Positions 1-64,000 of a stretch of 64,000 nt of DNA are shown in pieces. Each line of letters starts with the position of its first letter. Positions within the stretch are counted from its first letter, which is position 1. Source of the stretch: Acidovorax sp. (GTDB lineage: Bacteria > Pseudomonadota > Gammaproteobacteria > Burkholderiales > Burkholderiaceae_C); assembly GCA_031277855.1 (NCBI GenBank), contig JAITLO010000004.1:1-64000 (forward strand), written 5' to 3'. A program made the translations under genes and the position numbers. The notes below the pieces were generated by a model. It did no database searches. It had not been told where the DNA came from and saw only the letters and a program-made list of their open reading frames with translations.

Positions 1-558
1 ACCACCAGCGTGAGCAATGTGGAGTCGGGCTCGCAGCAGGTGGAGCAGGCCGGCCAGAGCATGCAGGAGATTGTGCAAAGCGTGCGCCGGGTGACGGACT
101 TGATTGCCGAGATCACGGCCGCCTCGAACGAGCAGCGTGACGGCATAGGCCAGGTGAACAGCGCCATCGGCAATCTGGACCAGATGACGCAGCAAAACGC
201 GGCGTTGGTGGAAGAGTCTACGGCAGCTGCCACGGCCATGCGTGAGCAGGCGCTGCGCCTGGAACAGGTGGTGGCGGTGTTCAAGGTGGGGCAGGAAAGC
301 CTGGTGGCCCGGGCTGCAATGCCCCCCATGGCAGCCCCCCGCCACACACCGGTAGCCAGTGTCCCGGTGGCAGCCCCCCGGGCCGCAGCCGTTGCGGCCA
401 GCAAGCCCGCGGCATTGGCACCGGCCAAGGCAACGGCGGCAGCCGCACGCCCAAGCCCAGCACCTGCCGCGACGGCGCAGGCCCCTGCATTGCGCAGGCC
501 AGCCCCCGCAGGCACCACGGTTGCCAGCGCGGACGATGATGAATGGGAAACCTTTTGA
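1..558 (+). CDS. Methyl-accepting chemotaxis protein, C-terminal part (5' end outside window)
   Basis: This is the last part of a chemoreceptor whose reading frame runs in from the left edge. It holds the end of the cytoplasmic signalling domain, then an Ala/Pro-rich flexible linker of about 80 residues, and ends in EWETF, a CheR/CheB-docking pentapeptide of the NWETF type. The first roughly 450 bases are almost identical to the 3' end of the receptor gene at 13408-15207, so the two are recent duplicates or are kept alike by gene conversion. A strong terminator follows at 571-598. The sensor domain is not visible. Confidence 0.93.
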   Translation, partial: TTSVSNVESGSQQVEQAGQSMQEIVQSVRRVTDLIAEITAASNEQRDGIGQVNSAIGNLDQMTQQNAALVEESTAAATAMREQALRLEQVVAVFKVGQESLVARAAMPPMAAPRHTPVASVPVAAPRAAAVAASKPAALAPAKATAAAARPSPAPAATAQAPALRRPAPAGTTVASADDDEWETF

Positions 559-570
559 GGTGACGAAGCA

Positions 571-598
571 GCCACATTCTGTGAATGTGGCGCTTTTG
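571..598 (+). terminator. Rho-independent terminator after the chemoreceptor gene
   Basis: A perfect 9-bp stem (GCCACATTC / GAATGTGGC) with a TGT loop is followed by a short T run, 13 bases after the stop codon. Confidence 0.8.
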
Positions 599-683
599 TC
601 TACGGTTTATGCCGGGCTGACTGCGTAGTTATTCGCGCACCATGTAGCAGCTGGCGCAAATGGCTCAGCCCCAGCAAAGCCAA

Positions 684-728
684 CCCCTCACCCCCATCTC
701 CTCCCCTTCGGTGCGAGGGAGCGACGCC
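684..728. repeat. Dispersed C-rich repeat, family B (short copy)
   Basis: A run of the type CCCCTCACCCCCATCTC followed by GGTGCGAGGGAG resembles stretches at 24608-24708 and 47141-47238. It lies in the 300-base gap between the chemoreceptor gene and recJ, which holds no gene. The function is unknown. Confidence 0.5.
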
Positions 729-770
729 TAATAAAACAGGGTGCGATCGCACCCCTGACGCATGCCATGC

Positions 771-858
771 CCCTTTCGCCAGGGACACCGCGCAAGGGCC
801 GCCCCGCCGCGCTGGTGTCGTCCCCCTGGGGGGAAGCCGCGCAGCGGCTCAGGGGGGG
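771..858. repeat. Dispersed repeat, family A, at the 3' end of recJ
   Basis: The GGGCCGCCCCGCCGCG core followed by GTCGTCCCCC and a short inverted repeat recurs at 24733-24846, 51587-51688 (inverted) and 60527-60615 (inverted). This copy ends against the recJ stop codon. Confidence 0.7.
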
Positions 859-2568
859 TCAACACTCCGCCCCCTCAATCAAAAACTGCACCTTGCGCTC
901 GCCGCGCCATTCGTTGATATCCAGGCGGAAGGCCATATAAACGCGCTCGGGCACGGGTTCGGTGCGGCCAAACCAGATGCCGTCCACCACATCGCCCTGG
1001 TGGCGCAGTTGCAGCTTCAAATGTTTTTCACCCACCAGGCGCTGGGAGACGACTTCCACCTCTTCGCTGAAGGTGGGGTGGGCAAAGCCCTGGCCCCAGA
1101 CATCCAGGTTCAGCCGCTCCACCATCTCGGCCTGGCGGAATTCGGCGTGCAGCGGGCCATCGGTTTCCACGCAGCGGGTCAAGGTGGCGGCGTCCAGCCA
1201 TTCCTGCGCCACCTGGGCAAAAGCCTGTTCGAACTGTTCAAAACCGTCTTCGCTGATGGTGCAGCCAGCCGCCATGGCATGGCCGCCAAAGCGCAGCAGC
1301 AGACCGGGGTGGCGTTTGCCCACCAGGTCCAGCGCGTCGCGCAGGTGAAAGCCGGGAATGGAGCGGCCCGAGCCCTTGAGCTCGTGTTCCTTGCCCGGTG
1401 CCTGGCTGGCGGCGAACACAAAAGTGGGGCGGTGCAGCCTGTCCTTGACGCGGGAGGCGACGATGCCCACCACGCCTTCGTGAAAGTCAGGGTCGAAGAC
1501 GCTCACGGCAGGCGGCGGGAGAATGCCGTCTTCAAACAGCTCATCGGCCAGGGCAAAGGCCTGCAGGCGCATGCCGCCTTCGATTTCCTGGCGTTCGCGG
1601 TTGATGCTGTTGAGCTGGCGCGCCAATGTCAGCGCGTGCTCGTAGTTGTCGGTGGTCAGGCATTCAATGCCTATGGTCATATCGGCCAGGCGGCCGGCGG
1701 CATTGATGCGCGGGCCCAGGGCAAAGCCAAAGTCGGAGGTGGCGGCCTGGTGGAACTCACGGCCTGCCGCTTCATACAGCGCGCGTATGCCGGCCTGCAT
1801 ATGGCCTTTGCGTATGCGCTGCAGCCCTTGGGCTACCAGGCGGCGGTTGTTGGCGTCCAGCTTCACCACGTCGGCCACGGTGCCCAGGGCCACCAGGGGC
1901 AGCAACTGGTCCAGCTTGGGTTGGCTGGCCTGGTCCCATACACCGCGTGCACGCAGCTCGCTGCGCAGGGCCAGCAGCACATAGAACATCACGCCCACGC
2001 CGGCCATGGCCTTGCTTTCGAAGGTGCAGCCGGGCTGGTTGGGGTTGACCATGGCATGGGGCTGGGGAAGCAGTTCACCGGGCAGGTGGTGGTCGGTGAC
2101 CACCACGGTCAGGCCCAGGGCGGTGGCTGCGGCCACGCCTTCAATGCTGCCAATGCCGTTGTCCACGGTGACCAGCACCTGGGCGCCTTTGTCCTTGACG
2201 CGATGGGCAATGGGGGCGGACAGGCCGTAGCCATCGACCACGCGGTCCGGCACCTCATAGCTGACTTGCTGCGCGCCCAGCATGCGCAGGCCGCGCACGG
2301 CCACGGCGCAGGCAGTGGCGCCGTCGCAGTCGTAGTCGGCCACGATGCAGATGTGCTGCTGGCTGGCAATGGCATCGGCCAGCACCTTGGCGGCCTGGCT
2401 GGCGCCGAGCAAGGTGGATGGGGGCAGCAATTTGGCCAAGGTGGGGTCCAGCTCTTCAGGGCTGCACACGCCGCGCGCCACATACAGGCGGGCCCACAGC
2501 GGGTGTACGCCGGCTGCCACCAGCTGTTGCACCAGGGCTTCGGATATCTCTTTTGCAATAATTTTCAT
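859..2568 (-). CDS. recJ: Single-stranded-DNA-specific exonuclease RecJ
   Basis: RecJ degrades single-stranded DNA 5' to 3' in recombinational and mismatch repair. The 569 residues match the usual length of about 570. DHH-superfamily motifs are visible: DYDCDG near residue 79, VTVDNGIGS, then VVTDHH, and a GRINAAGRLAD segment; the C-terminal part fits the DHHA1 and OB-like regions. The start codon overlaps the stop of the gene upstream by four bases (ATGA), so the two are probably translationally coupled. The 3' end abuts a family A repeat. Confidence 0.96.
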   Translation of the reverse strand: MKIIAKEISEALVQQLVAAGVHPLWARLYVARGVCSPEELDPTLAKLLPPSTLLGASQAAKVLADAIASQQHICIVADYDCDGATACAVAVRGLRMLGAQQVSYEVPDRVVDGYGLSAPIAHRVKDKGAQVLVTVDNGIGSIEGVAAATALGLTVVVTDHHLPGELLPQPHAMVNPNQPGCTFESKAMAGVGVMFYVLLALRSELRARGVWDQASQPKLDQLLPLVALGTVADVVKLDANNRRLVAQGLQRIRKGHMQAGIRALYEAAGREFHQAATSDFGFALGPRINAAGRLADMTIGIECLTTDNYEHALTLARQLNSINRERQEIEGGMRLQAFALADELFEDGILPPPAVSVFDPDFHEGVVGIVASRVKDRLHRPTFVFAASQAPGKEHELKGSGRSIPGFHLRDALDLVGKRHPGLLLRFGGHAMAAGCTISEDGFEQFEQAFAQVAQEWLDAATLTRCVETDGPLHAEFRQAEMVERLNLDVWGQGFAHPTFSEEVEVVSQRLVGEKHLKLQLRHQGDVVDGIWFGRTEPVPERVYMAFRLDINEWRGERKVQFLIEGAEC

Positions 2569-3572
2569 AGCGCTTTACGCACGCTGTCAAAGCGCTGGGG
2601 GCTTAAAAGACCACGAATACGGGTGCCCAGGCCGCGTGGGCCTGTGGTGTAGCTGCGGGCACTGCGTTCTCCGCACAGCGCCAGGCTGGCGCTGCCACCG
2701 GCTTGCACATGGCGCAGCAACTCGGCCATGGGGCCGGCGTCCAGTGCAGCCCAGGCCTGTTCCCACAGGCGGCTGTGGCCCAGCAGGGCTGGCTCGCGCA
2801 GATCGCTCCAGACTTCGGGTTGGGCGCTGCTTACCGTGGCCTTGGCGGCGGGCAGCTTGCCAACGCCATGCAGCCAAAAAGCATTCACCGGAGGCAGGCC
2901 ACGCGCGGCACGGTTTTCGTTCCAGGGGTGGTTGTAGAGCAGCATTTGCACCTCGCTGTGCAGGCGCTGCAATGCCAGGGTGGCGGCGTTGTCGGGTGCC
3001 CAGTGGCGCACATCGCGCAGCAGAACCCGGTCCAGCGATGCGGATTGCAGCGTCTGCAGCGGAGTGCCCTGTACCAGCCAGTGGTCGGGCTGGGCGTAAT
3101 GCAGCTGCAGGCCGTCTTCGGCAAACCAGGGCGCCAGCACGGCCAGCAGGGCGCGGGAGTCGGCCTCGTCCAGCTGCAGCTCGGCAGGGTTGTCCAGCCG
3201 GATCTGGTCGGTGCCCACGGCCCAGTGGCAGGGCGTCAGAAAGGCCCAGGCGCCTGCGGCAGTGCCTTGGGCGCTGCAGTCGGGTTGCTGGTTGGCCGCC
3301 AGAGCGGCCCAAGGCAGGGAGGCCTTGTGGGCAGCGGCCAGATCAGCCCAGCCACGCCAGTGGGCGGCCATGCGCTCGTGTGGCGGGCACAGGTCTTCTT
3401 CCTCTCCGTCCAGGGTGTCGGCAAGCGTCAGCCGTGCCAGCAAACCATCCAGATGCGGTAGTTGCAGTGCCTGGTCCATCTCGGAGACGGCGGCATAGGG
3501 AATCAGCACATGGCGATGGCCGCCAGTGACTGGGGCTGTCTGGTGGGGGAAAAGCAGCGACGGGACGGGCAT
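2565..3572 (-). CDS. Conserved hypothetical protein coupled to recJ (phosphoglycerate-mutase-like annotation in relatives)
   Basis: This protein of about 335 residues shows no signal peptide or membrane segment. Relatives upstream of recJ in Burkholderiales are often labelled phosphoglycerate-mutase-like; I recall this placement rather than derive it from motifs, and I see no clear catalytic residues. The frame stays open to a Met at 3602, but the Met at 3572 (MPVPSLLF) looks a better start, since the ten residues before it have no domain character. Neither start has a strong Shine-Dalgarno sequence. It overlaps recJ by four bases. Confidence 0.75.
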   Translation of the reverse strand: MPVPSLLFPHQTAPVTGGHRHVLIPYAAVSEMDQALQLPHLDGLLARLTLADTLDGEEEDLCPPHERMAAHWRGWADLAAAHKASLPWAALAANQQPDCSAQGTAAGAWAFLTPCHWAVGTDQIRLDNPAELQLDEADSRALLAVLAPWFAEDGLQLHYAQPDHWLVQGTPLQTLQSASLDRVLLRDVRHWAPDNAATLALQRLHSEVQMLLYNHPWNENRAARGLPPVNAFWLHGVGKLPAAKATVSSAQPEVWSDLREPALLGHSRLWEQAWAALDAGPMAELLRHVQAGGSASLALCGERSARSYTTGPRGLGTRIRGLLSPQRFDSVRKAL

Positions 3573-3723
3573 GGGACGGTATTGTCGGCCATGAAAGCAC
3601 ACAATCTTTGCGCTATGGCCTTGTCAGCATTGGCTATCGGATACGTAGAGCGTTTGCAATTGTTGTGTTGATTTGAAACATAGTCATATCAATAATCGTA
3701 AAAATACTTACACGGACCACCCG

Positions 3724-4140
3724 ATGCCGGCACCTCTGATTCATTACTCTTTTGAAATGCGAGTTGCCATGCTGATAAAGCATCTGCAATGCATAGATCC
3801 GTGCTCCAGCGCGCAGGAGGCCCACGACGCGGTGGCGGCCTACTGGTGGCTGGTGCACAAGGATTGCGGCAGCAGCGAGCACCATCTGGACCATCTCAAC
3901 CGCTTGCGCCTGGATGCGGCGCATGGCTGGAAGGATTTGGACAAAGCCGTGTGCTATTGCGATGGGCATGAGCTGCCAGCCATGCGCATCTATTTGCACA
4001 GGGATGGCAGTATCGTCATCCAGAGCCTGGATCCTGCCAATTTACGCATTCTGTTCACCCTGCCTGGGCGGCGTCGCATGGAGCCGATAGCAGTCTGTGT
4101 CAGGCCGGCGATTGCTTCACTCACACTGGGTCCCCAATAA
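3724..4140 (+). CDS. Hypothetical protein
   Basis: I do not recognise this protein of about 138 residues. It is rich in His, Cys and Trp in the first half (AAYWWLVHKDCGSS, EHHLDHLNRL) and has no signal peptide or membrane segment. The frame extends to a TTG at 3673; the first ATG is at 3724 and is preferred here, though no ribosome-binding site is evident. It sits between recJ's divergent partner and the chromate transporter genes. Codon use is ordinary for the window, so it is probably real but its function is open. Confidence 0.6.
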   Translation: MPAPLIHYSFEMRVAMLIKHLQCIDPCSSAQEAHDAVAAYWWLVHKDCGSSEHHLDHLNRLRLDAAHGWKDLDKAVCYCDGHELPAMRIYLHRDGSIVIQSLDPANLRILFTLPGRRRMEPIAVCVRPAIASLTLGPQ

Positions 4141-4174
4141 TTGCTGCTTTGCTTATACGGAGTGGTTGGGATTC

Positions 4175-4744
4175 ATGGTGGATGATGGAACTGCTCCGCA
4201 GGCGCCGGCCTCGCCTGCCGCGCTTTTTTGGGCGTTTACCTGGCTGGCATTGCAGGGCTTTGGCGGTGTGATGGCCGTGGTCCAGCGCGAGTTGGTGGAG
4301 CGCCGCCGTTGGATGACGCAAGAGGCTTTTTTGCAGGACTGGGCGGCGGCCCAGGTGTTTCCCGGGCCGAATGTAGTCAATTTGTGTGTGATGTTTGGCG
4401 AGCGCCACTTTGGCTTGCGTGGCGCGCTGGCTGCCATGGCCGGCATGCTGCTGGCGCCCACGGTGCTGGTGCTGGCCTTGGGGAGTCTGTATTTGCAATG
4501 GGCCGACCACCCCGCCGTGGCCGGCGCCTTGCGCGGCATGGGGGCCGTGGCGGCCGGCCTGGTGCTGGGCACGGGTATCAAGCTGTCGGCCGGGCTCAAG
4601 GGCCACCCATTGCCGCTGTGGCTGGGTTGGGCGCTGGCGCTGGCTGCATTCACGCTGATGGTGTGGCGGCAATGGCCGCTGTGGTGGGTGTTGCCCACCG
4701 TGGGCGGCCTGGGCTGCTGGCTGACCTGGCGCAGACTGTCATGA
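4175..4744 (+). CDS. Chromate transporter, N-terminal-type half protein
   Basis: This is a membrane protein of the CHR family with several hydrophobic segments. The early part (FWAFTWLALQGFGGVMAVV, then QVFPGPNVVNLCVMFG) carries the family's conserved GFGG and PGPN motifs. At about 190 residues it is a half-size protein; many CHR proteins are a fusion of two such halves. The ATG at 4175 follows GGAG at a suitable distance, and the longer frame upstream is not domain-like. Its stop overlaps the start of the second half-gene (ATGA), so the two halves are co-translated and likely form a heterodimer. Confidence 0.88.
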   Translation: MVDDGTAPQAPASPAALFWAFTWLALQGFGGVMAVVQRELVERRRWMTQEAFLQDWAAAQVFPGPNVVNLCVMFGERHFGLRGALAAMAGMLLAPTVLVLALGSLYLQWADHPAVAGALRGMGAVAAGLVLGTGIKLSAGLKGHPLPLWLGWALALAAFTLMVWRQWPLWWVLPTVGGLGCWLTWRRLS

Positions 4745-5349
4745 ATGCGGCCTTGAATCCCCTGGTGCTGGATGCCGCAGGCTGGCTGCAGCTGACGGCT
4801 TATTTTCTGTCTTTGTCCCTGCTGTCCGTGGGCGGCGCCATGGCCACGGCGCCGGATATGCACCGCTATGTGGTGGAGAGCAAGGCCTGGCTGTCCGGCG
4901 ACCAGTTTTCCACCGCCATCTCCATTGCCCAGGCCGCACCGGGGCCCAACATCATGTATGTGGCCCTGCTGGGCTGGAACATCGGTCTGAACGCCGCAGG
5001 GCCTGATCAGGGGCTTGCCACCTGGCTGGCGGCGCTGGGTGCATGTCTGGCCTGCTTGATCGGCATGCTGCTGCCCAGCTCGGTGCTGGTGTGGAGCAGC
5101 ACGCGCTGGATGCGCCGCAACAGCATGCGCCGCTCGGTGCGGGCTTTTCGCTGGGGCATGATGCCGCTGGTGGTGGGCCTGGTGCTGGCCACGGGCTGGA
5201 TTCTGGCGGCCCGCGACACCGGTGCAGTCCATGCATGGGGGCCCTGGTTGGTGGCTGCCATCACCACGCTGCTGGTCTGGAAGACGCGGCTGCATCTGCT
5301 GTGGATGCTGGGCGCAGGCGCATTGCTGGGGGCGCTGGGCTGGATCTGA
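4741..5349 (+). CDS. Chromate transporter, second half protein
   Basis: This 202-residue CHR-family protein is the partner of the preceding gene. Conserved segments include FLSLSLLSVGGAMATAPDM near the start and AQAAPGPNIMYV at about residue 65, followed by hydrophobic segments. It starts in the four-base overlap at 4741. Transport of chromate is a family attribute; the physiological substrate in this organism is not shown by the sequence. Confidence 0.88.
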   Translation: MNAALNPLVLDAAGWLQLTAYFLSLSLLSVGGAMATAPDMHRYVVESKAWLSGDQFSTAISIAQAAPGPNIMYVALLGWNIGLNAAGPDQGLATWLAALGACLACLIGMLLPSSVLVWSSTRWMRRNSMRRSVRAFRWGMMPLVVGLVLATGWILAARDTGAVHAWGPWLVAAITTLLVWKTRLHLLWMLGAGALLGALGWI

Positions 5350-5409
5350 TGGCTGCGCAAAACCGGCCTGTGCCCGGGCTTGTACCGGCAATGCCACAAT
5401 GCGGCCACC

Positions 5410-6663
5410 ATGCAATTTCCCTACGAACTGGCTTTGGGCTGGCGCTACACGCGCGCCGGCCGTGCCACGCGGCGCAACGGCTTTATCTCGTTCATCTCGG
5501 GTGTGTCCATGCTGGGCATTGCCCTGGGTGTGGCGGCGCTGATCATTGTGCTGAGCGTGATGAATGGCTTTCAAAAAGAGGTGCGCGACCGCATGTTGAG
5601 CGTGGTCTCACACATCGAAATCTTTGCCCCTGATGGGGCAGCACTGCCCGATGTGGCCCGCACCATGGCCGAGGCCAAGCGCAATCCCGCCGTGCTGGGT
5701 GCTGCGCCTTTTGTAGCGGCGCAAGCTTTGCTGGCGCGCGGCGAAGACATGAAAGGCACCATGGTGCGCGGCATTGACCCCGCACACGAAGGCGAGGTGA
5801 CCGAGGTGGCCAGCCACAATGAGCCAGCCCTGGCCACGCTGACGCCGGGCAGCTTCAATGTGGTGCTGGGCAGCGAGCTGGCCCACTCCCTGGGCGTGCG
5901 TGTGGGGGACAAGGTGACCCTGATTGCACCGAGCGGGCAGGTGACGCCGGCCGGCGTGGTGCCACGCATCAAGCAGATGACGGTGTCGGGCACTTTTGAT
6001 TCCGGCCACTACGAATACGACTCCACCATGGCCATGCTGCACTACGAAGATGCGCAGCGCCTGTTTCGCCTGGAAGGCCCCACCGGTGTGCGCCTGAAGC
6101 TGCAGGATCTGCATGCGGCCCCCACGGTGGCGCAGCAGTTGGCCAATACGCTGACGGACCGCCTCTACATCCGCGACTGGACGCAGCAAAACAAGACCTG
6201 GTTTGCCGCCGTGCAGGTGGAAAAACGCATGATGTTCATCATCCTGACCCTGATCGTGGCCGTGGCTGCTTTCAATCTGGTGTCCACCCTGGTGATGACG
6301 GTGACCGACAAGCGCGCCGACATCGCCATCTTGCGCACGCTGGGGGCCTCGCCCTCCAGCATCATGGGGGTCTTCATGGTGCAAGGCGCTATGGTGGGTG
6401 TGATCGGTACCTTCAGCGGTCTGGCGCTGGGCCTGTTGGTGGCCTGCAATATCGACGTCATCGTGCCCGCCATCGAGCATGCTCTGGGTGCCAGCTTTTT
6501 GCCCAAGGACATCTACATCATCAGCAAAATGCCCAGCGAGCCGCAAAGCAGCGACATCGTGCCCATTGGCGTGATCTCTCTCATCCTGGCCTTTGTCGCC
6601 ACCATCTACCCCAGCTGGCGGGCCAGCCGCGTAAATCCGGCGGAGGCGCTGCGTTATGAATAA
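5410..6663 (+). CDS. Lipoprotein-releasing ABC transporter permease (LolC/LolE family)
   Basis: This 417-residue inner-membrane permease releases outer-membrane-destined lipoproteins to LolA. It starts [15 protein letters not shown], has a first membrane segment around residues 25-50 ([20 protein letters not shown]), a large periplasmic domain, and three more segments from about residue 270. It ends PAEALRYE, typical of the family. Only one permease gene is present beside lolD, so it may act as a homodimer (LolF-like) unless a second gene lies elsewhere. It overlaps lolD by eight bases. Confidence 0.94.
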
Positions 6664-7333
6664 GCAAGTTGTTCTGGAGGCCCGTGGACTGGGCAAGCGC
6701 TTTACCGACGGCAAGCTTGACGTGCAGGTGCTGCAGGGCGTGGATTTGCAGGTGCAGGCGGGCGAGACGCTGGCCATCGTCGGTGCCTCAGGTTCGGGCA
6801 AGAGCACCTTGCTGCACCTGCTGGGCGGGCTGGATGCGCCCAGCACCGGCAGCGTGCAGCTCATGGGCCAGGCTTTGAACCAGCTCAGCCCTTATAAGCA
6901 GGGGGCGCTGCGCAACCAACACCTGGGCTTTATCTACCAGTTTCACCATCTGTTGCCCGAGTTCACGGCGCAAGAAAACGTGGCCATGCCGCTGCGCATA
7001 CGCCGTGAGGCGCAGTCCGTGTGCATGGAAAGAGCGGCGCAGATGTTGCAGGCCGTGGGCCTGGCGCAGCGCCTGGACCACCGGCCGGCCGAGCTCTCGG
7101 GCGGCGAGCGCCAGCGCGTGGCCATTGCCCGTGCCCTGGTCACCCAGCCGGCCTGTGTGCTGGCCGACGAGCCTACAGGCAACTTGGACCGCGGCACGGC
7201 CGATGGCGTGTTTGCCCTGATGCTGGACCTGGCCCAGCGCCATGGCACGGCCTTTGTGATGGTCACGCACGACGAATCCCTGGCCGCGCGCTGCGACCGC
7301 GTCGTGCGTCTGGTCCAAGGCCAGCTGCAGTAA
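6656..7333 (+). CDS. lolD: Lipoprotein-releasing system ATP-binding protein LolD
   Basis: This 225-residue ABC ATPase powers the lipoprotein release complex. Walker A is GASGSGKST near residue 42, the signature is [15 protein letters not shown], and Walker B is [11 protein letters not shown]. The Q-loop region reads [21 protein letters not shown], the usual LolD form. The start overlaps the permease stop, which indicates one operon. Confidence 0.95.
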
Positions 7334-7338
7334 GCGCC

Positions 7339-7701
7339 ATGGTGCAGCCCGCCACATGCTCTGTGCAGCCGGTCTGGCAGGCCGTGCCCAGCTCTCAGGC
7401 CCTGGCAGAGGCCATTGCCACGCAACCGGCCCTGCTGGTGCTGTGGGGCGGGGCGCATTGCGGTGTGTGCCAGGCCATCAAGCCCAAGCTGCAGGCCATG
7501 GTGGCGCAGCATTTTGCGCAGCTGCCGCTGCACTATGTGGACTGGGGGGCAGCGCCCGATGCCTGCGCCCAGCACGGCGTGTTCACCTTGCCGGTGTTGC
7601 GCCTGTATGTGCAGGGCAAACCGGCGCTGGACTATGCCCGCGCTTTCAGCCTGCAGCAGGTACAGACCGAGGTGCAGCGGGTGCTGCAACTGCTGGCGTG
7701 A
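7339..7701 (+). CDS. Thioredoxin-fold protein
   Basis: This small cytoplasmic protein of 120 residues has a redox motif WGGAHCGVCQ near residue 38, with the CxxC cysteines of the thioredoxin family, and a later TLPVLRLYVQGKP segment with the cis-Pro expected of the fold. It starts 5 bases after lolD and its stop codon overlaps the start of the tatD-like gene by one base, so it belongs to the same transcription unit. The substrate is unknown. Confidence 0.85.
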   Translation: MVQPATCSVQPVWQAVPSSQALAEAIATQPALLVLWGGAHCGVCQAIKPKLQAMVAQHFAQLPLHYVDWGAAPDACAQHGVFTLPVLRLYVQGKPALDYARAFSLQQVQTEVQRVLQLLA

Positions 7702-8543
7702 TGACAGAAAAGCACGCACCGACGGCTTGGGTGGACACCCATTGCCATCTGGATGCCACGGAGTTCGATGCCGACCGCGACGCCGTGCGTGCCGCCGCCC
7801 GGGCCGCTGGAGTGGGGCATATCGTCATTCCCGCCGTGCAGCGCAGCCATTGGCACGATGTCATCGCGCTGGCCCGGCGCCATGGCGACAGCTATGCCCT
7901 GGGCATTCACCCCCTGTATACGCCGGCCGCCCAAGAGAGCGATATTGCCGCGCTGCGGGATTTGCTAGCCGAGTGCCGTGGCGATCCGCAACTGGTGGCC
8001 GTAGGTGAGATTGGTCTGGATCTCTTTGTGACAGGCTTGAATGTGGAGCGCCAAGCCTGGTTTTACGCGCAGCAGATCGAGCTGGCGCGCGAGTTCGACC
8101 TGCCCGTGATCTTGCATGTGCGCAAATCCAGCGATCAACTGCTCAAGGTGCTACGCGCCACGCCCGTGGTGGGGGGCATCGCCCATGCCTTCAACGGCAG
8201 CGCCCAGCAGGCCCAGGCCTTTATTGACCTGGGCTTCAAGCTGGGCTTTGGTGGGGCCGTGACCTATGACCGTGCACTCAAGCTGCGTGCGCTGGCCGCC
8301 ACGCTGCCCCTGGACAGCCTGGTGCTGGAAACCGATGCCCCCGATATCCCGCCCCACTGGCTCTACACCACGGCCGAGCAGCGTGCAGCAGGCCTGCCCC
8401 AGGGCCGCAACAGCAGTGCCGAGCTGCCGCGCATTGCCGCCGAAGTGGCGCGGCTGCGTGGTATGTCCATCGAGGACTTGCAGGCGGCCACCACGGCCAA
8501 TGCCCGTGCGGCCTTGGGTGGATTGAAGGCTTTTAGCTGCTGA
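7701..8543 (+). CDS. TatD-family metal-dependent DNase
   Basis: This 280-residue TIM-barrel hydrolase has the metal ligands visible: VDTHCHLD at residues 11-18, VGEIGLDLF with the conserved Glu, a His in ILHVRK, another in IAHAFNG, and LETDAPDIPP with the late Asp. TatD proteins act as 3'-5' exonucleases in DNA repair or turnover. It is coupled to the thioredoxin-like gene upstream by a one-base overlap. Confidence 0.92.
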   Translation: MTEKHAPTAWVDTHCHLDATEFDADRDAVRAAARAAGVGHIVIPAVQRSHWHDVIALARRHGDSYALGIHPLYTPAAQESDIAALRDLLAECRGDPQLVAVGEIGLDLFVTGLNVERQAWFYAQQIELAREFDLPVILHVRKSSDQLLKVLRATPVVGGIAHAFNGSAQQAQAFIDLGFKLGFGGAVTYDRALKLRALAATLPLDSLVLETDAPDIPPHWLYTTAEQRAAGLPQGRNSSAELPRIAAEVARLRGMSIEDLQAATTANARAALGGLKAFSC

Positions 8544-8688
8544 GCCACTTTGCGCAATGCAGCAGCGCTGCACACAGAAAAATCAGTGTTTTTGCCAGGA
8601 TTGGCAAGCTGGTAGCGCATAGCTAGCTATGCTTTTTCAATACCCGCCCCCCGGCGTGCGGCATCTATGTGCCGCACAATCTTGGCCC

Positions 8689-9243
8689 ATGCCGAGTACT
8701 GCCTCTTCTGAAACCGCGCACGCGCAACGCCTGTATGGCCTGCCGCCGGTGGCCGATGCGCGCACGCGCTTGGTGGTGCTGGGGAGCTTTCCTGGCGTGG
8801 CTTCGCTGCAGGCACAGCAGTATTACGGCCATCCGCGCAACCAGCTGTGGCCTATTTTGCAACTGCTGTGGCCGCAGCATGCACAGCCCCCGCGAGAGGA
8901 CTATGCCGGTCGCTGTGCCTGGTTGCTGGAGCGTGGCCTGGGGCTGTGGGATGTGTATGCCAGCTGCGAGCGCCAGGGCAGCCTGGACAGCGCCATCCGC
9001 AACCCCCAGCTGAATGATTTTGCAGCGCTGAAGCAGCGCTGCCCGCAACTGCTGGCCGTGGCCCACAACGGCGGCGAAAGCGCCAAACACGCACGTGCCC
9101 TGCATGGCCTGGGTCTGCAGGTGCATCAGCTGCCCTCCACCAGCCCGGCCAACGCCAGCTGGAGCCTGGAGCGCAAACGCCAAGCCTGGCAGCAGGTGAT
9201 GGCGGACTATGGATTGTTGGATCCGGATGGAAGAGAGAGATAG
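8689..9243 (+). CDS. Hypoxanthine/deoxyinosine-type DNA glycosylase (UDG superfamily, family 6-like)
   Basis: This protein of 184 residues belongs to the uracil-DNA glycosylase superfamily. The signature GSFPGVASLQAQQYYGHPRN near residue 33 and LPSTSPANAS near the end match the family that removes deaminated purines. The ATG at 8689 is preferred over the open frame back to 8629. It would excise hypoxanthine (deaminated adenine) from DNA. It is followed 5 bases later by the spermidine-synthase-like gene. Confidence 0.85.
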   Translation: MPSTASSETAHAQRLYGLPPVADARTRLVVLGSFPGVASLQAQQYYGHPRNQLWPILQLLWPQHAQPPREDYAGRCAWLLERGLGLWDVYASCERQGSLDSAIRNPQLNDFAALKQRCPQLLAVAHNGGESAKHARALHGLGLQVHQLPSTSPANASWSLERKRQAWQQVMADYGLLDPDGRER

Positions 9244-9248
9244 AGCAC

Positions 9249-10022
9249 ATGGCTTCACGCAAGAAACCGGCAGCAGACACGCATGAGCTGCCCGAAGTCA
9301 GCGTCTCGGACGATGGCATTTCCCGTTATCTGCACCTGGGTACGCCCTGGGTGCAGGGCTCGATGAAGCTCAAGGAGCCCTTCGAGATCGACCTGGAATA
9401 TGTGCAGCGCATGATGGCCTGGCTGCTGTTTGTGGAACCCGCCAGCGTGGGCGAACGCCAGGCGCTGCAGCTGGGCCTGGGTGCAGCGGCGCTGACCAAG
9501 TTCCACCACAAAAAGCTGCGCATGCCGACCACGGCCATCGAGCTCAACCCCCAGGTGGTCAACATCTGCCGCAGCTGGTTCAAGCTGCCGCCGGACAACG
9601 AAACCCTGCGCGTGGTGCTGGGTGATGCGGCAGTGGAAATCCGCCGCCCCGAATGGCAGGGCAGGGTGGATGCACTGCAGGTGGATCTGTACGACCACAA
9701 CGCCGCTGCCCCGGTGTTGGACAGCGAAGACTTCTATGCCGATTGCCGCGACAGCCTGACGCCCGAGGGCTGCATGACGGTGAACCTGTTCGGCCGCATG
9801 AGCAGTTACCAGGCCAGTGTGGACAAGATCAGCGCGGCCTTTGGGGCCGAGAACGTCTGGGCCTTCCGCCCCACGCGGGAAGGCAATACCGTGGTGCTGG
9901 CCCAGCGTGTGGCCAGCCGCCCCACGCGCGAGCAGCTGCAGGCACGCGCCGAAGCCGTGCAGGCGCGCTGGGACCTGCCAGCCACCAAGTGGCTCAAGGT
10001 CTTCAAACCGGTGGTGGTGTAG
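9249..10022 (+). CDS. Spermidine-synthase-fold protein
   Basis: This 257-residue protein has a Rossmann-like methyltransferase fold of the polyamine synthase type: QLGLGAAALTKF in place of the glycine-rich loop, an acidic end to the next strand (TTAIELNPQV), then VVLGDAAVEI and VDLYDHNAAAP. It is shorter than classical SpeE and lacks its usual N-terminal domain, so the reaction cannot be assumed. Such proteins are common in Burkholderiales as stand-alone genes. Confidence 0.8.
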   Translation: MASRKKPAADTHELPEVSVSDDGISRYLHLGTPWVQGSMKLKEPFEIDLEYVQRMMAWLLFVEPASVGERQALQLGLGAAALTKFHHKKLRMPTTAIELNPQVVNICRSWFKLPPDNETLRVVLGDAAVEIRRPEWQGRVDALQVDLYDHNAAAPVLDSEDFYADCRDSLTPEGCMTVNLFGRMSSYQASVDKISAAFGAENVWAFRPTREGNTVVLAQRVASRPTREQLQARAEAVQARWDLPATKWLKVFKPVVV

Positions 10023-10226
10023 CCGCTGACCAGGACTTGCAGCCACTTGTGTGGCTGCAATGTGGCTTTGGGAATGGGTGTGAGTAAGCCCTACCTTTGG
10101 TGTTGGCTTGCACCGGATGGACGGTTGTGTGAATATGCCTCGCGCAGCGTGCCAAGGCCGCGCCAGGCTGTCGCAAGAGGGCCTGGCGCATGGCGGCTGC
10201 AGTCTATTTTTTGACGAGGTTTCACC

Positions 10227-10604
10227 ATGTTGATCTCCCCCGTCTCCAGTGTCACCAACAGCGCCGCGCCCGTGCGCAACACCCTTGGAATCAGCAGCCA
10301 GCTGGGACTGCTGCAAAGCAAGCTCAAGAATCTAGCTGAAAAGCTGGAGAAAACCAGCGCAACCGGGGCAGAGAAAGAGCAGGCCGAGCAATTGGTGCGC
10401 GCCCAGGTGAACAATGTCATCACCCAGATCAAGTCGCTGCAAGAGCAGCAAAACCTGCAAAACACCCAGCCCGAGCAGGTGACGGTGCAGTCCAGTGCGC
10501 AGGTCAGCAGCAGCGCAGCTTCCACGGACGATACGCAGGACAGCGCATCCTCCCAGCGTGTCAACTACACCGCTTTGGGCCAGAACGTAGACACCTACGC
10601 CTGA
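10227..10604 (+). CDS. Small coiled-coil protein, possibly FlxA-like
   Basis: This 125-residue protein has a Ser/Thr-rich N-terminus, a heptad-like charged helix at residues 25-80 (LLQSKLKNLAEKLEK, QVNNVITQIKSLQEQQ), and a disordered Ser/Gln tail. There is no signal peptide. The pattern resembles FlxA-like proteins linked with flagella, but the match is weak. A purine-rich GACGAGG precedes the start, and a strong terminator follows at 10702. Confidence 0.65.
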   Translation: MLISPVSSVTNSAAPVRNTLGISSQLGLLQSKLKNLAEKLEKTSATGAEKEQAEQLVRAQVNNVITQIKSLQEQQNLQNTQPEQVTVQSSAQVSSSAASTDDTQDSASSQRVNYTALGQNVDTYA

Positions 10605-10701
10605 GCGCGCCAACAGGCCCTTTGAACATGTTCTGAGAGTCCGGCCCTGGCTGACAGCCCTTGCGCAAGGGCAAATCTTGTTTGCGCCATGCATCGCCCC
10701 C

Positions 10702-10739
10702 AAAGCCCATGCTGCCCACCACGGACCGCATGGGCTTTT
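10702..10739 (+). terminator. Rho-independent terminator
   Basis: An 11-bp perfect stem (AAAGCCCATGC / GCATGGGCTTT) with a 15-base loop ends in TTTT. It closes the unit of the coiled-coil gene. The rest of the 459-base gap up to 11063 shows no gene and presumably holds the tctBA promoter. Confidence 0.8.
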
Positions 10740-11063
10740 GCATGGCGTTCCCCGTTCATGCCACCGCACCAGTGCAGGTCGCTGCCTGTTTCAATTTGCG
10801 GTGCGCGGCAGTGCTTGCTCATGCGGGGTAGCGGGCCTTGAGGCCAGGGCGAACATGAAGATTTTTTAAGCTGCTATAGCGGTTTGGCTGAGTGCCAGTT
10901 AAGTAAAGACCGCTAGAGGTGCATAAAAGACACAAGGGTTAACACTGATTAATGAAGTGCGCTGCGCTTTGCCTGGGTCAATGGTAGGTGGAATCCACAT
11001 CAAAACGTCCACGCTTTGCTTACAGAATCCACCCGTCGTTAATCCCTCGCAGGAGACGTTTTC

Positions 11064-11552
11064 GTGAAAATCAAGAGTCAAAAAGACTTTTTTGCCGGTT
11101 TGATGTATTTGGCCGTCGGTGGCGCTTTTGCCATCGGTGCAACCGAATACAACATCGGCTCGGGTGCCCGCATGGGGCCCGGCTACTTCCCCCTGATCCT
11201 TGGTGTGATCCTGGCCTTGATTGGTCTGGTGATCACTTTTCAGGCCACAGTCAAAGGTCCCGATGATGGAGACCCTGTCGGCAAGTGGGCCTGGAAGCAG
11301 GTGTTCTTCATTCTGGCCGCCAACTTTGCCTTCGGCATCTTGCTGGTGGGTATCCCTGCTTGGGGCATCCCCGGTCTGGGTCTGATGGTGGCCATTGTGG
11401 CCCTGGTGCTGATTGCCAGCGTCGCGGGTTACACCTTCGACATCAAGGAAGTGATCATCCTGGCACTGGTGTTGGCTGTTGGCAGCTATGTGGTGTTCGT
11501 GTGGGCCCTGAGCCTGCAGTTCCCGGTGTGGCCGACCTTTATTACCGGCTGA
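11064..11552 (+). CDS. Tripartite tricarboxylate transporter, small membrane subunit TctB
   Basis: This 162-residue integral membrane protein has four hydrophobic segments and the N-terminal pattern KSQKDFFAGLMYLAVGGAFA with YNIGSGARMGPGYFP, typical of TctB. It starts with GTG at 11064 behind AGGAGA. It works with the large subunit encoded 19 bases downstream. No periplasmic binding protein (TctC) gene adjoins, so the substrate is unknown. Confidence 0.92.
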   Translation: MKIKSQKDFFAGLMYLAVGGAFAIGATEYNIGSGARMGPGYFPLILGVILALIGLVITFQATVKGPDDGDPVGKWAWKQVFFILAANFAFGILLVGIPAWGIPGLGLMVAIVALVLIASVAGYTFDIKEVIILALVLAVGSYVVFVWALSLQFPVWPTFITG

Positions 11553-11571
11553 GTGCGGGAGGTATAGAACC

Positions 11572-13083
11572 ATGGAACTTATTGATAATTTAGCCCTTGG
11601 CTTCGGCGTGGCCTTCACCATGCAGAACCTGTTGTACGCGCTGATTGGCTGCGTGCTGGGTACGCTGATTGGTATCTTGCCGGGTCTGGGCCCTGTGGCG
11701 ACCATCGCCATGCTGCTGCCTGCCACTTACTCGCTGCCCCCCGTGGCTGCGTTGATCATGTTGGCCGGTATCTACTACGGTGCCCAGTACGGTGGCTCGA
11801 CCACTGCCATCTTGGTGAACCTGCCGGGTGAGTCCTCGTCCGTTGTGACGATGATTGACGGCTACCAGATGGCGCGCAAGGGCCGTGCAGGTCCCGCGCT
11901 GGCGGCTGCCGGTATCGGCTCCTTCTTCGCAGGTTGCGTGGGCACGGTGATTCTGGCCGCCTTCGCTCCTCCGCTGACCGAGATCGCCTTCAAGTTCGGC
12001 CCAGCTGAATATTTCTCGCTGATGATCCTGGGCCTGATCGGCGCTGTGGTGCTGGCTTCCGGCTCCTTGCTGAAGGCTGTGGGCATGATCGTGCTGGGTC
12101 TGCTGTTCGGCATGATCGGCACCGACGTGAACTCCGGCGTGGCACGTTACAGCTTTGATATCCCAGAGCTGACTGACGGCATCGACTTCGTGGTGATCGC
12201 CATGGGTGTGTTCGGTTACGGCGAAATCATTGCCAACCTGTCCAAGCCCGAAGACGAGCGCGAAGTGTTCACCGCCAAGGTGAAGGGCCTGATGCCCACC
12301 AAGGAAGACTTCAAGCTGATGTTCCCCGCCATGGTGCGTGGTACCTTGCTGGGTTCGGCCCTGGGCATCTTGCCCGGCGGTGGTGCCATGCTGTCGGCCT
12401 TTGCCTCCTACACCCTGGAGAAGAAGACCAAGCTGCGTCCCGGTGAAGTGCCTTTCGGTCAAGGCAATATCCGTGGTGTGACGGCGCCTGAGTCGGCCAA
12501 CAACGCCGGTTCGCAAACCTCCTTCATCCCGCTGCTGACGCTGGGCATTCCGCCCAACGCCGTGATGGCGCTGATGGTGGGTGCCATGACCATCCACAAC
12601 ATCCAGCCTGGCCCCCAGGTGATGACCAGCAACCCCGAACTGTTCTGGGGCCTGATCGCCTCGATGTGGATCGGTAACGCCATGCTGATCATCTTGAACC
12701 TGCCCATGATCGGCATGTGGATCAAGCTGCTGTCCGTGCCTTACCGCTGGCTGTTCCCCGCCATCGTGCTGTTCTGCGCGGTGGGTGTGTACGGCACCAA
12801 GAACTCCGAGTTCGACGTGTGGCTGGTGGGTATCTTCGGTTTCATCGGCTATGTGTTCTACAAGCTGGGTACCGAGCCTGCACCGCTGCTGCTGGGCTTC
12901 ATCCTGGGCCCGATGATGGAAGAAAACCTGCGCCGTGCACTGCTGCTGTCGCGTGGTGACTGGTCGGTCTTCGTGACCCGCCCCATCTCTGCCGTGATGC
13001 TGCTGCTGGCCCTGGTTCTGCTGGTCATCGTGACCCTGCCTGCAGTGAAGAACAAGCGCGAAGAAGCCTTCGTGGAAGAGTGA
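11572..13083 (+). CDS. Tripartite tricarboxylate transporter, large membrane subunit TctA
   Basis: This 503-residue membrane protein has about 12 hydrophobic segments. Family motifs are GCVLGTLIGILPGLGPVAT near residue 27, YYGAQYGGSTTAILVN near 65 and GVTAPESANNA near 302. It uses an ion gradient to import a carboxylate delivered by a TctC protein. GGAGG precedes the ATG. A terminator follows within 65 bases, so tctBA is a two-gene unit. Confidence 0.95.
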   Translation: MELIDNLALGFGVAFTMQNLLYALIGCVLGTLIGILPGLGPVATIAMLLPATYSLPPVAALIMLAGIYYGAQYGGSTTAILVNLPGESSSVVTMIDGYQMARKGRAGPALAAAGIGSFFAGCVGTVILAAFAPPLTEIAFKFGPAEYFSLMILGLIGAVVLASGSLLKAVGMIVLGLLFGMIGTDVNSGVARYSFDIPELTDGIDFVVIAMGVFGYGEIIANLSKPEDEREVFTAKVKGLMPTKEDFKLMFPAMVRGTLLGSALGILPGGGAMLSAFASYTLEKKTKLRPGEVPFGQGNIRGVTAPESANNAGSQTSFIPLLTLGIPPNAVMALMVGAMTIHNIQPGPQVMTSNPELFWGLIASMWIGNAMLIILNLPMIGMWIKLLSVPYRWLFPAIVLFCAVGVYGTKNSEFDVWLVGIFGFIGYVFYKLGTEPAPLLLGFILGPMMEENLRRALLLSRGDWSVFVTRPISAVMLLLALVLLVIVTLPAVKNKREEAFVEE

Positions 13084-13119
13084 CGCACAGAGGATGCTCA
13101 GGCATCCTTGGTGTGAGAC

Positions 13120-13147
13120 AAAAAAAGCACCTCCGGGTGCTTTTTTT
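13120..13147 (+). terminator. Rho-independent terminator after tctA
   Basis: AAAAAAGCACC pairs with GGTGCTTTTTT around a short TCCG loop, ending in a seven-T run. A smaller 7-bp hairpin (AGGATGC / GCATCCT) lies just before it at 13091-13108. Confidence 0.9.
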
Positions 13148-13231
13148 GCGTCTGCCAGCCAATAAGTGGAGGTGAGTCAAGGGTTTATTTGGATTGCAAA
13201 CATATGAAACAGAATGTTTTTTAGAATCGAC

Positions 13232-13316
13232 AACCTTTGGCACACCCGATCGAAAGACGGGGTCGCAAAGCCATGGGCCTACGGCATGCCTTGCCACGGT
13301 TGCCAGGTTGCTTCAC
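13232..13316 (+). promoter_or_regulatory. Cyclic di-GMP-I (GEMM) riboswitch upstream of the chemoreceptor gene
   Basis: The stretch holds the hallmarks of the GEMM-I aptamer in order: GGCACACCCG, a GAAAG tetraloop segment closing on CGGGG, the core TCGCAAAGCC, GGGCCTACGG, and a second arm with CACGGTTGCCAGGTTGC. It sits about 90 bases before the ATG at 13408 on the same strand. Between them a 6-bp hairpin (ACATGC / GCATGT, 13321-13335) and GC-rich pairing segments could form the expression platform. No T-run terminator is visible, so control may act on translation. Confidence 0.85.
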
Positions 13317-13407
13317 CGCTACATGCGCTGCATGTACGGCGTCTCTGGGCGTGCCTTTATTGCATTGCAGCGCTGGCTGTGCTGCGTCTTCCGGGCAAGA
13401 GGTCTAG

Positions 13408-15207
13408 ATGAGCTTTCTGAATATGCGTGTCTCCCACAAGCTGTGGACCACCATCGTGGTATTGCTGGCGGTGGTGCTGAGCGTCGGTGGTTTTTTGCAA
13501 TACAGGGCCAATGCCTTGACGGACAGCGCCGTTGCGACGGTGCAGCGCTATGAGGCCAATATAACGTCGGCATTGCGCTGGCAGGCGGCGGTGCTCAAGA
13601 CCCAGGAGACCGTCATTGCTGCGATTGCCAGCGGCGAAGCCCATGTGGAAGAGATGCTCAATCAGCGGCTGAAAGACGGCCGTGCCATGATTGCCGATGC
13701 CCGCAAAACCGTAGAGGACAGCCTGCAGACCGAGGCTGACCGCAAAGGCGTGGCCGCCGTGGTGGCCGAAGCCGACAAGGTGAGCGCGGTGATGAAACAG
13801 CTGGACAGCGTGCGCCAGTCCGAGTCTTACACCGCACGCACCGACTTTGCGACCCAGGACTATCTGCCTGCGGCCGAGAAGTACAAGGAGTCGCTGCAGG
13901 ACTTTGTGGCCCTGCAGGAGCGCCAGCGCGATGAAGCCATTGCCCAGGTTCATGCCCAGCAGCGCACGCTGGCCAGCAGCGGCATGGTGGTGGTGCTGGT
14001 GCTGACGGTGCTGCTGGTGCTGATCACCCGCAAGCTCGTTCAGACGATTGCCCAGCCGCTGGAGCATGCGGTCTCGGTGGCCGAGGCCATCGGTGGTGGT
14101 GATCTGACGGTCAACACCAAGGTGGACCGCCACGATGAATTTGGCCAACTGCTCAATGCCCTGGACCATATGGTTCAGCGCCTGCGCTCCGTGGTGGGCG
14201 AGGTGCGCACGGGCGTGGAGTCGGTGTCTTCGGCCTCCAGCCAGATTGCCACGGGCAACCAGGATTTGTCGGCCCGCACCGAGCAGACAGCAGCCAATCT
14301 GGAAGAAACGGCGGCCAGCATGGAAGAGCTCACCTCCACGGTGACGCAGTCCTCCGAAACCGCACGCCAGGCCAACCAACTGGCCGGCACGGCCGCCCTG
14401 GCCGCCGAACGTGGTGGAGCCGTGGTGCAGCAGGTGGTGCATTCCATGCAGCAAATCACCGACAGCAGCCGCCGCATCAGCGACATCATCGGTGTCATCG
14501 ACGGCATTGCTTTCCAGACCAATATCCTGGCGCTGAACGCAGCGGTGGAAGCGGCCCGTGCCGGTGAGCAAGGCCGTGGTTTTGCCGTGGTGGCCGGTGA
14601 GGTGCGTTCTCTGGCAGGTCGCAGTGCCGAAGCGGCCAAGGAAATCAAGGCCTTGATCACCACCAGCGTGAGCAATGTGGAGTCGGGCTCACAGCAGGTG
14701 GAGCAGGCCGGCCAGAGCATGCAGGAGATTGTGCAAAGCGTGCGCCGGGTGACGGACTTGATTGCCGAGATCACGGCGGCATCGAACGAACAGCGTGACG
14801 GCATAGGCCAGGTGAACAGCGCCATCGGCAATCTGGACCAGATGACGCAGCAAAACGCGGCGTTGGTGGAAGAGTCCACGGCAGCTGCCACGGCCATGCG
14901 TGAGCAGGCCTTGCGCCTGGAGCAGGTGGTGGCGGTGTTCAAGGTGGGGCAGGAGAGCCTGGTGGCCCGGGCTGCAATGCCCCCCATGGCAGCCCCCCGC
15001 CACACACCGGTAGCCAGTGCCCCGGTGGCAGCACCCCGGACCGCAGTTGCGGCCAGCAAGCCCGCTGCATTGGCACCGGCTAAGGCAACGGCGGCAGCCG
15101 CATCGGCGACGTCTGGCGCATCGCAGCCATCCAAGACCGCCGCTCTGCGCCGCCCTGGCGTGCCCCACAGCACCACGGTGGATGACGGGGAGTGGGAAAG
15201 CTTCTGA
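13408..15207 (+). CDS. Methyl-accepting chemotaxis protein
   Basis: This 599-residue transmembrane chemoreceptor has membrane segments at about residues 12-30 and 191-210, a periplasmic four-helix-bundle-type sensor between them, a HAMP domain to about 264, and a long signalling domain. The hairpin tip includes [20 protein letters not shown] at about 368-387. An Ala/Pro-rich linker leads to a C-terminal EWESF docking peptide for CheR/CheB. AAGAGG precedes the ATG. The 3' third is nearly identical to the receptor cut by the left window edge. The upstream riboswitch links its expression to c-di-GMP. Confidence 0.97.
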
Positions 15208-15228
15208 TCTGGGCCTGATGGGGCGCGG

Positions 15229-15275
15229 GCCTGGCAGTCCGAGGTACGAGATACGGTTTTGCCAGGCCTTCATAC
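15229..15275. repeat. Inverted repeat downstream of the chemoreceptor gene
   Basis: GGCCTGGCA and TGCCAGGCC form perfect 9-bp arms around a loop of roughly 25 bases. There is no T run after it, so a terminator role is uncertain. Confidence 0.45.
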
Positions 15276-15322
15276 AATCGCAACAGCCTCCCGCACAATA
15301 GCGGCAGTTTCTTGAGGTTTGC

Positions 15323-16636
15323 ATGTCTGTCCCGCCCCAGCCCCTTTCCCACCCGCAGCGCACCTTGCTGCACAACGAAATCCATGCCCGCCCGGCCGAG
15401 CCCATTCATGCGCCGGCGGCCATCACCCATGTGGTCATGCTCACGGACCCGGCCCAGCGCGAGGCCAGCCGTGCCCATCTGGCGGCGCTGATGCGTGACC
15501 ACCACCAGACAGGCCCCGACCAGGACACCACCCATTTGCGGGTCGACCTGGGGGCGTTTCGCCTGCGCTGGGAGCTGCATACCGAATTTGTCACCTGGAC
15601 TTTCATGGTGCCGCTGGAGCCCGGTGTGCCACTGGACACGCGCGTGCCGCCCACGGCCATAGAGCAGGTGCCGCAGGCATGGTTTGCCCAGTTGCCGGGC
15701 CAGTGCCTGAGCAGCGTGCATCTGTGGATCGTCAAAGAGGCGCAGTGCGCGGGCGAGGGCATCAAAGGCCTGGTGCTGCAGATGCTCAACGAAGACACGC
15801 TGGCCGGCTCGGTGGTGCATGTGGGGCATACCGAGGTCTGCACCGACTTTGCCATCCATGCGGACGGCTATTCGCGCATGCTGGTCAAGCCTTCGGACCA
15901 CATCAGCGCTCGTCGCCTGGGCCGTCTGGTGCAGCGCCTGCTGGAAATAGAAACCTATCGCCTCTCTGCCTTGCTGGGCCTGCCCGTGGCGCGCCATGCT
16001 GCCACGGTGTTGGCCACGGCGGAAAAAGAACTGGCCGATCTGGCCCAGGCCATTCGGGCAGCGGACCGGGAGTCCGAACCCGCTTTGCTGGACCGGCTGA
16101 CCCGCCTGGCGGGCCAGGTGGAGGGTGAGTACGCCGCCACGCATTCGCGTTTCTCGGCCAGCCGTGCCTATTTCGAGCTGGTGGACAAGCGCATACGCGA
16201 TTTGCACGAGCAGCGCCTCTCGGGCCTGCTGACCATCGAGGAGTTCATGGACCGGCGCCTGTCGCCCGCCCGCAGCACCTGTGAATGGGCCACGCACCGG
16301 CAGAACGCCCTGTCGCAGCGCGTCTCGCGCGTCAGCAATCTGCTGCGCACGCGGGTGGAGATTGAGCAACAGCAAAGCAACCAGCAGATCCTGGAGACCA
16401 TGAACGACCGCCAGGGCATGCAGCTGAAGATGCAGTCCACGGTGGAAGGTCTGTCTGTGGCTGCGATCACCTACTACATCACCGGGCTGATTGCCTACCT
16501 GAGCAAAGGTGCGCAAAAGCTGGGCTGGCCATGGCCGCCGGAAATCACCGCGGCGGTTGCCATTCCCGTGGTGGCTTTCAGTGTTTGGTGGTCGCTGCGC
16601 CGTCTGCACCACAAGCTTTTCCAAGGCAAGCATTAA
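15323..16636 (+). CDS. DUF3422 family protein
   Basis: This 437-residue protein matches the DUF3422 family, with an early LLHNEIHARPAEP motif and a central EIETYRLSALLGLPVA segment. A long helical, coiled-coil-rich middle is followed by two membrane segments near the C-terminus (about residues 375-395 and 407-423). Its function is unknown. Family members are common single genes in Alpha- and Betaproteobacteria. A large inverted-repeat element begins at its stop codon. Confidence 0.9.
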   Translation: MSVPPQPLSHPQRTLLHNEIHARPAEPIHAPAAITHVVMLTDPAQREASRAHLAALMRDHHQTGPDQDTTHLRVDLGAFRLRWELHTEFVTWTFMVPLEPGVPLDTRVPPTAIEQVPQAWFAQLPGQCLSSVHLWIVKEAQCAGEGIKGLVLQMLNEDTLAGSVVHVGHTEVCTDFAIHADGYSRMLVKPSDHISARRLGRLVQRLLEIETYRLSALLGLPVARHAATVLATAEKELADLAQAIRAADRESEPALLDRLTRLAGQVEGEYAATHSRFSASRAYFELVDKRIRDLHEQRLSGLLTIEEFMDRRLSPARSTCEWATHRQNALSQRVSRVSNLLRTRVEIEQQQSNQQILETMNDRQGMQLKMQSTVEGLSVAAITYYITGLIAYLSKGAQKLGWPWPPEITAAVAIPVVAFSVWWSLRRLHHKLFQGKH

Positions 16637-16759
16637 GAGCTGCTAACACGACCCAGCAAACCGTAGGTTTGCGATCGAGACGAGGCGCGAGGCCGCAGGC
16701 ACTACACCTCGTACGACAAGGCTGAGCAACGACGTATCGAGGCTTGTGTTAGCGGCTCT
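16636..16759. repeat. Inverted-repeat element, family C (about 124 bp)
   Basis: The ends AGAGCTGCTAACAC and GTGTTAGCGGCTCT pair over 14 positions with one G-U. The interior has further self-complementary parts (CAAACC / GGTTTG; CCTCG / CGAGG). It starts at the last base of the DUF3422 stop codon. No coding content is seen. It looks like a non-autonomous dispersed element or a large transcribed hairpin. Confidence 0.6.
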
Positions 16760-16899
16760 CATGGCGTGGGAGGGCCTGTCCATCCACGTGGACATGGCCG
16801 CGCCTGACGATGAAAGAATCCGATCTCGGCATCGTGTGCGCGGCCACAAGCCGTGGGCCATGGTCGGTGCGTCCTTGTCCGGGCGCTAAAGGAATGTGA

Positions 16900-17838
16900 G
16901 TGAATCAGTCTTCTGAGCAGACAGCCGCTGTGGCTGCAGCTCCTCAAGGTGTAGCGGGCGGCTTGTTGCTGGCGACCCTGGGTGCCATTGCCTTCAGCGG
17001 CAAGGCCATCATTGTCAAACTGGGCTATCGCTATGGGGCCGATGCGGTGCTGCTGTTGATGCTGCGCATGCTGTTCGCCCTACCGCTTTTTCTGTGCATG
17101 GCGTGGTGGGCTGGGCGTGGCCAGTCACCGCTGTCGCGCCGGGACTGGCTGGGTGTGCTGGGCCTGGGTTTTTCAGGCTATTACCTCTCCAGCTTTCTGG
17201 ACTTTGCCGGGCTGCAATACATCACGGCTTCGCTGGAGCGCCTGATCCTCTACCTCAACCCCACGCTGGTAGTCATCTTTGGCTGGGTGGTTTACCGACG
17301 CACCATCACCCGGGGGCAGTTGGCCGGCATGGTGCTGAGCTATTGCGGCGTGTTGCTGGTGTTTGGCCACGAGCTGGGCGCCCAGGGCAGCCATGCGGCC
17401 TGGGGGGCTTTTTTGGTGCTGGCCAGCGCCATCAGCTATGCCGTTTACCTGATCTACAGCGGTGAGATGGTGCGCCGCCTGGGCTCGCTGCGTCTGGTGG
17501 GCCTGGCCACCAGCGTGGCCTGTGTGCTGTGCATTGCCCAGTTTGCGCTGGTGCGCGATGTGGCCAGCCTGCAGGCTGTGCCCAGTCAGGTGCTGTGGCT
17601 GTCGCTGCTCAATGCCCTGCTGTGTACGGCGGCGCCGGTGTTGATGGTGATGATGGCCATAGAACGCATAGGCCCGGGGCTGACGGCGCAGACCGGCATG
17701 ATTGGCCCGCTGTCCACCATCTTGATGGGGGTGTGGTTGCTGGACGAAGGTTTCAACCGCTGGATGCTGCTGGGCACTTGCCTGGTGATGGGGGGCATCT
17801 TGCTTTTCACCCGCAAGGCCCGCCGGCAGCAAGGCTGA
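16900..17838 (+). CDS. DMT-superfamily (EamA) transporter
   Basis: This 312-residue protein has about ten hydrophobic segments in two EamA repeats (GGLLLATLGAIAFSGKAIIV at the start; WGAFLVLASAISYAVYLIY in the second half). It starts with GTG at 16900, behind AAAGGA. It is probably an exporter of metabolites; the substrate is unknown. It is followed 50 bases later by the SDR gene on the same strand. Confidence 0.88.
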   Translation: MNQSSEQTAAVAAAPQGVAGGLLLATLGAIAFSGKAIIVKLGYRYGADAVLLLMLRMLFALPLFLCMAWWAGRGQSPLSRRDWLGVLGLGFSGYYLSSFLDFAGLQYITASLERLILYLNPTLVVIFGWVVYRRTITRGQLAGMVLSYCGVLLVFGHELGAQGSHAAWGAFLVLASAISYAVYLIYSGEMVRRLGSLRLVGLATSVACVLCIAQFALVRDVASLQAVPSQVLWLSLLNALLCTAAPVLMVMMAIERIGPGLTAQTGMIGPLSTILMGVWLLDEGFNRWMLLGTCLVMGGILLFTRKARRQQG

Positions 17839-17888
17839 GCGCCGACGCCGACAATGGTTTTTGGTAAGCAACAACAAGGAGATTTGCC

Positions 17889-18713
17889 ATGGATTTGGGT
17901 ATTGCAGGCAAGTGGGCGCTGGTGTGTGGCGCTAGCAAAGGACTGGGTTTTGGCTGTGCCAAGGCGCTGGTGGAAGACGGCGTGAACGTGGTCATCAACG
18001 CTCGCACCGACGCTGCTTTGCAGGAGGCAGCTACGCAATTGAGAGCTATAGCAGCAAGCAGGGCCAGTGCTACAGGCCAAAAAGCATCCGAGGTGCTGGC
18101 CGTGGCCTGCGACATCACCCAAGAGGCTGGCCGCGCGGCGGTATTCAGCGTGCCGGGTGGCCCGGGAAAGGACTACGACATCGTGGTCACCAATGCCGGT
18201 GGCCCGCCTCCCGGTGACTTCCGCAGCTGGGACCGTGATGCCTGGATCAAGGCCGTGGACGCCAATATGCTCACCCCCATCGAGCTGATCAAGGCTACGG
18301 TGGATGGCATGGCAGCGCGCGGTTTTGGCCGCATCGTCAACATCACCTCCAGCGCGGTCAAGGCACCCATCGACATCCTGGGCCTGTCCAATGGAGCACG
18401 CAGCGGTTTGACGGGTTTTGTCGCCGGCTTGGCGCGTTCGGGTATTGCCGCCAAGGGCGTGACCATCAACAACCTGCTGCCCGGCAAGTTTGACACCGAC
18501 CGCCTCAAGACCACCTTTGGCGTGGCTGCCGACAAAACGGGCAAGAGTGTGGATGAAGTGCGCAAGCTGCAAGAAGCCCAGGTGCCTGCCAAGCGCTTCG
18601 GTACGCCCGAGGAGTTTGGTGCCATCTGCGCCTTTTTGTGCAGCCAGCACGCGGGCTATATGACGGGCCAGAACATTCTGGCCGACGGCGGTTTGTATCC
18701 CGGCACTTTCTGA
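17889..18713 (+). CDS. SDR-family oxidoreductase with altered catalytic residues
   Basis: This 274-residue Rossmann-fold protein has the nucleotide-binding motif CGASKGLGFG near residue 14 and NAGG near 102. The active-site Ser (154/155) is present, but the expected YxxxK is SNGAR: Ser167 replaces Tyr and Arg171 replaces Lys. The C-terminal part (INNLLPGKFDTDRL, AFLCSQHAGYMTGQN, LADGGLYPG) is otherwise typical of FabG-like SDRs. AAGGAG precedes the ATG. The changed tetrad may mean a different reaction or a non-catalytic role. Confidence 0.88.
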   Translation: MDLGIAGKWALVCGASKGLGFGCAKALVEDGVNVVINARTDAALQEAATQLRAIAASRASATGQKASEVLAVACDITQEAGRAAVFSVPGGPGKDYDIVVTNAGGPPPGDFRSWDRDAWIKAVDANMLTPIELIKATVDGMAARGFGRIVNITSSAVKAPIDILGLSNGARSGLTGFVAGLARSGIAAKGVTINNLLPGKFDTDRLKTTFGVAADKTGKSVDEVRKLQEAQVPAKRFGTPEEFGAICAFLCSQHAGYMTGQNILADGGLYPGTF

Positions 18714-18993
18714 GATAGTGGGCATCGGCTGACGGCAGGTGTCGGCCTACGGCGCTGTAAGAAAACTGGCGAATCCGTTTGTCAGCTGGCATCCCTTGAG
18801 TGGATAAGGGATTTGGACTTGCAGCGCCGCATTCGTTACACCATGTAGCAGATGCGCCGGACATGCCCGCAACCAGGCGGCGGTCACGCACGCTTTCAGT
18901 TGCGACCACGGATGCCAGCATGCCCGCTTTTTCTCGTACCGCTGAATTGATGCTCCAGCCAGCAGGCCGGGACTGTGGCTTGACCGCACCGGG

Positions 18994-21897
18994 ATGCTGA
19001 AGATGGAGCGCCCGCGTTTTCAGACTTCTCCCTATGCCTACAAGGTCGTGTGGGGTAGTGCGATTGCGCTGGTCGCGGTGCTGTCGGCTGGGGTGTGGGG
19101 GCTGTTGCACGATATGTACAGCAGCACCCGCGCGGACAGCGAGCGTGGCCTGCGCAGCTTTGTCGAACGCCAGCAACCGGCGATGAACCGCCTCATAGGC
19201 AGCATTGATCTGCTGCTGTTCAGCGTGGAGGACATTCTGCGTCTGACCGGCACGCCTGTGACGGAACAAGACCCCGCCGACCTGCAAAACGTGTTGCAGA
19301 TGACGGTCAAGCAAGATGCTTTGATCAGCTCGATTGCCATTGTTCAGCTGGATGGCAAAGTGCTGGCCAGCGCCGACAGCCAGGGCAATTACCGTCTGGA
19401 GCAGATTCCGCGGAACTGGTTGCAGGGCATTGCTCAGATGCAAGGCAAGGAGCGCATGCTGCGCATCAGCACGCCGGATGCCAGCTGGGCCCAGATGCGT
19501 GTGCTGCATATTGCGCGCGCCCTCAACACCGCCTCGGGAATACCAGTTTTTGTGGTGGCCCAGGTGCCGCTGTCCAGTTGGATTGGTGTGCTGGTGCAGG
19601 GCTCGACCCTCAACGGCCTGGAAGTGACCTTGGAGCGCGCAGATGGCAGCAGGGTGCTGCGGGTACCGAGCGATGCAGAGCGAACAGAATCCTATCGTGC
19701 AGCCGCGCTGGCGGAGCAGCTGCCCCAGGGGGTTCAGAATGGTTTTTCGCGTCTGGATGGTGCGCCAGCCATGCTGGAGGTCGTACCGCTGAACTATGAC
19801 GGGCTGCGTCTGACGGCGGCAGTGCCTTTGACCACGGTGTTTCAGCATTGGTATGCCACGCGCAACGCAGTGCTGCTGGGGGCTCTGTTGTTCTCACTGC
19901 TGCTGCTGGGGGGGGCGGCGCTGATGCAGGTCTATCTGCGTCGCATGCAGCGCGCGCAGCAGCAGGTGCTGGAGTCCGGAGCCACCTTGCACAGCGCCAT
20001 GGACAGCATTGCGGTGGGCTTCTTGCAGCTGGATGTCAGGCACAAGGTGGTGCACTGGAACCCTCGCTACGAAGAAATGTTCCCGCGGCAGTGCCGCCAT
20101 CTGGCGCATGGCAGGCTGTGGAGTGATGTGCTGGTCGATACCCTGGCGGAGGCCGATGAACAGCAACGTAGCGAACAGGTGCAGCTGCGCAGGCTGCAAC
20201 AAGCTTGGGATTTGGGCGATTCCGTAGTGGCCGAGCTGTCCACTGCGGATGGCTTGATGCTGCAACTGAGCCAGCGAGCCACGCCCGATGGCGGCAGGGT
20301 CATCACCTGCGAAGACATCACCGAAATTCGTACCGCCACGGCGGAGATTGAAAATCTGGCGTTCTACGACCCACTCACCGGCCTGCCCAACCGCCGCCTG
20401 CTGCTGGATCGCCTGGGGCAAGCCATCCATCTGGCCTTGCGTGCGGGCTGGCTGGGGGCCTTGATGTTTGTGGATCTGAACAAGTTCAAGGTATTGAACG
20501 ACACTCAGGGCCATGAGGTGGGTGACATGCTGCTGCAAGAGGTGGCACAGCGCCTGCGCAATGCGATCCGTGTTTCCGACACGGTGGCGCGTTTGGGAGG
20601 CGATGAGTTTGTGGTCATGCTGTGCGACCTGCCGGCAGATCTGGAAGAGGCCGCCCGCCTGACCGAGCGCATTGCAGAAAAAATCGTCCACCGTCTGAGA
20701 GAGCCTTATCTGCTGGGATCCTATGTGCACCGGGGTACGGCCAGCCTGGGCGTGACCTTGTTCGGGCAGGCACCTGTGGAAGTGAGCGAGCTGCTCAAGC
20801 AGGCCGACATCGCCATGTACCAGGCCAAGTCCCAGCAGGCGGTCGATGTGTGCTTTTTCGAGCCGCATATGCAAGAGGTCATCAATGCCCGCGCGCGCAT
20901 GGAAGCCGACTTGCGCCAGGCGCTGACGCTGGAGCAGTTTGTGCTGCACTACCAGTTGCAAATCCTGGCCGATGGAAGCATAGATGGCATAGAGGCCTTG
21001 ATCCGCTGGGAGCACCCGGAGCGCGGCATGGTGCTGCCCAGTGCCTTTATTCCGGTGGCTGAAGACAGCGAGCTCATTGTGCAGATAGGCCAATGGGTGC
21101 TGCGTGCTGCCTGTCAGCAACTGGCGCGCTGGCAAAACCTGCCGCAGCTGGCTGGCGTGGATGTGGCCGTGAATGTCAGCGCACGGCAATTTCGCCAGCA
21201 AGATTTTGTGCAGCAGGTGCAACGGGCGCTCAAAGACAGTGGCGTGGCACCCAGCTTGCTGCGGCTGGAGCTGACCGAGGCCCTGGTGATTGACGATATG
21301 AATGACTCCATCACCAAGATGGATGCATTGCGGACTCTGGGTGTGCGCTTTGCCATTGACGACTTCGGCACCGGCAAGTCCTCGCTGTTTTATCTGACAC
21401 GCCTGCCCCTGAGTCAGCTCAAGATTGACCAGTCCTTTGTGCGCCACCTGGGAGTGAGCCACACCGACGATGTAGTGGCCCAGACCATTATTGGCATGGC
21501 CCACAACCTGGGCTTGACCGTGATTGCCGAAGGTGTGGAGCTGCAAGAACAGATTGACAGCCTGCTGCGCTTTGGCTGCCAGCGTTTCCAGGGTCATTTC
21601 TTCTGCCGTCCACTGTCTGCGGCCTCACTGCAGGGCTTTGTCGAAACCATGCCTCCGCTGTCGCAGGTGATGCAAGGCGGCAACGTGCTCTCCGGCCAGG
21701 GGCGCTTGACGCTGGTGGCATCCGCCCAGGATGGGCACTCAGCGTCTGGAGGAGACGATGATGCCACCCACGATGAGTGCGAAAGCCTGCAGGTGGTAGA
21801 GCTGGGGGAGCTCGGCCAGCACCAAGGTGGAGAGCATGGCAGTGAACACCGGGATCAGATTGGCGAAGAAGCCCGCTATAGCCGGCCCAGCGCGTGA
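18994..21897 (+). CDS. Membrane-bound GGDEF-EAL protein (c-di-GMP cyclase/phosphodiesterase)
   Basis: This 967-residue sensor-type protein has membrane segments at about 14-34 and 290-312, with a periplasmic sensor domain between them, then a PAS-like domain (about 325-430). The GGDEF motif is intact at 535-539, with an inhibitory-site RVSD five residues before it. The EAL motif is intact at 667-669, with NVSARQF, ELTE, DDFGTG, KIDQSF and AEGVE also present. Both activities are therefore possible. The start may instead be the ATG at 19003, which has GGGA upstream. The last 53 codons run antisense through the 3' end of the converging EamA gene. Confidence 0.93.
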   Translation: MLKMERPRFQTSPYAYKVVWGSAIALVAVLSAGVWGLLHDMYSSTRADSERGLRSFVERQQPAMNRLIGSIDLLLFSVEDILRLTGTPVTEQDPADLQNVLQMTVKQDALISSIAIVQLDGKVLASADSQGNYRLEQIPRNWLQGIAQMQGKERMLRISTPDASWAQMRVLHIARALNTASGIPVFVVAQVPLSSWIGVLVQGSTLNGLEVTLERADGSRVLRVPSDAERTESYRAAALAEQLPQGVQNGFSRLDGAPAMLEVVPLNYDGLRLTAAVPLTTVFQHWYATRNAVLLGALLFSLLLLGGAALMQVYLRRMQRAQQQVLESGATLHSAMDSIAVGFLQLDVRHKVVHWNPRYEEMFPRQCRHLAHGRLWSDVLVDTLAEADEQQRSEQVQLRRLQQAWDLGDSVVAELSTADGLMLQLSQRATPDGGRVITCEDITEIRTATAEIENLAFYDPLTGLPNRRLLLDRLGQAIHLALRAGWLGALMFVDLNKFKVLNDTQGHEVGDMLLQEVAQRLRNAIRVSDTVARLGGDEFVVMLCDLPADLEEAARLTERIAEKIVHRLREPYLLGSYVHRGTASLGVTLFGQAPVEVSELLKQADIAMYQAKSQQAVDVCFFEPHMQEVINARARMEADLRQALTLEQFVLHYQLQILADGSIDGIEALIRWEHPERGMVLPSAFIPVAEDSELIVQIGQWVLRAACQQLARWQNLPQLAGVDVAVNVSARQFRQQDFVQQVQRALKDSGVAPSLLRLELTEALVIDDMNDSITKMDALRTLGVRFAIDDFGTGKSSLFYLTRLPLSQLKIDQSFVRHLGVSHTDDVVAQTIIGMAHNLGLTVIAEGVELQEQIDSLLRFGCQRFQGHFFCRPLSAASLQGFVETMPPLSQVMQGGNVLSGQGRLTLVASAQDGHSASGGDDDATHDECESLQVVELGELGQHQGGEHGSEHRDQIGEEARYSRPSA

Positions 21898-22638
21898 GAC
21901 GCCAACATTCCAGAAACGGTAGGCCAACACCGCCGGCCCCAGGGCAATAAACAGCAAGGCAGCCGCCAGGGGCAGACTCCACTGCAGGTGCAGGCGGCCC
22001 GAGGCCAACTCACCCCCGGCAAACAGCGCAGACCAACCCAGGCCGAACACCAGTTGCGCCATCAGAAAAGTAGCCCAGTCGTGGCGTATGGCAGCAGGCT
22101 CCCGCGTCTTGGCCAGCATCCAGCTGTAGAGCGACCACAGCACCGTGGCCAGCAGCACGAGCAGATCACCTGCTACCAGCTGCAGCTCCAGCAGCTGGCG
22201 CAGATCGCCCCGGCTCAGCACCAGGGCCACGCCCCCCATGGACAGCAAGGCTCCCAGCAACTGGCGCAGGGAGATATGGGCACCGTAGCGCAGGCGACCA
22301 ATCAGCAGCATCCACACCGGCATGCTGGAGCCCACCAGCGTCACATTGATGGGCGATGAGGTTTGCAGCGCCGCATACAGCAGCGCGTTGTAGCAACCAA
22401 TGCCCAGCAGGCCCAGCACGGCATAGCGCCGCCAGTGCAGCCACAGCGGGTTGCTTCGGCGCAGAACGCCCGAAGCCAAGGGCAGCAACAGCACAAAGGC
22501 GATGCCCCAGCGCAGGAAGTTCAAGGTGAAGGGCGAGATCAGCTCGTGAACCAGGCGGCCCACCACGGCATTGCCGGCCCACAGCAGCGGCGCAGCCGTC
22601 AGCATGGCCGCACTGCCCAATGTCAACGGGGAAGTCAT
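21739..22638 (-). CDS. DMT-superfamily (EamA) transporter
   Basis: This 299-residue protein has about ten hydrophobic segments and two EamA repeats (ALLWAGNAVVGRLVHELISP near the start; LLVLLATVLWSLYSWMLAK in the middle). It is transcribed towards the GGDEF-EAL gene and its final 159 bases overlap that gene tail to tail. The substrate is unknown. Confidence 0.88.
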   Translation of the reverse strand: MTSPLTLGSAAMLTAAPLLWAGNAVVGRLVHELISPFTLNFLRWGIAFVLLLPLASGVLRRSNPLWLHWRRYAVLGLLGIGCYNALLYAALQTSSPINVTLVGSSMPVWMLLIGRLRYGAHISLRQLLGALLSMGGVALVLSRGDLRQLLELQLVAGDLLVLLATVLWSLYSWMLAKTREPAAIRHDWATFLMAQLVFGLGWSALFAGGELASGRLHLQWSLPLAAALLFIALGPAVLAYRFWNVGVSRAGPAIAGFFANLIPVFTAMLSTLVLAELPQLYHLQAFALIVGGIIVSSRR

Positions 22639-22751
22639 AGGGCCGCCATGGTAGCGTTGTTGTCACGGAGCGGGCCCTGCTCGTGGCAGCATGTGGGCTT
22701 CGCTGCCATCGTGCATTGCGCACAGCGTTTTTTCTTTTCCCAGGAGATGTC

Positions 22752-23735
22752 ATGTCCAACCGAGTCGTACAAATCACCCACAACGGTGGCCCCGAAGTGC
22801 TGCAACTGGTGGAGCAAAGCGTGCCCGCCCCTGCCCGCGGTGAAGTGCTGTTGCGTCACCACGCCATTGGGCTGAACTTCATCGACGTCTACCAGCGCTC
22901 GGGCCTGTACCAACTGCCCCTGCCACTGAATCTGGGCATGGAGGCTGCAGGCGTGGTCGAGGCCGTGGGCGAGGGCGTGACCCATCTGAAAGTGGGTGAC
23001 CGCGTGGCCTATGCCAGCCACCCGCCGGGCAGCTACAGCGAGCGCCGCGTGATGCCGGCCACCCATGTCTGTCGCCTGCCCGATGCCATCAGCTTTGAGA
23101 CTGGCGCAGCCATGATGCTCAAGGGCATGACGGCCCAGTACCTGCTGAAAAAGTGCAAGCCCGTGGAAGGGCTGCAGCCAGGCGACCACGTGCTCTTCCA
23201 TGCCGCTGCGGGCGGGGTGGGCCTGATCGCCTGCCAATGGGCCAAGGCCCTGGGGCTGGAGCTGATTGCCACCGCAGGATCGGATGAAAAATGCGCGCTG
23301 GCCCTTGCCAATGGTGCAGCGCATGCTATCAATTACCGAACAGAAAATTTTGCCGAACGGGTGATGGAAATCACCGGCGGCACGGGCGTCAAGGTGGTGT
23401 ATGACAGCGTGGGCAAGGACACCTGGGAGGGTTCGCTGGCCTGTTTGCGCCGCTTTGGCCTGATGGTCAGCTTTGGCAATGCCTCGGGCCCGGTGGCACC
23501 GTTTGCACCGGCCGTGCTGGCGGCCAAGTCGCTGTATGTGACGCGCCAGACGCTGTTTGCCCATATGGTGGACCGTGAAACCACCCAGGCCATGGCCGAT
23601 GACCTGTTCCATGTGGTGGGCAGTGGCCTGGTCAACATCCACATCGCCCAGCGTTACCCGCTGGCCGAGGTGCAACAGGCCCACCGCGATCTCGAGGCAC
23701 GCAAGACCACGGGCTCCAGCATTCTCCTGGTGTAG
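22752..23735 (+). CDS. NADPH:quinone reductase (zeta-crystallin-like)
   Basis: This 327-residue medium-chain dehydrogenase/reductase is of the Qor type. It has LNFIDVYQRSGLY near residue 40, VLFHAAAGGVGLIACQWAK with the NADPH-binding loop near 150, and ends LEARKTTGSSILLV as Qor proteins do. No zinc-binding cysteine cluster is present. CAGGAG precedes the ATG at 22752; the open frame upstream is not homologous. Its stop is about 8 bases before the Nudix gene. Confidence 0.93.
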   Translation: MSNRVVQITHNGGPEVLQLVEQSVPAPARGEVLLRHHAIGLNFIDVYQRSGLYQLPLPLNLGMEAAGVVEAVGEGVTHLKVGDRVAYASHPPGSYSERRVMPATHVCRLPDAISFETGAAMMLKGMTAQYLLKKCKPVEGLQPGDHVLFHAAAGGVGLIACQWAKALGLELIATAGSDEKCALALANGAAHAINYRTENFAERVMEITGGTGVKVVYDSVGKDTWEGSLACLRRFGLMVSFGNASGPVAPFAPAVLAAKSLYVTRQTLFAHMVDRETTQAMADDLFHVVGSGLVNIHIAQRYPLAEVQQAHRDLEARKTTGSSILLV

Positions 23736-23743
23736 TGGCAGGC

Positions 23744-24583
23744 ATGCAGCTTCACACACCACAGAACCCACAGGACTGGATACGGCCGCTGCGCCAGGCC
23801 ATGCAGCGGCCACCCGCCGCGCCACGCTGGCCGCTGCATTGCAACGGCCAGCCCATAGGCACGGTGGAGCAGGGCCTGCTGGAATCCATGGCCGCACCGG
23901 CCTGGGCTGCAGCACAAGGCCTGCAGCTGCTGGCACCGCTGCCCCCGCAAGGCGCCGGTGCTTGCTGGCAGTTGCAGGCAGCCGATCCCACGCAGGCTTT
24001 GAACGGCCTGGCCAGGCTGCTGCGCAGCCATGGACGCTGTGGCCCCTGGCGCAATGAACAGCTGGATGTGCGCGCCGATGGCAGCGATACGGTGCTGGCC
24101 ACCATAGAGCGCGGTGCGGTGCGAGCCCTGGGTATTGCCACCCAGGCCGTGCACCTGCTGGGGCTGGCGCCGGATGGCCGCATGTGGGTGCAGCAGCGCG
24201 CGCTGGACAAGGCCAGCCACCCCGGCAAATGGGACACCTTGATGGGGGGCATGGTGTCCAGCGGCGACAGCGTGGCCACCGCGCTGGCGCGCGAAACCCA
24301 GGAAGAGGCAGGGCTGGATGTGGAAGCCTTGCAGGCCTGCAGCTATGGCGGCCATGTGGACTTTGCCTGCCCGAACAGCGAAGAGGGCGATGGCCTGGGC
24401 TATATGCGAGAGCGCATCCACTGGTACCAGGCCCAGCTGCCCCGGGGCCTGGAGCCGCACAACCAGGACGGAGAGGTGGCACAGTTCCAGTGCATAGACC
24501 GCGCCACCTTGGAGGCGTGGCTGCTGGCAGGCCGTTTTACCCCCGAGGCCAGCCTGATCCTGGCGGACTACCTGGCTTGGTAG
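23744..24583 (+). CDS. Nudix hydrolase with N-terminal DUF4743-type domain
   Basis: This protein of 279 residues has an N-terminal DUF4743-like region and a Nudix domain from about residue 130. The Nudix box is visible as GGMVSSGDSVATALARETQE followed by EAGL; the box's first Glu is Asp here, while the REtqEEaG core is intact. Homologues act on thiamine pyrophosphate-like or other diphosphate substrates; the substrate here is not shown. The ATG at 23744 is preferred, with a GTG in the same frame at 23735 next to the upstream stop. Confidence 0.88.
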   Translation: MQLHTPQNPQDWIRPLRQAMQRPPAAPRWPLHCNGQPIGTVEQGLLESMAAPAWAAAQGLQLLAPLPPQGAGACWQLQAADPTQALNGLARLLRSHGRCGPWRNEQLDVRADGSDTVLATIERGAVRALGIATQAVHLLGLAPDGRMWVQQRALDKASHPGKWDTLMGGMVSSGDSVATALARETQEEAGLDVEALQACSYGGHVDFACPNSEEGDGLGYMRERIHWYQAQLPRGLEPHNQDGEVAQFQCIDRATLEAWLLAGRFTPEASLILADYLAW

Positions 24584-24607
24584 TTGCTGGGCTTGCCCAT
24601 GCTGCAG

Positions 24608-24708
24608 GAAGCCCCCTCACCCCCACCCTCTCCCGCAAGCGGGCGAGGGAGTCATACCAGGGGGCAGCCCCCATCCCTACCTTCCCCCGAAGGGGGAAGG
24701 AGTCATAC
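24608..24708. repeat. Dispersed C-rich repeat, family B
   Basis: Two C-rich hairpin units (CTCCCGC / GCGGGCGAG and CTTCCCCC / GGGGGAAGG) are separated by a GGGGGCAGCCCCC palindrome. Related to 47141-47238 and, in part, 684-728 and 34759-34792. Together with the family A copy beside it, it fills the 253-base gap after the Nudix gene. Confidence 0.6.
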
Positions 24709-24732
24709 TGTTGCCGAGCCGCATGCTGTGGT

Positions 24733-24846
24733 CACTTTCGCCAGAGACAGCGAGCAAGGGCCGCCCCGCCGCGAAGCTGTCGTCCCCCTGCCCGCGAGCG
24801 CAGCGACGCGAGAGCGGGGGGAAGGCGCGTAGCGCCTCAGGGGGGT
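24733..24846. repeat. Dispersed repeat, family A, overlapping the 3' end of the Na/Pi gene
   Basis: It shares the GGGCCGCCCCGCCGCG and GTCGTCCCCCTG core with the copy at 771-858, with an extra short insert (CGCGAGCGCAGCGACGCGAG). The stop codon and last codons of the Na/Pi cotransporter gene lie within it. Confidence 0.7.
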
Positions 24847-26498
24847 GTCACCTTCGTCTCCCGCAGCCGACTCGGTGCCAGCGCCCCGGCCTGCTCCAAT
24901 ATGGGATAGGCCACCGAGCACAGCAGGGAGTTGATGCGCTTCAGATCGCTGATCAGGTCGATGTGCAGCGAGCTGGTTTCTATGCTGGGTACGGTGTTGT
25001 GCGACAGCCGCGCCAGGTGGGAGGCCGAATAGGCCAGCTCCAGATCGCGAAAGCGCGCTTTTTCTTCCAGCAGCTTTTGCGCCTCGCGCGGGTTGCCGTT
25101 CAAAAACACGCTCATGGCCAGGCGCAAATTGCTCAGCAAATGCTCCAGCAGCTCACGGATCTCCTGCATGCCAGCTTCGGAGAACTGGCGGCCTTTTTTG
25201 ATCTTCTTGTCCTCGATTTCCTGCAGCACGCGCTCGATGATGTCGCCGATCTGCTCCATATTGATGGTGAAGCTGATGATTTCCGTCCAGCGCTGACCTT
25301 CGCGTTCGTCCAGCTCGGCGCGTGAGATCTTGGTCATGTAGTACTTGATGGCCGAGTACAGATCGTCCACCGTGTCCTCGAGCTTGCGCACCTCTTGCGA
25401 GAGCTTGAGGTCATCGGTCTCCACCACTTTTTGCAGGCCGATGAGCATGGACTCCAGCACGTCTGCCTGGTGCAGGGCCTCGCGCGCCGCACAGCTGATG
25501 GCCAGCGAGGGCGTGGACAGGGCCGAGGGGTCCAGATGGCGGGGGCGCAACAGGCTGCCGGCGCTGTGGTCCTCGGGCTTGGGCAGCAAGCGGCTCACCC
25601 AATGGGCAACGGTCTGGGTCAGGCCGATAAAGCACAGGCTGTTGAAGATATTGAACACCAGGTGGAACAGCACCACGTTCTGGCCCGCTCCATCAATATG
25701 CGGCTGGGCATAGAGCACCCACAAGCCGGTGAAGGGGGCCACGATGGCCACGCCCATGACCTTGAACAGCATATTGCCCACGGTCACCTGGCGCACCTCG
25801 ATGGCGGCCTTGGCCGTGGTCAGCACGGCCACCAGGCCGCTGCCCAGGTTGGCGCCCAAGGTCAGGCCCAGGGCCACGTCCAAGGGAATGGCGCCCGAGC
25901 TGGCCATGGCCGCAATCAGCAGCACGATGGCCAGGCTGGAATAGGCCAGCACCGCCAGCACGGCGCCCAGCATCAGCTCCATGAAGATGTCGCTGCTGAC
26001 CGAGGCCAGCAGCGTGCGCACGGTGGGTGACTCCAGCAGGGGCTCGGTGGCCTCCACCACCAGACGCAGGGCCAGCAGCATCAGGCCCAGGCCGATCAGT
26101 GCGCGTCCTATGCGTCCGGGTGTGGTGTCCTGCCGGGTGATGAAGAGCACCACACCGACAAAGATGAACAGCGGCGACAGCCAGGACAGATCAAACGAGA
26201 ACAGCACGGCCATCACGGCCGTGCCCACATCCGCGCCCCGCATCACGGACAGGGCAGCGGGCAAGGAGATAAAGCCCTGGCCGACAAAGCCAGAGGTCAT
26301 CAAGGAAGTGGCGGTGCTGGACTGCACCAGGGCCGTGACGCCCAGGCCCGACAGCGCAGCCGTGAAGCGGTTGCGCATGCTGTGCGCCAGCAGACTGCGC
26401 AGATTGGCGCCAAACACGCGCAATACCCCGGTACGCACCATATGGGTGCCCCAGACCAAGAGGGCCACAGCCGCCAAAAGATTCAGTAAATGCTTCAT
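24837..26498 (-). CDS. Na/Pi cotransporter family protein with PhoU-like C-terminal domain
   Basis: This 553-residue protein has the two repeats of the NptA/PNaS family, with ALVQSSTATSLMTSGFVGQG near residue 55 and AVLAYSSLAIVLLIAAMASS near 185 (the QSS motif appears only in the first). The C-terminal part, from about 340, is helical and PhoU-like (DLKLSQEVRKLEDTVDDL). It likely couples phosphate transport to Na+ or acts in phosphate homeostasis. The C-terminus (KVTPP and stop) falls in a family A repeat, so the tail may have been reshaped by it. Confidence 0.9.
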   Translation of the reverse strand: MKHLLNLLAAVALLVWGTHMVRTGVLRVFGANLRSLLAHSMRNRFTAALSGLGVTALVQSSTATSLMTSGFVGQGFISLPAALSVMRGADVGTAVMAVLFSFDLSWLSPLFIFVGVVLFITRQDTTPGRIGRALIGLGLMLLALRLVVEATEPLLESPTVRTLLASVSSDIFMELMLGAVLAVLAYSSLAIVLLIAAMASSGAIPLDVALGLTLGANLGSGLVAVLTTAKAAIEVRQVTVGNMLFKVMGVAIVAPFTGLWVLYAQPHIDGAGQNVVLFHLVFNIFNSLCFIGLTQTVAHWVSRLLPKPEDHSAGSLLRPRHLDPSALSTPSLAISCAAREALHQADVLESMLIGLQKVVETDDLKLSQEVRKLEDTVDDLYSAIKYYMTKISRAELDEREGQRWTEIISFTINMEQIGDIIERVLQEIEDKKIKKGRQFSEAGMQEIRELLEHLLSNLRLAMSVFLNGNPREAQKLLEEKARFRDLELAYSASHLARLSHNTVPSIETSSLHIDLISDLKRINSLLCSVAYPILEQAGALAPSRLRETKVTPP

Positions 26499-26804
26499 CG
26501 AAGGTTCGTCAAGAAGCGAACAAATATAACCTTGAGGCCTGCATCAGCGCACAGACCACACCGAGAGCGCGCACATCAAGGTCGGAGATAAGAACATTCT
26601 AGAAAATAAACGAAGCAAAAAGAATTGGTGGTAACGACATCAACCCTTTCCGCTGCTGCGCAGCTTGCTATGTATTTTTTCGATGGCCTACGCTAGCACG
26701 GGCTCCAGGGGCTGGCGTGGTGGCGCGCCCTTTGGGGGCGCAGAGACGGACAGTCGTACGACAAGACCTCTGGCCGGCGGCTGGAGGCCGGCCTTGTAAG
26801 GGCT
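26499..26804. other. Intergenic region with GC-rich hairpins
   Basis: The 306 bases between the Na/Pi gene start and the lspA stop hold no gene. On the lspA side are GC-rich self-complementary segments (GGCCGGC / GCCGGCC at about 26772-26793, GCGCCC / GGGGCGC at about 26728-26743) and a 7-bp palindrome CTTGTAA / TTACAAG reaching into the lspA stop. These could end lspA transcription but lack a clear T run. Confidence 0.5.
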
Positions 26805-27329
26805 TTACAAGCCGCGCTTGGCGCGGCGGGCGCGCAGGATTTCGTCCAGGATCAGCAGGAAAGCGCCCAGGCAGATACCCATATCGGCCACGTTGAAGGC
26901 CGGGAAGTGGCTGAGACCCCAGTAGAAGTCCAGAAAGTCCACCACATAGCCGTGTTGCAGGCGGTCCACCACATTGCCTATGGCGCCGCCCAGGATGCTG
27001 GCCAGTGCAAAGCAAAACAGCTTTTGCGCTGGGTGCTTTTTCAGCTGCCAGACGATAAGCACCGTGGCGGCTGCTGCAATCACCACAAACAGCCAGCGCT
27101 GCCAGCCGCTGCCGTCGGCCAGAAAGGAAAACGCGGCGCCGGTGTTGTGGGCGCGCACGATGTTGAAGAAGCCGGTGATAGGTGTCCAGTCGCCCAACTG
27201 GTAGACGCCCAGAATCCACTGCTTGGTCAGCTGGTCGATGGCAACAATGGCCAGGGCCCAGGCCAGCCAGGTCCAGATGCGGGCAGTGCGCGGGGCGCCG
27301 GAGGGTGCGGTCATGGCAATAGCATCCAC
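26805..27329 (-). CDS. lspA: Prolipoprotein signal peptidase (signal peptidase II)
   Basis: This inner-membrane aspartyl protease of 174 residues cleaves lipoprotein signal peptides. It has four hydrophobic segments; the two catalytic Asp residues lie in [17 protein letters not shown] and [11 protein letters not shown], both in standard context. It is the third gene of the ribF-ileS-lspA block, 162 bases after ileS. Confidence 0.96.
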
Positions 27330-27447
27330 AGTGAAACAGAAAAAATCATAGCTTTCTGTGCAATCACCACATGGTTTTCAGGTGGATTTACACCGCAAAC
27401 CCTTGGTTTGCCTGCACAAGCGGCTCTTATCTTTGCATGAATGCAAA

Positions 27448-27469
27448 CCGCCCACGCAGGCGTGGGCGG
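27448..27469 (-). terminator. Hairpin downstream of ileS
   Basis: A perfect palindrome (CCGCCCACGC / GCGTGGGCGG, two-base centre) lies 23 bases after the ileS stop. Only a short TTTG follows on the minus strand, so it may terminate weakly and let part of the transcripts reach lspA. A second 7-bp hairpin (GCAAACC / GGTTTGC) lies at 27402-27418. Confidence 0.5.
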
Positions 27470-27491
27470 GGTGTCATCTCAGCGGCGAGGC

Positions 27492-30347
27492 TTATGCCTT
27501 GCTGCGCGTCTCGCCAGCGCCGTGCAAATTGCTATCGCAACGGCCGCACAGCGTGGGGTGCTCGGGGTTGACGCCCACATCGTCACGGTAATGCCAGCAG
27601 CGCTCGCACTTGGCGTGCTCCGAAGGCTTGACCGCCACGGCCAAGGCATCGCCCGCCACCGCAGCGGCGGCGGAGGTGATGAAGACGAACTTCAGGTCGT
27701 CCGCCAGCGATTGCAGAAGGGCCAGGTCTTCGGGCTGGGCGCTGAGCGTGACTTCGGCCTGCAGCGAGGCGCCCACCTTGCCGTCGGCACGCAGGGCCTC
27801 GATGTCCTTGTTCACCACATCGCGGATGGCGCGGATGCGCTCCCACTTGGCCAGCAGGGCAGGGCTGCCTTCGGGCAGGGTGCTGTATTGCTCCAGGAAG
27901 ATGGATTCGCTGCTGCCCACAATCTTCCAGGCCTCTTCGGCCGTGAAAGACAGGAAAGGCGCCATCCAGCGCAGCATGGCCTGGGTGATCTGGTGCAGCG
28001 CGGTCTGGGCGCTGCGGCGGGCCAGGCTCTTGGGTGCACTGGTGTAGAGGCGGTCCTTGAGGATGTCCAGGTAGAAGCCGCCCAGGTCTTCCGAGCAGTA
28101 CAGCTGCAGCTTGGCGACCACGGGGTGGAACTCGTAGTCCTTGTAGTGGGCCAGGATTTCGGTCTGGAACTGGGCTGCACGGGCCACGGCGTACTGGTCG
28201 ATTTCCAGCATGTCTTCGTAGGCCACGCCCTCGGTGGCGGCATCGAAGTCGCTGGTATTGGCCAGCAAAAAGCGCAGCGTGTTGCGGATGCGGCGGTAGG
28301 CGTCGACCACGCGGGCCAGGATCTTGTCGTCGATACCCAGGTCACCCGAGTAATCGGTAGAGGCCGCCCACAGGCGTATGATTTCGGCGCCCATTTTGTT
28401 GGTCACGTCCTGCGGCGCCACCGTGTTGCCCAGCGACTTGGACATCTTCTTGCCCTGGCCGTCCACGGTAAAGCCGTGGGTCAGCAGGCCCCGATAGGGC
28501 GCGCGGCCAAAGATGGCGCTGGCCAGCAGCAGCGAGCTGTGGAACCAGCCGCGGTGCTGGTCATGGCCTTCCAGGTACAGATCGGCCTCGGGGCCGTTGT
28601 CATGGTGCATTTCGGGGTGAGAGCCGCGCAGCACATGCCAGAAGGTGGAGCCCGAGTCGAACCAGACTTCCAGGATATCAGTGCTCTTGGTGTAGAGCTT
28701 GGCGTCTTCGGCGCCCAGAATGTCCTCGGCCGTGGCGCGGCTCCAGGCCTCGATGCCACCAGCTTCCACCATGTTGGCGGCCTGGTCGATGATCTCCATG
28801 GTGCGGGGGTGCAGGGCGCCCGTGTCCACATGCAGGAAGAAGGGGATGGGCACGCCCCAGGAACGCTGGCGCGAGATGCACCAGTCGGGCCGGCCGGCAA
28901 TCATGGCGCGCAGGCGGTCCTGGCCGTTCTCCGGGTAGAAGCTGGTGTGGTCGATGGCTTCCAGCGCGATTTGGCGCAGCGTCTTGGCAGGCTTTTGGGC
29001 GGGGTCGGTGAACACGCCCTCGCCCTCGTCCATGCGGATGAACCACTGGGCTGCGGCGCGGTAGATCACCGGGGTCTTGTGGCGCCAGCAATGGGGGTAG
29101 CTGTGGCTGATGGTGGTGGTGTCCATCAGGCGGCCGGCCACTTTCAGCGCGTCCAGGATGACGGGCACGGCCTTCCAGATATGCAGGCCGCCAAACAAGG
29201 GCAGCTCGGGCGCATAGACGCCATTGCCCTGCACGGGGTTGAGGATGTCCTTGTAGTCCATGCCGTTGGCTACGCAGGAGTTGAAGTCATCCACGCCATA
29301 GGCTGCGGCCGAGTGCACGATACCGGTGCCGTCGTCGGCCGTGGCGTAGTCGGCCAGGTAGACGGGCGAGACGCGGTCAAAGCCCTTGTCCACATGGGCC
29401 AGGGGGTGCTTGAACAGCATGTGGTCCAAGGCCTTGCCCAGGGCCGTGGCCACGACCTTGCCTTCCAGCTTCCAGCGCGTGAGGCATTTCTCCACCAGGG
29501 CGCTGGCGACGATGAGCAGGCCACGCTGGGTCTCGACCAGGCTGTATTCCAGCTCGGGGTTGACGTTGAGCGCCTGGTTGGCAGGGATGGTCCAGGCCGT
29601 GGTGGTCCAGATGACGATAAAGGCTTCTTGGGACAGCTTGTCCAGGCCAAAGGCCGCAGCCAGCTTGGCGGGCTCGGCAGCGGGGAACATCACGTCCAGC
29701 GTCTGCGACTGCTTGTCCGCGTATTCGATCTCGAACTCGGCCAGCGACGAGGCGCAGTCAAAGCACCAGTACACGGGCTTGAGGCCACGGTAGACAAAGC
29801 CGCGCTCCATGACCTTTTTCAAGGCGCGCAGCTCGCCGGCCTCGTTGGCGTAGTTCATGGTCTTGTAGGGATGGCCCCAGTCGCCCAGCACGCCCAGGCG
29901 CTTGAAGTCCACCATTTGCTGTTCGATTTGCTCGGTGGCAAAGGCGCGGCTTTTGGCCTGCATTTCGTCGCGGGGCAGATTGCGGCCGTGCAGTTTTTCG
30001 ATGGCGTTTTCGATGGGCAGGCCGTGGCAGTCCCAGCCGGGGGCATACAGCGCGTCAAAGCCTTCCAGTTGGCGGCTCTTGACGATCATGTCCTTCAAGA
30101 TCTTGTTGACGGCGTGACCGATGTGCAGCTTGCCATTCGCATAGGGAGGGCCGTCGTGCAAGATGAACTTGGGTGCGCCGTGGCGTGCATCGCGCAGCTT
30201 TTTGTAGATGCCTTTGTCATCCCATTCCTTGGCCCAGGCCGGCTCGCGCTTGGGCAGGTCGCCGCGCATGGGGAAGGGGGTATCGGGCATGTTCAGCGTC
30301 GAACGATAGACAGACGCTTCGGGCTTGGCGGACTTGGAATCAGACAT
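27492..30347 (-). CDS. ileS: Isoleucyl-tRNA synthetase
   Basis: This class I synthetase of 951 residues charges tRNA-Ile. The HIGH motif is in [18 protein letters not shown] near residue 62, and KMSKS in [10 protein letters not shown] near 620. The C-terminal zinc-binding end reads CERCWHY with a second CGRCD pair. The Met at 30347 ([12 protein letters not shown]) is the likely start; the frame is open further upstream without homology. It lies between ribF and lspA in the classical order. Confidence 0.97.
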
Positions 30348-30461
30348 GGAAAACCTTAGAGCAGAGCATGGCCCCAGCGGGCGCAGCAGCGCAAAGACCA
30401 GGGCGTGAAGGGAGTGCGAGTGCCTGGTGCGCACCCGCGCCCAGGCTGGGGACGGCGAGCG

Positions 30462-31511
30462 TCAAATTCGGTCGCGCGTGGTCTGGCGACGGGTATCGGT
30501 ATAGGACGGCTGCTGGGTGGATGCAAAAAACGCGCGCGCGTCATCGCAGTCCTTGGCGATGCCGGCTGTGAGGGCGTCGAGACTGTCGTACTTCAGCTCG
30601 TCGTGCAGTTTGTGCAGAAGTTCCACACGGATGATTTTACCGTAGGCGCCTTCGCCTCCGAGTTCGGTGGGCCAATCCAGGCAATGGGTCTCCAGCAGCA
30701 CACGGCCGCCGTTGACGTCGCTGGGGTCCAGCGAGGGGCGCACGCCCAGGTTGGCCACGCCGCGCAAGGCCTGGCCGTGCAGACCATGGACCAGCACGGC
30801 AAAAATGCCGCTGGCCGCGGGTTTCCAGTGGTCAAAGCGCAGATTCAGGGTGCGAAAGCCATCGCCCGCGCCGGCGCGGGATTCGGCCAGTTGCCGGCCC
30901 AGTTTGCGCCCATGCACCACATGGCCCGAGATCGTATAGGGGTGGCCCAGCAGCTTGGCGGCCTGCTGCATGTCGCCTGCCGCCAGGGCCTCACGCACCG
31001 TGGTGCTGGAGACGCGCTCGCCATGCACCTCGTAGCTGTTCATGCGTGCCACATCAAAGCCCTGGGTCTGGCCGGCCGCATCCAGCATGGCGTAGTCGCC
31101 CGCCCGTTTGCTGCCAAAGCGAAAGTCATCGCCCACCAGTACGTACTTGGCGCCCAGGCCGTTGACCAGCACATCCTGGATAAAGGCCTCGGGGGCCTGG
31201 CCTGCCAGCCCGGCGTTGAAGGGCAGCACCACCACCTGGTCTACACCGCAAAACGCCAGCTGGCTGAGCTTGTCGCGCAGCGTGCCCACGCGTGCCGGGG
31301 CCAGGGCGGGCTGGTTGAGCTTTTGGGCAAAGTAATCACGCGGGTGGGGCTCAAAAGTCAGCACACAGGTGGGCAGGCCGCGTTGAGCGGCTTCGGCACG
31401 CAGCAATCCCAGCATGGCCTGGTGGCCACGGTGCACCCCATCGAAATTGCCAATGGTGAGCGCGCAGGCACTAGACCGCTCGGGGTGTTGAAGGCCTCGG
31501 AAAATCTTCAT
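30462..31511 (-). CDS. ribF: Bifunctional riboflavin kinase/FAD synthetase
   Basis: This 349-residue enzyme converts riboflavin to FMN and FAD. The N-terminal adenylyltransferase has TIGNFDGVHRGHQ near residue 20; the C-terminal kinase region has GHPYTISGHVVHGRKLG near 185, then FAVLVHGL and GVANLGVRPS. The Met at 31511 (MKIFRGLQHPE) is the start of homology; the frame continues upstream without it. The first gene of ribF-ileS-lspA. Confidence 0.95.
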   Translation of the reverse strand: MKIFRGLQHPERSSACALTIGNFDGVHRGHQAMLGLLRAEAAQRGLPTCVLTFEPHPRDYFAQKLNQPALAPARVGTLRDKLSQLAFCGVDQVVVLPFNAGLAGQAPEAFIQDVLVNGLGAKYVLVGDDFRFGSKRAGDYAMLDAAGQTQGFDVARMNSYEVHGERVSSTTVREALAAGDMQQAAKLLGHPYTISGHVVHGRKLGRQLAESRAGAGDGFRTLNLRFDHWKPAASGIFAVLVHGLHGQALRGVANLGVRPSLDPSDVNGGRVLLETHCLDWPTELGGEGAYGKIIRVELLHKLHDELKYDSLDALTAGIAKDCDDARAFFASTQQPSYTDTRRQTTRDRI

Positions 31512-31693
31512 CGGATTGCTTTGTTTTTTATAGCATTGCGTGCAGTCCAACTCAGTGCGTGATGACGGTTGGACAGTGAAAGCGAGTATATTGCCATCCA
31601 TCAGGCATGCCTGCTGCATGCCTTTGCGACCCGGCAGTACAAGCTGCCGCGCAACCCGTCTTGGTCCGAGAGGTCAGTAAGAGGAGGTGCATC

Positions 31694-32251
31694 GTGAAGG
31701 TTCTGAAGCTGTCCGCCCACGGACTGCCCCAGTCATGGATCAGTCTGGAAGAGGCCGTTCTGCATTACGCCGCCGACGAGGTCCGCTGGGAGTCGGGTGG
31801 GCAGGTTGCAGTCTTTCGCGGGGGGCACAACGCGCGCACGGGCACGCAGTCGGTGATCTGTGTCAACAGCATCATCGGCACCAAAGGTGTGCCTCGCATC
31901 AATCCCCATGCCCTCAAGCCGGGTCTCACCAACAGCAAGCTGTTTGCGCGGGACCGCCACCTCTGTGCCTATTGCGGGCGCAAGCACGATGAGTCCGATC
32001 TGACGCGCGAGCATATCCAGCCCTTTGCCCAACAGGGGCAGGACCACTGGATGAATGTGGTCACCGCCTGCCGCGCCTGCAACCACCGCAAAGGCCCGCG
32101 CACGCCAGAGCAGGCGCATATGCCGCTGCTGTATGCCCCCTACATCCCCAGCCTGTGGGAAGACTTTATCTTGCGCAATCGCCGCATACTGGCCGACCAG
32201 ATGGAGTTCTTGCTGGCCCATGTGCCAAAAAGCTCACGCTGGGCGCTGTAG
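31694..32251 (+). CDS. HNH endonuclease-domain protein
   Basis: This 185-residue protein starts with GTG at 31694 behind a strong AGGAGGTG. Residues 99-140 form an HNH module: CAYCG, then LTREHIQPFAQQGQDHWMN, then CRACNHRKG, so both zinc CxxC pairs and the catalytic His are present. Homologues are widespread single-copy genes of unknown role in Proteobacteria, so it may act in DNA maintenance rather than defence. It is divergent from ribF. Confidence 0.88.
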   Translation: MKVLKLSAHGLPQSWISLEEAVLHYAADEVRWESGGQVAVFRGGHNARTGTQSVICVNSIIGTKGVPRINPHALKPGLTNSKLFARDRHLCAYCGRKHDESDLTREHIQPFAQQGQDHWMNVVTACRACNHRKGPRTPEQAHMPLLYAPYIPSLWEDFILRNRRILADQMEFLLAHVPKSSRWAL

Positions 32252-32349
32252 CCAAGGGTGAGGTGGGCGCTACAGAATTTTCAAGCCAGGCCGGCAGGGA
32301 TGGCGGTGTCGTGGTGAAATAAGGGTTTACCCTTGTCATAGCGCAGCGC

Positions 32350-33297
32350 ATGATCGTCCGCGACCGCCCCACAGGTTTCAATCTTTTCCTCATCTTGCGG
32401 GGCTCGGTGCTGCAACGCATACGCTGGGTACTGTGCCTGAACGTGGTGCTGGCGCTCTTGGTGACGCTGGCTCATGGCAATCTGTTCGATATCAAGATCA
32501 CGCTCACGCCGATTCCCTTTACGCTGATCGGCCTGCCGCTGGCGATTTTTCTGGGCTTTCGCAACACCACGGCCTACAACCGCTTTTGGGAAGGGCGCAA
32601 GCTGTGGGGGGAGCTGACCATCTGGGCGCGTACGCTGTCGCGCCAATGCCAGAGCATGATCCATGTGCCCCTGGTGCTGGATGCCCACAACCGTGTGGGC
32701 GATGTGCGTGTGCGCATGGTGCACAGAGCCATTGCCCATGCCCATGCGCTGCGTTCGCAGCTGCGTGGCCACCAGGATGACGGAGCGCTGGAGCGCTGGC
32801 TGACGGCAGAAGACTGGTTTGCCATGCGCAACCAGCCGCTGAATTACCGCCCCGATGCCTTGTTGCTGGCCAATTCACGCGATTTGAGCGACTGCCTGCG
32901 CAAGGGCTGGATTGACTCCATGCTGGCCAGCCAGATCGACAAGACCCTGACCGGCATGACGGCGGCTGCGGCCTCGTGCGAGCGCATACGCCACACGCCG
33001 ATTCCGTTTTCCTACACCTTGCTGCTGCACCGCACGGCCTATCTGTATTGCTTTTTGCTGCCCTTTGGCCTGGTGGACACCACGGGGTTTATGACGCCTT
33101 TTGTGGTGGCCATCGTGGCCTATACCTTTTTTGGCCTGGACACCCTGGGTGATGAGCTGGAAGAGCCTTTTGGCGTGGAGAGCAATGATTTGCCGCTGGA
33201 TGCCATGTGCAGAGGCATAGAGATCAGTCTGTGCCAATCCTTGGGTGATCCCGACGTGCCCCCGCCGCTTCAGCCACTGGATTACAGGCTAACTTGA
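32350..33297 (+). CDS. Bestrophin-family membrane protein
   Basis: This 315-residue protein belongs to the bacterial bestrophin (UPF0187) family. RGSVLQRIRWVLCLNVVLAL near the start and GLPLAIFLGFRNTTAYNRFW near residue 65 are typical, as is the C-terminal GLDTLGDELEEPFG followed by NDLPLD. Family members form pentameric ion channels. About four hydrophobic segments are visible. It starts about 100 bases after the HNH gene. Confidence 0.9.
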   Translation: MIVRDRPTGFNLFLILRGSVLQRIRWVLCLNVVLALLVTLAHGNLFDIKITLTPIPFTLIGLPLAIFLGFRNTTAYNRFWEGRKLWGELTIWARTLSRQCQSMIHVPLVLDAHNRVGDVRVRMVHRAIAHAHALRSQLRGHQDDGALERWLTAEDWFAMRNQPLNYRPDALLLANSRDLSDCLRKGWIDSMLASQIDKTLTGMTAAAASCERIRHTPIPFSYTLLLHRTAYLYCFLLPFGLVDTTGFMTPFVVAIVAYTFFGLDTLGDELEEPFGVESNDLPLDAMCRGIEISLCQSLGDPDVPPPLQPLDYRLT

Positions 33298-33349
33298 TGC
33301 CGTGTTCCGGGGGGAGGCGCAGAGCCGCAGTCTTGTTGGGCTTTTCTGG

Positions 33350-33515
33350 GTGCCTCGTTTGGAGGCGCCCATACAACGCTTGATGCTTTGTTGCTCGCCC
33401 TTGCCGTATGCAAATACTGTCTGCGGGCAAGCGTCGCGCCTCAAGCGTTGTCTGGGCGTTGTGGGGTGAGTCCGGGCGCTGCCTGCACTTCTCAGGCCCG
33501 CTCCAGCAGGCATTT
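33350..33515 (+). repeat. Dispersed repeat, family D (copy 1), with conserved hairpin
   Basis: About 165 bp resemble 46078-46240 in the same orientation, both downstream of a plus-strand gene. Arms ACAACGCTTGA (33373-33383) and TCAAGCGTTGT (33441-33451) pair over 11 bases. The other copy has a G-C in place of one A-T pair here, a compensatory change. It fills most of the gap after the bestrophin gene. Confidence 0.75.
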
Positions 33516-33530
33516 GAGCCCTTGCGCATG

Positions 33531-33553
33531 AAAAACGGACCCTTGCGGGTCCG
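33531..33553 (-). terminator. Terminator of the acyl-CoA dehydrogenase unit
   Basis: On the minus strand CGGACCC pairs with GGGTCCG around GCAA, followed by TTTTT, about 25 bases after the stop codon. Confidence 0.85.
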
Positions 33554-33576
33554 CGGTGCTGCAGGGTTTAGGGGGG

Positions 33577-34692
33577 TTAGGCCATCACCCCGGCGGTGTC
33601 CTGCATGCGTGCCGACACCTCGCCCAGATGGTGCAGGCTGTCGCCATACGTCATCTCCAACTGGGTCAGTTTTTTGAAGTGGTGGCTGATGATGTATTCA
33701 TCCGTCACGCCAATACCGCCATGCAGCTGCACGGCCTGCTGGCCCACGTAGCGCATGGACTGGCCCAGTTGCACGCGGGCGCGGGCCACGGCCTGGCGGC
33801 GGGCTGGGGCGGGTTGGCCCAACTGCAGGCTGGCGTAATAGCTCATGGAGCGGGCCAGCTCCAGCTGCATCTTCATATCGGCTGCACGGTGGCGCAGGGC
33901 CTGGAAGCTGGCAATCGCCACGCCAAACTGCTTGCGCTGGTTCAGGTAGTCGGCCGTGGTGAGCAGGGCCTGCTCCATCACACCCACGGCTTCGGCGCAG
34001 ACGCAGGTGCTGCCTACGTCCACCGCCAGCTCCAGGGCGGCCAGGCCGTCGGTGCTCACCAAGGTGGCGGGGCTGTTGCTGCAGTACAGCTCGGCCGCAC
34101 GGCCACCATCTTGCGTGCCATAGCCCTGGGTGCGCACACCTTCGGCCGAGGCCTGGACCAGGAACAGCGCTTGTTTGCCATCGAGCAGGGCTGGCACCAA
34201 AAATGCGTCGGCCTTGTCGCCCACGGGGACTATGCTTTTATGAGCGGTCACCACATATGCAGCGCCACTTTTAGTGGCTTTCGCCTCGCAAACGTCCAGG
34301 CGGTAGCGGGCCTTGCGCTCCTGCTGGGCCAGCACCACGAGGGCCTCGCCCGCGGCAATGCGCGGCAGCCAGTCGGCCTGTACCGCTTCGGGGGCGTACT
34401 GGCTGAGCACGGCGCTGGCGATCAAGGCCTGGGCCAGGGGCTCCAGCACCATGCCACGGCCGAGTTCCTCCATCACCACCATGGCGTCCACCGCACCCAG
34501 GCCCAGGCCACCATGCTGCTCGGGCACGGTGAGGGCGGTCAGGCCCAGCTCTGCCAGTTCGACCCAGGTGTCACGTGAAAAGCCGCCAGCCTGCACCGCA
34601 GCACGGCGGTGCTCGAAGGTGTAGGCCTTGTCCACCCAGCGGCGCACGGCGTCGCGCAGCTGCTGCTGGTCTTCGGAAAAATTGAAATCCAT
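33577..34692 (-). CDS. Acyl-CoA dehydrogenase, subunit of a paired type
   Basis: This 371-residue flavoprotein is of the acyl-CoA dehydrogenase fold. It starts MDFNFSEDQQQLRDAV behind AAGGAGAC, and the C-terminal domain reads AVQLHGGIGVTDEYIISHHFK. It lies 130 bases downstream of a second, longer acyl-CoA dehydrogenase gene. Adjacent short and long pairs of this type form heteromeric enzymes in degradation of steroid or other branched side chains; the substrate here is unknown. Confidence 0.92.
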   Translation of the reverse strand: MDFNFSEDQQQLRDAVRRWVDKAYTFEHRRAAVQAGGFSRDTWVELAELGLTALTVPEQHGGLGLGAVDAMVVMEELGRGMVLEPLAQALIASAVLSQYAPEAVQADWLPRIAAGEALVVLAQQERKARYRLDVCEAKATKSGAAYVVTAHKSIVPVGDKADAFLVPALLDGKQALFLVQASAEGVRTQGYGTQDGGRAAELYCSNSPATLVSTDGLAALELAVDVGSTCVCAEAVGVMEQALLTTADYLNQRKQFGVAIASFQALRHRAADMKMQLELARSMSYYASLQLGQPAPARRQAVARARVQLGQSMRYVGQQAVQLHGGIGVTDEYIISHHFKKLTQLEMTYGDSLHHLGEVSARMQDTAGVMA

Positions 34693-34758
34693 AAATGTCT
34701 CCTGGTGCTGCAAAGAGGGCGCAGGGCACCCACCCATTGCAGCGAAGCTCTTGCTAGA

Positions 34759-34792
34759 GCCCCCTTCCGGAGGGGGCGCGGGGGAGTCGTAT
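34759..34792. repeat. Dispersed C-rich repeat, family B (partial copy)
   Basis: AGCCCCCTTCCGGAGGGGGC followed by GCGGGGGAGTC lies between the two acyl-CoA dehydrogenase genes and resembles part of the 24608-24708 element. Confidence 0.45.
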
Positions 34793-34822
34793 GTTCAAGC
34801 GCGCAGCGCAGGCGATTCAGGC

Positions 34823-36025
34823 TTAGCCCAGCACCGTCTGCGCCACGATGTTGCGTTGCACCTCGTTGCTGCCCCCGTAGATGGTGGTCTTGCGCATATT
34901 GAAGTAGCTGGAGGCCAGCGGGGCCAGGCCCAGATTGCCGCCGGGATAGTCGCCTTGCCAGCCTGCTTCCATGGCTTCATGAATCAGCGGCAGGCTGAAG
35001 GGGCCGCCGGCCAGCATCATCAGCTCGGTGTAGCGCTGCTGGATTTCGCTGCCCTTGATCTTCAAAAGGCCGGCAATGTCCAGCGGGTTCTTGCCGCTTT
35101 TTTCGGCCGAGAGCACGCGCAGCACCAGCATTTCCAGGGCCACCACATCCACTTCCAAGAGCGCAATCTGGTCGCGAAAGCGTTGTGCATCAGCGCCCCC
35201 TTCGCTAGGGTCCCACACGCCTTCGGCCTGGGCCACGCGCTTGAGGCGCTCCAGCTCGCGCTTGGCGCGGTTCACGTCGGCGATATTGGTGCGTTCGTGG
35301 GCCAGCAGATGCTTGGCATAGGTCCAGCCCTTGTTCTCTTCACCGATGAGCTGGTCGACAGGGACTTTCACGTTGTCGAAGAAGACTTCGTTGACCTCGC
35401 ACTCGCCATCAAGCAGCTTGATGGGGCGCACCGTCACGCCGGGGGACTTCATGTCGATCAGCAAAAAGCTGATGCCGGTCTGGGGCTTGCCCTCGTTGCT
35501 GGTGCGCACCAGGTTGAACATCCAGTCGCCATACTGGCCCAGCGTGGTCCAGGTTTTCTGGCCGTTGACGATGTAGTGGTCTCCCTGGCGTTCGGCGCGG
35601 GTTTTGACGCTGGCCAGGTCCGAGCCCGAGCCCGGCTCGCTATAGCCCTGGCTCCACCAGACCTCACCGCTGGCAATGCCGGGCAGAAAGCGCTGCTGTT
35701 GCTCCGGCGTGCCAAAGGCCTGGATGACGGGGGCCACCATCACGGGGCCAAAGGGCACGATGTTGGGGGCACCGGCCTTGGCCAGTTCTTCGGCAAACAA
35801 ATGCTTTTGCACGGCGCTCCAGCCGGGGCCGCCAAATTCCTTGGGCCAGCCATAGGCCAGCCAGCCTTTTTTGCCCAGGGTTTTGGCCCAGCCCTGGAGG
35901 TCGTCCTTTGTCAGGCGCAGACCTTCACGTACCTTGCGGGTGACCGCAGGGTCCAGGTGCTGGTGTATCCAAGTACGCACTTCCTCGCGGAAGGCTTGCT
36001 CTTCGGGCGTGAATGCCAAATCCAT
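34823..36025 (-). CDS. Acyl-CoA dehydrogenase, long partner
   Basis: This 400-residue acyl-CoA dehydrogenase begins MDLAFTPEEQAFREEVRTW behind AAGGAGACG. WSQGYSEPGSGSDLASVKTR near residue 132 and the C-terminal TTIYGGSNEVQRNIVAQTVL are the family's flavin and substrate regions. It probably pairs with the shorter subunit encoded just downstream. No regulator or thiolase gene is adjacent. Confidence 0.93.
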   Translation of the reverse strand: MDLAFTPEEQAFREEVRTWIHQHLDPAVTRKVREGLRLTKDDLQGWAKTLGKKGWLAYGWPKEFGGPGWSAVQKHLFAEELAKAGAPNIVPFGPVMVAPVIQAFGTPEQQQRFLPGIASGEVWWSQGYSEPGSGSDLASVKTRAERQGDHYIVNGQKTWTTLGQYGDWMFNLVRTSNEGKPQTGISFLLIDMKSPGVTVRPIKLLDGECEVNEVFFDNVKVPVDQLIGEENKGWTYAKHLLAHERTNIADVNRAKRELERLKRVAQAEGVWDPSEGGADAQRFRDQIALLEVDVVALEMLVLRVLSAEKSGKNPLDIAGLLKIKGSEIQQRYTELMMLAGGPFSLPLIHEAMEAGWQGDYPGGNLGLAPLASSYFNMRKTTIYGGSNEVQRNIVAQTVLG

Positions 36026-36101
36026 GCAGCGTCTCCTTGTAGTGCAAGGTTTTTAGCATGGTCGTTCACTTACCCTATGTCGGCGGGGCGACAGCCTAGG
36101 G

Positions 36102-36803
36102 TCAGTCCTGAGGCTGGACCTCGGCGTTGACAGGGCCTTCCACACCCAAGGCGGTACACAGCTGTTGCACCGTGGTGCGCAGCGCGGCCACTTCGGCCTC
36201 CAGGGCAGCCAGGCGCTGGGCCGTGGCGCTGTCTGCGCTGCTGGGGGCACTGCTCTCGCTGGCTGCAGCCAGGGCGCTGACATCGACTTCGCCGCACAGC
36301 AAATGCGCCCAGCGTGCCTCGCGGGCGCCGGGGGCACGGGGCAGCAACACCACCAGGGGACCGCCCTTGTCCTCGCTGCGGTCGCGCAGCTCTTCCAAAA
36401 AGGCCTCGACCGAGCCGATGTCGGCAAAGCGGTGCCAACGCTCGGTGTTGATGCGCAGCTCGCCCGCCGTCTGGGGGCCGCGCAGCATCAACAGACCCAA
36501 GATGGCGCTGGCCTGGCTGGGCACGCCCACCACGCGCTCGAAGTTGTGTTCCCAGCGTGTGGCGCGCTGGCCGCTGGCCTCCATCACCAGGTGGCGCTGG
36601 CGCAGCTCGTCCAGCGCGGCCTGGATTTCGCCCTCGCTCAATTGCATCACCGGGGTGCGGCTGGTTTTCTGGTTGCAGCCGGATTGCAGGCTGTTCACCG
36701 TGAGCGGGTAGCTATCGGGCACGGTGCGGGCTTTTTCCATCAATGTGGCGAGCACCCGGGCTGCGTAGGGCGACAAAGGCTGAGTGCGGTGGTCGAAAGG
36801 CAT
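36102..36803 (-). CDS. YceH family protein (UPF0502/DUF480)
   Basis: This 233-residue protein has two winged-helix-like repeats: [20 protein letters not shown] at the start and [20 protein letters not shown] near residue 95. It ends in a helix resembling a short coiled coil ([19 protein letters not shown]). The function is unknown. It diverges from purN with about 20 bases between the two starts, so the promoters overlap. Confidence 0.9.
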
Positions 36804-36824
36804 GGCTGGGATAATTCGCAGGTA

Positions 36825-37406
36825 ATGAAAAACATCGTGATTTTGATCTCAGGCGGCGGCTCCAATATGGCAGCCATCGTTCAGGCGGCTCAACAACAGG
36901 AATGGGCGCGTCGACTGGATGCCCGTGTGGCGGCCGTCATCAGCAACAAGGCCGACGCCCAGGGTCTGGTTTTCGCCCGCGAACAAGGCATTGCTACCGC
37001 GGTGCTCAACCACAAGGAGTTTGCCAGCCGCGAGGCCTTTGACACGGCCCTGGCCCAGACCATAGACGGCTACCAGCCTGCGCTGGTGGTGTTGGCGGGC
37101 TTTATGCGCATCCTCACGCCGGGCTTTGTGCAGCATTACGCCGGTCGTTTGCTGAATATCCACCCTTCGTTGCTGCCGGCTTTTCCGGGTCTGCACACCC
37201 ACCAGCGTGCCATTGATGCGGGTTGCAAATTCGCCGGCGCGACCGTGCATGAAGTCACGGCCGAGCTGGATGTGGGCCCCATCCTGGAGCAGGCCGTGGT
37301 GCCCGTTCTGCCCCAGGATTCGGCAGAGGCATTGGCCGCGCGCGTACTGGTGCAAGAGCATGTGATCTACCCCCAGGCCGTGGCACAGTTCTTGCGAAAG
37401 CTATAG
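36825..37406 (+). CDS. purN: Phosphoribosylglycinamide formyltransferase
   Basis: This 193-residue enzyme transfers a formyl group to GAR in purine synthesis. It begins [18 protein letters not shown]; the catalytic region reads [20 protein letters not shown], then [17 protein letters not shown], holding the Asn, His and Asp of the active site. The ATG at 36825 is the start of homology. It is divergent from the yceH-like gene. Confidence 0.95.
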
Positions 37407-37934
37407 CGAGAAATATAGACCTGATCTGCGGTTGAGGATGTTCTCAGTGCTTTTGCGTCCTGATCAACCCTAGATGCTCCTCACCCGGGCATGACACCTT
37501 GCGTGGCTCCGGGCGACCAACGATTTGCGATCCCGACCGCGACCTGCTATGCAGGTTTCCGTCGGGATTGTTGCTTTTTGGCAACTATTTCGATGTGTTG
37601 CTGCGGTGAAATTACAAGTTGTAGCAGAGTCACTGTGCTGAGTTACAGGTGCATCGAAAACCTTCTTTCATCGCCACATGCCGAGGCCGTTTCAGCATCG
37701 TGGCTGCGAGCGCAGAGCCTGTTTTCGCAGCGGCCTTCCAGTGCCTGTTGTCGGCGATTCGTGGAGGCTCGGTATGGACTTGTTATCGGGTTTGTATCTG
37801 CGCCGGATACAGAGCCTGGTGTAAAGCACGGAATTGACCAAGGTGTATGTCAGATTTTGCCTACCAAGAGAGTGAGTGCTTCACTACAATTTGGAAAGTC
37901 TTGACGGCGATCACAGAAGAGGGAGCTGGGAACG
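37407..37934. other. Gene-free region upstream of the two-component genes
   Basis: These 528 bases hold no convincing gene. A 137-codon open frame (37491-37904) is Cys- and Ser-rich with no ribosome-binding site and looks spurious. The last 60 bases contain GAGGGAGC, which can serve as the ribosome-binding site of the regulator. Confidence 0.5.
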
Positions 37935-38642
37935 ATGTACCGAATCTTGGTGGTGGATGATGATGAGGAAATCACAGCGTTACTCAGCCAGTACCTGGGG
38001 CGCTTTGGTTTTGAAGTGCACTGCGCTGCCGACGGTGTGGGCATGCACAATCAGCTCAAAGCGCATCGTATTGACCTGGTGGTCATGGATGTGATGTTGC
38101 CCGGCGTGGATGGCATGACCTTGGCGCGCTTGCTGCGCCAGCAGTCCCAGATTCCCATCATCATGCTCACTGCTCGGGCAGAGTCCTATGACTGCGTGGT
38201 GGGACTGGAGCTGGGGGCGGACGACTATGTGGGCAAGCCTTTCGAGCCCAGAGAGCTGGTGGCCCGCATCCACAGTGTCCTGCGCCGCCATGGCCATGCC
38301 CAGCCCAATGCCCGTCAGGCTACCAATGTGCGCTTTGATGCCTGGACGCTGCAGCGCCTGGAACGCCAGGTGGTGGACCCCCAAGGCATGGTGGTGCCGC
38401 TGTCTTACGCCGAGTACCGCTTGCTGTGCACGCTGCTGGAGTCTCCACGCCGCGTCTTCAGCCGTGAGCAGCTGATGGAGCAAGCACGGGGCCGCAGCAT
38501 GGACAGCATGGACCGCAGCGTGGACCTGCTGGTCTCACGCCTGCGTCACAAGCTGGGTGAGGAGGGTGCGTCACTCATCAAAACCGTGCGCGGCGCAGGC
38601 TATATGCTGGACGCGCGCCAGGTACAGGCCAGTGCCGCATGA
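37935..38642 (+). CDS. OmpR-family response regulator
   Basis: This 235-residue regulator has a receiver domain with DDDEE at 8-12, the phosphorylation Asp52 in VVMDVMLPGVDG, Thr in MLTARAE and Lys in GKPFEPRE, followed by a winged-helix output domain (about 130-230, ending TVRGAGYMLDARQ). Its stop overlaps the start of the kinase gene by four bases (ATGA). It is closely related to the regulator at 40334-41068. Confidence 0.95.
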   Translation: MYRILVVDDDEEITALLSQYLGRFGFEVHCAADGVGMHNQLKAHRIDLVVMDVMLPGVDGMTLARLLRQQSQIPIIMLTARAESYDCVVGLELGADDYVGKPFEPRELVARIHSVLRRHGHAQPNARQATNVRFDAWTLQRLERQVVDPQGMVVPLSYAEYRLLCTLLESPRRVFSREQLMEQARGRSMDSMDRSVDLLVSRLRHKLGEEGASLIKTVRGAGYMLDARQVQASAA

Positions 38643-39862
38643 ATATGTCCGATGCTCCTGTTTCGCCTGGCTCCTTGGGGGCAAGCGGTTCACCCATGGG
38701 CACTCCAGCTTCTGCATCAAGGGGGGCGGAGGTATGGGGGCGCTGGCTGTCCCGCTGCTGGCCGGACACCTTGTTCGGCAGGCTGGCACTTTTGCTGGGG
38801 CTGGCGGTCATCATCAGCCATGTGCTGGCCTTGAGTCTGCTGTTTGAGTTTCGCCCTGCCCGGCAGCCGGAGCGGCAGATTTGTGTGATACCCGAGGTGC
38901 TCAGCCCCATCAACCCTGCGGCCGACAAGCCCTATGTGGTGGGGCGTGCGCTGCCCAAGCAACTGCAACCAGGTTACGCGACGCAACCATCCGAACCTAG
39001 GCCGCGACGCTTGCTACCTTTTTCGATTGATGTCGGCGTGCGTCTGGCAGTACTGCTGCTGGCAGCCTGGCTGGGCGCGCGCTGGTTGGCACAGCCCATG
39101 CGCCGTCTCGCCGCTGCGGCGCGGGAGCTGGGAAACAATATCAACCGCCCCCCTTTGCCCGAAACCGGCATGGTGGAGTGCAGAGAAGCCAGCCAGGTGT
39201 TCAACCAGATGCAAGAACGCATCCAGCAGCAGTTGCAGGACCGTGATCGCTTGGTGGCGGCAGTCTCACATGATTTGCGCACCCCGTTGACCCGCTTGCG
39301 CCTGCGTGCCGAGCTGCTGGATGACGCCGAGACCACGCAGGAATTTCAGCGCGACATTGCCGAGATGGAGGCAATGATTCAAGACACCCTGGACTATCTG
39401 CGCGGCCAGGCCCAAGGGGTGCCCATGGTACGTGTACAGCTGCAGGCCTTGTTGCAAAGCGTGGTGGACGACTATGCACTGGTGGGCGTGCAGATACCGC
39501 TGCGAGGTGAAGCCCGCCCTGTTCAGGCCCAGCCCGGGCAATTGCGCCGTTGTGTGGACAATTTGATTACCAATGCCTTGCGCTATGGCGGCAATGCCGA
39601 AGTAGGGCTGGAAGACGGGCCAGAGGGCGTGTGCATCACCGTACGGGACCATGGCCCCGGTTTACCCGAATCTGCCTTGCAGCAAGTGATGCAGCCCTTT
39701 GTCCGTATGGAGGCTTCACGCCATCGCCATCATGGGGGCGTAGGCTTGGGGCTGTCCATCGCCCGGGATATTGCACTGCGCCACCATGGCGAGCTCAAGC
39801 TGCTCAATGCTGCCGAAGGCGGTCTGTGTGCCGTACTGGAGTTGCCGCACAGCCAGCCTTGA
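38639..39862 (+). CDS. Sensor histidine kinase
   Basis: This 407-residue inner-membrane kinase has membrane segments at about 43-67 and 129-148, with a short periplasmic loop. HAMP is followed by the phospho-acceptor His211 in AAVSHDLRTPLTRLR, the N box DNLITNALRYGG, the G1 box DHGPGLPE and the G2 box GGVGLGLSIARDI. It is co-translated with the upstream regulator and resembles EnvZ-type kinases in layout. The signal is unknown. Confidence 0.94.
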   Translation: MNMSDAPVSPGSLGASGSPMGTPASASRGAEVWGRWLSRCWPDTLFGRLALLLGLAVIISHVLALSLLFEFRPARQPERQICVIPEVLSPINPAADKPYVVGRALPKQLQPGYATQPSEPRPRRLLPFSIDVGVRLAVLLLAAWLGARWLAQPMRRLAAAARELGNNINRPPLPETGMVECREASQVFNQMQERIQQQLQDRDRLVAAVSHDLRTPLTRLRLRAELLDDAETTQEFQRDIAEMEAMIQDTLDYLRGQAQGVPMVRVQLQALLQSVVDDYALVGVQIPLRGEARPVQAQPGQLRRCVDNLITNALRYGGNAEVGLEDGPEGVCITVRDHGPGLPESALQQVMQPFVRMEASRHRHHGGVGLGLSIARDIALRHHGELKLLNAAEGGLCAVLELPHSQP

Positions 39863-40333
39863 TACCTCGTGCGCCGCCGGGCTTTAACCCTCTACAGCGG
39901 TAGCTCCCGCCTCCTGCGCACGCTTTTGCTGGGCTGGAGCATGCAAGTGGTTCCCAGCACCTTGCGCTGGGATATGGACCCTATATGGAGCATGGCGAGC
40001 TGTTCGGGCTGCTGTGCCTGTTTTGTAGCTGCATATCGGGCGGCTCTTTATGTGCCGTTTCTGAGCTTATCGAGATAAAGCGGGCCAATAAAACACCAGC
40101 GTCAAATCCCATGCCAAGCGGTCATGGTGATATTGAAAGCAATAAGAATAAGTGTTCGGGTAAGTGCTTGGATATTTGTATCTATTATGTTTCTGATTTA
40201 TTCGAAAACTGATACGTAAAAATTTATAACTCTTTCAAAAACCACGCAGGTTTTTGAAAAACCTAGAACACAGGGCCATAAACTTGCTAATCAAAATGGC
40301 CATGAAATAGTTTGTTTTCACACAATTACTACT
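39863..40333. other. Gene-free, partly AT-rich region upstream of the second regulator
   Basis: These 471 bases carry no convincing gene. From about 40060 on, the composition is clearly more AT-rich than the rest of the window, which fits a promoter region or imported DNA. It contains the inverted repeat at 40233-40259. Confidence 0.55.
40233..40259. promoter_or_regulatory. Perfect 11-bp inverted repeat, operator candidate
   Basis: TTTCAAAAACC and GGTTTTTGAAA flank a 5-base spacer, 74 bases before the start of the regulator at 40334. The stem is AT-rich, with no T run after it, so an operator is more likely than a terminator. Confidence 0.55.
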
Positions 40334-41068
40334 ATGCATCACATCCTGGTGGTTGACGACGACGAGGAAATAACCACGCTGCTAACCCGCTACCTCACAC
40401 GCTTTGGTTTTGCCACTTATGTGGCCAGCGATGGCGATGGCATGCGTGCCCAGCTTGCAGCCCACCCCATAGATTTGGTGGTGTTGGACATCATGCTGCC
40501 GGGGGTGGATGGCATCCGCCTGGCCAAGGAGCTGCGCGAGCGCTCGCAACTGCCCATCATCATGTTGACGGCAAGAGCCAACCCTTTTGACTGCGTGCTG
40601 GGGCTGACGCTGGGCGCCAATGACTACATGGGCAAACCTTTTGAGCCCCGCGAGCTGGTGGCGCGCATACAAAACGTGTTGCGTTACACGGCGGCGGCTG
40701 CACAGGTGGGAGAGAACACCCAGGATCTGGCCGAAGTGGTGCAGTTTGATGGCTGGCAGCTCTACAGCATGGAGCGCTACCTGGTCGCACCCGATGGCAC
40801 GGTGGTGCCGCTGTCGGGGGCCGAGTTCCGCTTGCTGAGTACGTTTTTGCGCTCGCCGCGCCGGGTCTGCAGCCGGGACCGGCTGATGGAGATGGCGCAG
40901 GGGCGCACCATGGCAGCGTTCGAGCGCAGCATCGACCTGCTGGTCTCGCGCCTGCGCCAAAAGCTGGGAGACGATCCACGCGCGCCCACGCTGATCAAGA
41001 CCGTGCGCGGCGTGGGCTATCTGTTCGAGGCCCGCAAGGTGCAGGGGCAGACAGTCTGGCCTCGATGA
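40334..41068 (+). CDS. OmpR-family response regulator, without adjacent kinase
   Basis: This 244-residue regulator has DDDEE at 8-12, Asp52 in VVLDIMLPGVDG, Thr in MLTARAN, Lys in GKPFEPRE, and a winged-helix domain ending TVRGVGYLFEARKV. It is a clear paralogue of the regulator 2.4 kb upstream. No kinase gene follows; the nearby kinase may serve both. The AT-rich leader with an inverted repeat suggests its own regulation. Confidence 0.94.
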   Translation: MHHILVVDDDEEITTLLTRYLTRFGFATYVASDGDGMRAQLAAHPIDLVVLDIMLPGVDGIRLAKELRERSQLPIIMLTARANPFDCVLGLTLGANDYMGKPFEPRELVARIQNVLRYTAAAAQVGENTQDLAEVVQFDGWQLYSMERYLVAPDGTVVPLSGAEFRLLSTFLRSPRRVCSRDRLMEMAQGRTMAAFERSIDLLVSRLRQKLGDDPRAPTLIKTVRGVGYLFEARKVQGQTVWPR

Positions 41069-41102
41069 TGGCCTGCGCCGCGGTAGGCGGCGCAGGCCAT
41101 CA
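41066..41102. terminator. Long hairpin between converging genes
   Basis: TGATGGCCTGCGCCGC and GCGGCGCAGGCCATCA form a perfect 16-bp stem with a 5-base loop. It begins at the stop codon of the regulator gene and ends just before the stop of the converging gene. No T run is present on either strand, so it may block transcription from both sides or act in RNA stability. Confidence 0.7.
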
Positions 41103-41104
41103 GC

Positions 41105-41698
41105 TCAAGCCGGAGCCTGGCCCAGCAGCGCGGTTTTGAGTCGCGGATCGGCGGGTTGCTCGCCCAGCCAGATATTGAGCAGGGCGTTGTAGAAGGCGAT
41201 GTCCTGTATGGGTTGAACCACCGGGCGCTGGTTGTGTTCTATCACCGTGCCGGTACCGGGAATCCAGTCCAGTGTCAGCAGGTCGCCGCAGCGCAGGCCG
41301 GCAGGCAGGCGTGCAATGGCCTGGCTGAGTGCCTCCATCTGCTCCAGCACACGGGCATCTGCATGGGCCAGGTCTTTGGACAGTTTCTCCAGGACTGCGG
41401 CCTCGAAATCCTGAGAAGAAATATCGCGCATCAGCCGTATCACCAGGCGGCGCGGGCCATTGCTTTGCAGCACCGCCTCGGTGGTGCGGCGCTGGTCAGG
41501 CAGATACAGGCTGACGGCATAGATCTTGAACATCAAGCGCGTGCTGATGCCGGCGCCATTGAGCAGCAGGTGCTGGCCGGCCACTTGCACGGATTTGCCG
41601 GCCATGGCGGCATCGGTTTCGGCTGGGTGCGCCAGGCCGGGTAGGCAGGAGGCGACGCAGGAGGCGAGCGCCAGGGCGCGTTGGTAGGGGTGGTACAT
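41105..41698 (-). CDS. Chalcone-isomerase-like periplasmic protein
   Basis: This protein of 197 residues has an N-terminal signal peptide (ALALASCVASCLPGLAHPA) and a body of the chalcone isomerase-like fold: GAGISTRLMFKIYAVSLYLP near residue 50, then RRLVIRLMRDISSQDFEAAV and, near the end, DIAFYNALLNIWLGEQPAD. Bacterial members have no known enzymatic role; some relatives bind fatty acids. GAGGAG precedes the ATG at 41698. It is the last gene of the minus-strand cluster with flgH. Confidence 0.82.
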   Translation of the reverse strand: MYHPYQRALALASCVASCLPGLAHPAETDAAMAGKSVQVAGQHLLLNGAGISTRLMFKIYAVSLYLPDQRRTTEAVLQSNGPRRLVIRLMRDISSQDFEAAVLEKLSKDLAHADARVLEQMEALSQAIARLPAGLRCGDLLTLDWIPGTGTVIEHNQRPVVQPIQDIAFYNALLNIWLGEQPADPRLKTALLGQAPA

Positions 41699-41784
41699 GG
41701 CTTGCTCCTCGCAAACGGAACGCAGCATCCGGCCTTGCTGCAGAAAAAAGAGGCTGCCGGGAGAGAAAAAACTGCAGCCAGGCC

Positions 41785-42507
41785 TCACCAAATGGCCAGG
41801 CTGTTGGTGAGAACACGCTGCATCCAGGTACGTCGGCCGGCTTCCGAGGTGTCGCCGCGCCCGGCCACTTCCAGCATGGCGTTGATGACATCGGCGGAGC
41901 CCACGATGTTTTCGGGGCGCAGATCGCGCGGGTCGACCACCCCGGAAAAGCGCAGCGTCTTGACGTCGCCATTCATGGAAATGGCGCGCTCGCCCGCCAC
42001 CACCAGATAGCCGTTGGGCAGCACATTGATCACAGACACCGCAATCTGTCCGGTAAAGCTGCTGCTATTGCTGGTGCTGCCATCACCCTTGAAGTAGTCA
42101 CTGCCCGAGGCCTCGGCATCCAGGTTCAGCACCGAGCCCAGAAAGCCAGTGCCGGAGTTGCTGCCCGGCCCTTTGTTGATGATTTCGTTTTCGCGGCTGG
42201 TATCGGTTTTGGCCGTGCTGCTGGCGTTCATGGACTCTGCGATGTCCACTTTCAGGCTGTCACCCACATTGCGTGGCTTGGCGCGTCCGCTGAAGGGATC
42301 GTTGAAGCTGCGGGCTCGGAAAAGACCACCGGTATTCACACGCTCGATGGCGGCCTGGCGGGGTGGGGCTGCCACCGATACGGGGGCCGTGACTATGCTG
42401 GGCTCGGTGGTGCTGCAGCCAGTCAGCAGACCGGAGCACAAGAAGATGGACAGGGCCGTGAATAGGGGGGCAGAGGCCTGCCAGCAAGAAGAGGAAAGCG
42501 AGGGCAT
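41785..42507 (-). CDS. FlgH-like outer-membrane L-ring lipoprotein (orphan)
   Basis: This 240-residue protein resembles FlgH, the lipoprotein that forms the flagellar L ring. A signal peptide ends in LLTGC with the lipidated Cys at 31. The body carries the FlgH pattern: NTGGLFRARSFNDPFSGRAK, then VGDSLKVDIAESMNASS, then VINVLPNGYLVVAGERAI and FSGVVDPRDLRPENIVGS. AGGAG precedes the ATG at 42507. None of the usual partners (flgG, flgI) is nearby; instead it sits between a lipoprotein gene and a chalcone-isomerase-like gene. Confidence 0.88.
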   Translation of the reverse strand: MPSLSSSCWQASAPLFTALSIFLCSGLLTGCSTTEPSIVTAPVSVAAPPRQAAIERVNTGGLFRARSFNDPFSGRAKPRNVGDSLKVDIAESMNASSTAKTDTSRENEIINKGPGSNSGTGFLGSVLNLDAEASGSDYFKGDGSTSNSSSFTGQIAVSVINVLPNGYLVVAGERAISMNGDVKTLRFSGVVDPRDLRPENIVGSADVINAMLEVAGRGDTSEAGRRTWMQRVLTNSLAIW

Positions 42508-42557
42508 CGTCGGCTCCTGGGTGCAAGAGGTGGGCGTGGATTGGGGCGTTGGGAGGG

Positions 42558-43103
42558 TCAATAGCCCGTGACCAGGGCCGAGACCACGGGACTCAGCTTG
42601 GTGCGGGTATCGCCCCACTTGCCTTTGAGCAAATGGGTGTCGAGCTGGAATTGGCTGGCGGAGAGCAAGGCGCCGTTGTGCGAGCGCAGCGCCAGTTGCG
42701 CGGAGCTCATATAGGGACGCAGCTCGCCGGTGAGTGGGGTGATGCCCCAGTCGAAATAGGCGGTGTATTCCAGCCAGATGGGGCACAGCCGGGCGGCGGG
42801 CGGGCTGTCATAGACCTTGCTGTCTATGCCGTGGGATTGCAGCTCGGTCTGCAGCACCGGCACCAGGTCGGGAACCTGGATATCGGGGTTGAACGCAATG
42901 CATACATTGCTGGGCACGCTGTGCAGGCGATAGAAGGTGCTGGAGGCCTCGGGGGCGGCGGTGGACATGGCGGTGCTGGCCAGCCCGCCGGTGGCCTTGA
43001 CCAGCTCCCACAGCGGCATGGGGGTGATGATGGAGCAGCCAGCCAGCAAGGTGCAGGCGGCCAGGCCCAAGGCGCGGCGCCGAAAAAGCAAAAAGGCTTG
43101 CAT
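42558..43103 (-). CDS. Lipoprotein of unknown function
   Basis: This 181-residue protein has a positively charged start, a hydrophobic stretch and the lipobox LLAGC (Cys23). The mature part has CPIWLEYTAYFDWGITPLTG near residue 106 and a C-terminus (KWGDTRTKLSPVVSALVTGY) like that of small lipoproteins annotated as Sbal_3080 family; this assignment is from memory and unsure. AGGAGACG precedes the ATG. It lies between flgH-like (50 bases) and the repeat-protein gene (21 bases). Confidence 0.8.
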   Translation of the reverse strand: MQAFLLFRRRALGLAACTLLAGCSIITPMPLWELVKATGGLASTAMSTAAPEASSTFYRLHSVPSNVCIAFNPDIQVPDLVPVLQTELQSHGIDSKVYDSPPAARLCPIWLEYTAYFDWGITPLTGELRPYMSSAQLALRSHNGALLSASQFQLDTHLLKGKWGDTRTKLSPVVSALVTGY

Positions 43104-43124
43104 GCTCGTCTCCTGGCGCGGGAG

Positions 43125-43736
43125 TCAAACCATCTCGCTCAGCATGGAGCCCACGGTGTTGGCACCCAGGGCCAGGTAGTTGCCCACGCTTTTGGCGCCG
43201 CTGCCCACGGCATCGGCCACGGTGGTGGCCCCTGTTTCCAGCGCATCGAGCACGCTGTCGGTCCCGGACTCCAGGGCATCCAGCACCGCATCGCTGCCGG
43301 ATTCCAGTGCATCCACCACCGCATCAGCACCGCTCTCCACAGCATTCGCCACGGCTTCGCCGCCAGACTCCAGTGCATCCATGACGGTTTCTGCGCTGCT
43401 GCTCACCGCCTCCACCAGCGTGTCTGCTCCGGCCTCCAGGCTGCCCCATACGGACTCCATGGCATCGCCCACTGCATCGGTGGCCGCGCCGAGCATTTCG
43501 GCGCTGCTGTCCATGGCATCTCCTGCCCAGTCAGCGACGCCGCTGGCCGCGTCTTCCATGGCTGTTCCGAGCAGGGCCAGGCTTTCGGCGCTGAAGGTGC
43601 AAATGGCACTGACCGTGCTGCCGGTATCCGTTGGGGCCTGGGCTTGGGTGCTAGCCCGGGTGCTCCGGGCTTGCGTGGTCTGTGGTGTGGCCAGCGAACG
43701 GGCACTGGTGCTGGAAATCGATGTGATATCGCTCAT
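43125..43736 (-). CDS. Acidic 11-residue-repeat protein
   Basis: This 203-residue protein has a Ser/Thr/Ala-rich, probably disordered N-terminus (1-45) without signal peptide, then from about residue 87 to the end tandem 11-residue units of the type DALESGSDAVL. Unit starts fall at 120, 131, 142, 153, 164, 175 and 186. The DNA shows matching 33-bp tandem repeats. Such 11-mers form long amphipathic helices. GGAGG precedes the ATG at 43736. It is the first gene of the four-gene minus-strand cluster. The function is unknown. Confidence 0.82.
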   Translation of the reverse strand: MSDITSISSTSARSLATPQTTQARSTRASTQAQAPTDTGSTVSAICTFSAESLALLGTAMEDAASGVADWAGDAMDSSAEMLGAATDAVGDAMESVWGSLEAGADTLVEAVSSSAETVMDALESGGEAVANAVESGADAVVDALESGSDAVLDALESGTDSVLDALETGATTVADAVGSGAKSVGNYLALGANTVGSMLSEMV

Positions 43737-44035
43737 GGCGTCCTCCGTAAAAAGACGAGCGAATATTAGGATTTCAAGCCGACCGGAAATAAATGAAATA
43801 AAAGGCGTTAATCTGCACAACTTACATTGCACATACAGAATATGTGCAATGTGGATACATGAATTCGGAAAGTTTTGAGAAATATTTCAATGCATTATCT
43901 GCATGCTTTGAAATAAATTATCTACATAAGCGATACATATTCTTCTGGAAAATAAATAATAGAGAGCGTGGCCGTCAATATCATCCAGCTTGTGCTAAAA
44001 GCATGGGCTAGAGATGTCCCCACCCTCCCAGCAGC
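43737..44035. promoter_or_regulatory. Divergent, AT-rich intergenic region
   Basis: About 300 bases separate the divergent starts of the 11-residue-repeat gene and the small protein at 44036. The composition is more AT-rich than its surroundings. It should hold both promoters and the 12-bp inverted repeat at 43824-43852. Confidence 0.7.
43824..43852. promoter_or_regulatory. Perfect 12-bp inverted repeat, operator candidate
   Basis: ACATTGCACATA and TATGTGCAATGT flank CAGAA. It lies 88 bases before the repeat-protein start and 184 before the divergent gene. Perfect symmetry, AT-rich context and central placement fit the binding site of a dimeric regulator. Confidence 0.6.
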
Positions 44036-44341
44036 ATGAATCCCTTGCAAGCCATTCAAACCGTGCGTGGCATCAGCCACCTGGGTGATGCCGTGCAGCA
44101 AAAGCGCTCTGCGGGGGATGTGGCCGGGGCCGTGGTCGGTACGGCCTACTCTGTTCAAAGCGCGGGCCTGGGCAGCCTGGCCAGCGGCGTGGTGGAAGAT
44201 GTGACGTCGGTGCTGGTCGATGGTGTGGTGGCCGGTGTGTCCGAAGTGGTGGATACCACCACCGCTGCAGGGCGCGCCGTGGCTTCCTACACCAGCCAGG
44301 GCATGCAAAACCTGGGCAAGCTGGTGGATTTTTTTGCCTGA
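44036..44341 (+). CDS. Small protein with 11-residue periodicity
   Basis: This 101-residue protein has no signal peptide. Residues 51-101 follow an 11-residue rhythm (GVVEDVTSVLV, DGVVAGVSEVV, DTTTAAGRAVA, SYTSQGMQNLG), like that of the divergent neighbour. It is Val- and Ala-rich and likely amphipathic helical. No clear ribosome-binding site precedes the ATG, but codon use matches the window. I do not recognise the family. Confidence 0.65.
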   Translation: MNPLQAIQTVRGISHLGDAVQQKRSAGDVAGAVVGTAYSVQSAGLGSLASGVVEDVTSVLVDGVVAGVSEVVDTTTAAGRAVASYTSQGMQNLGKLVDFFA

Positions 44342-44411
44342 GATGGCGTGGAAAATGCTCTTAAAAAGTGAGCTTTTTGCGCTTATGTGGCGGGCATTGG
44401 CGCCGTATTTT

Positions 44412-44684
44412 TTATCCAATTGACTCCGGGCGCTGCTCGCCCACCCAGGCAAAGCGCGGCTGCTGCACGCCATCCACTTCCACGGCCTCGGTAAACATGG
44501 CCGCAGGGCGTACCCACAGCGCGCCCTCGCCATACAGCGGGCGGTAGACCACCAGCGCCTCCAGCGTCTCGCTGTGGCGGGCCACGTCCAGCACCTGGTA
44601 GTGCCGGCCCTTGTAGTGGCGGTAATAGCCTGCGGGAATCTGGGGCAGCGGAGCGAGGGTGTCGAGGGTGTCTGAAGAGGTCAT
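44412..44684 (-). CDS. DUF1653 domain protein
   Basis: This 90-residue protein has the DUF1653 pattern: PAGYYRHYKGRHYQVLDVAR near residue 16, then LVVYRPLYGEGALWVRPAAM and, at the end, PRFAWVGEQ. Such proteins bind unknown ligands and occur singly. The Met at 44684 is taken as start; the frame is open further upstream without homology. It diverges from the rRNA methyltransferase gene by about 100 bases. Confidence 0.85.
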   Translation of the reverse strand: MTSSDTLDTLAPLPQIPAGYYRHYKGRHYQVLDVARHSETLEALVVYRPLYGEGALWVRPAAMFTEAVEVDGVQQPRFAWVGEQRPESIG

Positions 44685-44784
44685 GGCTGCAGATGGTAGG
44701 GCAGGGTGGAAGGCCAAAGAATTCTCCGAGGCTCCAGCAACCGGCGCGCTGCTTGGGAATCGGGGCAATGGGACAATGGGGGTT

Positions 44785-46056
44785 ATGCATCCCAAAGCCC
44801 TTCTGGACGCTTGCGCCGAACTGGTCAAGCTGACCTTGCAATTCCAACACCCGGCCGACGCCGTGGTGTCCCGCTATTTCCGCGACCACCGCAACCTGGG
44901 CCCGCGTGAGCGCGCCACGCTGGCCGAGACGGCCTACACCGTGCTGCGCAAGAAAACCCTGTTCGAATCCCTGGCCCGCTCCGGCAGCGGCCCCAAGGAA
45001 CGGCGCCTGGCCATTCTGGGCTTTCACGGTCCGCGCAGCTTTTTGAAGGCCGCGCTCAGCCCGCAGGAAATCCAGTGGGTGGACGACTGCGATGCCGTCA
45101 AGCCCGAGGAGTTGATGGCCCAGCACCGCCACAATCTGCCGCAATGGATGGCCGATGCGCTGCAGGCCCAGGTGGGCGATCAATTTGAAGCCCTGGCCGC
45201 CAGCATGCTGGAAGCCGCGCCGCTGGATTTGCGTGTCAACGCCCTGAATGCCAAGCGCGATGCCGTGCAAAAAGAGCTGGCCCAGGCCGGTATCAAGGCG
45301 GTCGCCACGCCATACTCGCCCTGGGGCCTGCGTGTGGACGACAAGCCCGCACTGACCAAGTTGGAGGCCTTCCAAAAAGGCCGCATCGAGGTGCAGGATG
45401 AAGGCTCGCAGCTGTTGGCCCTGTTGCTGGACGCCAAGCGCGGCGAAATGGTGGTGGATTTCTGCGCCGGTGCCGGTGGCAAGACCCTGGCCATTGGTGC
45501 CTCCATGCGCAACACCGGGCGCCTGTATGCCTTTGACGTGTCCAGCCACCGGCTGGAAGCGCTCAAGCCCCGCCTGGCGCGCAGCGGCCTGTCCAACGTC
45601 CACCCCGCTGCCCTGGCCCATGAGCGTGATGAGCGCGTCAAGCGCCTGGCCGGCAAGATCGACCGCGTGCTGGTCGACGCGCCATGTTCCGGCCTGGGCA
45701 CGCTGCGCCGCAACCCCGATCTGAAATGGCGCCAAGACCCCAAGGCCGTGGCCGAGCTGACTGAAAAACAGCAGTCGATTTTGACCAGCGCCGCGCGCAT
45801 GGTGAAAAGCGGTGGCCGCCTGGTCTATGCCACCTGCTCGGTGCTGCCCGAGGAAAACGAACGCATTGCCGAGGCCTTCCAGCAAGCCCATCCGGATTTT
45901 GTGCCGCTGGATGCCGGTGAAGTGCTGGCCAAGCTCAAGGTGGAGCAGGCGGATGTGCTGTGCAGCGGTGGCGACACCGGTACGCAGTATGTGCGTTTGT
46001 GGCCCCACGCCCACCAAACCGACGGCTTCTTCGCCGCAGTCTGGGAACGTAAGTAA
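44785..46056 (+). CDS. RsmB/NOP2/SUN-family RNA (cytosine-5) methyltransferase
   Basis: This 423-residue SAM-dependent enzyme modifies cytosine in RNA, most likely 16S rRNA. VDFCAGAGGKTLAIGAS is the SAM-binding motif; the two catalytic cysteines are C301 in VDAPCSGLGTLRRNP and C351 in ATCSVLPEEN. The N-terminal part lacks a clear full NusB-like domain, so it may be RsmB-like rather than RsmB itself. The ATG at 44785 begins the homologous region. A family D repeat follows. Confidence 0.92.
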   Translation: MHPKALLDACAELVKLTLQFQHPADAVVSRYFRDHRNLGPRERATLAETAYTVLRKKTLFESLARSGSGPKERRLAILGFHGPRSFLKAALSPQEIQWVDDCDAVKPEELMAQHRHNLPQWMADALQAQVGDQFEALAASMLEAAPLDLRVNALNAKRDAVQKELAQAGIKAVATPYSPWGLRVDDKPALTKLEAFQKGRIEVQDEGSQLLALLLDAKRGEMVVDFCAGAGGKTLAIGASMRNTGRLYAFDVSSHRLEALKPRLARSGLSNVHPAALAHERDERVKRLAGKIDRVLVDAPCSGLGTLRRNPDLKWRQDPKAVAELTEKQQSILTSAARMVKSGGRLVYATCSVLPEENERIAEAFQQAHPDFVPLDAGEVLAKLKVEQADVLCSGGDTGTQYVRLWPHAHQTDGFFAAVWERK

Positions 46057-46077
46057 AAAATGCTTGGTTGCTGCCTT

Positions 46078-46240
46078 CTTGTGAGGCGGCCATACAGCGC
46101 TTGATGCTTTGTTGCGCGCCCTTGCCGTAGATGGCTACTGTCTTCGGGCGAGACGCCGCGCCTCAAGCGCTGTCTGGCCGTTGTGGGGTGGCGTTGAGCG
46201 CCCGCTGTTTTGCTCAGGCCCACTCTGGCTGGCATTCTTT
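46078..46240 (+). repeat. Dispersed repeat, family D (copy 2), with conserved hairpin
   Basis: About 163 bp resemble 33350-33515. The arms ACAGCGCTTGA (46094-46104) and TCAAGCGCTGT (46163-46173) pair over 11 bases. It occupies the gap after the methyltransferase gene, as copy 1 does after the bestrophin gene. Confidence 0.75.
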
Positions 46241-46281
46241 TTCCGCGTTCTCACGCCCCTGCACCCTCTACCATCCTCCGC

Positions 46282-47061
46282 ATGAGTTCCCAATACGAAA
46301 ACCTGGCCCAGCTCGACCTCTGGACGAGCTTCTTCAAGGTCACCCCCCTCGAGCTGCCGGCCGAGCGCCAGATGCGTGCCCGTCGCATCAGCGGTTTTAT
46401 CCGCGCCAAGGCGCAGCCAGCGCCTGAGACGGCGGTGCCTGCCACACCTGTGGTGGTGGAAGATTCCGGGTCTGAAGTGCCGGCCGAGAGCAGTGGCAAA
46501 AAATCCGCCCCCCCGGTGGAACGCGAATGGGTTTCTGCGCAATGGGGGCTGGTGCCGGCCTGGGTCAAGTCGGCATCGGACGCACGTCTGCGTTCGCTCA
46601 AGCTGATCGAGGCGCGCAATGAAAGCGTGTCCACCACCCAGGCATTTCGCGATGCCTGGCTGGCGGGCCAGCGCTGCATCATCCCCATCCAGGCCTTTTA
46701 CGAGGACGATTTGCGCGCAGGTGGCAAGCCCGTGCCCACGCGCATTGCGCGCGTGGATGGCGAGCCCATGGGCGTGGCGGGCATCTGGTCGCGCTGGCAA
46801 GACCCGGAAACCGGCGCCGAGCTGATGAGCTACGCCATGCTCACCATCAACGCCAACAGCCATGCGCTGATGCGCCGCTACCAGCACCCGGGCAGCGAAA
46901 AACGCATGCCCGCCATCCTGGGTGAAGGTACATACGACGCCTGGCTCACCACCCGCCAGGAGAAAGCCCGCGAGTTCATGCGCGCCTACCCGGCCAACTG
47001 GCTGCTGGCGAATCCGGTGGAAAACAAAAAAGACAAAAAGCCCAAGGGCTTGTTTGATTGA
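46282..47061 (+). CDS. SRAP (YedK/HMCES)-like protein lacking the catalytic Cys
   Basis: This 259-residue protein has the SRAP fold pattern: AQWGLVPAWVKS, then LIEARNESV, CIIPIQAFYEDD and RMPAIL. Canonical members begin MCGR, and Cys2 crosslinks to abasic sites. Here the start is MSSQYENL without Cys, the Asn of NARxET is replaced by Glu (EARNES), and the His before RMP is Glu (EKRMP). The Glu of FYE is kept. It has a Pro/Ala-rich insert at about 41-75. It is probably a divergent paralogue with another role. Confidence 0.85.
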   Translation: MSSQYENLAQLDLWTSFFKVTPLELPAERQMRARRISGFIRAKAQPAPETAVPATPVVVEDSGSEVPAESSGKKSAPPVEREWVSAQWGLVPAWVKSASDARLRSLKLIEARNESVSTTQAFRDAWLAGQRCIIPIQAFYEDDLRAGGKPVPTRIARVDGEPMGVAGIWSRWQDPETGAELMSYAMLTINANSHALMRRYQHPGSEKRMPAILGEGTYDAWLTTRQEKAREFMRAYPANWLLANPVENKKDKKPKGLFD

Positions 47062-47140
47062 GCATCGCTGGGGAAGCGCCGCGCTTTCTTGAGCGTTTTA
47101 GCTGTCCCCTGCTCATGCCCCTGCGCTGCGCGCGGTGTTA

Positions 47141-47238
47141 CCCCTTCCCCTGCGGGGGAAGGCAGGGATGGGGGCAGACCCCTTGTCTTGCCCCCTCTCC
47201 CGCTTGCGGGAGAGGGCAGGGGTGAGGGGCGGTCCCAT
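47141..47238. repeat. Dispersed C-rich repeat, family B
   Basis: Two hairpin units (CCCTTCCCCTGC / GGGGGAAGG and CTCTCCCGC / GCGGGAGAG) joined by a G-rich and C-rich linker. It corresponds to the 24608-24708 element in inverted order and fills the gap after the SRAP-like gene. Confidence 0.6.
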
Positions 47239-47263
47239 GGGCACCAAGCTGAACCCGAACGAC

Positions 47264-47611
47264 TCAGGCTGCAGCAGGCTGTTGCCGCCCCAGCACTCTG
47301 CGCACCGCTGCATAGAGACCAGCCACCCAACTGGGCTGCGGCGCAGGCTCCAGCAGCTGCAACTGCACGGGATTGCTATCCAGGCAGTCCAGATGCAGCC
47401 ATACCGGCATGCCATCGTGGCCGCCCTCCATGTGCTGGCCGCAGGCCAGCTCGCGCTGCTGGGCCAGCAGCACCTGGCCCCATACCAGCGGGCCGCTGCG
47501 CACGCCCACACGGCCTTGTAGGCACAGCAAACGCCAGCCGGGTGGCAGGCACAGCACAGGGGTGGTGCGTGGATTGATGGGCTGTGTAGCGGTGGTGGCA
47601 GCGGGCTGCAT
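47264..47611 (-). CDS. Small hypothetical protein, possibly DUF2917-like
   Basis: This 115-residue protein has a segment LPPGWRLLCLQGRVGVRSG near residue 23 that resembles DUF2917 proteins (start of a small beta-rich fold), followed by no recognised motif. GGAAAG lies 8 bases before the ATG at 47611. It diverges from the MocR-type regulator gene, whose target it could be. The assignment is tentative. Confidence 0.5.
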   Translation of the reverse strand: MQPAATTATQPINPRTTPVLCLPPGWRLLCLQGRVGVRSGPLVWGQVLLAQQRELACGQHMEGGHDGMPVWLHLDCLDSNPVQLQLLEPAPQPSWVAGLYAAVRRVLGRQQPAAA

Positions 47612-47820
47612 AAGAGGCTTTCCAAGCGGTGTTGCAAGGCCTTCAGCATAAAAACAGCGCCCTGTTTTCAACAGGCACAGCCCGTGGAGCAGCAAAGCAG
47701 AACAGCCACGAAACCTGCTGCCCTGTTCCGCATGTGCGCACGCTGTTCTGTATCTGTATCCCGCACAGTGTCTGCGGCATCATGTCGCCCTGCTTGCTCT
47801 CTCTTCTGGCTGATTTGCCT

Positions 47821-49350
47821 ATGCCCCGCTCCACTGCCCCGCTTTCGCCTTCGTCCTCGGAGTTGCCGCTGTACCGTCAACTGGCACAGGTGTATGAGCA
47901 GGCCATTGCCGGCGGCAGTTTGCGCCCCGGCATGCAAATGCCTTCGGTGCGCGAGCTGCGCCAGCGCCACCAGGTCAGCCTGTCCACAGCGCTGCAGGTG
48001 TTGCGCTGGCTGGAGGCGCAGGGCGCTGTCGAGGTGCGCGAACGCGTGGGCTACTTTGTCAGCGCTCCACGCACCTTGGCTGCCGTGCCCGCCGCGCGCG
48101 AGCCCGATATGCAGCGTCCGCTGCAGCCCGACCCGCAGCTGTTTGCCGGCATCAACGAACGTATCTCGGTGATTTTGGAAAAAGCCCGCCTGGCCGGCCC
48201 GCTGGTGGTGGACCTGGGCAGCGCCATGCCCGACCCCAGCCTGTTTGATGGCACGGCGTTGAACAAGCTGGCCGTGCGCTTGCTCAAAGAGCAGCCCGAT
48301 GTGCTGGTCTATGGCCCGTCGGCTCCCAGAACACACCCCGAATTCCAGCAGGCCATGGCCCACCATGCGCTGCGTTTTGGCCTGAATCTGGCGCCGGCGG
48401 AAGTCAGCGCCACCCATGGCAATTCCGAGGCGGTGAATCTGGCGCTGGATGCGGTGGCCCAGCCCGGAGATGTGGTTGCCGTGGAGTCTCCCACCTTCTT
48501 CGGCATCTTGCAGGCCATCGAGGCCCAGGGCCTGCGGGCGCTGGAGATTCCCAGCAGCCCGCACACCGGCATCTCGCTGGAGGCGCTGGAACTGGCAGTG
48601 CGCAACGAGCCGCGGCTCAAGGCCGTGGTGGTGGTGCCGCATCTGCAAATGCCCCTGGGCAGCGTGATGCCCGATGCCCACAAAGAGCGGCTGGTGCAGC
48701 TGTGCGCCGCCCATGGGCTGGCGCTGATCGAGGACGATATCTACCGCGAGTTCATGGACACGCCCCAGCCCGCACGCCCGGCCAAGGCCTGGGACCAGCC
48801 GGGCGACAAGGGCTGCGTGATCTACTGCGTCTCGCTCAGCAAAAGCTTTGCCCCCGGTCTGCGCCAGGGCTGGATGAGTGGGGGGCGCTGGCATGCGCGG
48901 CTGCAAATGCTCAAGTTCTCGCGCACCCGCAATATGCAAAGCTGGTCGCAGCTGCTGGCCGCGCGCAGCGTAGATTCACCGGCCTATGAGCGCCATATGC
49001 GCCGCATGCGCGCCCAGCTGCAGGTGCAGCGCGAGCAGGCCGCCCAGGCCGTGGCACGCTACTTTCCCGTAGGCAGCCGTTTCAGCCTGCCGCGTGGGGG
49101 GCTCAGCCTGTGGGTGGAGCTGCCGCCCGCCATCTCCACCATGGCCCTGTACGACGAGGCCCTGGCACGCGGCGTGCGCATCGCGCCCGGGCCCATGTTC
49201 TCCAACACCGGACGCTATGAAAACTTTATCCGCCTGAGTTGCGGCCTGCCTTTTACCTCGGCGGTGGAGCAGGCCTATCAGACGCTGGGGGCGCTGATGC
49301 ATGAGCAACTGCGGGCGGCGGGGCCGGGGTTGGCGTTGGTGAGGGCTTAG
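47821..49350 (+). CDS. MocR-type transcription regulator (GntR wing plus aminotransferase domain)
   Basis: This 509-residue protein has a GntR winged helix (about 20-95, GSLRPGMQMPSVRELRQRH) and a class I aminotransferase-like domain (about 125-495). The PLP lysine is K341 in VSLSKSFAPGLRQGW. Such regulators sense PLP or amino-compound metabolites. The ATG at 47821 is the start of homology, though the frame is open to 47629. The upstream region holds two CTGTTC elements (about 47731 and 47751), which could be its own operator. Confidence 0.92.
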   Translation: MPRSTAPLSPSSSELPLYRQLAQVYEQAIAGGSLRPGMQMPSVRELRQRHQVSLSTALQVLRWLEAQGAVEVRERVGYFVSAPRTLAAVPAAREPDMQRPLQPDPQLFAGINERISVILEKARLAGPLVVDLGSAMPDPSLFDGTALNKLAVRLLKEQPDVLVYGPSAPRTHPEFQQAMAHHALRFGLNLAPAEVSATHGNSEAVNLALDAVAQPGDVVAVESPTFFGILQAIEAQGLRALEIPSSPHTGISLEALELAVRNEPRLKAVVVVPHLQMPLGSVMPDAHKERLVQLCAAHGLALIEDDIYREFMDTPQPARPAKAWDQPGDKGCVIYCVSLSKSFAPGLRQGWMSGGRWHARLQMLKFSRTRNMQSWSQLLAARSVDSPAYERHMRRMRAQLQVQREQAAQAVARYFPVGSRFSLPRGGLSLWVELPPAISTMALYDEALARGVRIAPGPMFSNTGRYENFIRLSCGLPFTSAVEQAYQTLGALMHEQLRAAGPGLALVRA

Positions 49351-49440
49351 TTTTGGAGACTGCGCTTATTTTTATGGGTTGCTTGAGACGTGGGAGTGCT
49401 GGCTTTCGACCCAAAGCGGTAGTTCGCAGCTCACAAAAAA

Positions 49441-49797
49441 TCAGCTTCCCCCGTCAAATCGAGCTCCAACTTGAGGGTCGTAAAGAGGGCACCCGAACTC
49501 AGTACCTAGATCGATAAAGCGGTTCATGTCATCGCCACTCATGCCATAGCAATCCACACGGAGCATCTGAGAAGTAGTAGAAATTTGGAAAGCTCCACGG
49601 TTCGAGGCTTCCCAGTTCTGTTCATCAAGTTGCACCCAGCCATCAGAGAAGAGAATCTTGAGACGATTCAACATTTCCTCAATGGGCAACTCTTCTAATC
49701 CGTCAATACTCTTCCCCACGCACAAGTTTTTGTAGGTCGTTTGGGGATCAAGGTAGATGCCAGATTTGTATTTCCAAAAATTCAGGTCATAACTCAT
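49441..49797 (-). CDS. Hypothetical protein, immunity-protein-like
   Basis: This 118-residue acidic protein begins MSYDLNFWKYK and has no signal peptide or membrane segment. Its base composition is lower in GC than its neighbours, a sign of transfer. Small acidic proteins with such starts occur among immunity proteins of polymorphic toxin systems, but this is only a resemblance, and no toxin gene is nearby. No clear ribosome-binding site. The family is not identified. Confidence 0.65.
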   Translation of the reverse strand: MSYDLNFWKYKSGIYLDPQTTYKNLCVGKSIDGLEELPIEEMLNRLKILFSDGWVQLDEQNWEASNRGAFQISTTSQMLRVDCYGMSGDDMNRFIDLGTEFGCPLYDPQVGARFDGGS

Positions 49798-49905
49798 CTT
49801 GGGTACTTACAGCGAATGGCATTGAAAAGTGCGGATGCTACCAATCTACTGCCGAAGCCACCGACAGCTTCTGGCCGAAGGACGCCACCCAACGCTGAGT
49901 TGATC

Positions 49906-49943
49906 AAAAAATCCCCGCCAAGCCTAAAAGCCCAGCGGGGATT
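49906..49943 (-). terminator. Rho-independent terminator of ribH
   Basis: On the minus strand AATCCCCGC pairs with GCGGGGATT (9 bp, 16-base loop) and runs into TTTTTT, about 60 bases after the ribH stop. Confidence 0.85.
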
Positions 49944-50004
49944 CCTTATTTGATAGCTACCTCAGCGCTCGCAGAAAGCGCCAGAGGCCCAAAACACCCT
50001 GATA

Positions 50005-50526
50005 TCAAGCCGTCACGGCCTGGCTCAGCAGCGCATCCAAAGCTGCATGCTGTGCCAGGGTCTGGGCGCAGGTATTGGCGGCCTCTTCGCCCTTTTGCAC
50101 AAAGTGCTGGCGGAAGAAGTCCTGCAGATCGCCGGCCTGGAAGTTGTGCGGCGTCAGCGCCACCGAGAACACGGGCACGCCGGTATCGAGCTGCACGCGC
50201 ATCAGGCCGTCGACCACGGCGGTGGAGACAAACTCGTGGTGGTAGATGCCGCCGTTGACGATCACGGCGCAGCCGATCACGGCGTCAAACTGGCCGGACT
50301 GGGCCAGCTTTTGTGCCATCAGCGGGATTTCAAAGGCGCCGGGCACATCGATCTGGTGGATGCGTGCGGGGGCAGCGCCCAGCTCGGTCAGGCGGCGCAC
50401 GGCGGCGTCGCGGGCCTGGTGGACCACATCGCTGTGCCAGTTGGCGCTGATGATGGCGATGCGGGCCTGGGCCAAAGCTGGATTGGCAGTGCTGGTGGTG
50501 GGGAGGGAAACCGAAATCTGATTCAT
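50005..50526 (-). CDS. ribH: 6,7-dimethyl-8-ribityllumazine synthase, type II-like
   Basis: This 173-residue enzyme makes the riboflavin precursor. Residues ANWHSDVV near 30, DVPGAFEIPLMAQKL near 65 and IVNGGIYHHEFVSTAV near 88 fit the RibH2-type branch rather than the common icosahedral RibH1; the substrate site reads VALTPHNF near 124. It stands alone behind an FMN riboswitch and ends at a terminator, so it is expressed as a single-gene unit. Confidence 0.92.
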   Translation of the reverse strand: MNQISVSLPTTSTANPALAQARIAIISANWHSDVVHQARDAAVRRLTELGAAPARIHQIDVPGAFEIPLMAQKLAQSGQFDAVIGCAVIVNGGIYHHEFVSTAVVDGLMRVQLDTGVPVFSVALTPHNFQAGDLQDFFRQHFVQKGEEAANTCAQTLAQHAALDALLSQAVTA

Positions 50527-50654
50527 GGTGTTGGTCTTGCTAGACGAAAAACAAATGAATCAGGGCGCGCGAAGGCAGGGCAGCCGGAGACAGCTGCACA
50601 TGGCGCGGCCATGCCGCACCCATGCGCTGCCACCCCAGGCTGGGGGACAGGTCT

Positions 50655-50810
50655 TCACGTTACTCTTTCATCCGGACTGTGACCGTCGGCTCTGGCATCG
50701 CACCAGATCTGCTGACCCTGCAAGGACGGAGCCTGGCAAGCGCTCGCGGGCTCGCAGCCTAAGCTGCATACCGCCGGTGGGGAGTTTCACCCCGCCCTGA
50801 GAACGTTGTC
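50655..50810 (-). promoter_or_regulatory. FMN riboswitch (RFN element) upstream of ribH
   Basis: On the minus strand the hallmarks appear in order: AGGGCGGGGTGAAACTCCCC, ACCGGCGGTATGC, a variable arm, GGGTCAGCAGATCTGGTG, AGCCGACGGTCACAGTCCGG and ATGAAAGAG. ACGTTCTC and GAGTAACGT close the base stem. It ends about 130 bases before the ribH ATG, so FMN should shut down ribH. Confidence 0.93.
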
Positions 50811-50897
50811 GCCCTGGGTGGGCAACGGGGTCATTGTAGGCGCTGCGAATCACCGCACTGCCCATGCTGGTGTTGGCGTTCGTTGGTTCACGGGCAA

Positions 50898-50935
50898 CAA
50901 AAAACCGCCAGGGCCGGGGCCGGTGGCGGTTTTTT
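50898..50935 (-). terminator. Terminator after rpmG (bidirectional-looking)
   Basis: AAAACCGCCA pairs with TGGCGGTTTT around a GC-rich loop, with A and T runs on both sides. It lies about 17 bases after the rpmG stop and upstream of the FMN riboswitch, insulating the two units. Confidence 0.85.
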
Positions 50936-50951
50936 GGGGAATCAGGCCGAA

Positions 50952-51122
50952 TTACTTCAGCTTGGCTTCCTTGTACTCGACGTGCTTGCGAGCCTTGGGG
51001 TCGAACTTCATGATCGACATCTTTTCAGGCATCGTCTTCTTGTTCTTGGTCGTGGTGTAGAAGTGACCGGTACCAGCAGTGGAAGCCAGCTTGATCTTTT
51101 CGCGTCCGCCTTTAGCAGCCAT
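50952..51122 (-). CDS. rpmG: Ribosomal protein L33
   Basis: This 56-residue protein reads [20 protein letters not shown], with FYTTTKNKK and [18 protein letters not shown], the standard bacterial L33 pattern of the type without zinc-binding cysteines. AAGGAGAAAC precedes the ATG. It follows rpmB by 20 bases as in other bacteria. Confidence 0.97.
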
Positions 51123-51142
51123 GGTGTTTCTCCTTCAGGAAA

Positions 51143-51376
51143 TTAAGCTTGGCCACGGGCGCGCATGTCTGCGAGCACGGAGTCGATACCGTTCTTGTCG
51201 ATCAGGCGCAGAGCAGCGCTGGAAACGCGCAGGCGCACCCAACGGTTTTCGCTTTCCACCCAGAAACGGCGGTACTGCAGGTTGGGCAGGAAACGACGCT
51301 TGGTCTTGTTGTTGGCGTGGGAAACGTTGTTGCCCACCATGGGCTTCTTGCCCGTAACTTCACATACGCGTGCCAT
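51143..51376 (-). CDS. rpmB: Ribosomal protein L28
   Basis: This 77-residue protein begins [20 protein letters not shown] and has the [20 protein letters not shown] segment of L28. The Met at 51376 is the start; the frame continues upstream without homology. It is the first gene of the rpmB-rpmG unit. Confidence 0.97.
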
Positions 51377-51778
51377 TGGGACACTCCGATAGTTGAATCG
51401 GCCGCCGGCTCTGAGCCTCCTGCTGTATGCAGAAGTTGTGCCGACAACCTCACCTCGCCAGTTTGAATGGGTGGCGGTAACCCGATTTGCTATCCATGTC
51501 CCAATCTGTTGGTACAGACGTCCCACATCCAGCAAAGCCAGGCATTATAGCCAATAAACAAAAAAGCCCTGAAGGAGCTTGGAATCACCCCCTGAGGCGC
51601 TGCGCGCCTTCACCCCTCTCTGGCGCTGCGCGCCGGAGGGGGACGCTGCCAGCGCGGCGGGGCGGCCCTTGCGCGGCAGCCTGGCCTGCGCTGTGCCAGT
51701 TTCAAGCGATGCGGCCTTGGCGCAGTCGCAAGGATGCGACAGTTCAGCAACCACCCGGGCGGCGCCGGGAGGTGATGC
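51377..51778. other. Intergenic region between rpmB and trxB
   Basis: These 402 bases hold no gene. The part near rpmB should contain its promoter. The rest is a family A repeat (51587-51688) and a stretch next to the trxB stop with no clear hairpin. Confidence 0.6.
51587..51688. repeat. Dispersed repeat, family A (inverted copy)
   Basis: CCCCCTGAGGCGC, a short inverted repeat (GGCGCTGCGCGCC), then GCCAGCGCGGCGGGGCGGCC followed by CTTGCGCGGC, the reverse complement of the 771-858 core. Confidence 0.7.
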
Positions 51779-52795
<1,017 letters not shown>

Positions 52796-52987
52796 TCAGG
52801 CGCAGCAGGCTGCGCTGGACCGGTGCATGCAGCCATTGTAGAAAGGGCAAGAGCCCTGTGCTGGAACAGGCTGTTGTCGACGAGCAGGCCCCGGGTGTGG
52901 CAAGCTTTGTTGCAACTGTTTGCATTTGCCGGGCCTCTGGATTCCTGGAAGGTGTCTGGGCGCTAGGGTAAGCTAGCCGTCTTTCGT

Positions 52988-55312
52988 ATGACTTCTACTT
53001 TCAATGCCTTGAACGCCTCGTCTGCCAAAGCCCCGCCGAAAGCGGGCATTGTTCGTTTTGGGCATGAGGTGTGCTTGGTGGTGGCGCTGCTGGCGCTCAT
53101 CTTCTGGCTGCTGGCACTGTTCACCTATTCCCCCCAGGATGCGGCCTGGTCCACCAGTGGCCAGGCCAACGGCGTGGTCGTGCGCAACTGGGCAGGTCGC
53201 CTGGGTGCCTGGCTGGCCGATACCTCGTATTTCGGATTCGGTTACTCCGTCTGGTGGGCGGTGCTGGCCGCCGTCTTCGCCTGGGGGCGCTCGCTGCGCC
53301 GCTGGATACGCGGCGAGACGTTGGAGGGCCGCCCCTGGCGGGACAACGCGCAGTTCTGGCTGGGCCTGCTGCTGCTGCTGGGCGCCAGCACGGCGTTGGA
53401 ATGGTCGCGCCTGTACCGGCTGGAAGCCGCCTTGCCCGGCCATGGCGGCGGCGTGCTGGGCTATATGGTGGGCAAGACCAGCGTGGGCTGGCTGGGCTTC
53501 ACCGGCTCGGGGTTGATGGGCATCATGCTCTTGATTTTGGGTCTGAGCCTGGTGTTTCACTTCTCCTGGGGCTCCGTGGCCGAGACCCTGGGTGCACGCA
53601 TAGACCGCCTGGTGCGCATAGGCCAGCAGCATCGCGAAAAGGTCAAAGACCTGGCCGTGGGCCGCCGTGCAGCCAAGGAGCGCAGCGATGTGCTGCAAGA
53701 GGTGCATGTGGGCGCCGAAGAGGCCTACCAGCCCAAGCCGGTGCAGATCAACACACCGACGCAAACGCCGGCAGCACCCAGCGAGCGCGTGATCAAGGAA
53801 CGCCAGCAGCCCTTGTTCCAGGACATGGCCGACAGCGTTCTGCCCCAGGTGGACCTGCTGGATGCCGCACCGGCCAAGCAAGAGACCGTTTCTGCCGACA
53901 CGCTGGAGATGACCAGCCGCCTGATCGAGAAAAAGCTCAAGGATTTTGGCGTGGAAGTGCATGTGGTGCAGGCCACGCCAGGCCCGGTGGTCACGCGCTA
54001 CGAAATCGAGCCGGCCACCGGCGTCAAGGGCTCGCAGGTGGTGAACCTGGCCAAGGACCTGGCGCGCTCGCTGTCCCTGGTGTCTATTCGCGTGATCGAG
54101 ACCATTCCGGGCAAGAACTTCATGGCGCTCGAGCTGCCCAATGCGCGGCGCCAGTCGATTCGGCTGTCCGAGGTGCTGGGCTCCCAGGTCTACCACGAGG
54201 CCAAGAGCCTGCTGACCATGGGCCTGGGCAAGGACATTGAAGGCAAGCCCGTGGTGGCCGACCTGGCCAAGATGCCCCACGTGCTGGTGGCGGGGACCAC
54301 CGGCTCCGGCAAGTCGGTGGGTATCAATGCCATGATTTTGTCCCTGGTCTACAAGGCCGAGGCCAAGGATGTGCGCCTGCTGATGATCGACCCCAAGATG
54401 CTGGAAATGTCGGTCTACGAAGGCATTCCCCATCTGCTGTGTCCCGTTGTCACCGACATGAAGATGGCCGCCAACGGCCTGAACTGGTGCGTGGCCGAGA
54501 TGGAGCGCCGCTACAAGCTGATGAGCAAGCTGGGCGTGCGCAATCTGGCCGGCTACAACACCAAGATAGACGACGCCAAGACCAAGGGCGAGATCATTGG
54601 CAACCCCTTCAGCCTGACGCCGGAGTCGCCCGAGCCGCTGCAGCGCCTGCCCCATATCGTCATCGTCATCGACGAACTGGCGGACTTGATGATGGTGGTG
54701 GGTAAAAAAATCGAAGAGCTGATTGCCCGTCTGGCGCAAAAGGCGCGGGCTGCTGGCATCCATTTGATTCTGGCCACCCAGCGCCCCAGCGTGGACGTGA
54801 TCACCGGCCTGATCAAGGCCAACATCCCCACCCGCATCGCCTTCCAGGTCTCCAGCAAGATCGACAGCCGCACCGTGCTGGACCAGATGGGGGCGGAAAG
54901 TCTGCTGGGCATGGGTGACATGCTCTACATGGCCAGCGGCACCGGCCTGCCGATTCGCGTGCACGGCGCCTTTGTCTCGGACGACGAGGTGCACCGCGTG
55001 GTCAGCTACCTCAAGGAGCAGGGCGAGCCCGATTACATCGATGGCGTGCTGGAGTCTTCCATGTCCGATGAGGGCGGTGGTGGCGACGGCGAGGGCGGTG
55101 GTGACGGTGAGCAAGACCCAATGTACGACCAGGCCGTGGAAATCGTGCTGAAAGACCGCAAGGCCAGCATTTCCTACGTACAGCGCAAACTGCGCATTGG
55201 CTACAACCGCTCTGCCAATCTGCTGGAGCAGATGGAAAGAGCCGGCTTGGTCAGCTCGCTCACGGCCAGCGGCCAGCGTGAAGTGCTGGTGCCCGGCCGC
55301 GGGGACGAATAA
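52988..55312 (+). CDS. ftsK: DNA translocase FtsK
   Basis: This 774-residue septal DNA pump has four N-terminal membrane segments (within about 1-190), a short linker, and a motor domain with Walker [14 protein letters not shown] near residue 437, Walker [13 protein letters not shown] near 560, and a C-terminal winged helix (gamma, about 705-774, [20 protein letters not shown]). An acidic, Gly-rich insert precedes gamma. It separates chromosome ends at division with XerCD. lolA follows 39 bases later. Confidence 0.97.
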
Positions 55313-55351
55313 CGGCCGCGCGCCGTTTCCTATCGATTAAGGAGTTTGCGC

Positions 55352-55993
55352 ATGCGCAAGACGATTTTCGCCCTGGCTTTTTCTGCGTTTTCCGCGCTGC
55401 CGCTGTGGGCCATGGCCGACGGCATGACCAGCCTGGAAGCCTTTATGAAGAACGCCCAGGCGGGCAAGGCCCAGTTCACCCAGACCGTCACCTCCCCGGG
55501 GCGCGATGGTCAGCCCGGCCGCAGCAAGACCAGCAGTGGCGAGTTCCAGTTCCAGCGCCCGGGCAAGTTCAGCTTCAACTACACCAAGCCCTTCGAGCAG
55601 CTGATCGTGGCCGATGGCAAAACGCTGTGGATGCTGGACAAGGACCTGAACCAGGTCACCCAGCGCGCCCAGGCCCAGGCTTTGGGCAGCACGCCAGCGG
55701 CCATTCTGGCCTCGGCCACCGACTTGGACGGCCTGCGCAAGGATTTTGGCCTGGCCAACGCCCCGGATGCCGAAGGCATGGAGTGGGTCTTGGCCACGCC
55801 CAAGGCCGCCGACAACCAACTGCGCGAGGTGCGCGTGGGCTTTGACGCCGGCAAGCTGGCGGCACTGGAAATTTTGGACAGCTTTGGCCAGCGCTCGCTG
55901 ATTCGCTTTGCCCAGTTGCAGGTGCTGCCCTCGCTGCCGGCATCGGCTTTTCGCTTCACGCCGCCCGCAGGCGCTGATGTGTTGAAGCAGTAA
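55352..55993 (+). CDS. lolA: Outer-membrane lipoprotein carrier protein LolA
   Basis: This 213-residue periplasmic chaperone carries lipoproteins from the LolCDE-type complex to the outer membrane. It has a signal peptide ending near ALPLWAMA (about residue 22), then GKAQFTQTVTSPGRDGQPG and GEFQFQRPGKFSFNYTKPFE, the LolA pattern. AAGGAG is 7 bases before the ATG at 55352. It follows ftsK, a common neighbour, and is followed by a terminator. Confidence 0.95.
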   Translation: MRKTIFALAFSAFSALPLWAMADGMTSLEAFMKNAQAGKAQFTQTVTSPGRDGQPGRSKTSSGEFQFQRPGKFSFNYTKPFEQLIVADGKTLWMLDKDLNQVTQRAQAQALGSTPAAILASATDLDGLRKDFGLANAPDAEGMEWVLATPKAADNQLREVRVGFDAGKLAALEILDSFGQRSLIRFAQLQVLPSLPASAFRFTPPAGADVLKQ

Positions 55994-56110
55994 GCGCTGC
56001 GGTAGCGCATAGCTGCTTTGAAACCAGGAGCTGCTTGAGCGCACCGGCTATGCGTTAGAGGGGGAAAAGGCTTGAAGCCTCGGTCTCTCCAGCCTTGTGT
56101 GTGGGAATGA

Positions 56111-56147
56111 AAAAAAGGGCGTACCTCGCAAGAGGCACGCCCTTTTT
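56111..56147. terminator. Bidirectional terminator between lolA and brnQ
   Basis: AAAAAGGGCGT-CCTC pairs with GAGG-ACGCCCTTTTT with one mismatch, GCAA loop, and A and T runs at the ends. It serves the converging lolA and brnQ genes. Confidence 0.88.
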
Positions 56148-56164
56148 GCTGGAGCAAAAAAGCT

Positions 56165-57481
56165 TCAGACCTGTGCAGCATCCGGGGCTGGCAGCACCCG
56201 GTCGGCAGCCGCAGCCAGCAGCAGCGCGGCCAGCACCGGCGTCAGCCAAGCCATGCCCATGGCGGCGCCAGGCAGGGTGGTCAGCCATTGGGGGGCGTCG
56301 ACCAGGCCTGCAGCCTTGGCGCCATCGATCAGGCCCAGCACCAGGGCCACGCCCATCACCGGTGCATAGACGCGGCGGGCCTGCTTCCAGCAGCTGGTCA
56401 GCAGGCTGAGCAGCACCAGGGCGATGGATACCGGGTAAATGGTCACCAGCACCGGCACGGCCACGGCAATCAGCTGCTCCAGGCCTTGGTTGGCCACGGC
56501 CATGCTGAGCAGGGACATTGCCACCACCATGCTGCGGTAGGAGCAGGGCAGCAACTGGCAGAAATAGGTGGCGCAGGCCGTGACCAGGCCCACGCCCGTG
56601 GTCAGGCAGGCCAGCAAAATCACCACGGCCAGCAGCGCCATGCCCCAGCCGCCAAAGGTGTGCTGCACATAGCTGGTGAGAATCTTCACGCCGGTGGTGG
56701 CGTCGGGCGTCAGGCTGCCGCTGGTGGCACCCAGGTAGATCAGCGAGACATAGACCAGGGCCAGGCCGGTGGCCGCAATCAGGGCGGCGATGATGGTGTA
56801 GCGCGTGTGCAGGCTCTCGCTTTCCACGCCGCTGTCCTTGATGGCGTTGACGATGACGATGCCAAACACCAGGGCGGCCAGCGCATCCATGGTCTGGTAG
56901 CCCTGGACAAAGCCCTGGCCCAGGGCCAGATTGGCGCTGTGGTAGTCAGGGGCGCTGGCCATCAAGGTGCCTGCAGGCAGCAAAAAGGCCGCGCCACCCA
57001 GCACCACCAGGGCCAGGATCAGCACCGGGGTGATGAGCTTGCCGATGTTGTCCACCAGCTTGCCGGGAAACAAGGCCAAGACCATCACCAGGCCAAAGTA
57101 CAGCGCCGTGTAGCTGCCCAGCGCCCAGGGGCTGTCACCCACAAAAGGAGCCACGCCCAGCTCGAACGACACCGTAGCCGTGCGGGGGGTGGCAAACAGC
57201 GGGCCTATGGTCAGGTACACGGCCAGACCCAGCAGCACGCCCGCAGTCTTGCCGGTGGGAGAGGTAATGGTCTGCAGGCCGCCGCCCACGCGTGCCAGGG
57301 CCACCACGGTGATCAGCGGAAGGCCCACACCAGTAAGCAAAAATCCCAGGGCGGCACTCCACAGGTGTTCGCCTGCAGCCAGTCCGACAATGGGGGGAAA
57401 GATGATGTTGCCCGCGCCCAGAAACAGCGCAAACGTCATAAAGCCGAGGGCCAGCAGGTCCCGCGTCTTGAGTGTTGTCAT
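56165..57481 (-). CDS. brnQ: Branched-chain amino acid transport system II carrier protein
   Basis: This 438-residue membrane protein has about 12 hydrophobic segments. It begins LKTRDLLALGFMTFALFLGA and then GNIIFPPIVG, with ATPRTATVSFELGVAPF near residue 104, both typical of BrnQ, which takes up Leu, Ile and Val with Na+. The Met at 57481 is the start of homology; the frame is open much further upstream without it. It diverges from rarA by 282 bases. Confidence 0.94.
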   Translation of the reverse strand: MTTLKTRDLLALGFMTFALFLGAGNIIFPPIVGLAAGEHLWSAALGFLLTGVGLPLITVVALARVGGGLQTITSPTGKTAGVLLGLAVYLTIGPLFATPRTATVSFELGVAPFVGDSPWALGSYTALYFGLVMVLALFPGKLVDNIGKLITPVLILALVVLGGAAFLLPAGTLMASAPDYHSANLALGQGFVQGYQTMDALAALVFGIVIVNAIKDSGVESESLHTRYTIIAALIAATGLALVYVSLIYLGATSGSLTPDATTGVKILTSYVQHTFGGWGMALLAVVILLACLTTGVGLVTACATYFCQLLPCSYRSMVVAMSLLSMAVANQGLEQLIAVAVPVLVTIYPVSIALVLLSLLTSCWKQARRVYAPVMGVALVLGLIDGAKAAGLVDAPQWLTTLPGAAMGMAWLTPVLAALLLAAAADRVLPAPDAAQV

Positions 57482-57763
57482 ACCAAAAGCCCTGCACCCC
57501 GGCGCTGCGCCTGGGGATGCGTTAAAACATTGCAAACCAAATGAAGCGGGGACTCGGGCGGGGCTTTGGCGATCAAAGCCTGTACACACCGGGCTGCAGG
57601 GTGGCAGCAGGTGGCAACCGAATCGGGCAGGGCAGGGGCCGTTAAGCTTGTGGCTGACGGGCCCCAGGAGGCGCTGCTTTTCCATGGCAGTGAGGGGTGA
57701 CCTCGCTAATGGAGAGCATTTTTCCGCTAAAACCCCATTTTGCCTGATGTGAACTTCTGATAT

Positions 57764-59191
57764 ATGGCTATTTCCCGAAACCCTGCAGCAACCACTGATT
57801 TGTTCGGCGCCTCTGCCGCAGGCCGTGCCGAAGGCGGTGCGGGTGTCTCCGCAGCCCACCAGCCGCTGGCTGAGCGCCTGCGCCCCCACACCCTGGGCGA
57901 AGTGGTGGGCCAGCAGCAGGTACTGGGCGCAGGCATGCCGCTGCGCCTGGCCTTTGAGTCCGGCAGGCCGCACAGCTGCATCCTGTGGGGGCCTCCAGGC
58001 GTGGGCAAGACCACCATTGCCCGTTTGATGGCGGACGCTTTTGACGCCCAGTTCATCTCCATCAGCGCCGTGCTGGGGGGCGTGAAGGACATTCGCGAGG
58101 CCGTGGAGAAGGCCCAGATGGCACGGGACAGCTTGCTGCAGCAGCGCACTATCGTTTTTGTGGACGAGGTACACCGCTTCAACAAAAGCCAGCAAGACGC
58201 CTTTTTGCCCCATGTGGAAAGCGGCTTGTTCACCTTCATCGGCGCCACCACCGAGAACCCCTCGTTCGAGGTCAACTCGGCCCTGTTGTCACGCGCCGCC
58301 GTTTATGTGCTGCAAAGCCTGACGGCCGAAGATTTGCAGCAAATAGTGGCCAAGGCCCAAGCCTTGGGCGCGGTACCTGCTATTGAAACCGAAGCGCTGG
58401 ACCGCTTGATTGCCTATGCCGACGGTGACGCGCGCCGCCTGCTGAACACGCTGGAGACGCTGGCCATCACGGCCGAGCAGGCCAAGGTGGAGGTCATTAC
58501 CGACACCTGGCTGCTGCAGGTGCTGGGCGAGCGCATGCGCCGTTACGACAAGGGGGGCGAGCAGTTCTACGACACCATCAGCGCGCTGCACAAATCGGTG
58601 CGCGGCTCCGACCCCGACGCCGCCCTCTACTGGCTGGTGCGCATGCTCGATGGCGGGGCCGATCCGCGCTATATGGCGCGGCGCCTGGTGCGCATGGCCT
58701 GGGAAGACATAGGCCTGGCCGATCCACGTGCCATGCAGATCACCAACGAGGCCGCGCTCACCTACGAGCGCCTGGGCAGCCCCGAGGGCGAGCTGGCTCT
58801 GGCCCAGGCAGTGATCTACCTGGCCGTGGCACCCAAGAGCAATGCCGGCTACAACGCCTACAACCAGATGCGTGCGCTGGTGAAGAGCGACAGCACCCGG
58901 CCCGTGCCCATGCATTTGCGCAATGCCCCCACCAAGATGATGAAGGATTTGGACTGGGGCAAGGGCTATCGCTACGCCCACGACGAGGAGGGCGCTTTCG
59001 CTGCCGGCGAACGCTATTTCCCGGATGGCATGGAGGAGCAGCGCCTCTACCAGCCCGTGCCGCGGGGGCTGGAGATCAAGATCGGTGAAAAGCTGGCCCG
59101 GCTGCGCGCATTGAACGAGGCCGCTCGGCAGGCCGGGGAGTCTGCGCCTGCCGACGCTGACAGCGAAGCGCGTCCAGACTCCGCAAGCTGA
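57764..59191 (+). CDS. rarA: Replication-associated recombination protein RarA (MgsA)
   Basis: This 475-residue AAA+ ATPase acts at stalled replication forks. The first part is LAERLRPHTLGEVVGQQQVL; Walker A is WGPPGVGKTTIARL near residue 74, Walker B FVDEVHRFNKSQQD near 129, with sensor ATTENPSFEVN. The C-terminal tail is Ala/Asp-rich and slightly longer than usual. Homologues often sit next to lolA, as is nearly the case here. Confidence 0.95.
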   Translation: MAISRNPAATTDLFGASAAGRAEGGAGVSAAHQPLAERLRPHTLGEVVGQQQVLGAGMPLRLAFESGRPHSCILWGPPGVGKTTIARLMADAFDAQFISISAVLGGVKDIREAVEKAQMARDSLLQQRTIVFVDEVHRFNKSQQDAFLPHVESGLFTFIGATTENPSFEVNSALLSRAAVYVLQSLTAEDLQQIVAKAQALGAVPAIETEALDRLIAYADGDARRLLNTLETLAITAEQAKVEVITDTWLLQVLGERMRRYDKGGEQFYDTISALHKSVRGSDPDAALYWLVRMLDGGADPRYMARRLVRMAWEDIGLADPRAMQITNEAALTYERLGSPEGELALAQAVIYLAVAPKSNAGYNAYNQMRALVKSDSTRPVPMHLRNAPTKMMKDLDWGKGYRYAHDEEGAFAAGERYFPDGMEEQRLYQPVPRGLEIKIGEKLARLRALNEAARQAGESAPADADSEARPDSAS

Positions 59192-59286
59192 CACCGGGCT
59201 GAAGACTGTGGCGCCCGGGTAACGGCGTGTAAGCCGCATCAAGCCACTTTGCAGTCTTTTCTTGTCCGTGGCAGAATCTTGTATTG

Positions 59287-59388
59287 ATGCGTGTCTTGCA
59301 TGAAACGCTTTCTGCCCTCTCCCGCACACTCATTGCATCCACGGCATGGATGGGCGTAGGGTTGCATGGCGTGCGGTCCGGTCACTAA
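59287..59388 (+). CDS. Candidate leader peptide upstream of the liv genes
   Basis: A 33-codon frame (MRVLHETLSALSRTLIASTA...) precedes overlapping hairpin-forming segments (GGGGAAACCCC and CCCCATTTTGGGG at about 59413-59436) and a terminator at 59477-59507. Leu, Val, Ile and Ala codons are frequent but not in a run. No strong ribosome-binding site. It is a speculative attenuation peptide. Confidence 0.3.
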   Translation: MRVLHETLSALSRTLIASTAWMGVGLHGVRSGH

Positions 59389-59476
59389 TGCAAACCAGCA
59401 CCATAACGGCCCGGGGAAACCCCATTTTGGGGAGGACTGCAAGTCCATAACGTGCAGCCATTCCCTTTTCCGGCAG

Positions 59477-59507
59477 GCCCGCCCGAAATATTTCTGGCGG
59501 GCTTTTT
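59477..59507 (+). terminator. Terminator-like hairpin in the liv leader
   Basis: GCCCGCC pairs with GGCGGGC across a 12-base loop, ending in TTTTT. It lies about 85 bases before livH and not after any recognised gene, so it may be an attenuator or end an unseen short transcript. Confidence 0.75.
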
Positions 59508-59592
59508 GCTAACGGAAAAGGCAAGCGCATGGGCGCCCGGGTCAATAGGTGGCCTGAAAGCAAGCCTGTGACCTGAAGAGAGGATGCAACGT

Positions 59593-60522
59593 ATGGATAT
59601 CTTGCTGCAGCAGATCATCAACGGTCTGGTTCTCGGCAGCATGTACGCCTTGATAGCCCTGGGCTACACCATGGTGTACGGCATTATTCAGCTCATCAAT
59701 TTCGCCCATGGCGAGGTGTTGATGGTGGGGGCGCTGACCAGCTGGAGCTGCGTCAGCCTGATGCAAGACGCCATGCCGGGTGCGCCGGGCTGGGTGATTT
59801 TGCTGCTGGCCACCTTGATTGCCTGCGTGGTGGCGGCCTGCCTGAACTTCTGCATCGAAAAAATCGCCTACCGGCCCTTGCGCAACAGCCCGCGCCTGGC
59901 CCCGCTGATCACGGCGATTGGCATGTCCATCTTGCTGCAGGCCCTGGCCATGATGCTGTGGAAGCCCAACCCCAAGGCCTATCCCACGCTGCTGCCGCCC
60001 GAGCCCTATGAGGTGGCTGGTGCGGTGATCACGCCCACGCAAATATTGATTTTGGCCGTCACGGCGATTGCGCTGGCCATCCTGGTCTACCTGGTCAACT
60101 ACACCAAACTGGGCCGCGCCATGCGCGCCACGGCAGAGAATCCGCGCGTGGCTGCGCTGATGGGGGTGCGCCCGGACATGGTGATCTCGGCCACCTTCAT
60201 CATCGGCGCCGTGTTGGCGGCCATCGCCGGCATCATGTGGGCCTCCAACTACGGCACGGTGCAGCACACCATGGGCTTTTTGCCGGGGCTCAAAGCCTTT
60301 ACGGCAGCCGTGTTCGGCGGCATAGGTAATCTGGCTGGCGCCGTCATCGGCGGCATCTTGCTGGGGCTGATCGAGTCCATCGGCTCGGGCTATATCGGCG
60401 ACCTCACCGGCGGTGTGCTGGGCAGCCACTACACCGATATTTTTGCCTTCATCGTGCTGATCATCATTCTGACCCTGCGCCCCTCGGGCCTGATGGGTGA
60501 GCGTGTGGCAGATCGGGCGTGA
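59593..60522 (+). CDS. livH: Branched-chain amino acid ABC transporter permease LivH
   Basis: This 309-residue inner-membrane permease begins MDILLQQIINGLVLGSMYAL and has QLINFAHGEVLMVGAL near residue 36, as LivH proteins do. About eight hydrophobic segments. The ATG at 59593 has AGGA at a better distance than the one at 59584. It forms a transporter with LivM, LivG and LivF. No binding-protein gene is in the window. A family A repeat separates it from livM. Confidence 0.93.
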   Translation: MDILLQQIINGLVLGSMYALIALGYTMVYGIIQLINFAHGEVLMVGALTSWSCVSLMQDAMPGAPGWVILLLATLIACVVAACLNFCIEKIAYRPLRNSPRLAPLITAIGMSILLQALAMMLWKPNPKAYPTLLPPEPYEVAGAVITPTQILILAVTAIALAILVYLVNYTKLGRAMRATAENPRVAALMGVRPDMVISATFIIGAVLAAIAGIMWASNYGTVQHTMGFLPGLKAFTAAVFGGIGNLAGAVIGGILLGLIESIGSGYIGDLTGGVLGSHYTDIFAFIVLIIILTLRPSGLMGERVADRA

Positions 60523-60526
60523 TATG

Positions 60527-60615
60527 GCCCCCCCCCTGAGTCGCCTGCGGCGCCTTCCCCCCGGGGGGGACGACACCAGCGCGGCGGGGCGGCCCTTGCG
60601 CGGTGTCCCTGACTT
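60527..60615. repeat. Dispersed repeat, family A (inverted copy) inside the liv operon
   Basis: CCCCCTGAGTCGCCTGCGGC with CCTTCCCCCCGGGG, then GACGACACCAGCGCGGCGGG followed by GCGGCCCTTGCGCGG, is the reverse complement of the 771-858 element. It begins a few bases after the livH stop and lengthens the livH-livM gap to 155 bases. Confidence 0.75.
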
Positions 60616-60677
60616 GGTGTGCGCCGGTTTTGCGGGCTACGGGTGCTTGGTGTCATGAATGATGGAAATGGAACGTC

Positions 60678-61757
60678 ATGAACGATAAAAAAATACTCCA
60701 ATGGATTCTGGGTGGTCTGGCCCTGCTGGTGCTGCCGCTGCTGCTGCAGTATTTTGGCAATGCCTGGGTGCGCATTGCCGATCTGGCGCTGCTGTATGTG
60801 ATGCTGGCCCTGGGGCTGAACATTGTGGTGGGCTATGCCGGCCTGCTGGATCTGGGTTATGTGGCTTTCTATGCCGTGGGCGCCTATATGTTCGGGCTGA
60901 TGGCCTCGCCCCATCTGTCAGAGACCTTTGAATGGTTCAATGCGCTTTTCCCGGAGGGGCTGCACACCAGCATCTGGCTGGTGATTCCGCTGGCGGCGCT
61001 GCTGGCCGCCGTTACCGGGGTACTGCTGGGCATTCCGGTGCTCAAGCTGCGTGGGGATTACCTGGCCATCGTGACCCTGGGCTTTGGCGAAATCATCCGC
61101 ATCTTCATGAACAACCTGGACCACCCGGTGAACATCACCAACGGTCCCAAGGGCATAGGGCAGATTGATTCCATCAAAGTCTTTGGCTTTGATCTGGCCA
61201 AGCGCCAGGAAGTCTTTGGCTATGACATCAGCTCGGTCACGCTGTACTACTACCTGTTTCTGGCCCTGGTGCTGATCACGGTGCTGATCTGTTTTCGCCT
61301 GCAGGATTCGCGCATAGGCCGCGCCTGGATGGCCATCCGCGAGGATGAAATCGCGGCCAAGGCCATGGGTATCAATGTGCGCAATATGAAGCTGCTGGCC
61401 TTTGGCATGGGTGCCACCTTCGGCGGGGTGTCGGGTGCCATGTTTGCCGGCTTTCAAGGCTTTGTCTCGCCGGAATCCTTCAGCCTGATGGAGTCCGTGA
61501 TGATTGTCGCCATGGTGGTGTTGGGCGGCCTGGGTCATATCCCCGGGGTGATTTTGGGCGCGGTGCTGCTGGCGGCTTTGCCTGAGGTGCTGCGCTATGT
61601 GGCAGGTCCGCTGCAGGAGCTGACCGGGGGCCGGCTGGACGCCGCCATATTGCGCCAGCTGCTGATTGCCTCGGCCATGATTGTGGTGATGCTGATGCGT
61701 CCGCGCGGCCTGTGGCCTTCGCCGGAACATGGCAAAAGCCTGGCGCAGAAAGGATGA
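60678..61757 (+). CDS. livM: Branched-chain amino acid ABC transporter permease LivM
   Basis: This 359-residue permease has about nine hydrophobic segments. It shows LALGLNIVVGYAGLLDLGYV near residue 36, the EAA-like loop in WMAIREDEIAAKAMGINVRN, and a C-terminal VMLMRPRGLWPSPEHGK. It is partner of LivH. The livG gene follows directly. Confidence 0.95.
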   Translation: MNDKKILQWILGGLALLVLPLLLQYFGNAWVRIADLALLYVMLALGLNIVVGYAGLLDLGYVAFYAVGAYMFGLMASPHLSETFEWFNALFPEGLHTSIWLVIPLAALLAAVTGVLLGIPVLKLRGDYLAIVTLGFGEIIRIFMNNLDHPVNITNGPKGIGQIDSIKVFGFDLAKRQEVFGYDISSVTLYYYLFLALVLITVLICFRLQDSRIGRAWMAIREDEIAAKAMGINVRNMKLLAFGMGATFGGVSGAMFAGFQGFVSPESFSLMESVMIVAMVVLGGLGHIPGVILGAVLLAALPEVLRYVAGPLQELTGGRLDAAILRQLLIASAMIVVMLMRPRGLWPSPEHGKSLAQKG

Positions 61758-61762
61758 GTGCC

Positions 61763-62584
61763 ATGCAAGAAGTGCAAGCTATGACGACCGCAGCCGTGAA
61801 TGCAGACAGCGCCCTAAACCCCGTGGTGTTGCAGGTGGCTGGTATTTCCAAGCGCTTTGGCGGCCTGCAGGCGCTCAGCGATGTGGGACTCACCATAAGA
61901 CGTGGCCAGGTCTATGGCCTGATTGGCCCGAATGGCGCGGGCAAGACCACGTTCTTCAATGTCATCACCGGCCTGTACACGCCCGACAGCGGTAGCTTTT
62001 CGCTGGCCGGCCGTCCCTACCGACCCACGGCCGTGCACGAGGTGGCCAAGGCCGGCATTGCCCGCACCTTTCAGAACATTCGCCTGTTTGCTGAGATGAC
62101 GGCGCTGGAGAACGTGATGGTGGGCCGCCATGTGCGCACCAAGTCCGGCCTGCTGGGTGCTGTGCTGCGCACACCAGGCTTCAAGGCCGAGGAGGCCGCC
62201 ATACGCCGGCGCGCCCAGGAGTTGCTGGAGTATGTGGGCATTGGCAAATACGCCGACTTTAAGGCCCGCACCCTGTCTTACGGCGACCAGCGCCGGCTGG
62301 AGATTGCCCGCGCCCTGGCCACCGACCCGCAGCTGATTGCCCTTGATGAACCCGCCGCCGGAATGAATGCCACCGAGAAGGTGCAACTGCGCGAGCTGAT
62401 CGATCGCATACGCAAGGACAACCGCACCATCTTGCTCATCGAGCATGACGTGAAGTTGGTGATGGGCCTGTGCGACCGTGTGACGGTGCTGGACTACGGC
62501 AAGCAGATTGCCGAAGGCACGCCGGCCGAAGTGCAGAAGAACGACAAAGTGATTGAGGCCTATCTGGGCACCGGAGGGCATTGA
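61763..62584 (+). CDS. livG: Branched-chain amino acid ABC transporter ATPase LivG
   Basis: This 273-residue ATPase has Walker A GPNGAGKTTFFNV, signature LSYGDQRRLEIARAL and Walker B LIALDEPAAGMN, with the FGGLQALSDVGL start region of LivG. AAAGGA is 8 bases before the ATG at 61763; an alternative ATG at 61754 overlaps the livM stop. It pairs with LivF. Confidence 0.94.
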   Translation: MQEVQAMTTAAVNADSALNPVVLQVAGISKRFGGLQALSDVGLTIRRGQVYGLIGPNGAGKTTFFNVITGLYTPDSGSFSLAGRPYRPTAVHEVAKAGIARTFQNIRLFAEMTALENVMVGRHVRTKSGLLGAVLRTPGFKAEEAAIRRRAQELLEYVGIGKYADFKARTLSYGDQRRLEIARALATDPQLIALDEPAAGMNATEKVQLRELIDRIRKDNRTILLIEHDVKLVMGLCDRVTVLDYGKQIAEGTPAEVQKNDKVIEAYLGTGGH

Positions 62585-62586
62585 GC

Positions 62587-63357
62587 ATGGCAGAACAAGT
62601 GATGCAGGGCGCGGCGTACAGCGGTGCAGCAGTTGCCGAGCAGGGCGCGGTGCTGCTGCAGGTCAAGGGGCTGAAGGTGTCGTATGGCGGCATACAGGCC
62701 GTCAAGGGCGTGGACTTTGAGGTGCGCCAGGGCGAGCTGGTGTCCCTGATCGGCTCCAATGGCGCGGGCAAGACCACCACCATGAAGGCCATTACCCGCT
62801 CTTTGGTGGCCAATGGTGGCGATGTGCTCTATCTGGGCCAGAGCGTGCAGGGGCGCGGCGCCTGGGACCTGGTCAAAGAGGGCTTGATCATGGTGCCCGA
62901 AGGGCGTGGCGTTTTTGCGCGCATGACCATTACCGAAAACCTGCTGATGGGCGCCTACACCCGCAGCGACAAGGCCCAGATCGCTGCGGACATCGAGCGC
63001 ATGTTTGCGCTGTTCCCGCGCCTGAAGGAGCGCCGCGACCAGTTGGCGGGCACCATGTCCGGTGGCGAGCAGCAGATGCTGGCCATGGCGCGTGCGCTGA
63101 TGGGCAAGCCCAAGCTGCTGCTGCTGGACGAGCCCTCCATGGGGCTGTCTCCCATCATGGTGGACAAGATCTTCGAGGTGGTGGCCGATGTCCATGCCCA
63201 GGGCATGACCGTGGTGCTGGTGGAGCAAAACGCCAGTCGCGCCCTGGCCCTGGCCAACCGCGGCTATGTGATGGAGTCCGGCAGCATCACCATGGAAGGG
63301 GCCGGAGCGCAGTTGCTGGCCGACCCGAGGGTGCGTGCGGCCTATCTGGGCGAATAG
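62587..63357 (+). CDS. livF: Branched-chain amino acid ABC transporter ATPase LivF
   Basis: This 256-residue ATPase has Walker A GSNGAGKTTTMKA, signature MSGGEQQMLAMARAL and Walker B LLLDEPSMGLSP. GGAGGG is 8 bases before the ATG at 62587; a TTG at 62581 overlaps the livG stop. An N-terminal extension of about 20 residues precedes the ATPase core. It is the last gene of livHMGF. Confidence 0.94.
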   Translation: MAEQVMQGAAYSGAAVAEQGAVLLQVKGLKVSYGGIQAVKGVDFEVRQGELVSLIGSNGAGKTTTMKAITRSLVANGGDVLYLGQSVQGRGAWDLVKEGLIMVPEGRGVFARMTITENLLMGAYTRSDKAQIAADIERMFALFPRLKERRDQLAGTMSGGEQQMLAMARALMGKPKLLLLDEPSMGLSPIMVDKIFEVVADVHAQGMTVVLVEQNASRALALANRGYVMESGSITMEGAGAQLLADPRVRAAYLGE

Positions 63358-63895
63358 CCGTATTCGCGCCGGTCATTCGGTACAAAGCTGTTACAAAAAG
63401 CAGAGCGGCGGACATATGCAAAAAATAACCCCTGGACTGAGAAAGCCAGGGGATGCATGGCACAGGTGCATGACCAGCTTCGGTATTGATAGTAAATAAG
63501 GTGATACCTGTTGCTAGAGCGGGTGATTCGTCGCTGCGGCGCAACAAAGCCGGGGATTTTTTTCTGTTGTCATAAATCGCTGATAGCGCCAACTTCCACT
63601 CTGTGCTTGATGTGGTGCGTCCGGCCCTGCCTGGGTACGGGAGATGCTCAGCCTTCTGTCTTCCCTCTGTGGATTGGGTAAAAATTGATGCCCATCGGCA
63701 GTGAAGGCGCAGGGGCGCCGCAGGAATTTTTCGCACTGCTTTGGCTTGTCTCCGCGGCCTCGCAAAACGGTGCCGCAGCCTGACGGCGCAGTCGCGCAGC
63801 GGGCAAAGCCGGCAAGCAGGGCGTTACACTGCGCCGCAATTTCCTGCCAGCTGCCTCAACGGCAGTTGGCGTTTACCAGCCACTAGGAGCCATGG
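63358..63895. other. Intergenic region before the DUF47 gene
   Basis: These 538 bases show no gene. Apart from the hairpin at 63427-63453 and a T-rich stretch near 63555 (GGGGATTTTTTTCTG), no recognised signal is seen; the promoter of the DUF47 gene should lie near the right end. Confidence 0.5.
63427..63453 (-). terminator. Hairpin with T run on the minus strand
   Basis: CCCCTGG and CCAGGGG pair over 7 bp. The T run (TTATTTTTT) lies on the minus-strand side, away from livF, so it would end a leftward transcript rather than the liv operon. No gene is seen to its right on that strand. Confidence 0.5.
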
Positions 63896-64000
63896 ATGCT
63901 GTTTGGCAAGCTTTTGCCGCGCGAAGGCAATTTTTTTGAAATGTTCAACCAACATGCCGAGCGCATCGTGGAGGCCGCCCGTGCCTTTTCGCAGCTGGTG
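63896..64000 (+). CDS. DUF47/PhoU-like phosphate transport regulator (3' end outside window)
   Basis: The first 35 codons read MLFGKLLPREGNFFEMFNQH and AERIVEAARAFSQLV, the typical start of DUF47 proteins, which usually precede a Pit-type phosphate transporter gene. TAGGAGCC lies a suitable distance upstream; a second ATG at 63892 is out of frame. The gene is cut by the window edge. Confidence 0.85.
   Translation, partial: MLFGKLLPREGNFFEMFNQHAERIVEAARAFSQLV

What the first reader, a model, noticed from the sequence alone, without database searches (positions are those of the whole stretch)
41105..43736. Orphan FlgH cluster with lipoprotein, chalcone-isomerase-like and 11-residue-repeat proteins: candidate new envelope system
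Four tightly spaced minus-strand genes, each with a strong ribosome-binding site: an acidic 11-mer-repeat protein without signal peptide, a lipoprotein, an FlgH-type L-ring lipoprotein, and a periplasmic chalcone-isomerase-fold protein. FlgH normally sits with flgG and flgI; here none is present. An outer-membrane ring plus periplasmic and lipidated parts could form a channel or surface structure, with the 11-mer protein as its substrate or a lipid-surface binder (11-mers and chalcone-isomerase folds both occur in lipid-binding proteins).
Basis: inference. Interest (0 to 1): 0.75.

Follow-up and report, generated by a model that had tools for sequence, protein, structure and literature searches.

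The report
Spare flagellar outer-ring gene module
Besides its normal flagellar genes this bacterium carries a second type of the flagellum's outer-membrane ring protein, bundled with a lipoprotein and a helical repeat protein; dozens of related bacteria keep the same bundle, and in one genus whose main flagellar operon lacks its own ring gene the spare copy likely supplies the missing ring.

Summary
Four minus-strand genes (41105-43736) encode an 11-residue-repeat protein (REP), a lipoprotein (LP), a FlgH L-ring paralogue (FlgH2) and a Chalcone_3 protein. The genome has a separate FlgH beside FlgI. FlgH2 is its own clade: 280-384 bits against at most 171 for flagellar FlgH in a 399-genome survey. 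LP lies within 3 kb of FlgH2 in 78 of 80 loci, in two orientations. A REP-like ORF is nearby in 56 of 80, against 1 of 132 control windows. Chalcone_3 is an accessory (24 of 80). LP's predicted fold is closest to PelC, a lipoprotein ring of the Pel exporter.

Against a purely non-flagellar system: all 41 FlgH2 genomes in the family survey have FlgI (320 of 399 overall). Flagellar FlgH and FlgI counts match in 37 of these 41; the other four, all of one genus (Scleromatobacter group), are each one FlgH short. Their main flg operons run flgG straight into flgI, and in two of them FlgH2 is the only FlgH found. I therefore favour a swappable flagellar L-ring module (confidence 0.5) over an independent outer-membrane exporter. 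No experiment was seen; flagellar sigma-factor promoters were not enriched; the module is patchy (3 of 37 genomes of its own genus).

The parts
43125..43736 (-). REP: 203-aa acidic protein with 11-residue repeats, amphipathic helix pattern, Ser/Thr-rich N-terminus, no evident signal peptide
   Evidence: AF2 model helical only, mean pLDDT 55
42558..43103 (-). LP: lipoprotein (lipid Cys23; two further invariant Cys, 68 and 107); PelC-like predicted fold
   Evidence: weak NF040519 Sbal_3080 lipoprotein match, 46.6 bits against cut-off 80
41785..42507 (-). FlgH2: FlgH/L-ring paralogue of the W-ending clade
41105..41698 (-). Chalcone_3 (PF16036) protein whose N-terminus reads as a signal peptide; accessory, in 24 of 80 loci
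44036..44341 (+). 101-aa protein without a family, divergent from REP; kept in two same-genus module loci (L118, L119) and in L034/L035; weakly REP-like
40334..41068 (+). OmpR-type response regulator, convergent with the module; regulators of this cluster are in 23 of the 80 loci and in the window

Best explanation
The genes at 41785-43736 are a conserved module outside the flagellar operon in which FlgH2, a paralogue of the flagellar L-ring protein, likely builds an alternative outer-membrane ring for the flagellum, with the PelC-like lipoprotein predicted to sit on it as a collar and the amphipathic repeat protein a presumed exported partner. Shown: gene order, conservation, the separate FlgH2 clade, presence of FlgI in every FlgH2 genome of the family survey, and the Scleromatobacter group, where the main flg operon lacks flgH and FlgH2 is retained. 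Inferred: that FlgH2 makes up the L-ring there, and that in other species (including this one) it replaces or supplements the ordinary L-ring when a neighbouring regulator switches the module on. Least certain: REP; its N-terminus resembles those of some flagellar type III substrates in composition, so I propose that it leaves through the flagellar export gate and lines or seals the ring.
For: FlgH2-type proteins (36) are one side of a supported branch (99/93) against 28 flagellar FlgH. LP is within 3 kb of FlgH2 in 78 of 80 loci (69 upstream same strand, 9 downstream opposite strand), and beside it in four more distant genomes (L113-L115, L117). In the 399-genome family survey 41 genomes have FlgH2 and all 41 have FlgI, against 320 of 399 overall; P = 7e-5 ignoring kinship. 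In 37 of 41 the number of flagellar FlgH equals the number of FlgI; the four exceptions are the four g288 genomes listed. In all four g288 loci the end of flgG abuts flgI with no flgH between (in L150 only the last third of flgG is on the contig). In G605/G103 (G605 reads 100% complete) and G816 a PF02107 search with all candidates scored finds FlgH2 only. P- and L-rings are described as required for a functional extracellular filament (PMC11247099, passages).
Against: In 37 of 41 genomes an ordinary FlgH accompanies each FlgI, so the spare is not needed for an L-ring as such. The module is patchy: 3 of 37 genomes of its own genus, and 2 of 399 genomes of the order survey above 300 bits. No FlgE, F, G, I, J or K homologue lies in any of the 80 loci. 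No clear sigma-28 or sigma-54 promoter enrichment upstream of REP. Four FlgI-positive genomes without FlgH2 (G604, G739, G747, G751) had no FlgH match; in G747 flgI-J-K stand without flgG or flgH in 10 kb, so flgH can go missing by decay. One search scored at most 7 candidates a genome. Whether g288 flagella work is unknown. PMC11247099 also reports extracellular filaments in an flgH deletion when flhE is deleted too, so an L-ring is not absolutely needed in every background. LP's best fold match is a polysaccharide exporter part, not a flagellar one.
Confidence: 0.5

Rival explanations
1. An independent outer-membrane export or display complex: LP forms a PelC-like periplasmic ring on a FlgH2 ring, and the pair secretes or displays the repeat protein or another polymer; no flagellum involved.
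Against: Does not explain why all 41 FlgH2 genomes have FlgI, nor the absence of flgH alone from the g288 flg operon. No inner-membrane motor, polymer synthase or transporter showed up as a constant neighbour, though not every neighbour was annotated.
Confidence: 0.3
2. An outer-membrane plug or seal for flagellar L-rings: FlgH2, LP and REP close or cap the ring left after flagella are shed or while they are not built.
For: Same co-occurrence with flagellar genes; amphipathic, partly glycine-rich helices in REP could seat in a ring; regulators occur near the module.
Against: A plug does not need its own ring paralogue; no sequence in the module is known to me as a plug; the g288 operon is not explained.
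Confidence: 0.1
3. A decaying duplicate of flgH with chance neighbours.
For: One copy (L065) lacks a recognisable LP gene.
Against: FlgH2 and LP are kept together in 78 of 80 loci with many invariant residues and tight spacing.
Confidence: 0.03

Closest known systems
Flagellar L-ring protein FlgH (PF02107; structure 7bgl)
   Same: Near full-length homology: 149 bits by Pfam, E 5.5e-27 to 7bgl over residues 24-235; lipoprotein signal and Cys; aromatic last residue.
   Different: Separate clade, C-terminal W instead of F (35 of 36 against 28 of 28), not in a flg operon, linked to LP and REP; below every NCBIfam FlgH equivalog cut-off listed (best 137.5 bits against 280).
PelC/PelBC exopolysaccharide exporter
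   Same: LP predicted fold and lipoprotein anchor. PelC forms a periplasmic ring of twelve lipoproteins on the PelB barrel (PMC12141448, abstract).
   Different: 11-17% identity in the PelC alignments; no Pfam match; no PelB noticed; two further invariant Cys in LP.
Vibrio-type H-ring proteins around the flagellar LP ring (FlgT, FlgO, FlgP; this grouping is recalled)
Dual flagellar sets with two flgH (flgH1/flgH2 of Shewanella piezotolerans WP3, PMC5178100, search listing only)
   Same: Two FlgH types in one cell.
   Different: The listed abstract speaks of polar and lateral flagellar structural genes; here FlgH2 has no flgI or rod genes beside it, and flagellar FlgH already match FlgI in 37 of 41 genomes.

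Membership tests
FlgH / flagellar L-ring protein | Match to the FlgH profile over its length | tested here: met
   PF02107 148.9 bits, profile 3-169 of 172
FlgH / flagellar L-ring protein | Lipoprotein signal with lipid Cys | tested here: met
   C31 in at least 90% of 27 members; no signal-peptide program was run
FlgH / flagellar L-ring protein | Gene between flgG and flgI | tested here: not met
   No FlgE, F, G, I, J or K homologue in the window or in the 80 loci
FlgH / flagellar L-ring protein | NCBIfam equivalog score | tested here: not met
   137.5 bits against 280 for the best model
FlgH / flagellar L-ring protein | Forms the L-ring around the rod | not testable with these tools
   Indirect only: the flgH-less flg operon of g288
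PelC | PelC fold | tested here: met
PelC | Pel gene cluster with PelB | tested here: inconclusive
   None noticed among conserved neighbours, but not all neighbours were annotated
PelC | Twelve-subunit ring | not testable with these tools
   No complex prediction available
H-ring FlgO/FlgP/FlgT | Sequence profile match of LP | tested here: inconclusive
   No Pfam family at E up to 1 for LP; that Pfam holds models for these proteins is recalled
Flagellar type III substrate (REP) | N-terminal export signal | tested here: inconclusive
   STNI content of residues 2-12: mean 0.54 in 63 REP against 0.19 in 329 neighbouring genes; seven flagellar N-termini gave 0.27-0.82; composition only
Chalcone_3 (gene 41105-41698) | PF16036 profile match | tested here: met
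   124.5 bits against cut-off 27

The most novel reading that the evidence does not exclude
Bacteria carry a swappable outer-membrane bushing for the flagellum: a portable cassette of an alternative L-ring protein, a PelC-type ring lipoprotein and a helical protein exported through the flagellum, which can take over the L-ring completely, as has happened in the Scleromatobacter group.
Probability: 0.3. Interest if true: 0.85.

Novelty: new variant of a known kind. Interest (0 to 1): 0.66.

Why it matters
The L-ring is usually treated as a fixed part of the Gram-negative flagellum. A second L-ring type with its own ring-fold lipoprotein and helical partner, and a genus in which it seems to have replaced the original, would show that the outer bushing can be exchanged, would link flagellar rings to the PelC/CsgG class of outer-membrane lipoproteins, and makes a direct test possible in culturable relatives (Comamonas, Roseateles, Curvibacter, Scleromatobacter). 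If it is not flagellar, it is an outer-membrane complex, undescribed as far as my searches reach, that is present in 21 of the 141 genera of the family survey.

Tried and rejected
Literature: searches for FlgH with chalcone isomerase (no paper), non-flagellar or paralogous L-ring (28 papers, 20 listed), orphan flgH lipoprotein, FlgH with PelC, flgH1/flgH2 wording and FlgH bypass wording (10 listed) gave no paper whose title or shown start of abstract describes this module. Of these only PMC11247099 was opened (passages). Only CC0, CC BY and CC BY-SA papers are held, so this is not proof of absence. A search for Scleromatobacter motility showed no paper holding the genus name among the five listed.

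Promoters: best sigma-28 score in the 300 bases upstream of REP averaged 9.67 of 16 against 9.41 in random sequence of like dinucleotide make-up; 12 or more in 3 of 64 (4.7%; random 2.2%), this window being one of the three; sigma-54 7.91 against 7.94. Too weak to use.

LP outside Betaproteobacteria: 6 of 369 class-level genomes had an LP match including this one. In the five others no ORF of the fetched stretches matched the FlgH2 profile at E 1e-3, so LP-type domains also exist alone.

REP structure: AF2 gave helices with mean pLDDT 55, too weak for a fold search, so none was run. The REP profile search gave 37 proteins (7999 candidates scored), mostly unnamed, some called phage-related; I gave these names no weight. 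Type I secretion or glycine-zipper bacteriocin for REP: considered; no transporter was seen as a constant neighbour; dropped. PDB sequence search with the LP profile found nothing significant.

REP count: the rule (composition and helix periodicity with a ribosome-binding site) finds 56 of 80 and was set after I had read the sequences. Among the 24 misses some show a REP-like gene by eye (L073, L079, L082, L091, L102, L089, L105, L109) and are not in the count; L033 has a divergent one; L090 is cut at the record end.

Full report
Observation. Pfam names FlgH (PF02107) and Chalcone_3 (PF16036); LP has no Pfam family; REP matches only helical families, all below their cut-offs. The 11-residue repeat is far above chance (60 of 192 identities at lag 11; maximum 38 in 5000 permutations). 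The genome's second FlgH lies beside FlgI, with an ORF that I read as flgG on the other side.

FlgH2 is its own kind. The protein search returned 246 relatives, of which 120 are listed; named close ones are from Comamonas, Xylophilus, Rhizobacter, Curvibacter and Roseateles. In a 399-genome survey of the family, matches to the FlgH2 profile fall into two groups with a clean gap: 44 matches of 280-384 bits in 41 genomes, and the rest at or below 171 bits. In a tree of 64 proteins the 36 FlgH2-type proteins are one side of a branch with 99/93 support; the program warns of long branches among some flagellar rows. In the same 64, 35 of 36 FlgH2-type proteins end in W (L117 is the exception) and 28 of 28 flagellar ones end in F. 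The distribution is patchy: 3 of 37 genomes of the own genus among the 61 searched (this one, G004, G032), 41 of 399 in the family (21 genera of 141), and 2 of 399 in an even draw of the order above 300 bits, with related proteins of about 200 bits in one further family.

The module. A scan of one genome per species gave 188 confirmed relatives, of which the best 80 loci were kept; all counts of 80 refer to these. LP is within 3 kb of FlgH2 in 78 of 80: 69 upstream on the same strand and 9 downstream on the other strand; the misses are L090 (record starts just before FlgH2) and L065. A REP-like ORF is in the stretch from 3 kb upstream to 1.5 kb downstream in 56 of 80, against 1 of 132 control windows of the same width in the same loci; the rule was set after I had read the sequences. 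In Rhodocyclales and Aquabacterium the three genes are kept together in other orders. In three genomes of another family of the order (L113-L115) and in L117, LP is beside FlgH2; of these L115 has a REP match and L113 a REP-like gene by eye. Chalcone_3 follows in 24 of 80. OmpR-type regulators of one cluster are in 23 of 80 and CRP-like ones in 20 of 80. No FlgE, F, G, I, J or K homologue lies in any of the 80 loci or the window.

REP. Members that I read are 66 to 244 residues long; the hydropathy autocorrelation averaged over members longer than 130 residues peaks at 11 and 18, the mark of an amphipathic helix. The AF2 model is helical but of low confidence. N-termini are rich in Ser, Thr, Asn and Ile (mean 0.54 of residues 2-12 in 63 REP, 0.19 in 329 other genes of the loci; seven flagellar N-termini 0.27-0.82). 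That is composition, not a tested signal. A hydrophobic stretch of signal-peptide kind near the N-terminus was seen in 3 of 63 REP, against 38 of 48 LP.

Link with the flagellum. Of 73 named genomes with FlgH2 (43; 30; seven loci that share a genome with another locus were not given), 71 have a further FlgH match. The exceptions are G103 (Scleromatobacter humisilvae; FlgI and FHIPEP present) and G1238 (a 2.6-Mb metagenome assembly, no FlgI found). FHIPEP was found in 42 of 43 (the miss, G077, has FlgI); FlgI in 28 of 30. In the 399-genome survey all 41 FlgH2 genomes have FlgI, against 320 of 399 overall. The hypergeometric P is 7e-5 by genome and 3e-3 by genus, the latter computed with FlgH presence for 21 of 141 genera; kinship is not corrected.

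The natural experiment. For the 41 genomes I set the flagellar FlgH number (all matches minus those of 280 bits or more) against the FlgI number. They agree in 37. The other four are G605, G816, G687 and G756, the genomes of genus g288 that the calls list, each with one FlgI more than flagellar FlgH. In this genus the main flg operon has flgG followed directly by flgI (stop and start overlap) in all four loci; flgE, F, J and K are in place in three (L147-L149), and the fourth contig (L150) begins inside flgG and has flgI, J and K. G687 and G756 have a second FlgI with its own FlgH next to it; G605 and G816 have no FlgH but FlgH2 in a PF02107 search in which all candidates were scored. G103 and G605 appear to be the same genome, as do G756/G1254 and G687/G1256 (same coordinates). 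FlgH2 of this group lies inside the FlgH2 clade (L107, L110, L111) and keeps LP and REP. Since P- and L-rings are described as required for a functional external filament (PMC11247099, passages), the simplest reading is that FlgH2 is the L-ring there. The same paper reports external filaments in an flgH deletion that also lacks flhE, so the need is not absolute.

Limits. The first look scored at most 7 candidates a genome, so FlgH may be missed in places. Four genomes without FlgH2 (G604, G739, G747, G751) have FlgI but no FlgH match. In G747 flgI-J-K stand without flgG or flgH in the 10 kb fetched; the other three were not looked at. So flgH can be absent without FlgH2, though the one case examined looks like a broken or split operon and not a clean single-gene absence. 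No clear flagellar promoter signature was found. I could not test complexes.

Verdict. A conserved outer-membrane module with REP, LP and FlgH2 as core and Chalcone_3 as accessory is well supported. That FlgH2 can act as a flagellar L-ring is likely from g288. What LP and REP do, and why most hosts keep both FlgH types, is inference.

Noticed in passing
window 44036-44341 (+): A 101-aa protein with no Pfam or NCBIfam family, divergent from REP, kept at the same place in two same-genus genomes (L118, L119) and present in L034 and L035; weak BLAST similarity to REP of Aquabacterium (E about 4e-8, composition correction and filtering off).
   Followed up: partly
window 37935-41068 (+): Two OmpR-type response regulators and a histidine kinase lie beside the module.
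   Followed up: partly
L043:8804-14503 and similar ORFs in L039, L040, L042, L045, L053: In Roseateles and relatives a very large protein follows FlgH2 on the same strand; the one scanned (L043) has Big_13 Ig-like domains.
   Followed up: partly
P0128, P0130, P0152: Public records name LP 'cell division protein FtsI', which nothing in its sequence or predicted fold supports.
   Followed up: no
L065: Curvibacter lanceolatus carries a second FlgH2 without a recognisable LP gene, possibly decaying.
   Followed up: no
L153 (G747): A nearly complete genome whose flgI-flgJ-flgK stand without flgG or flgH in the 10 kb fetched: a flagellar locus in decay or split.
   Followed up: partly
L127-L131: LP-type lipoproteins without a FlgH2-type gene nearby in other genomes of the class.
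   Followed up: partly
window about 47090-47330: Translations on both strands show a proline/glycine-rich pattern (PLAGEGRGEG, SPASGRG) that I recall from dispersed palindromic repeats in Proteobacteria.
   Followed up: no
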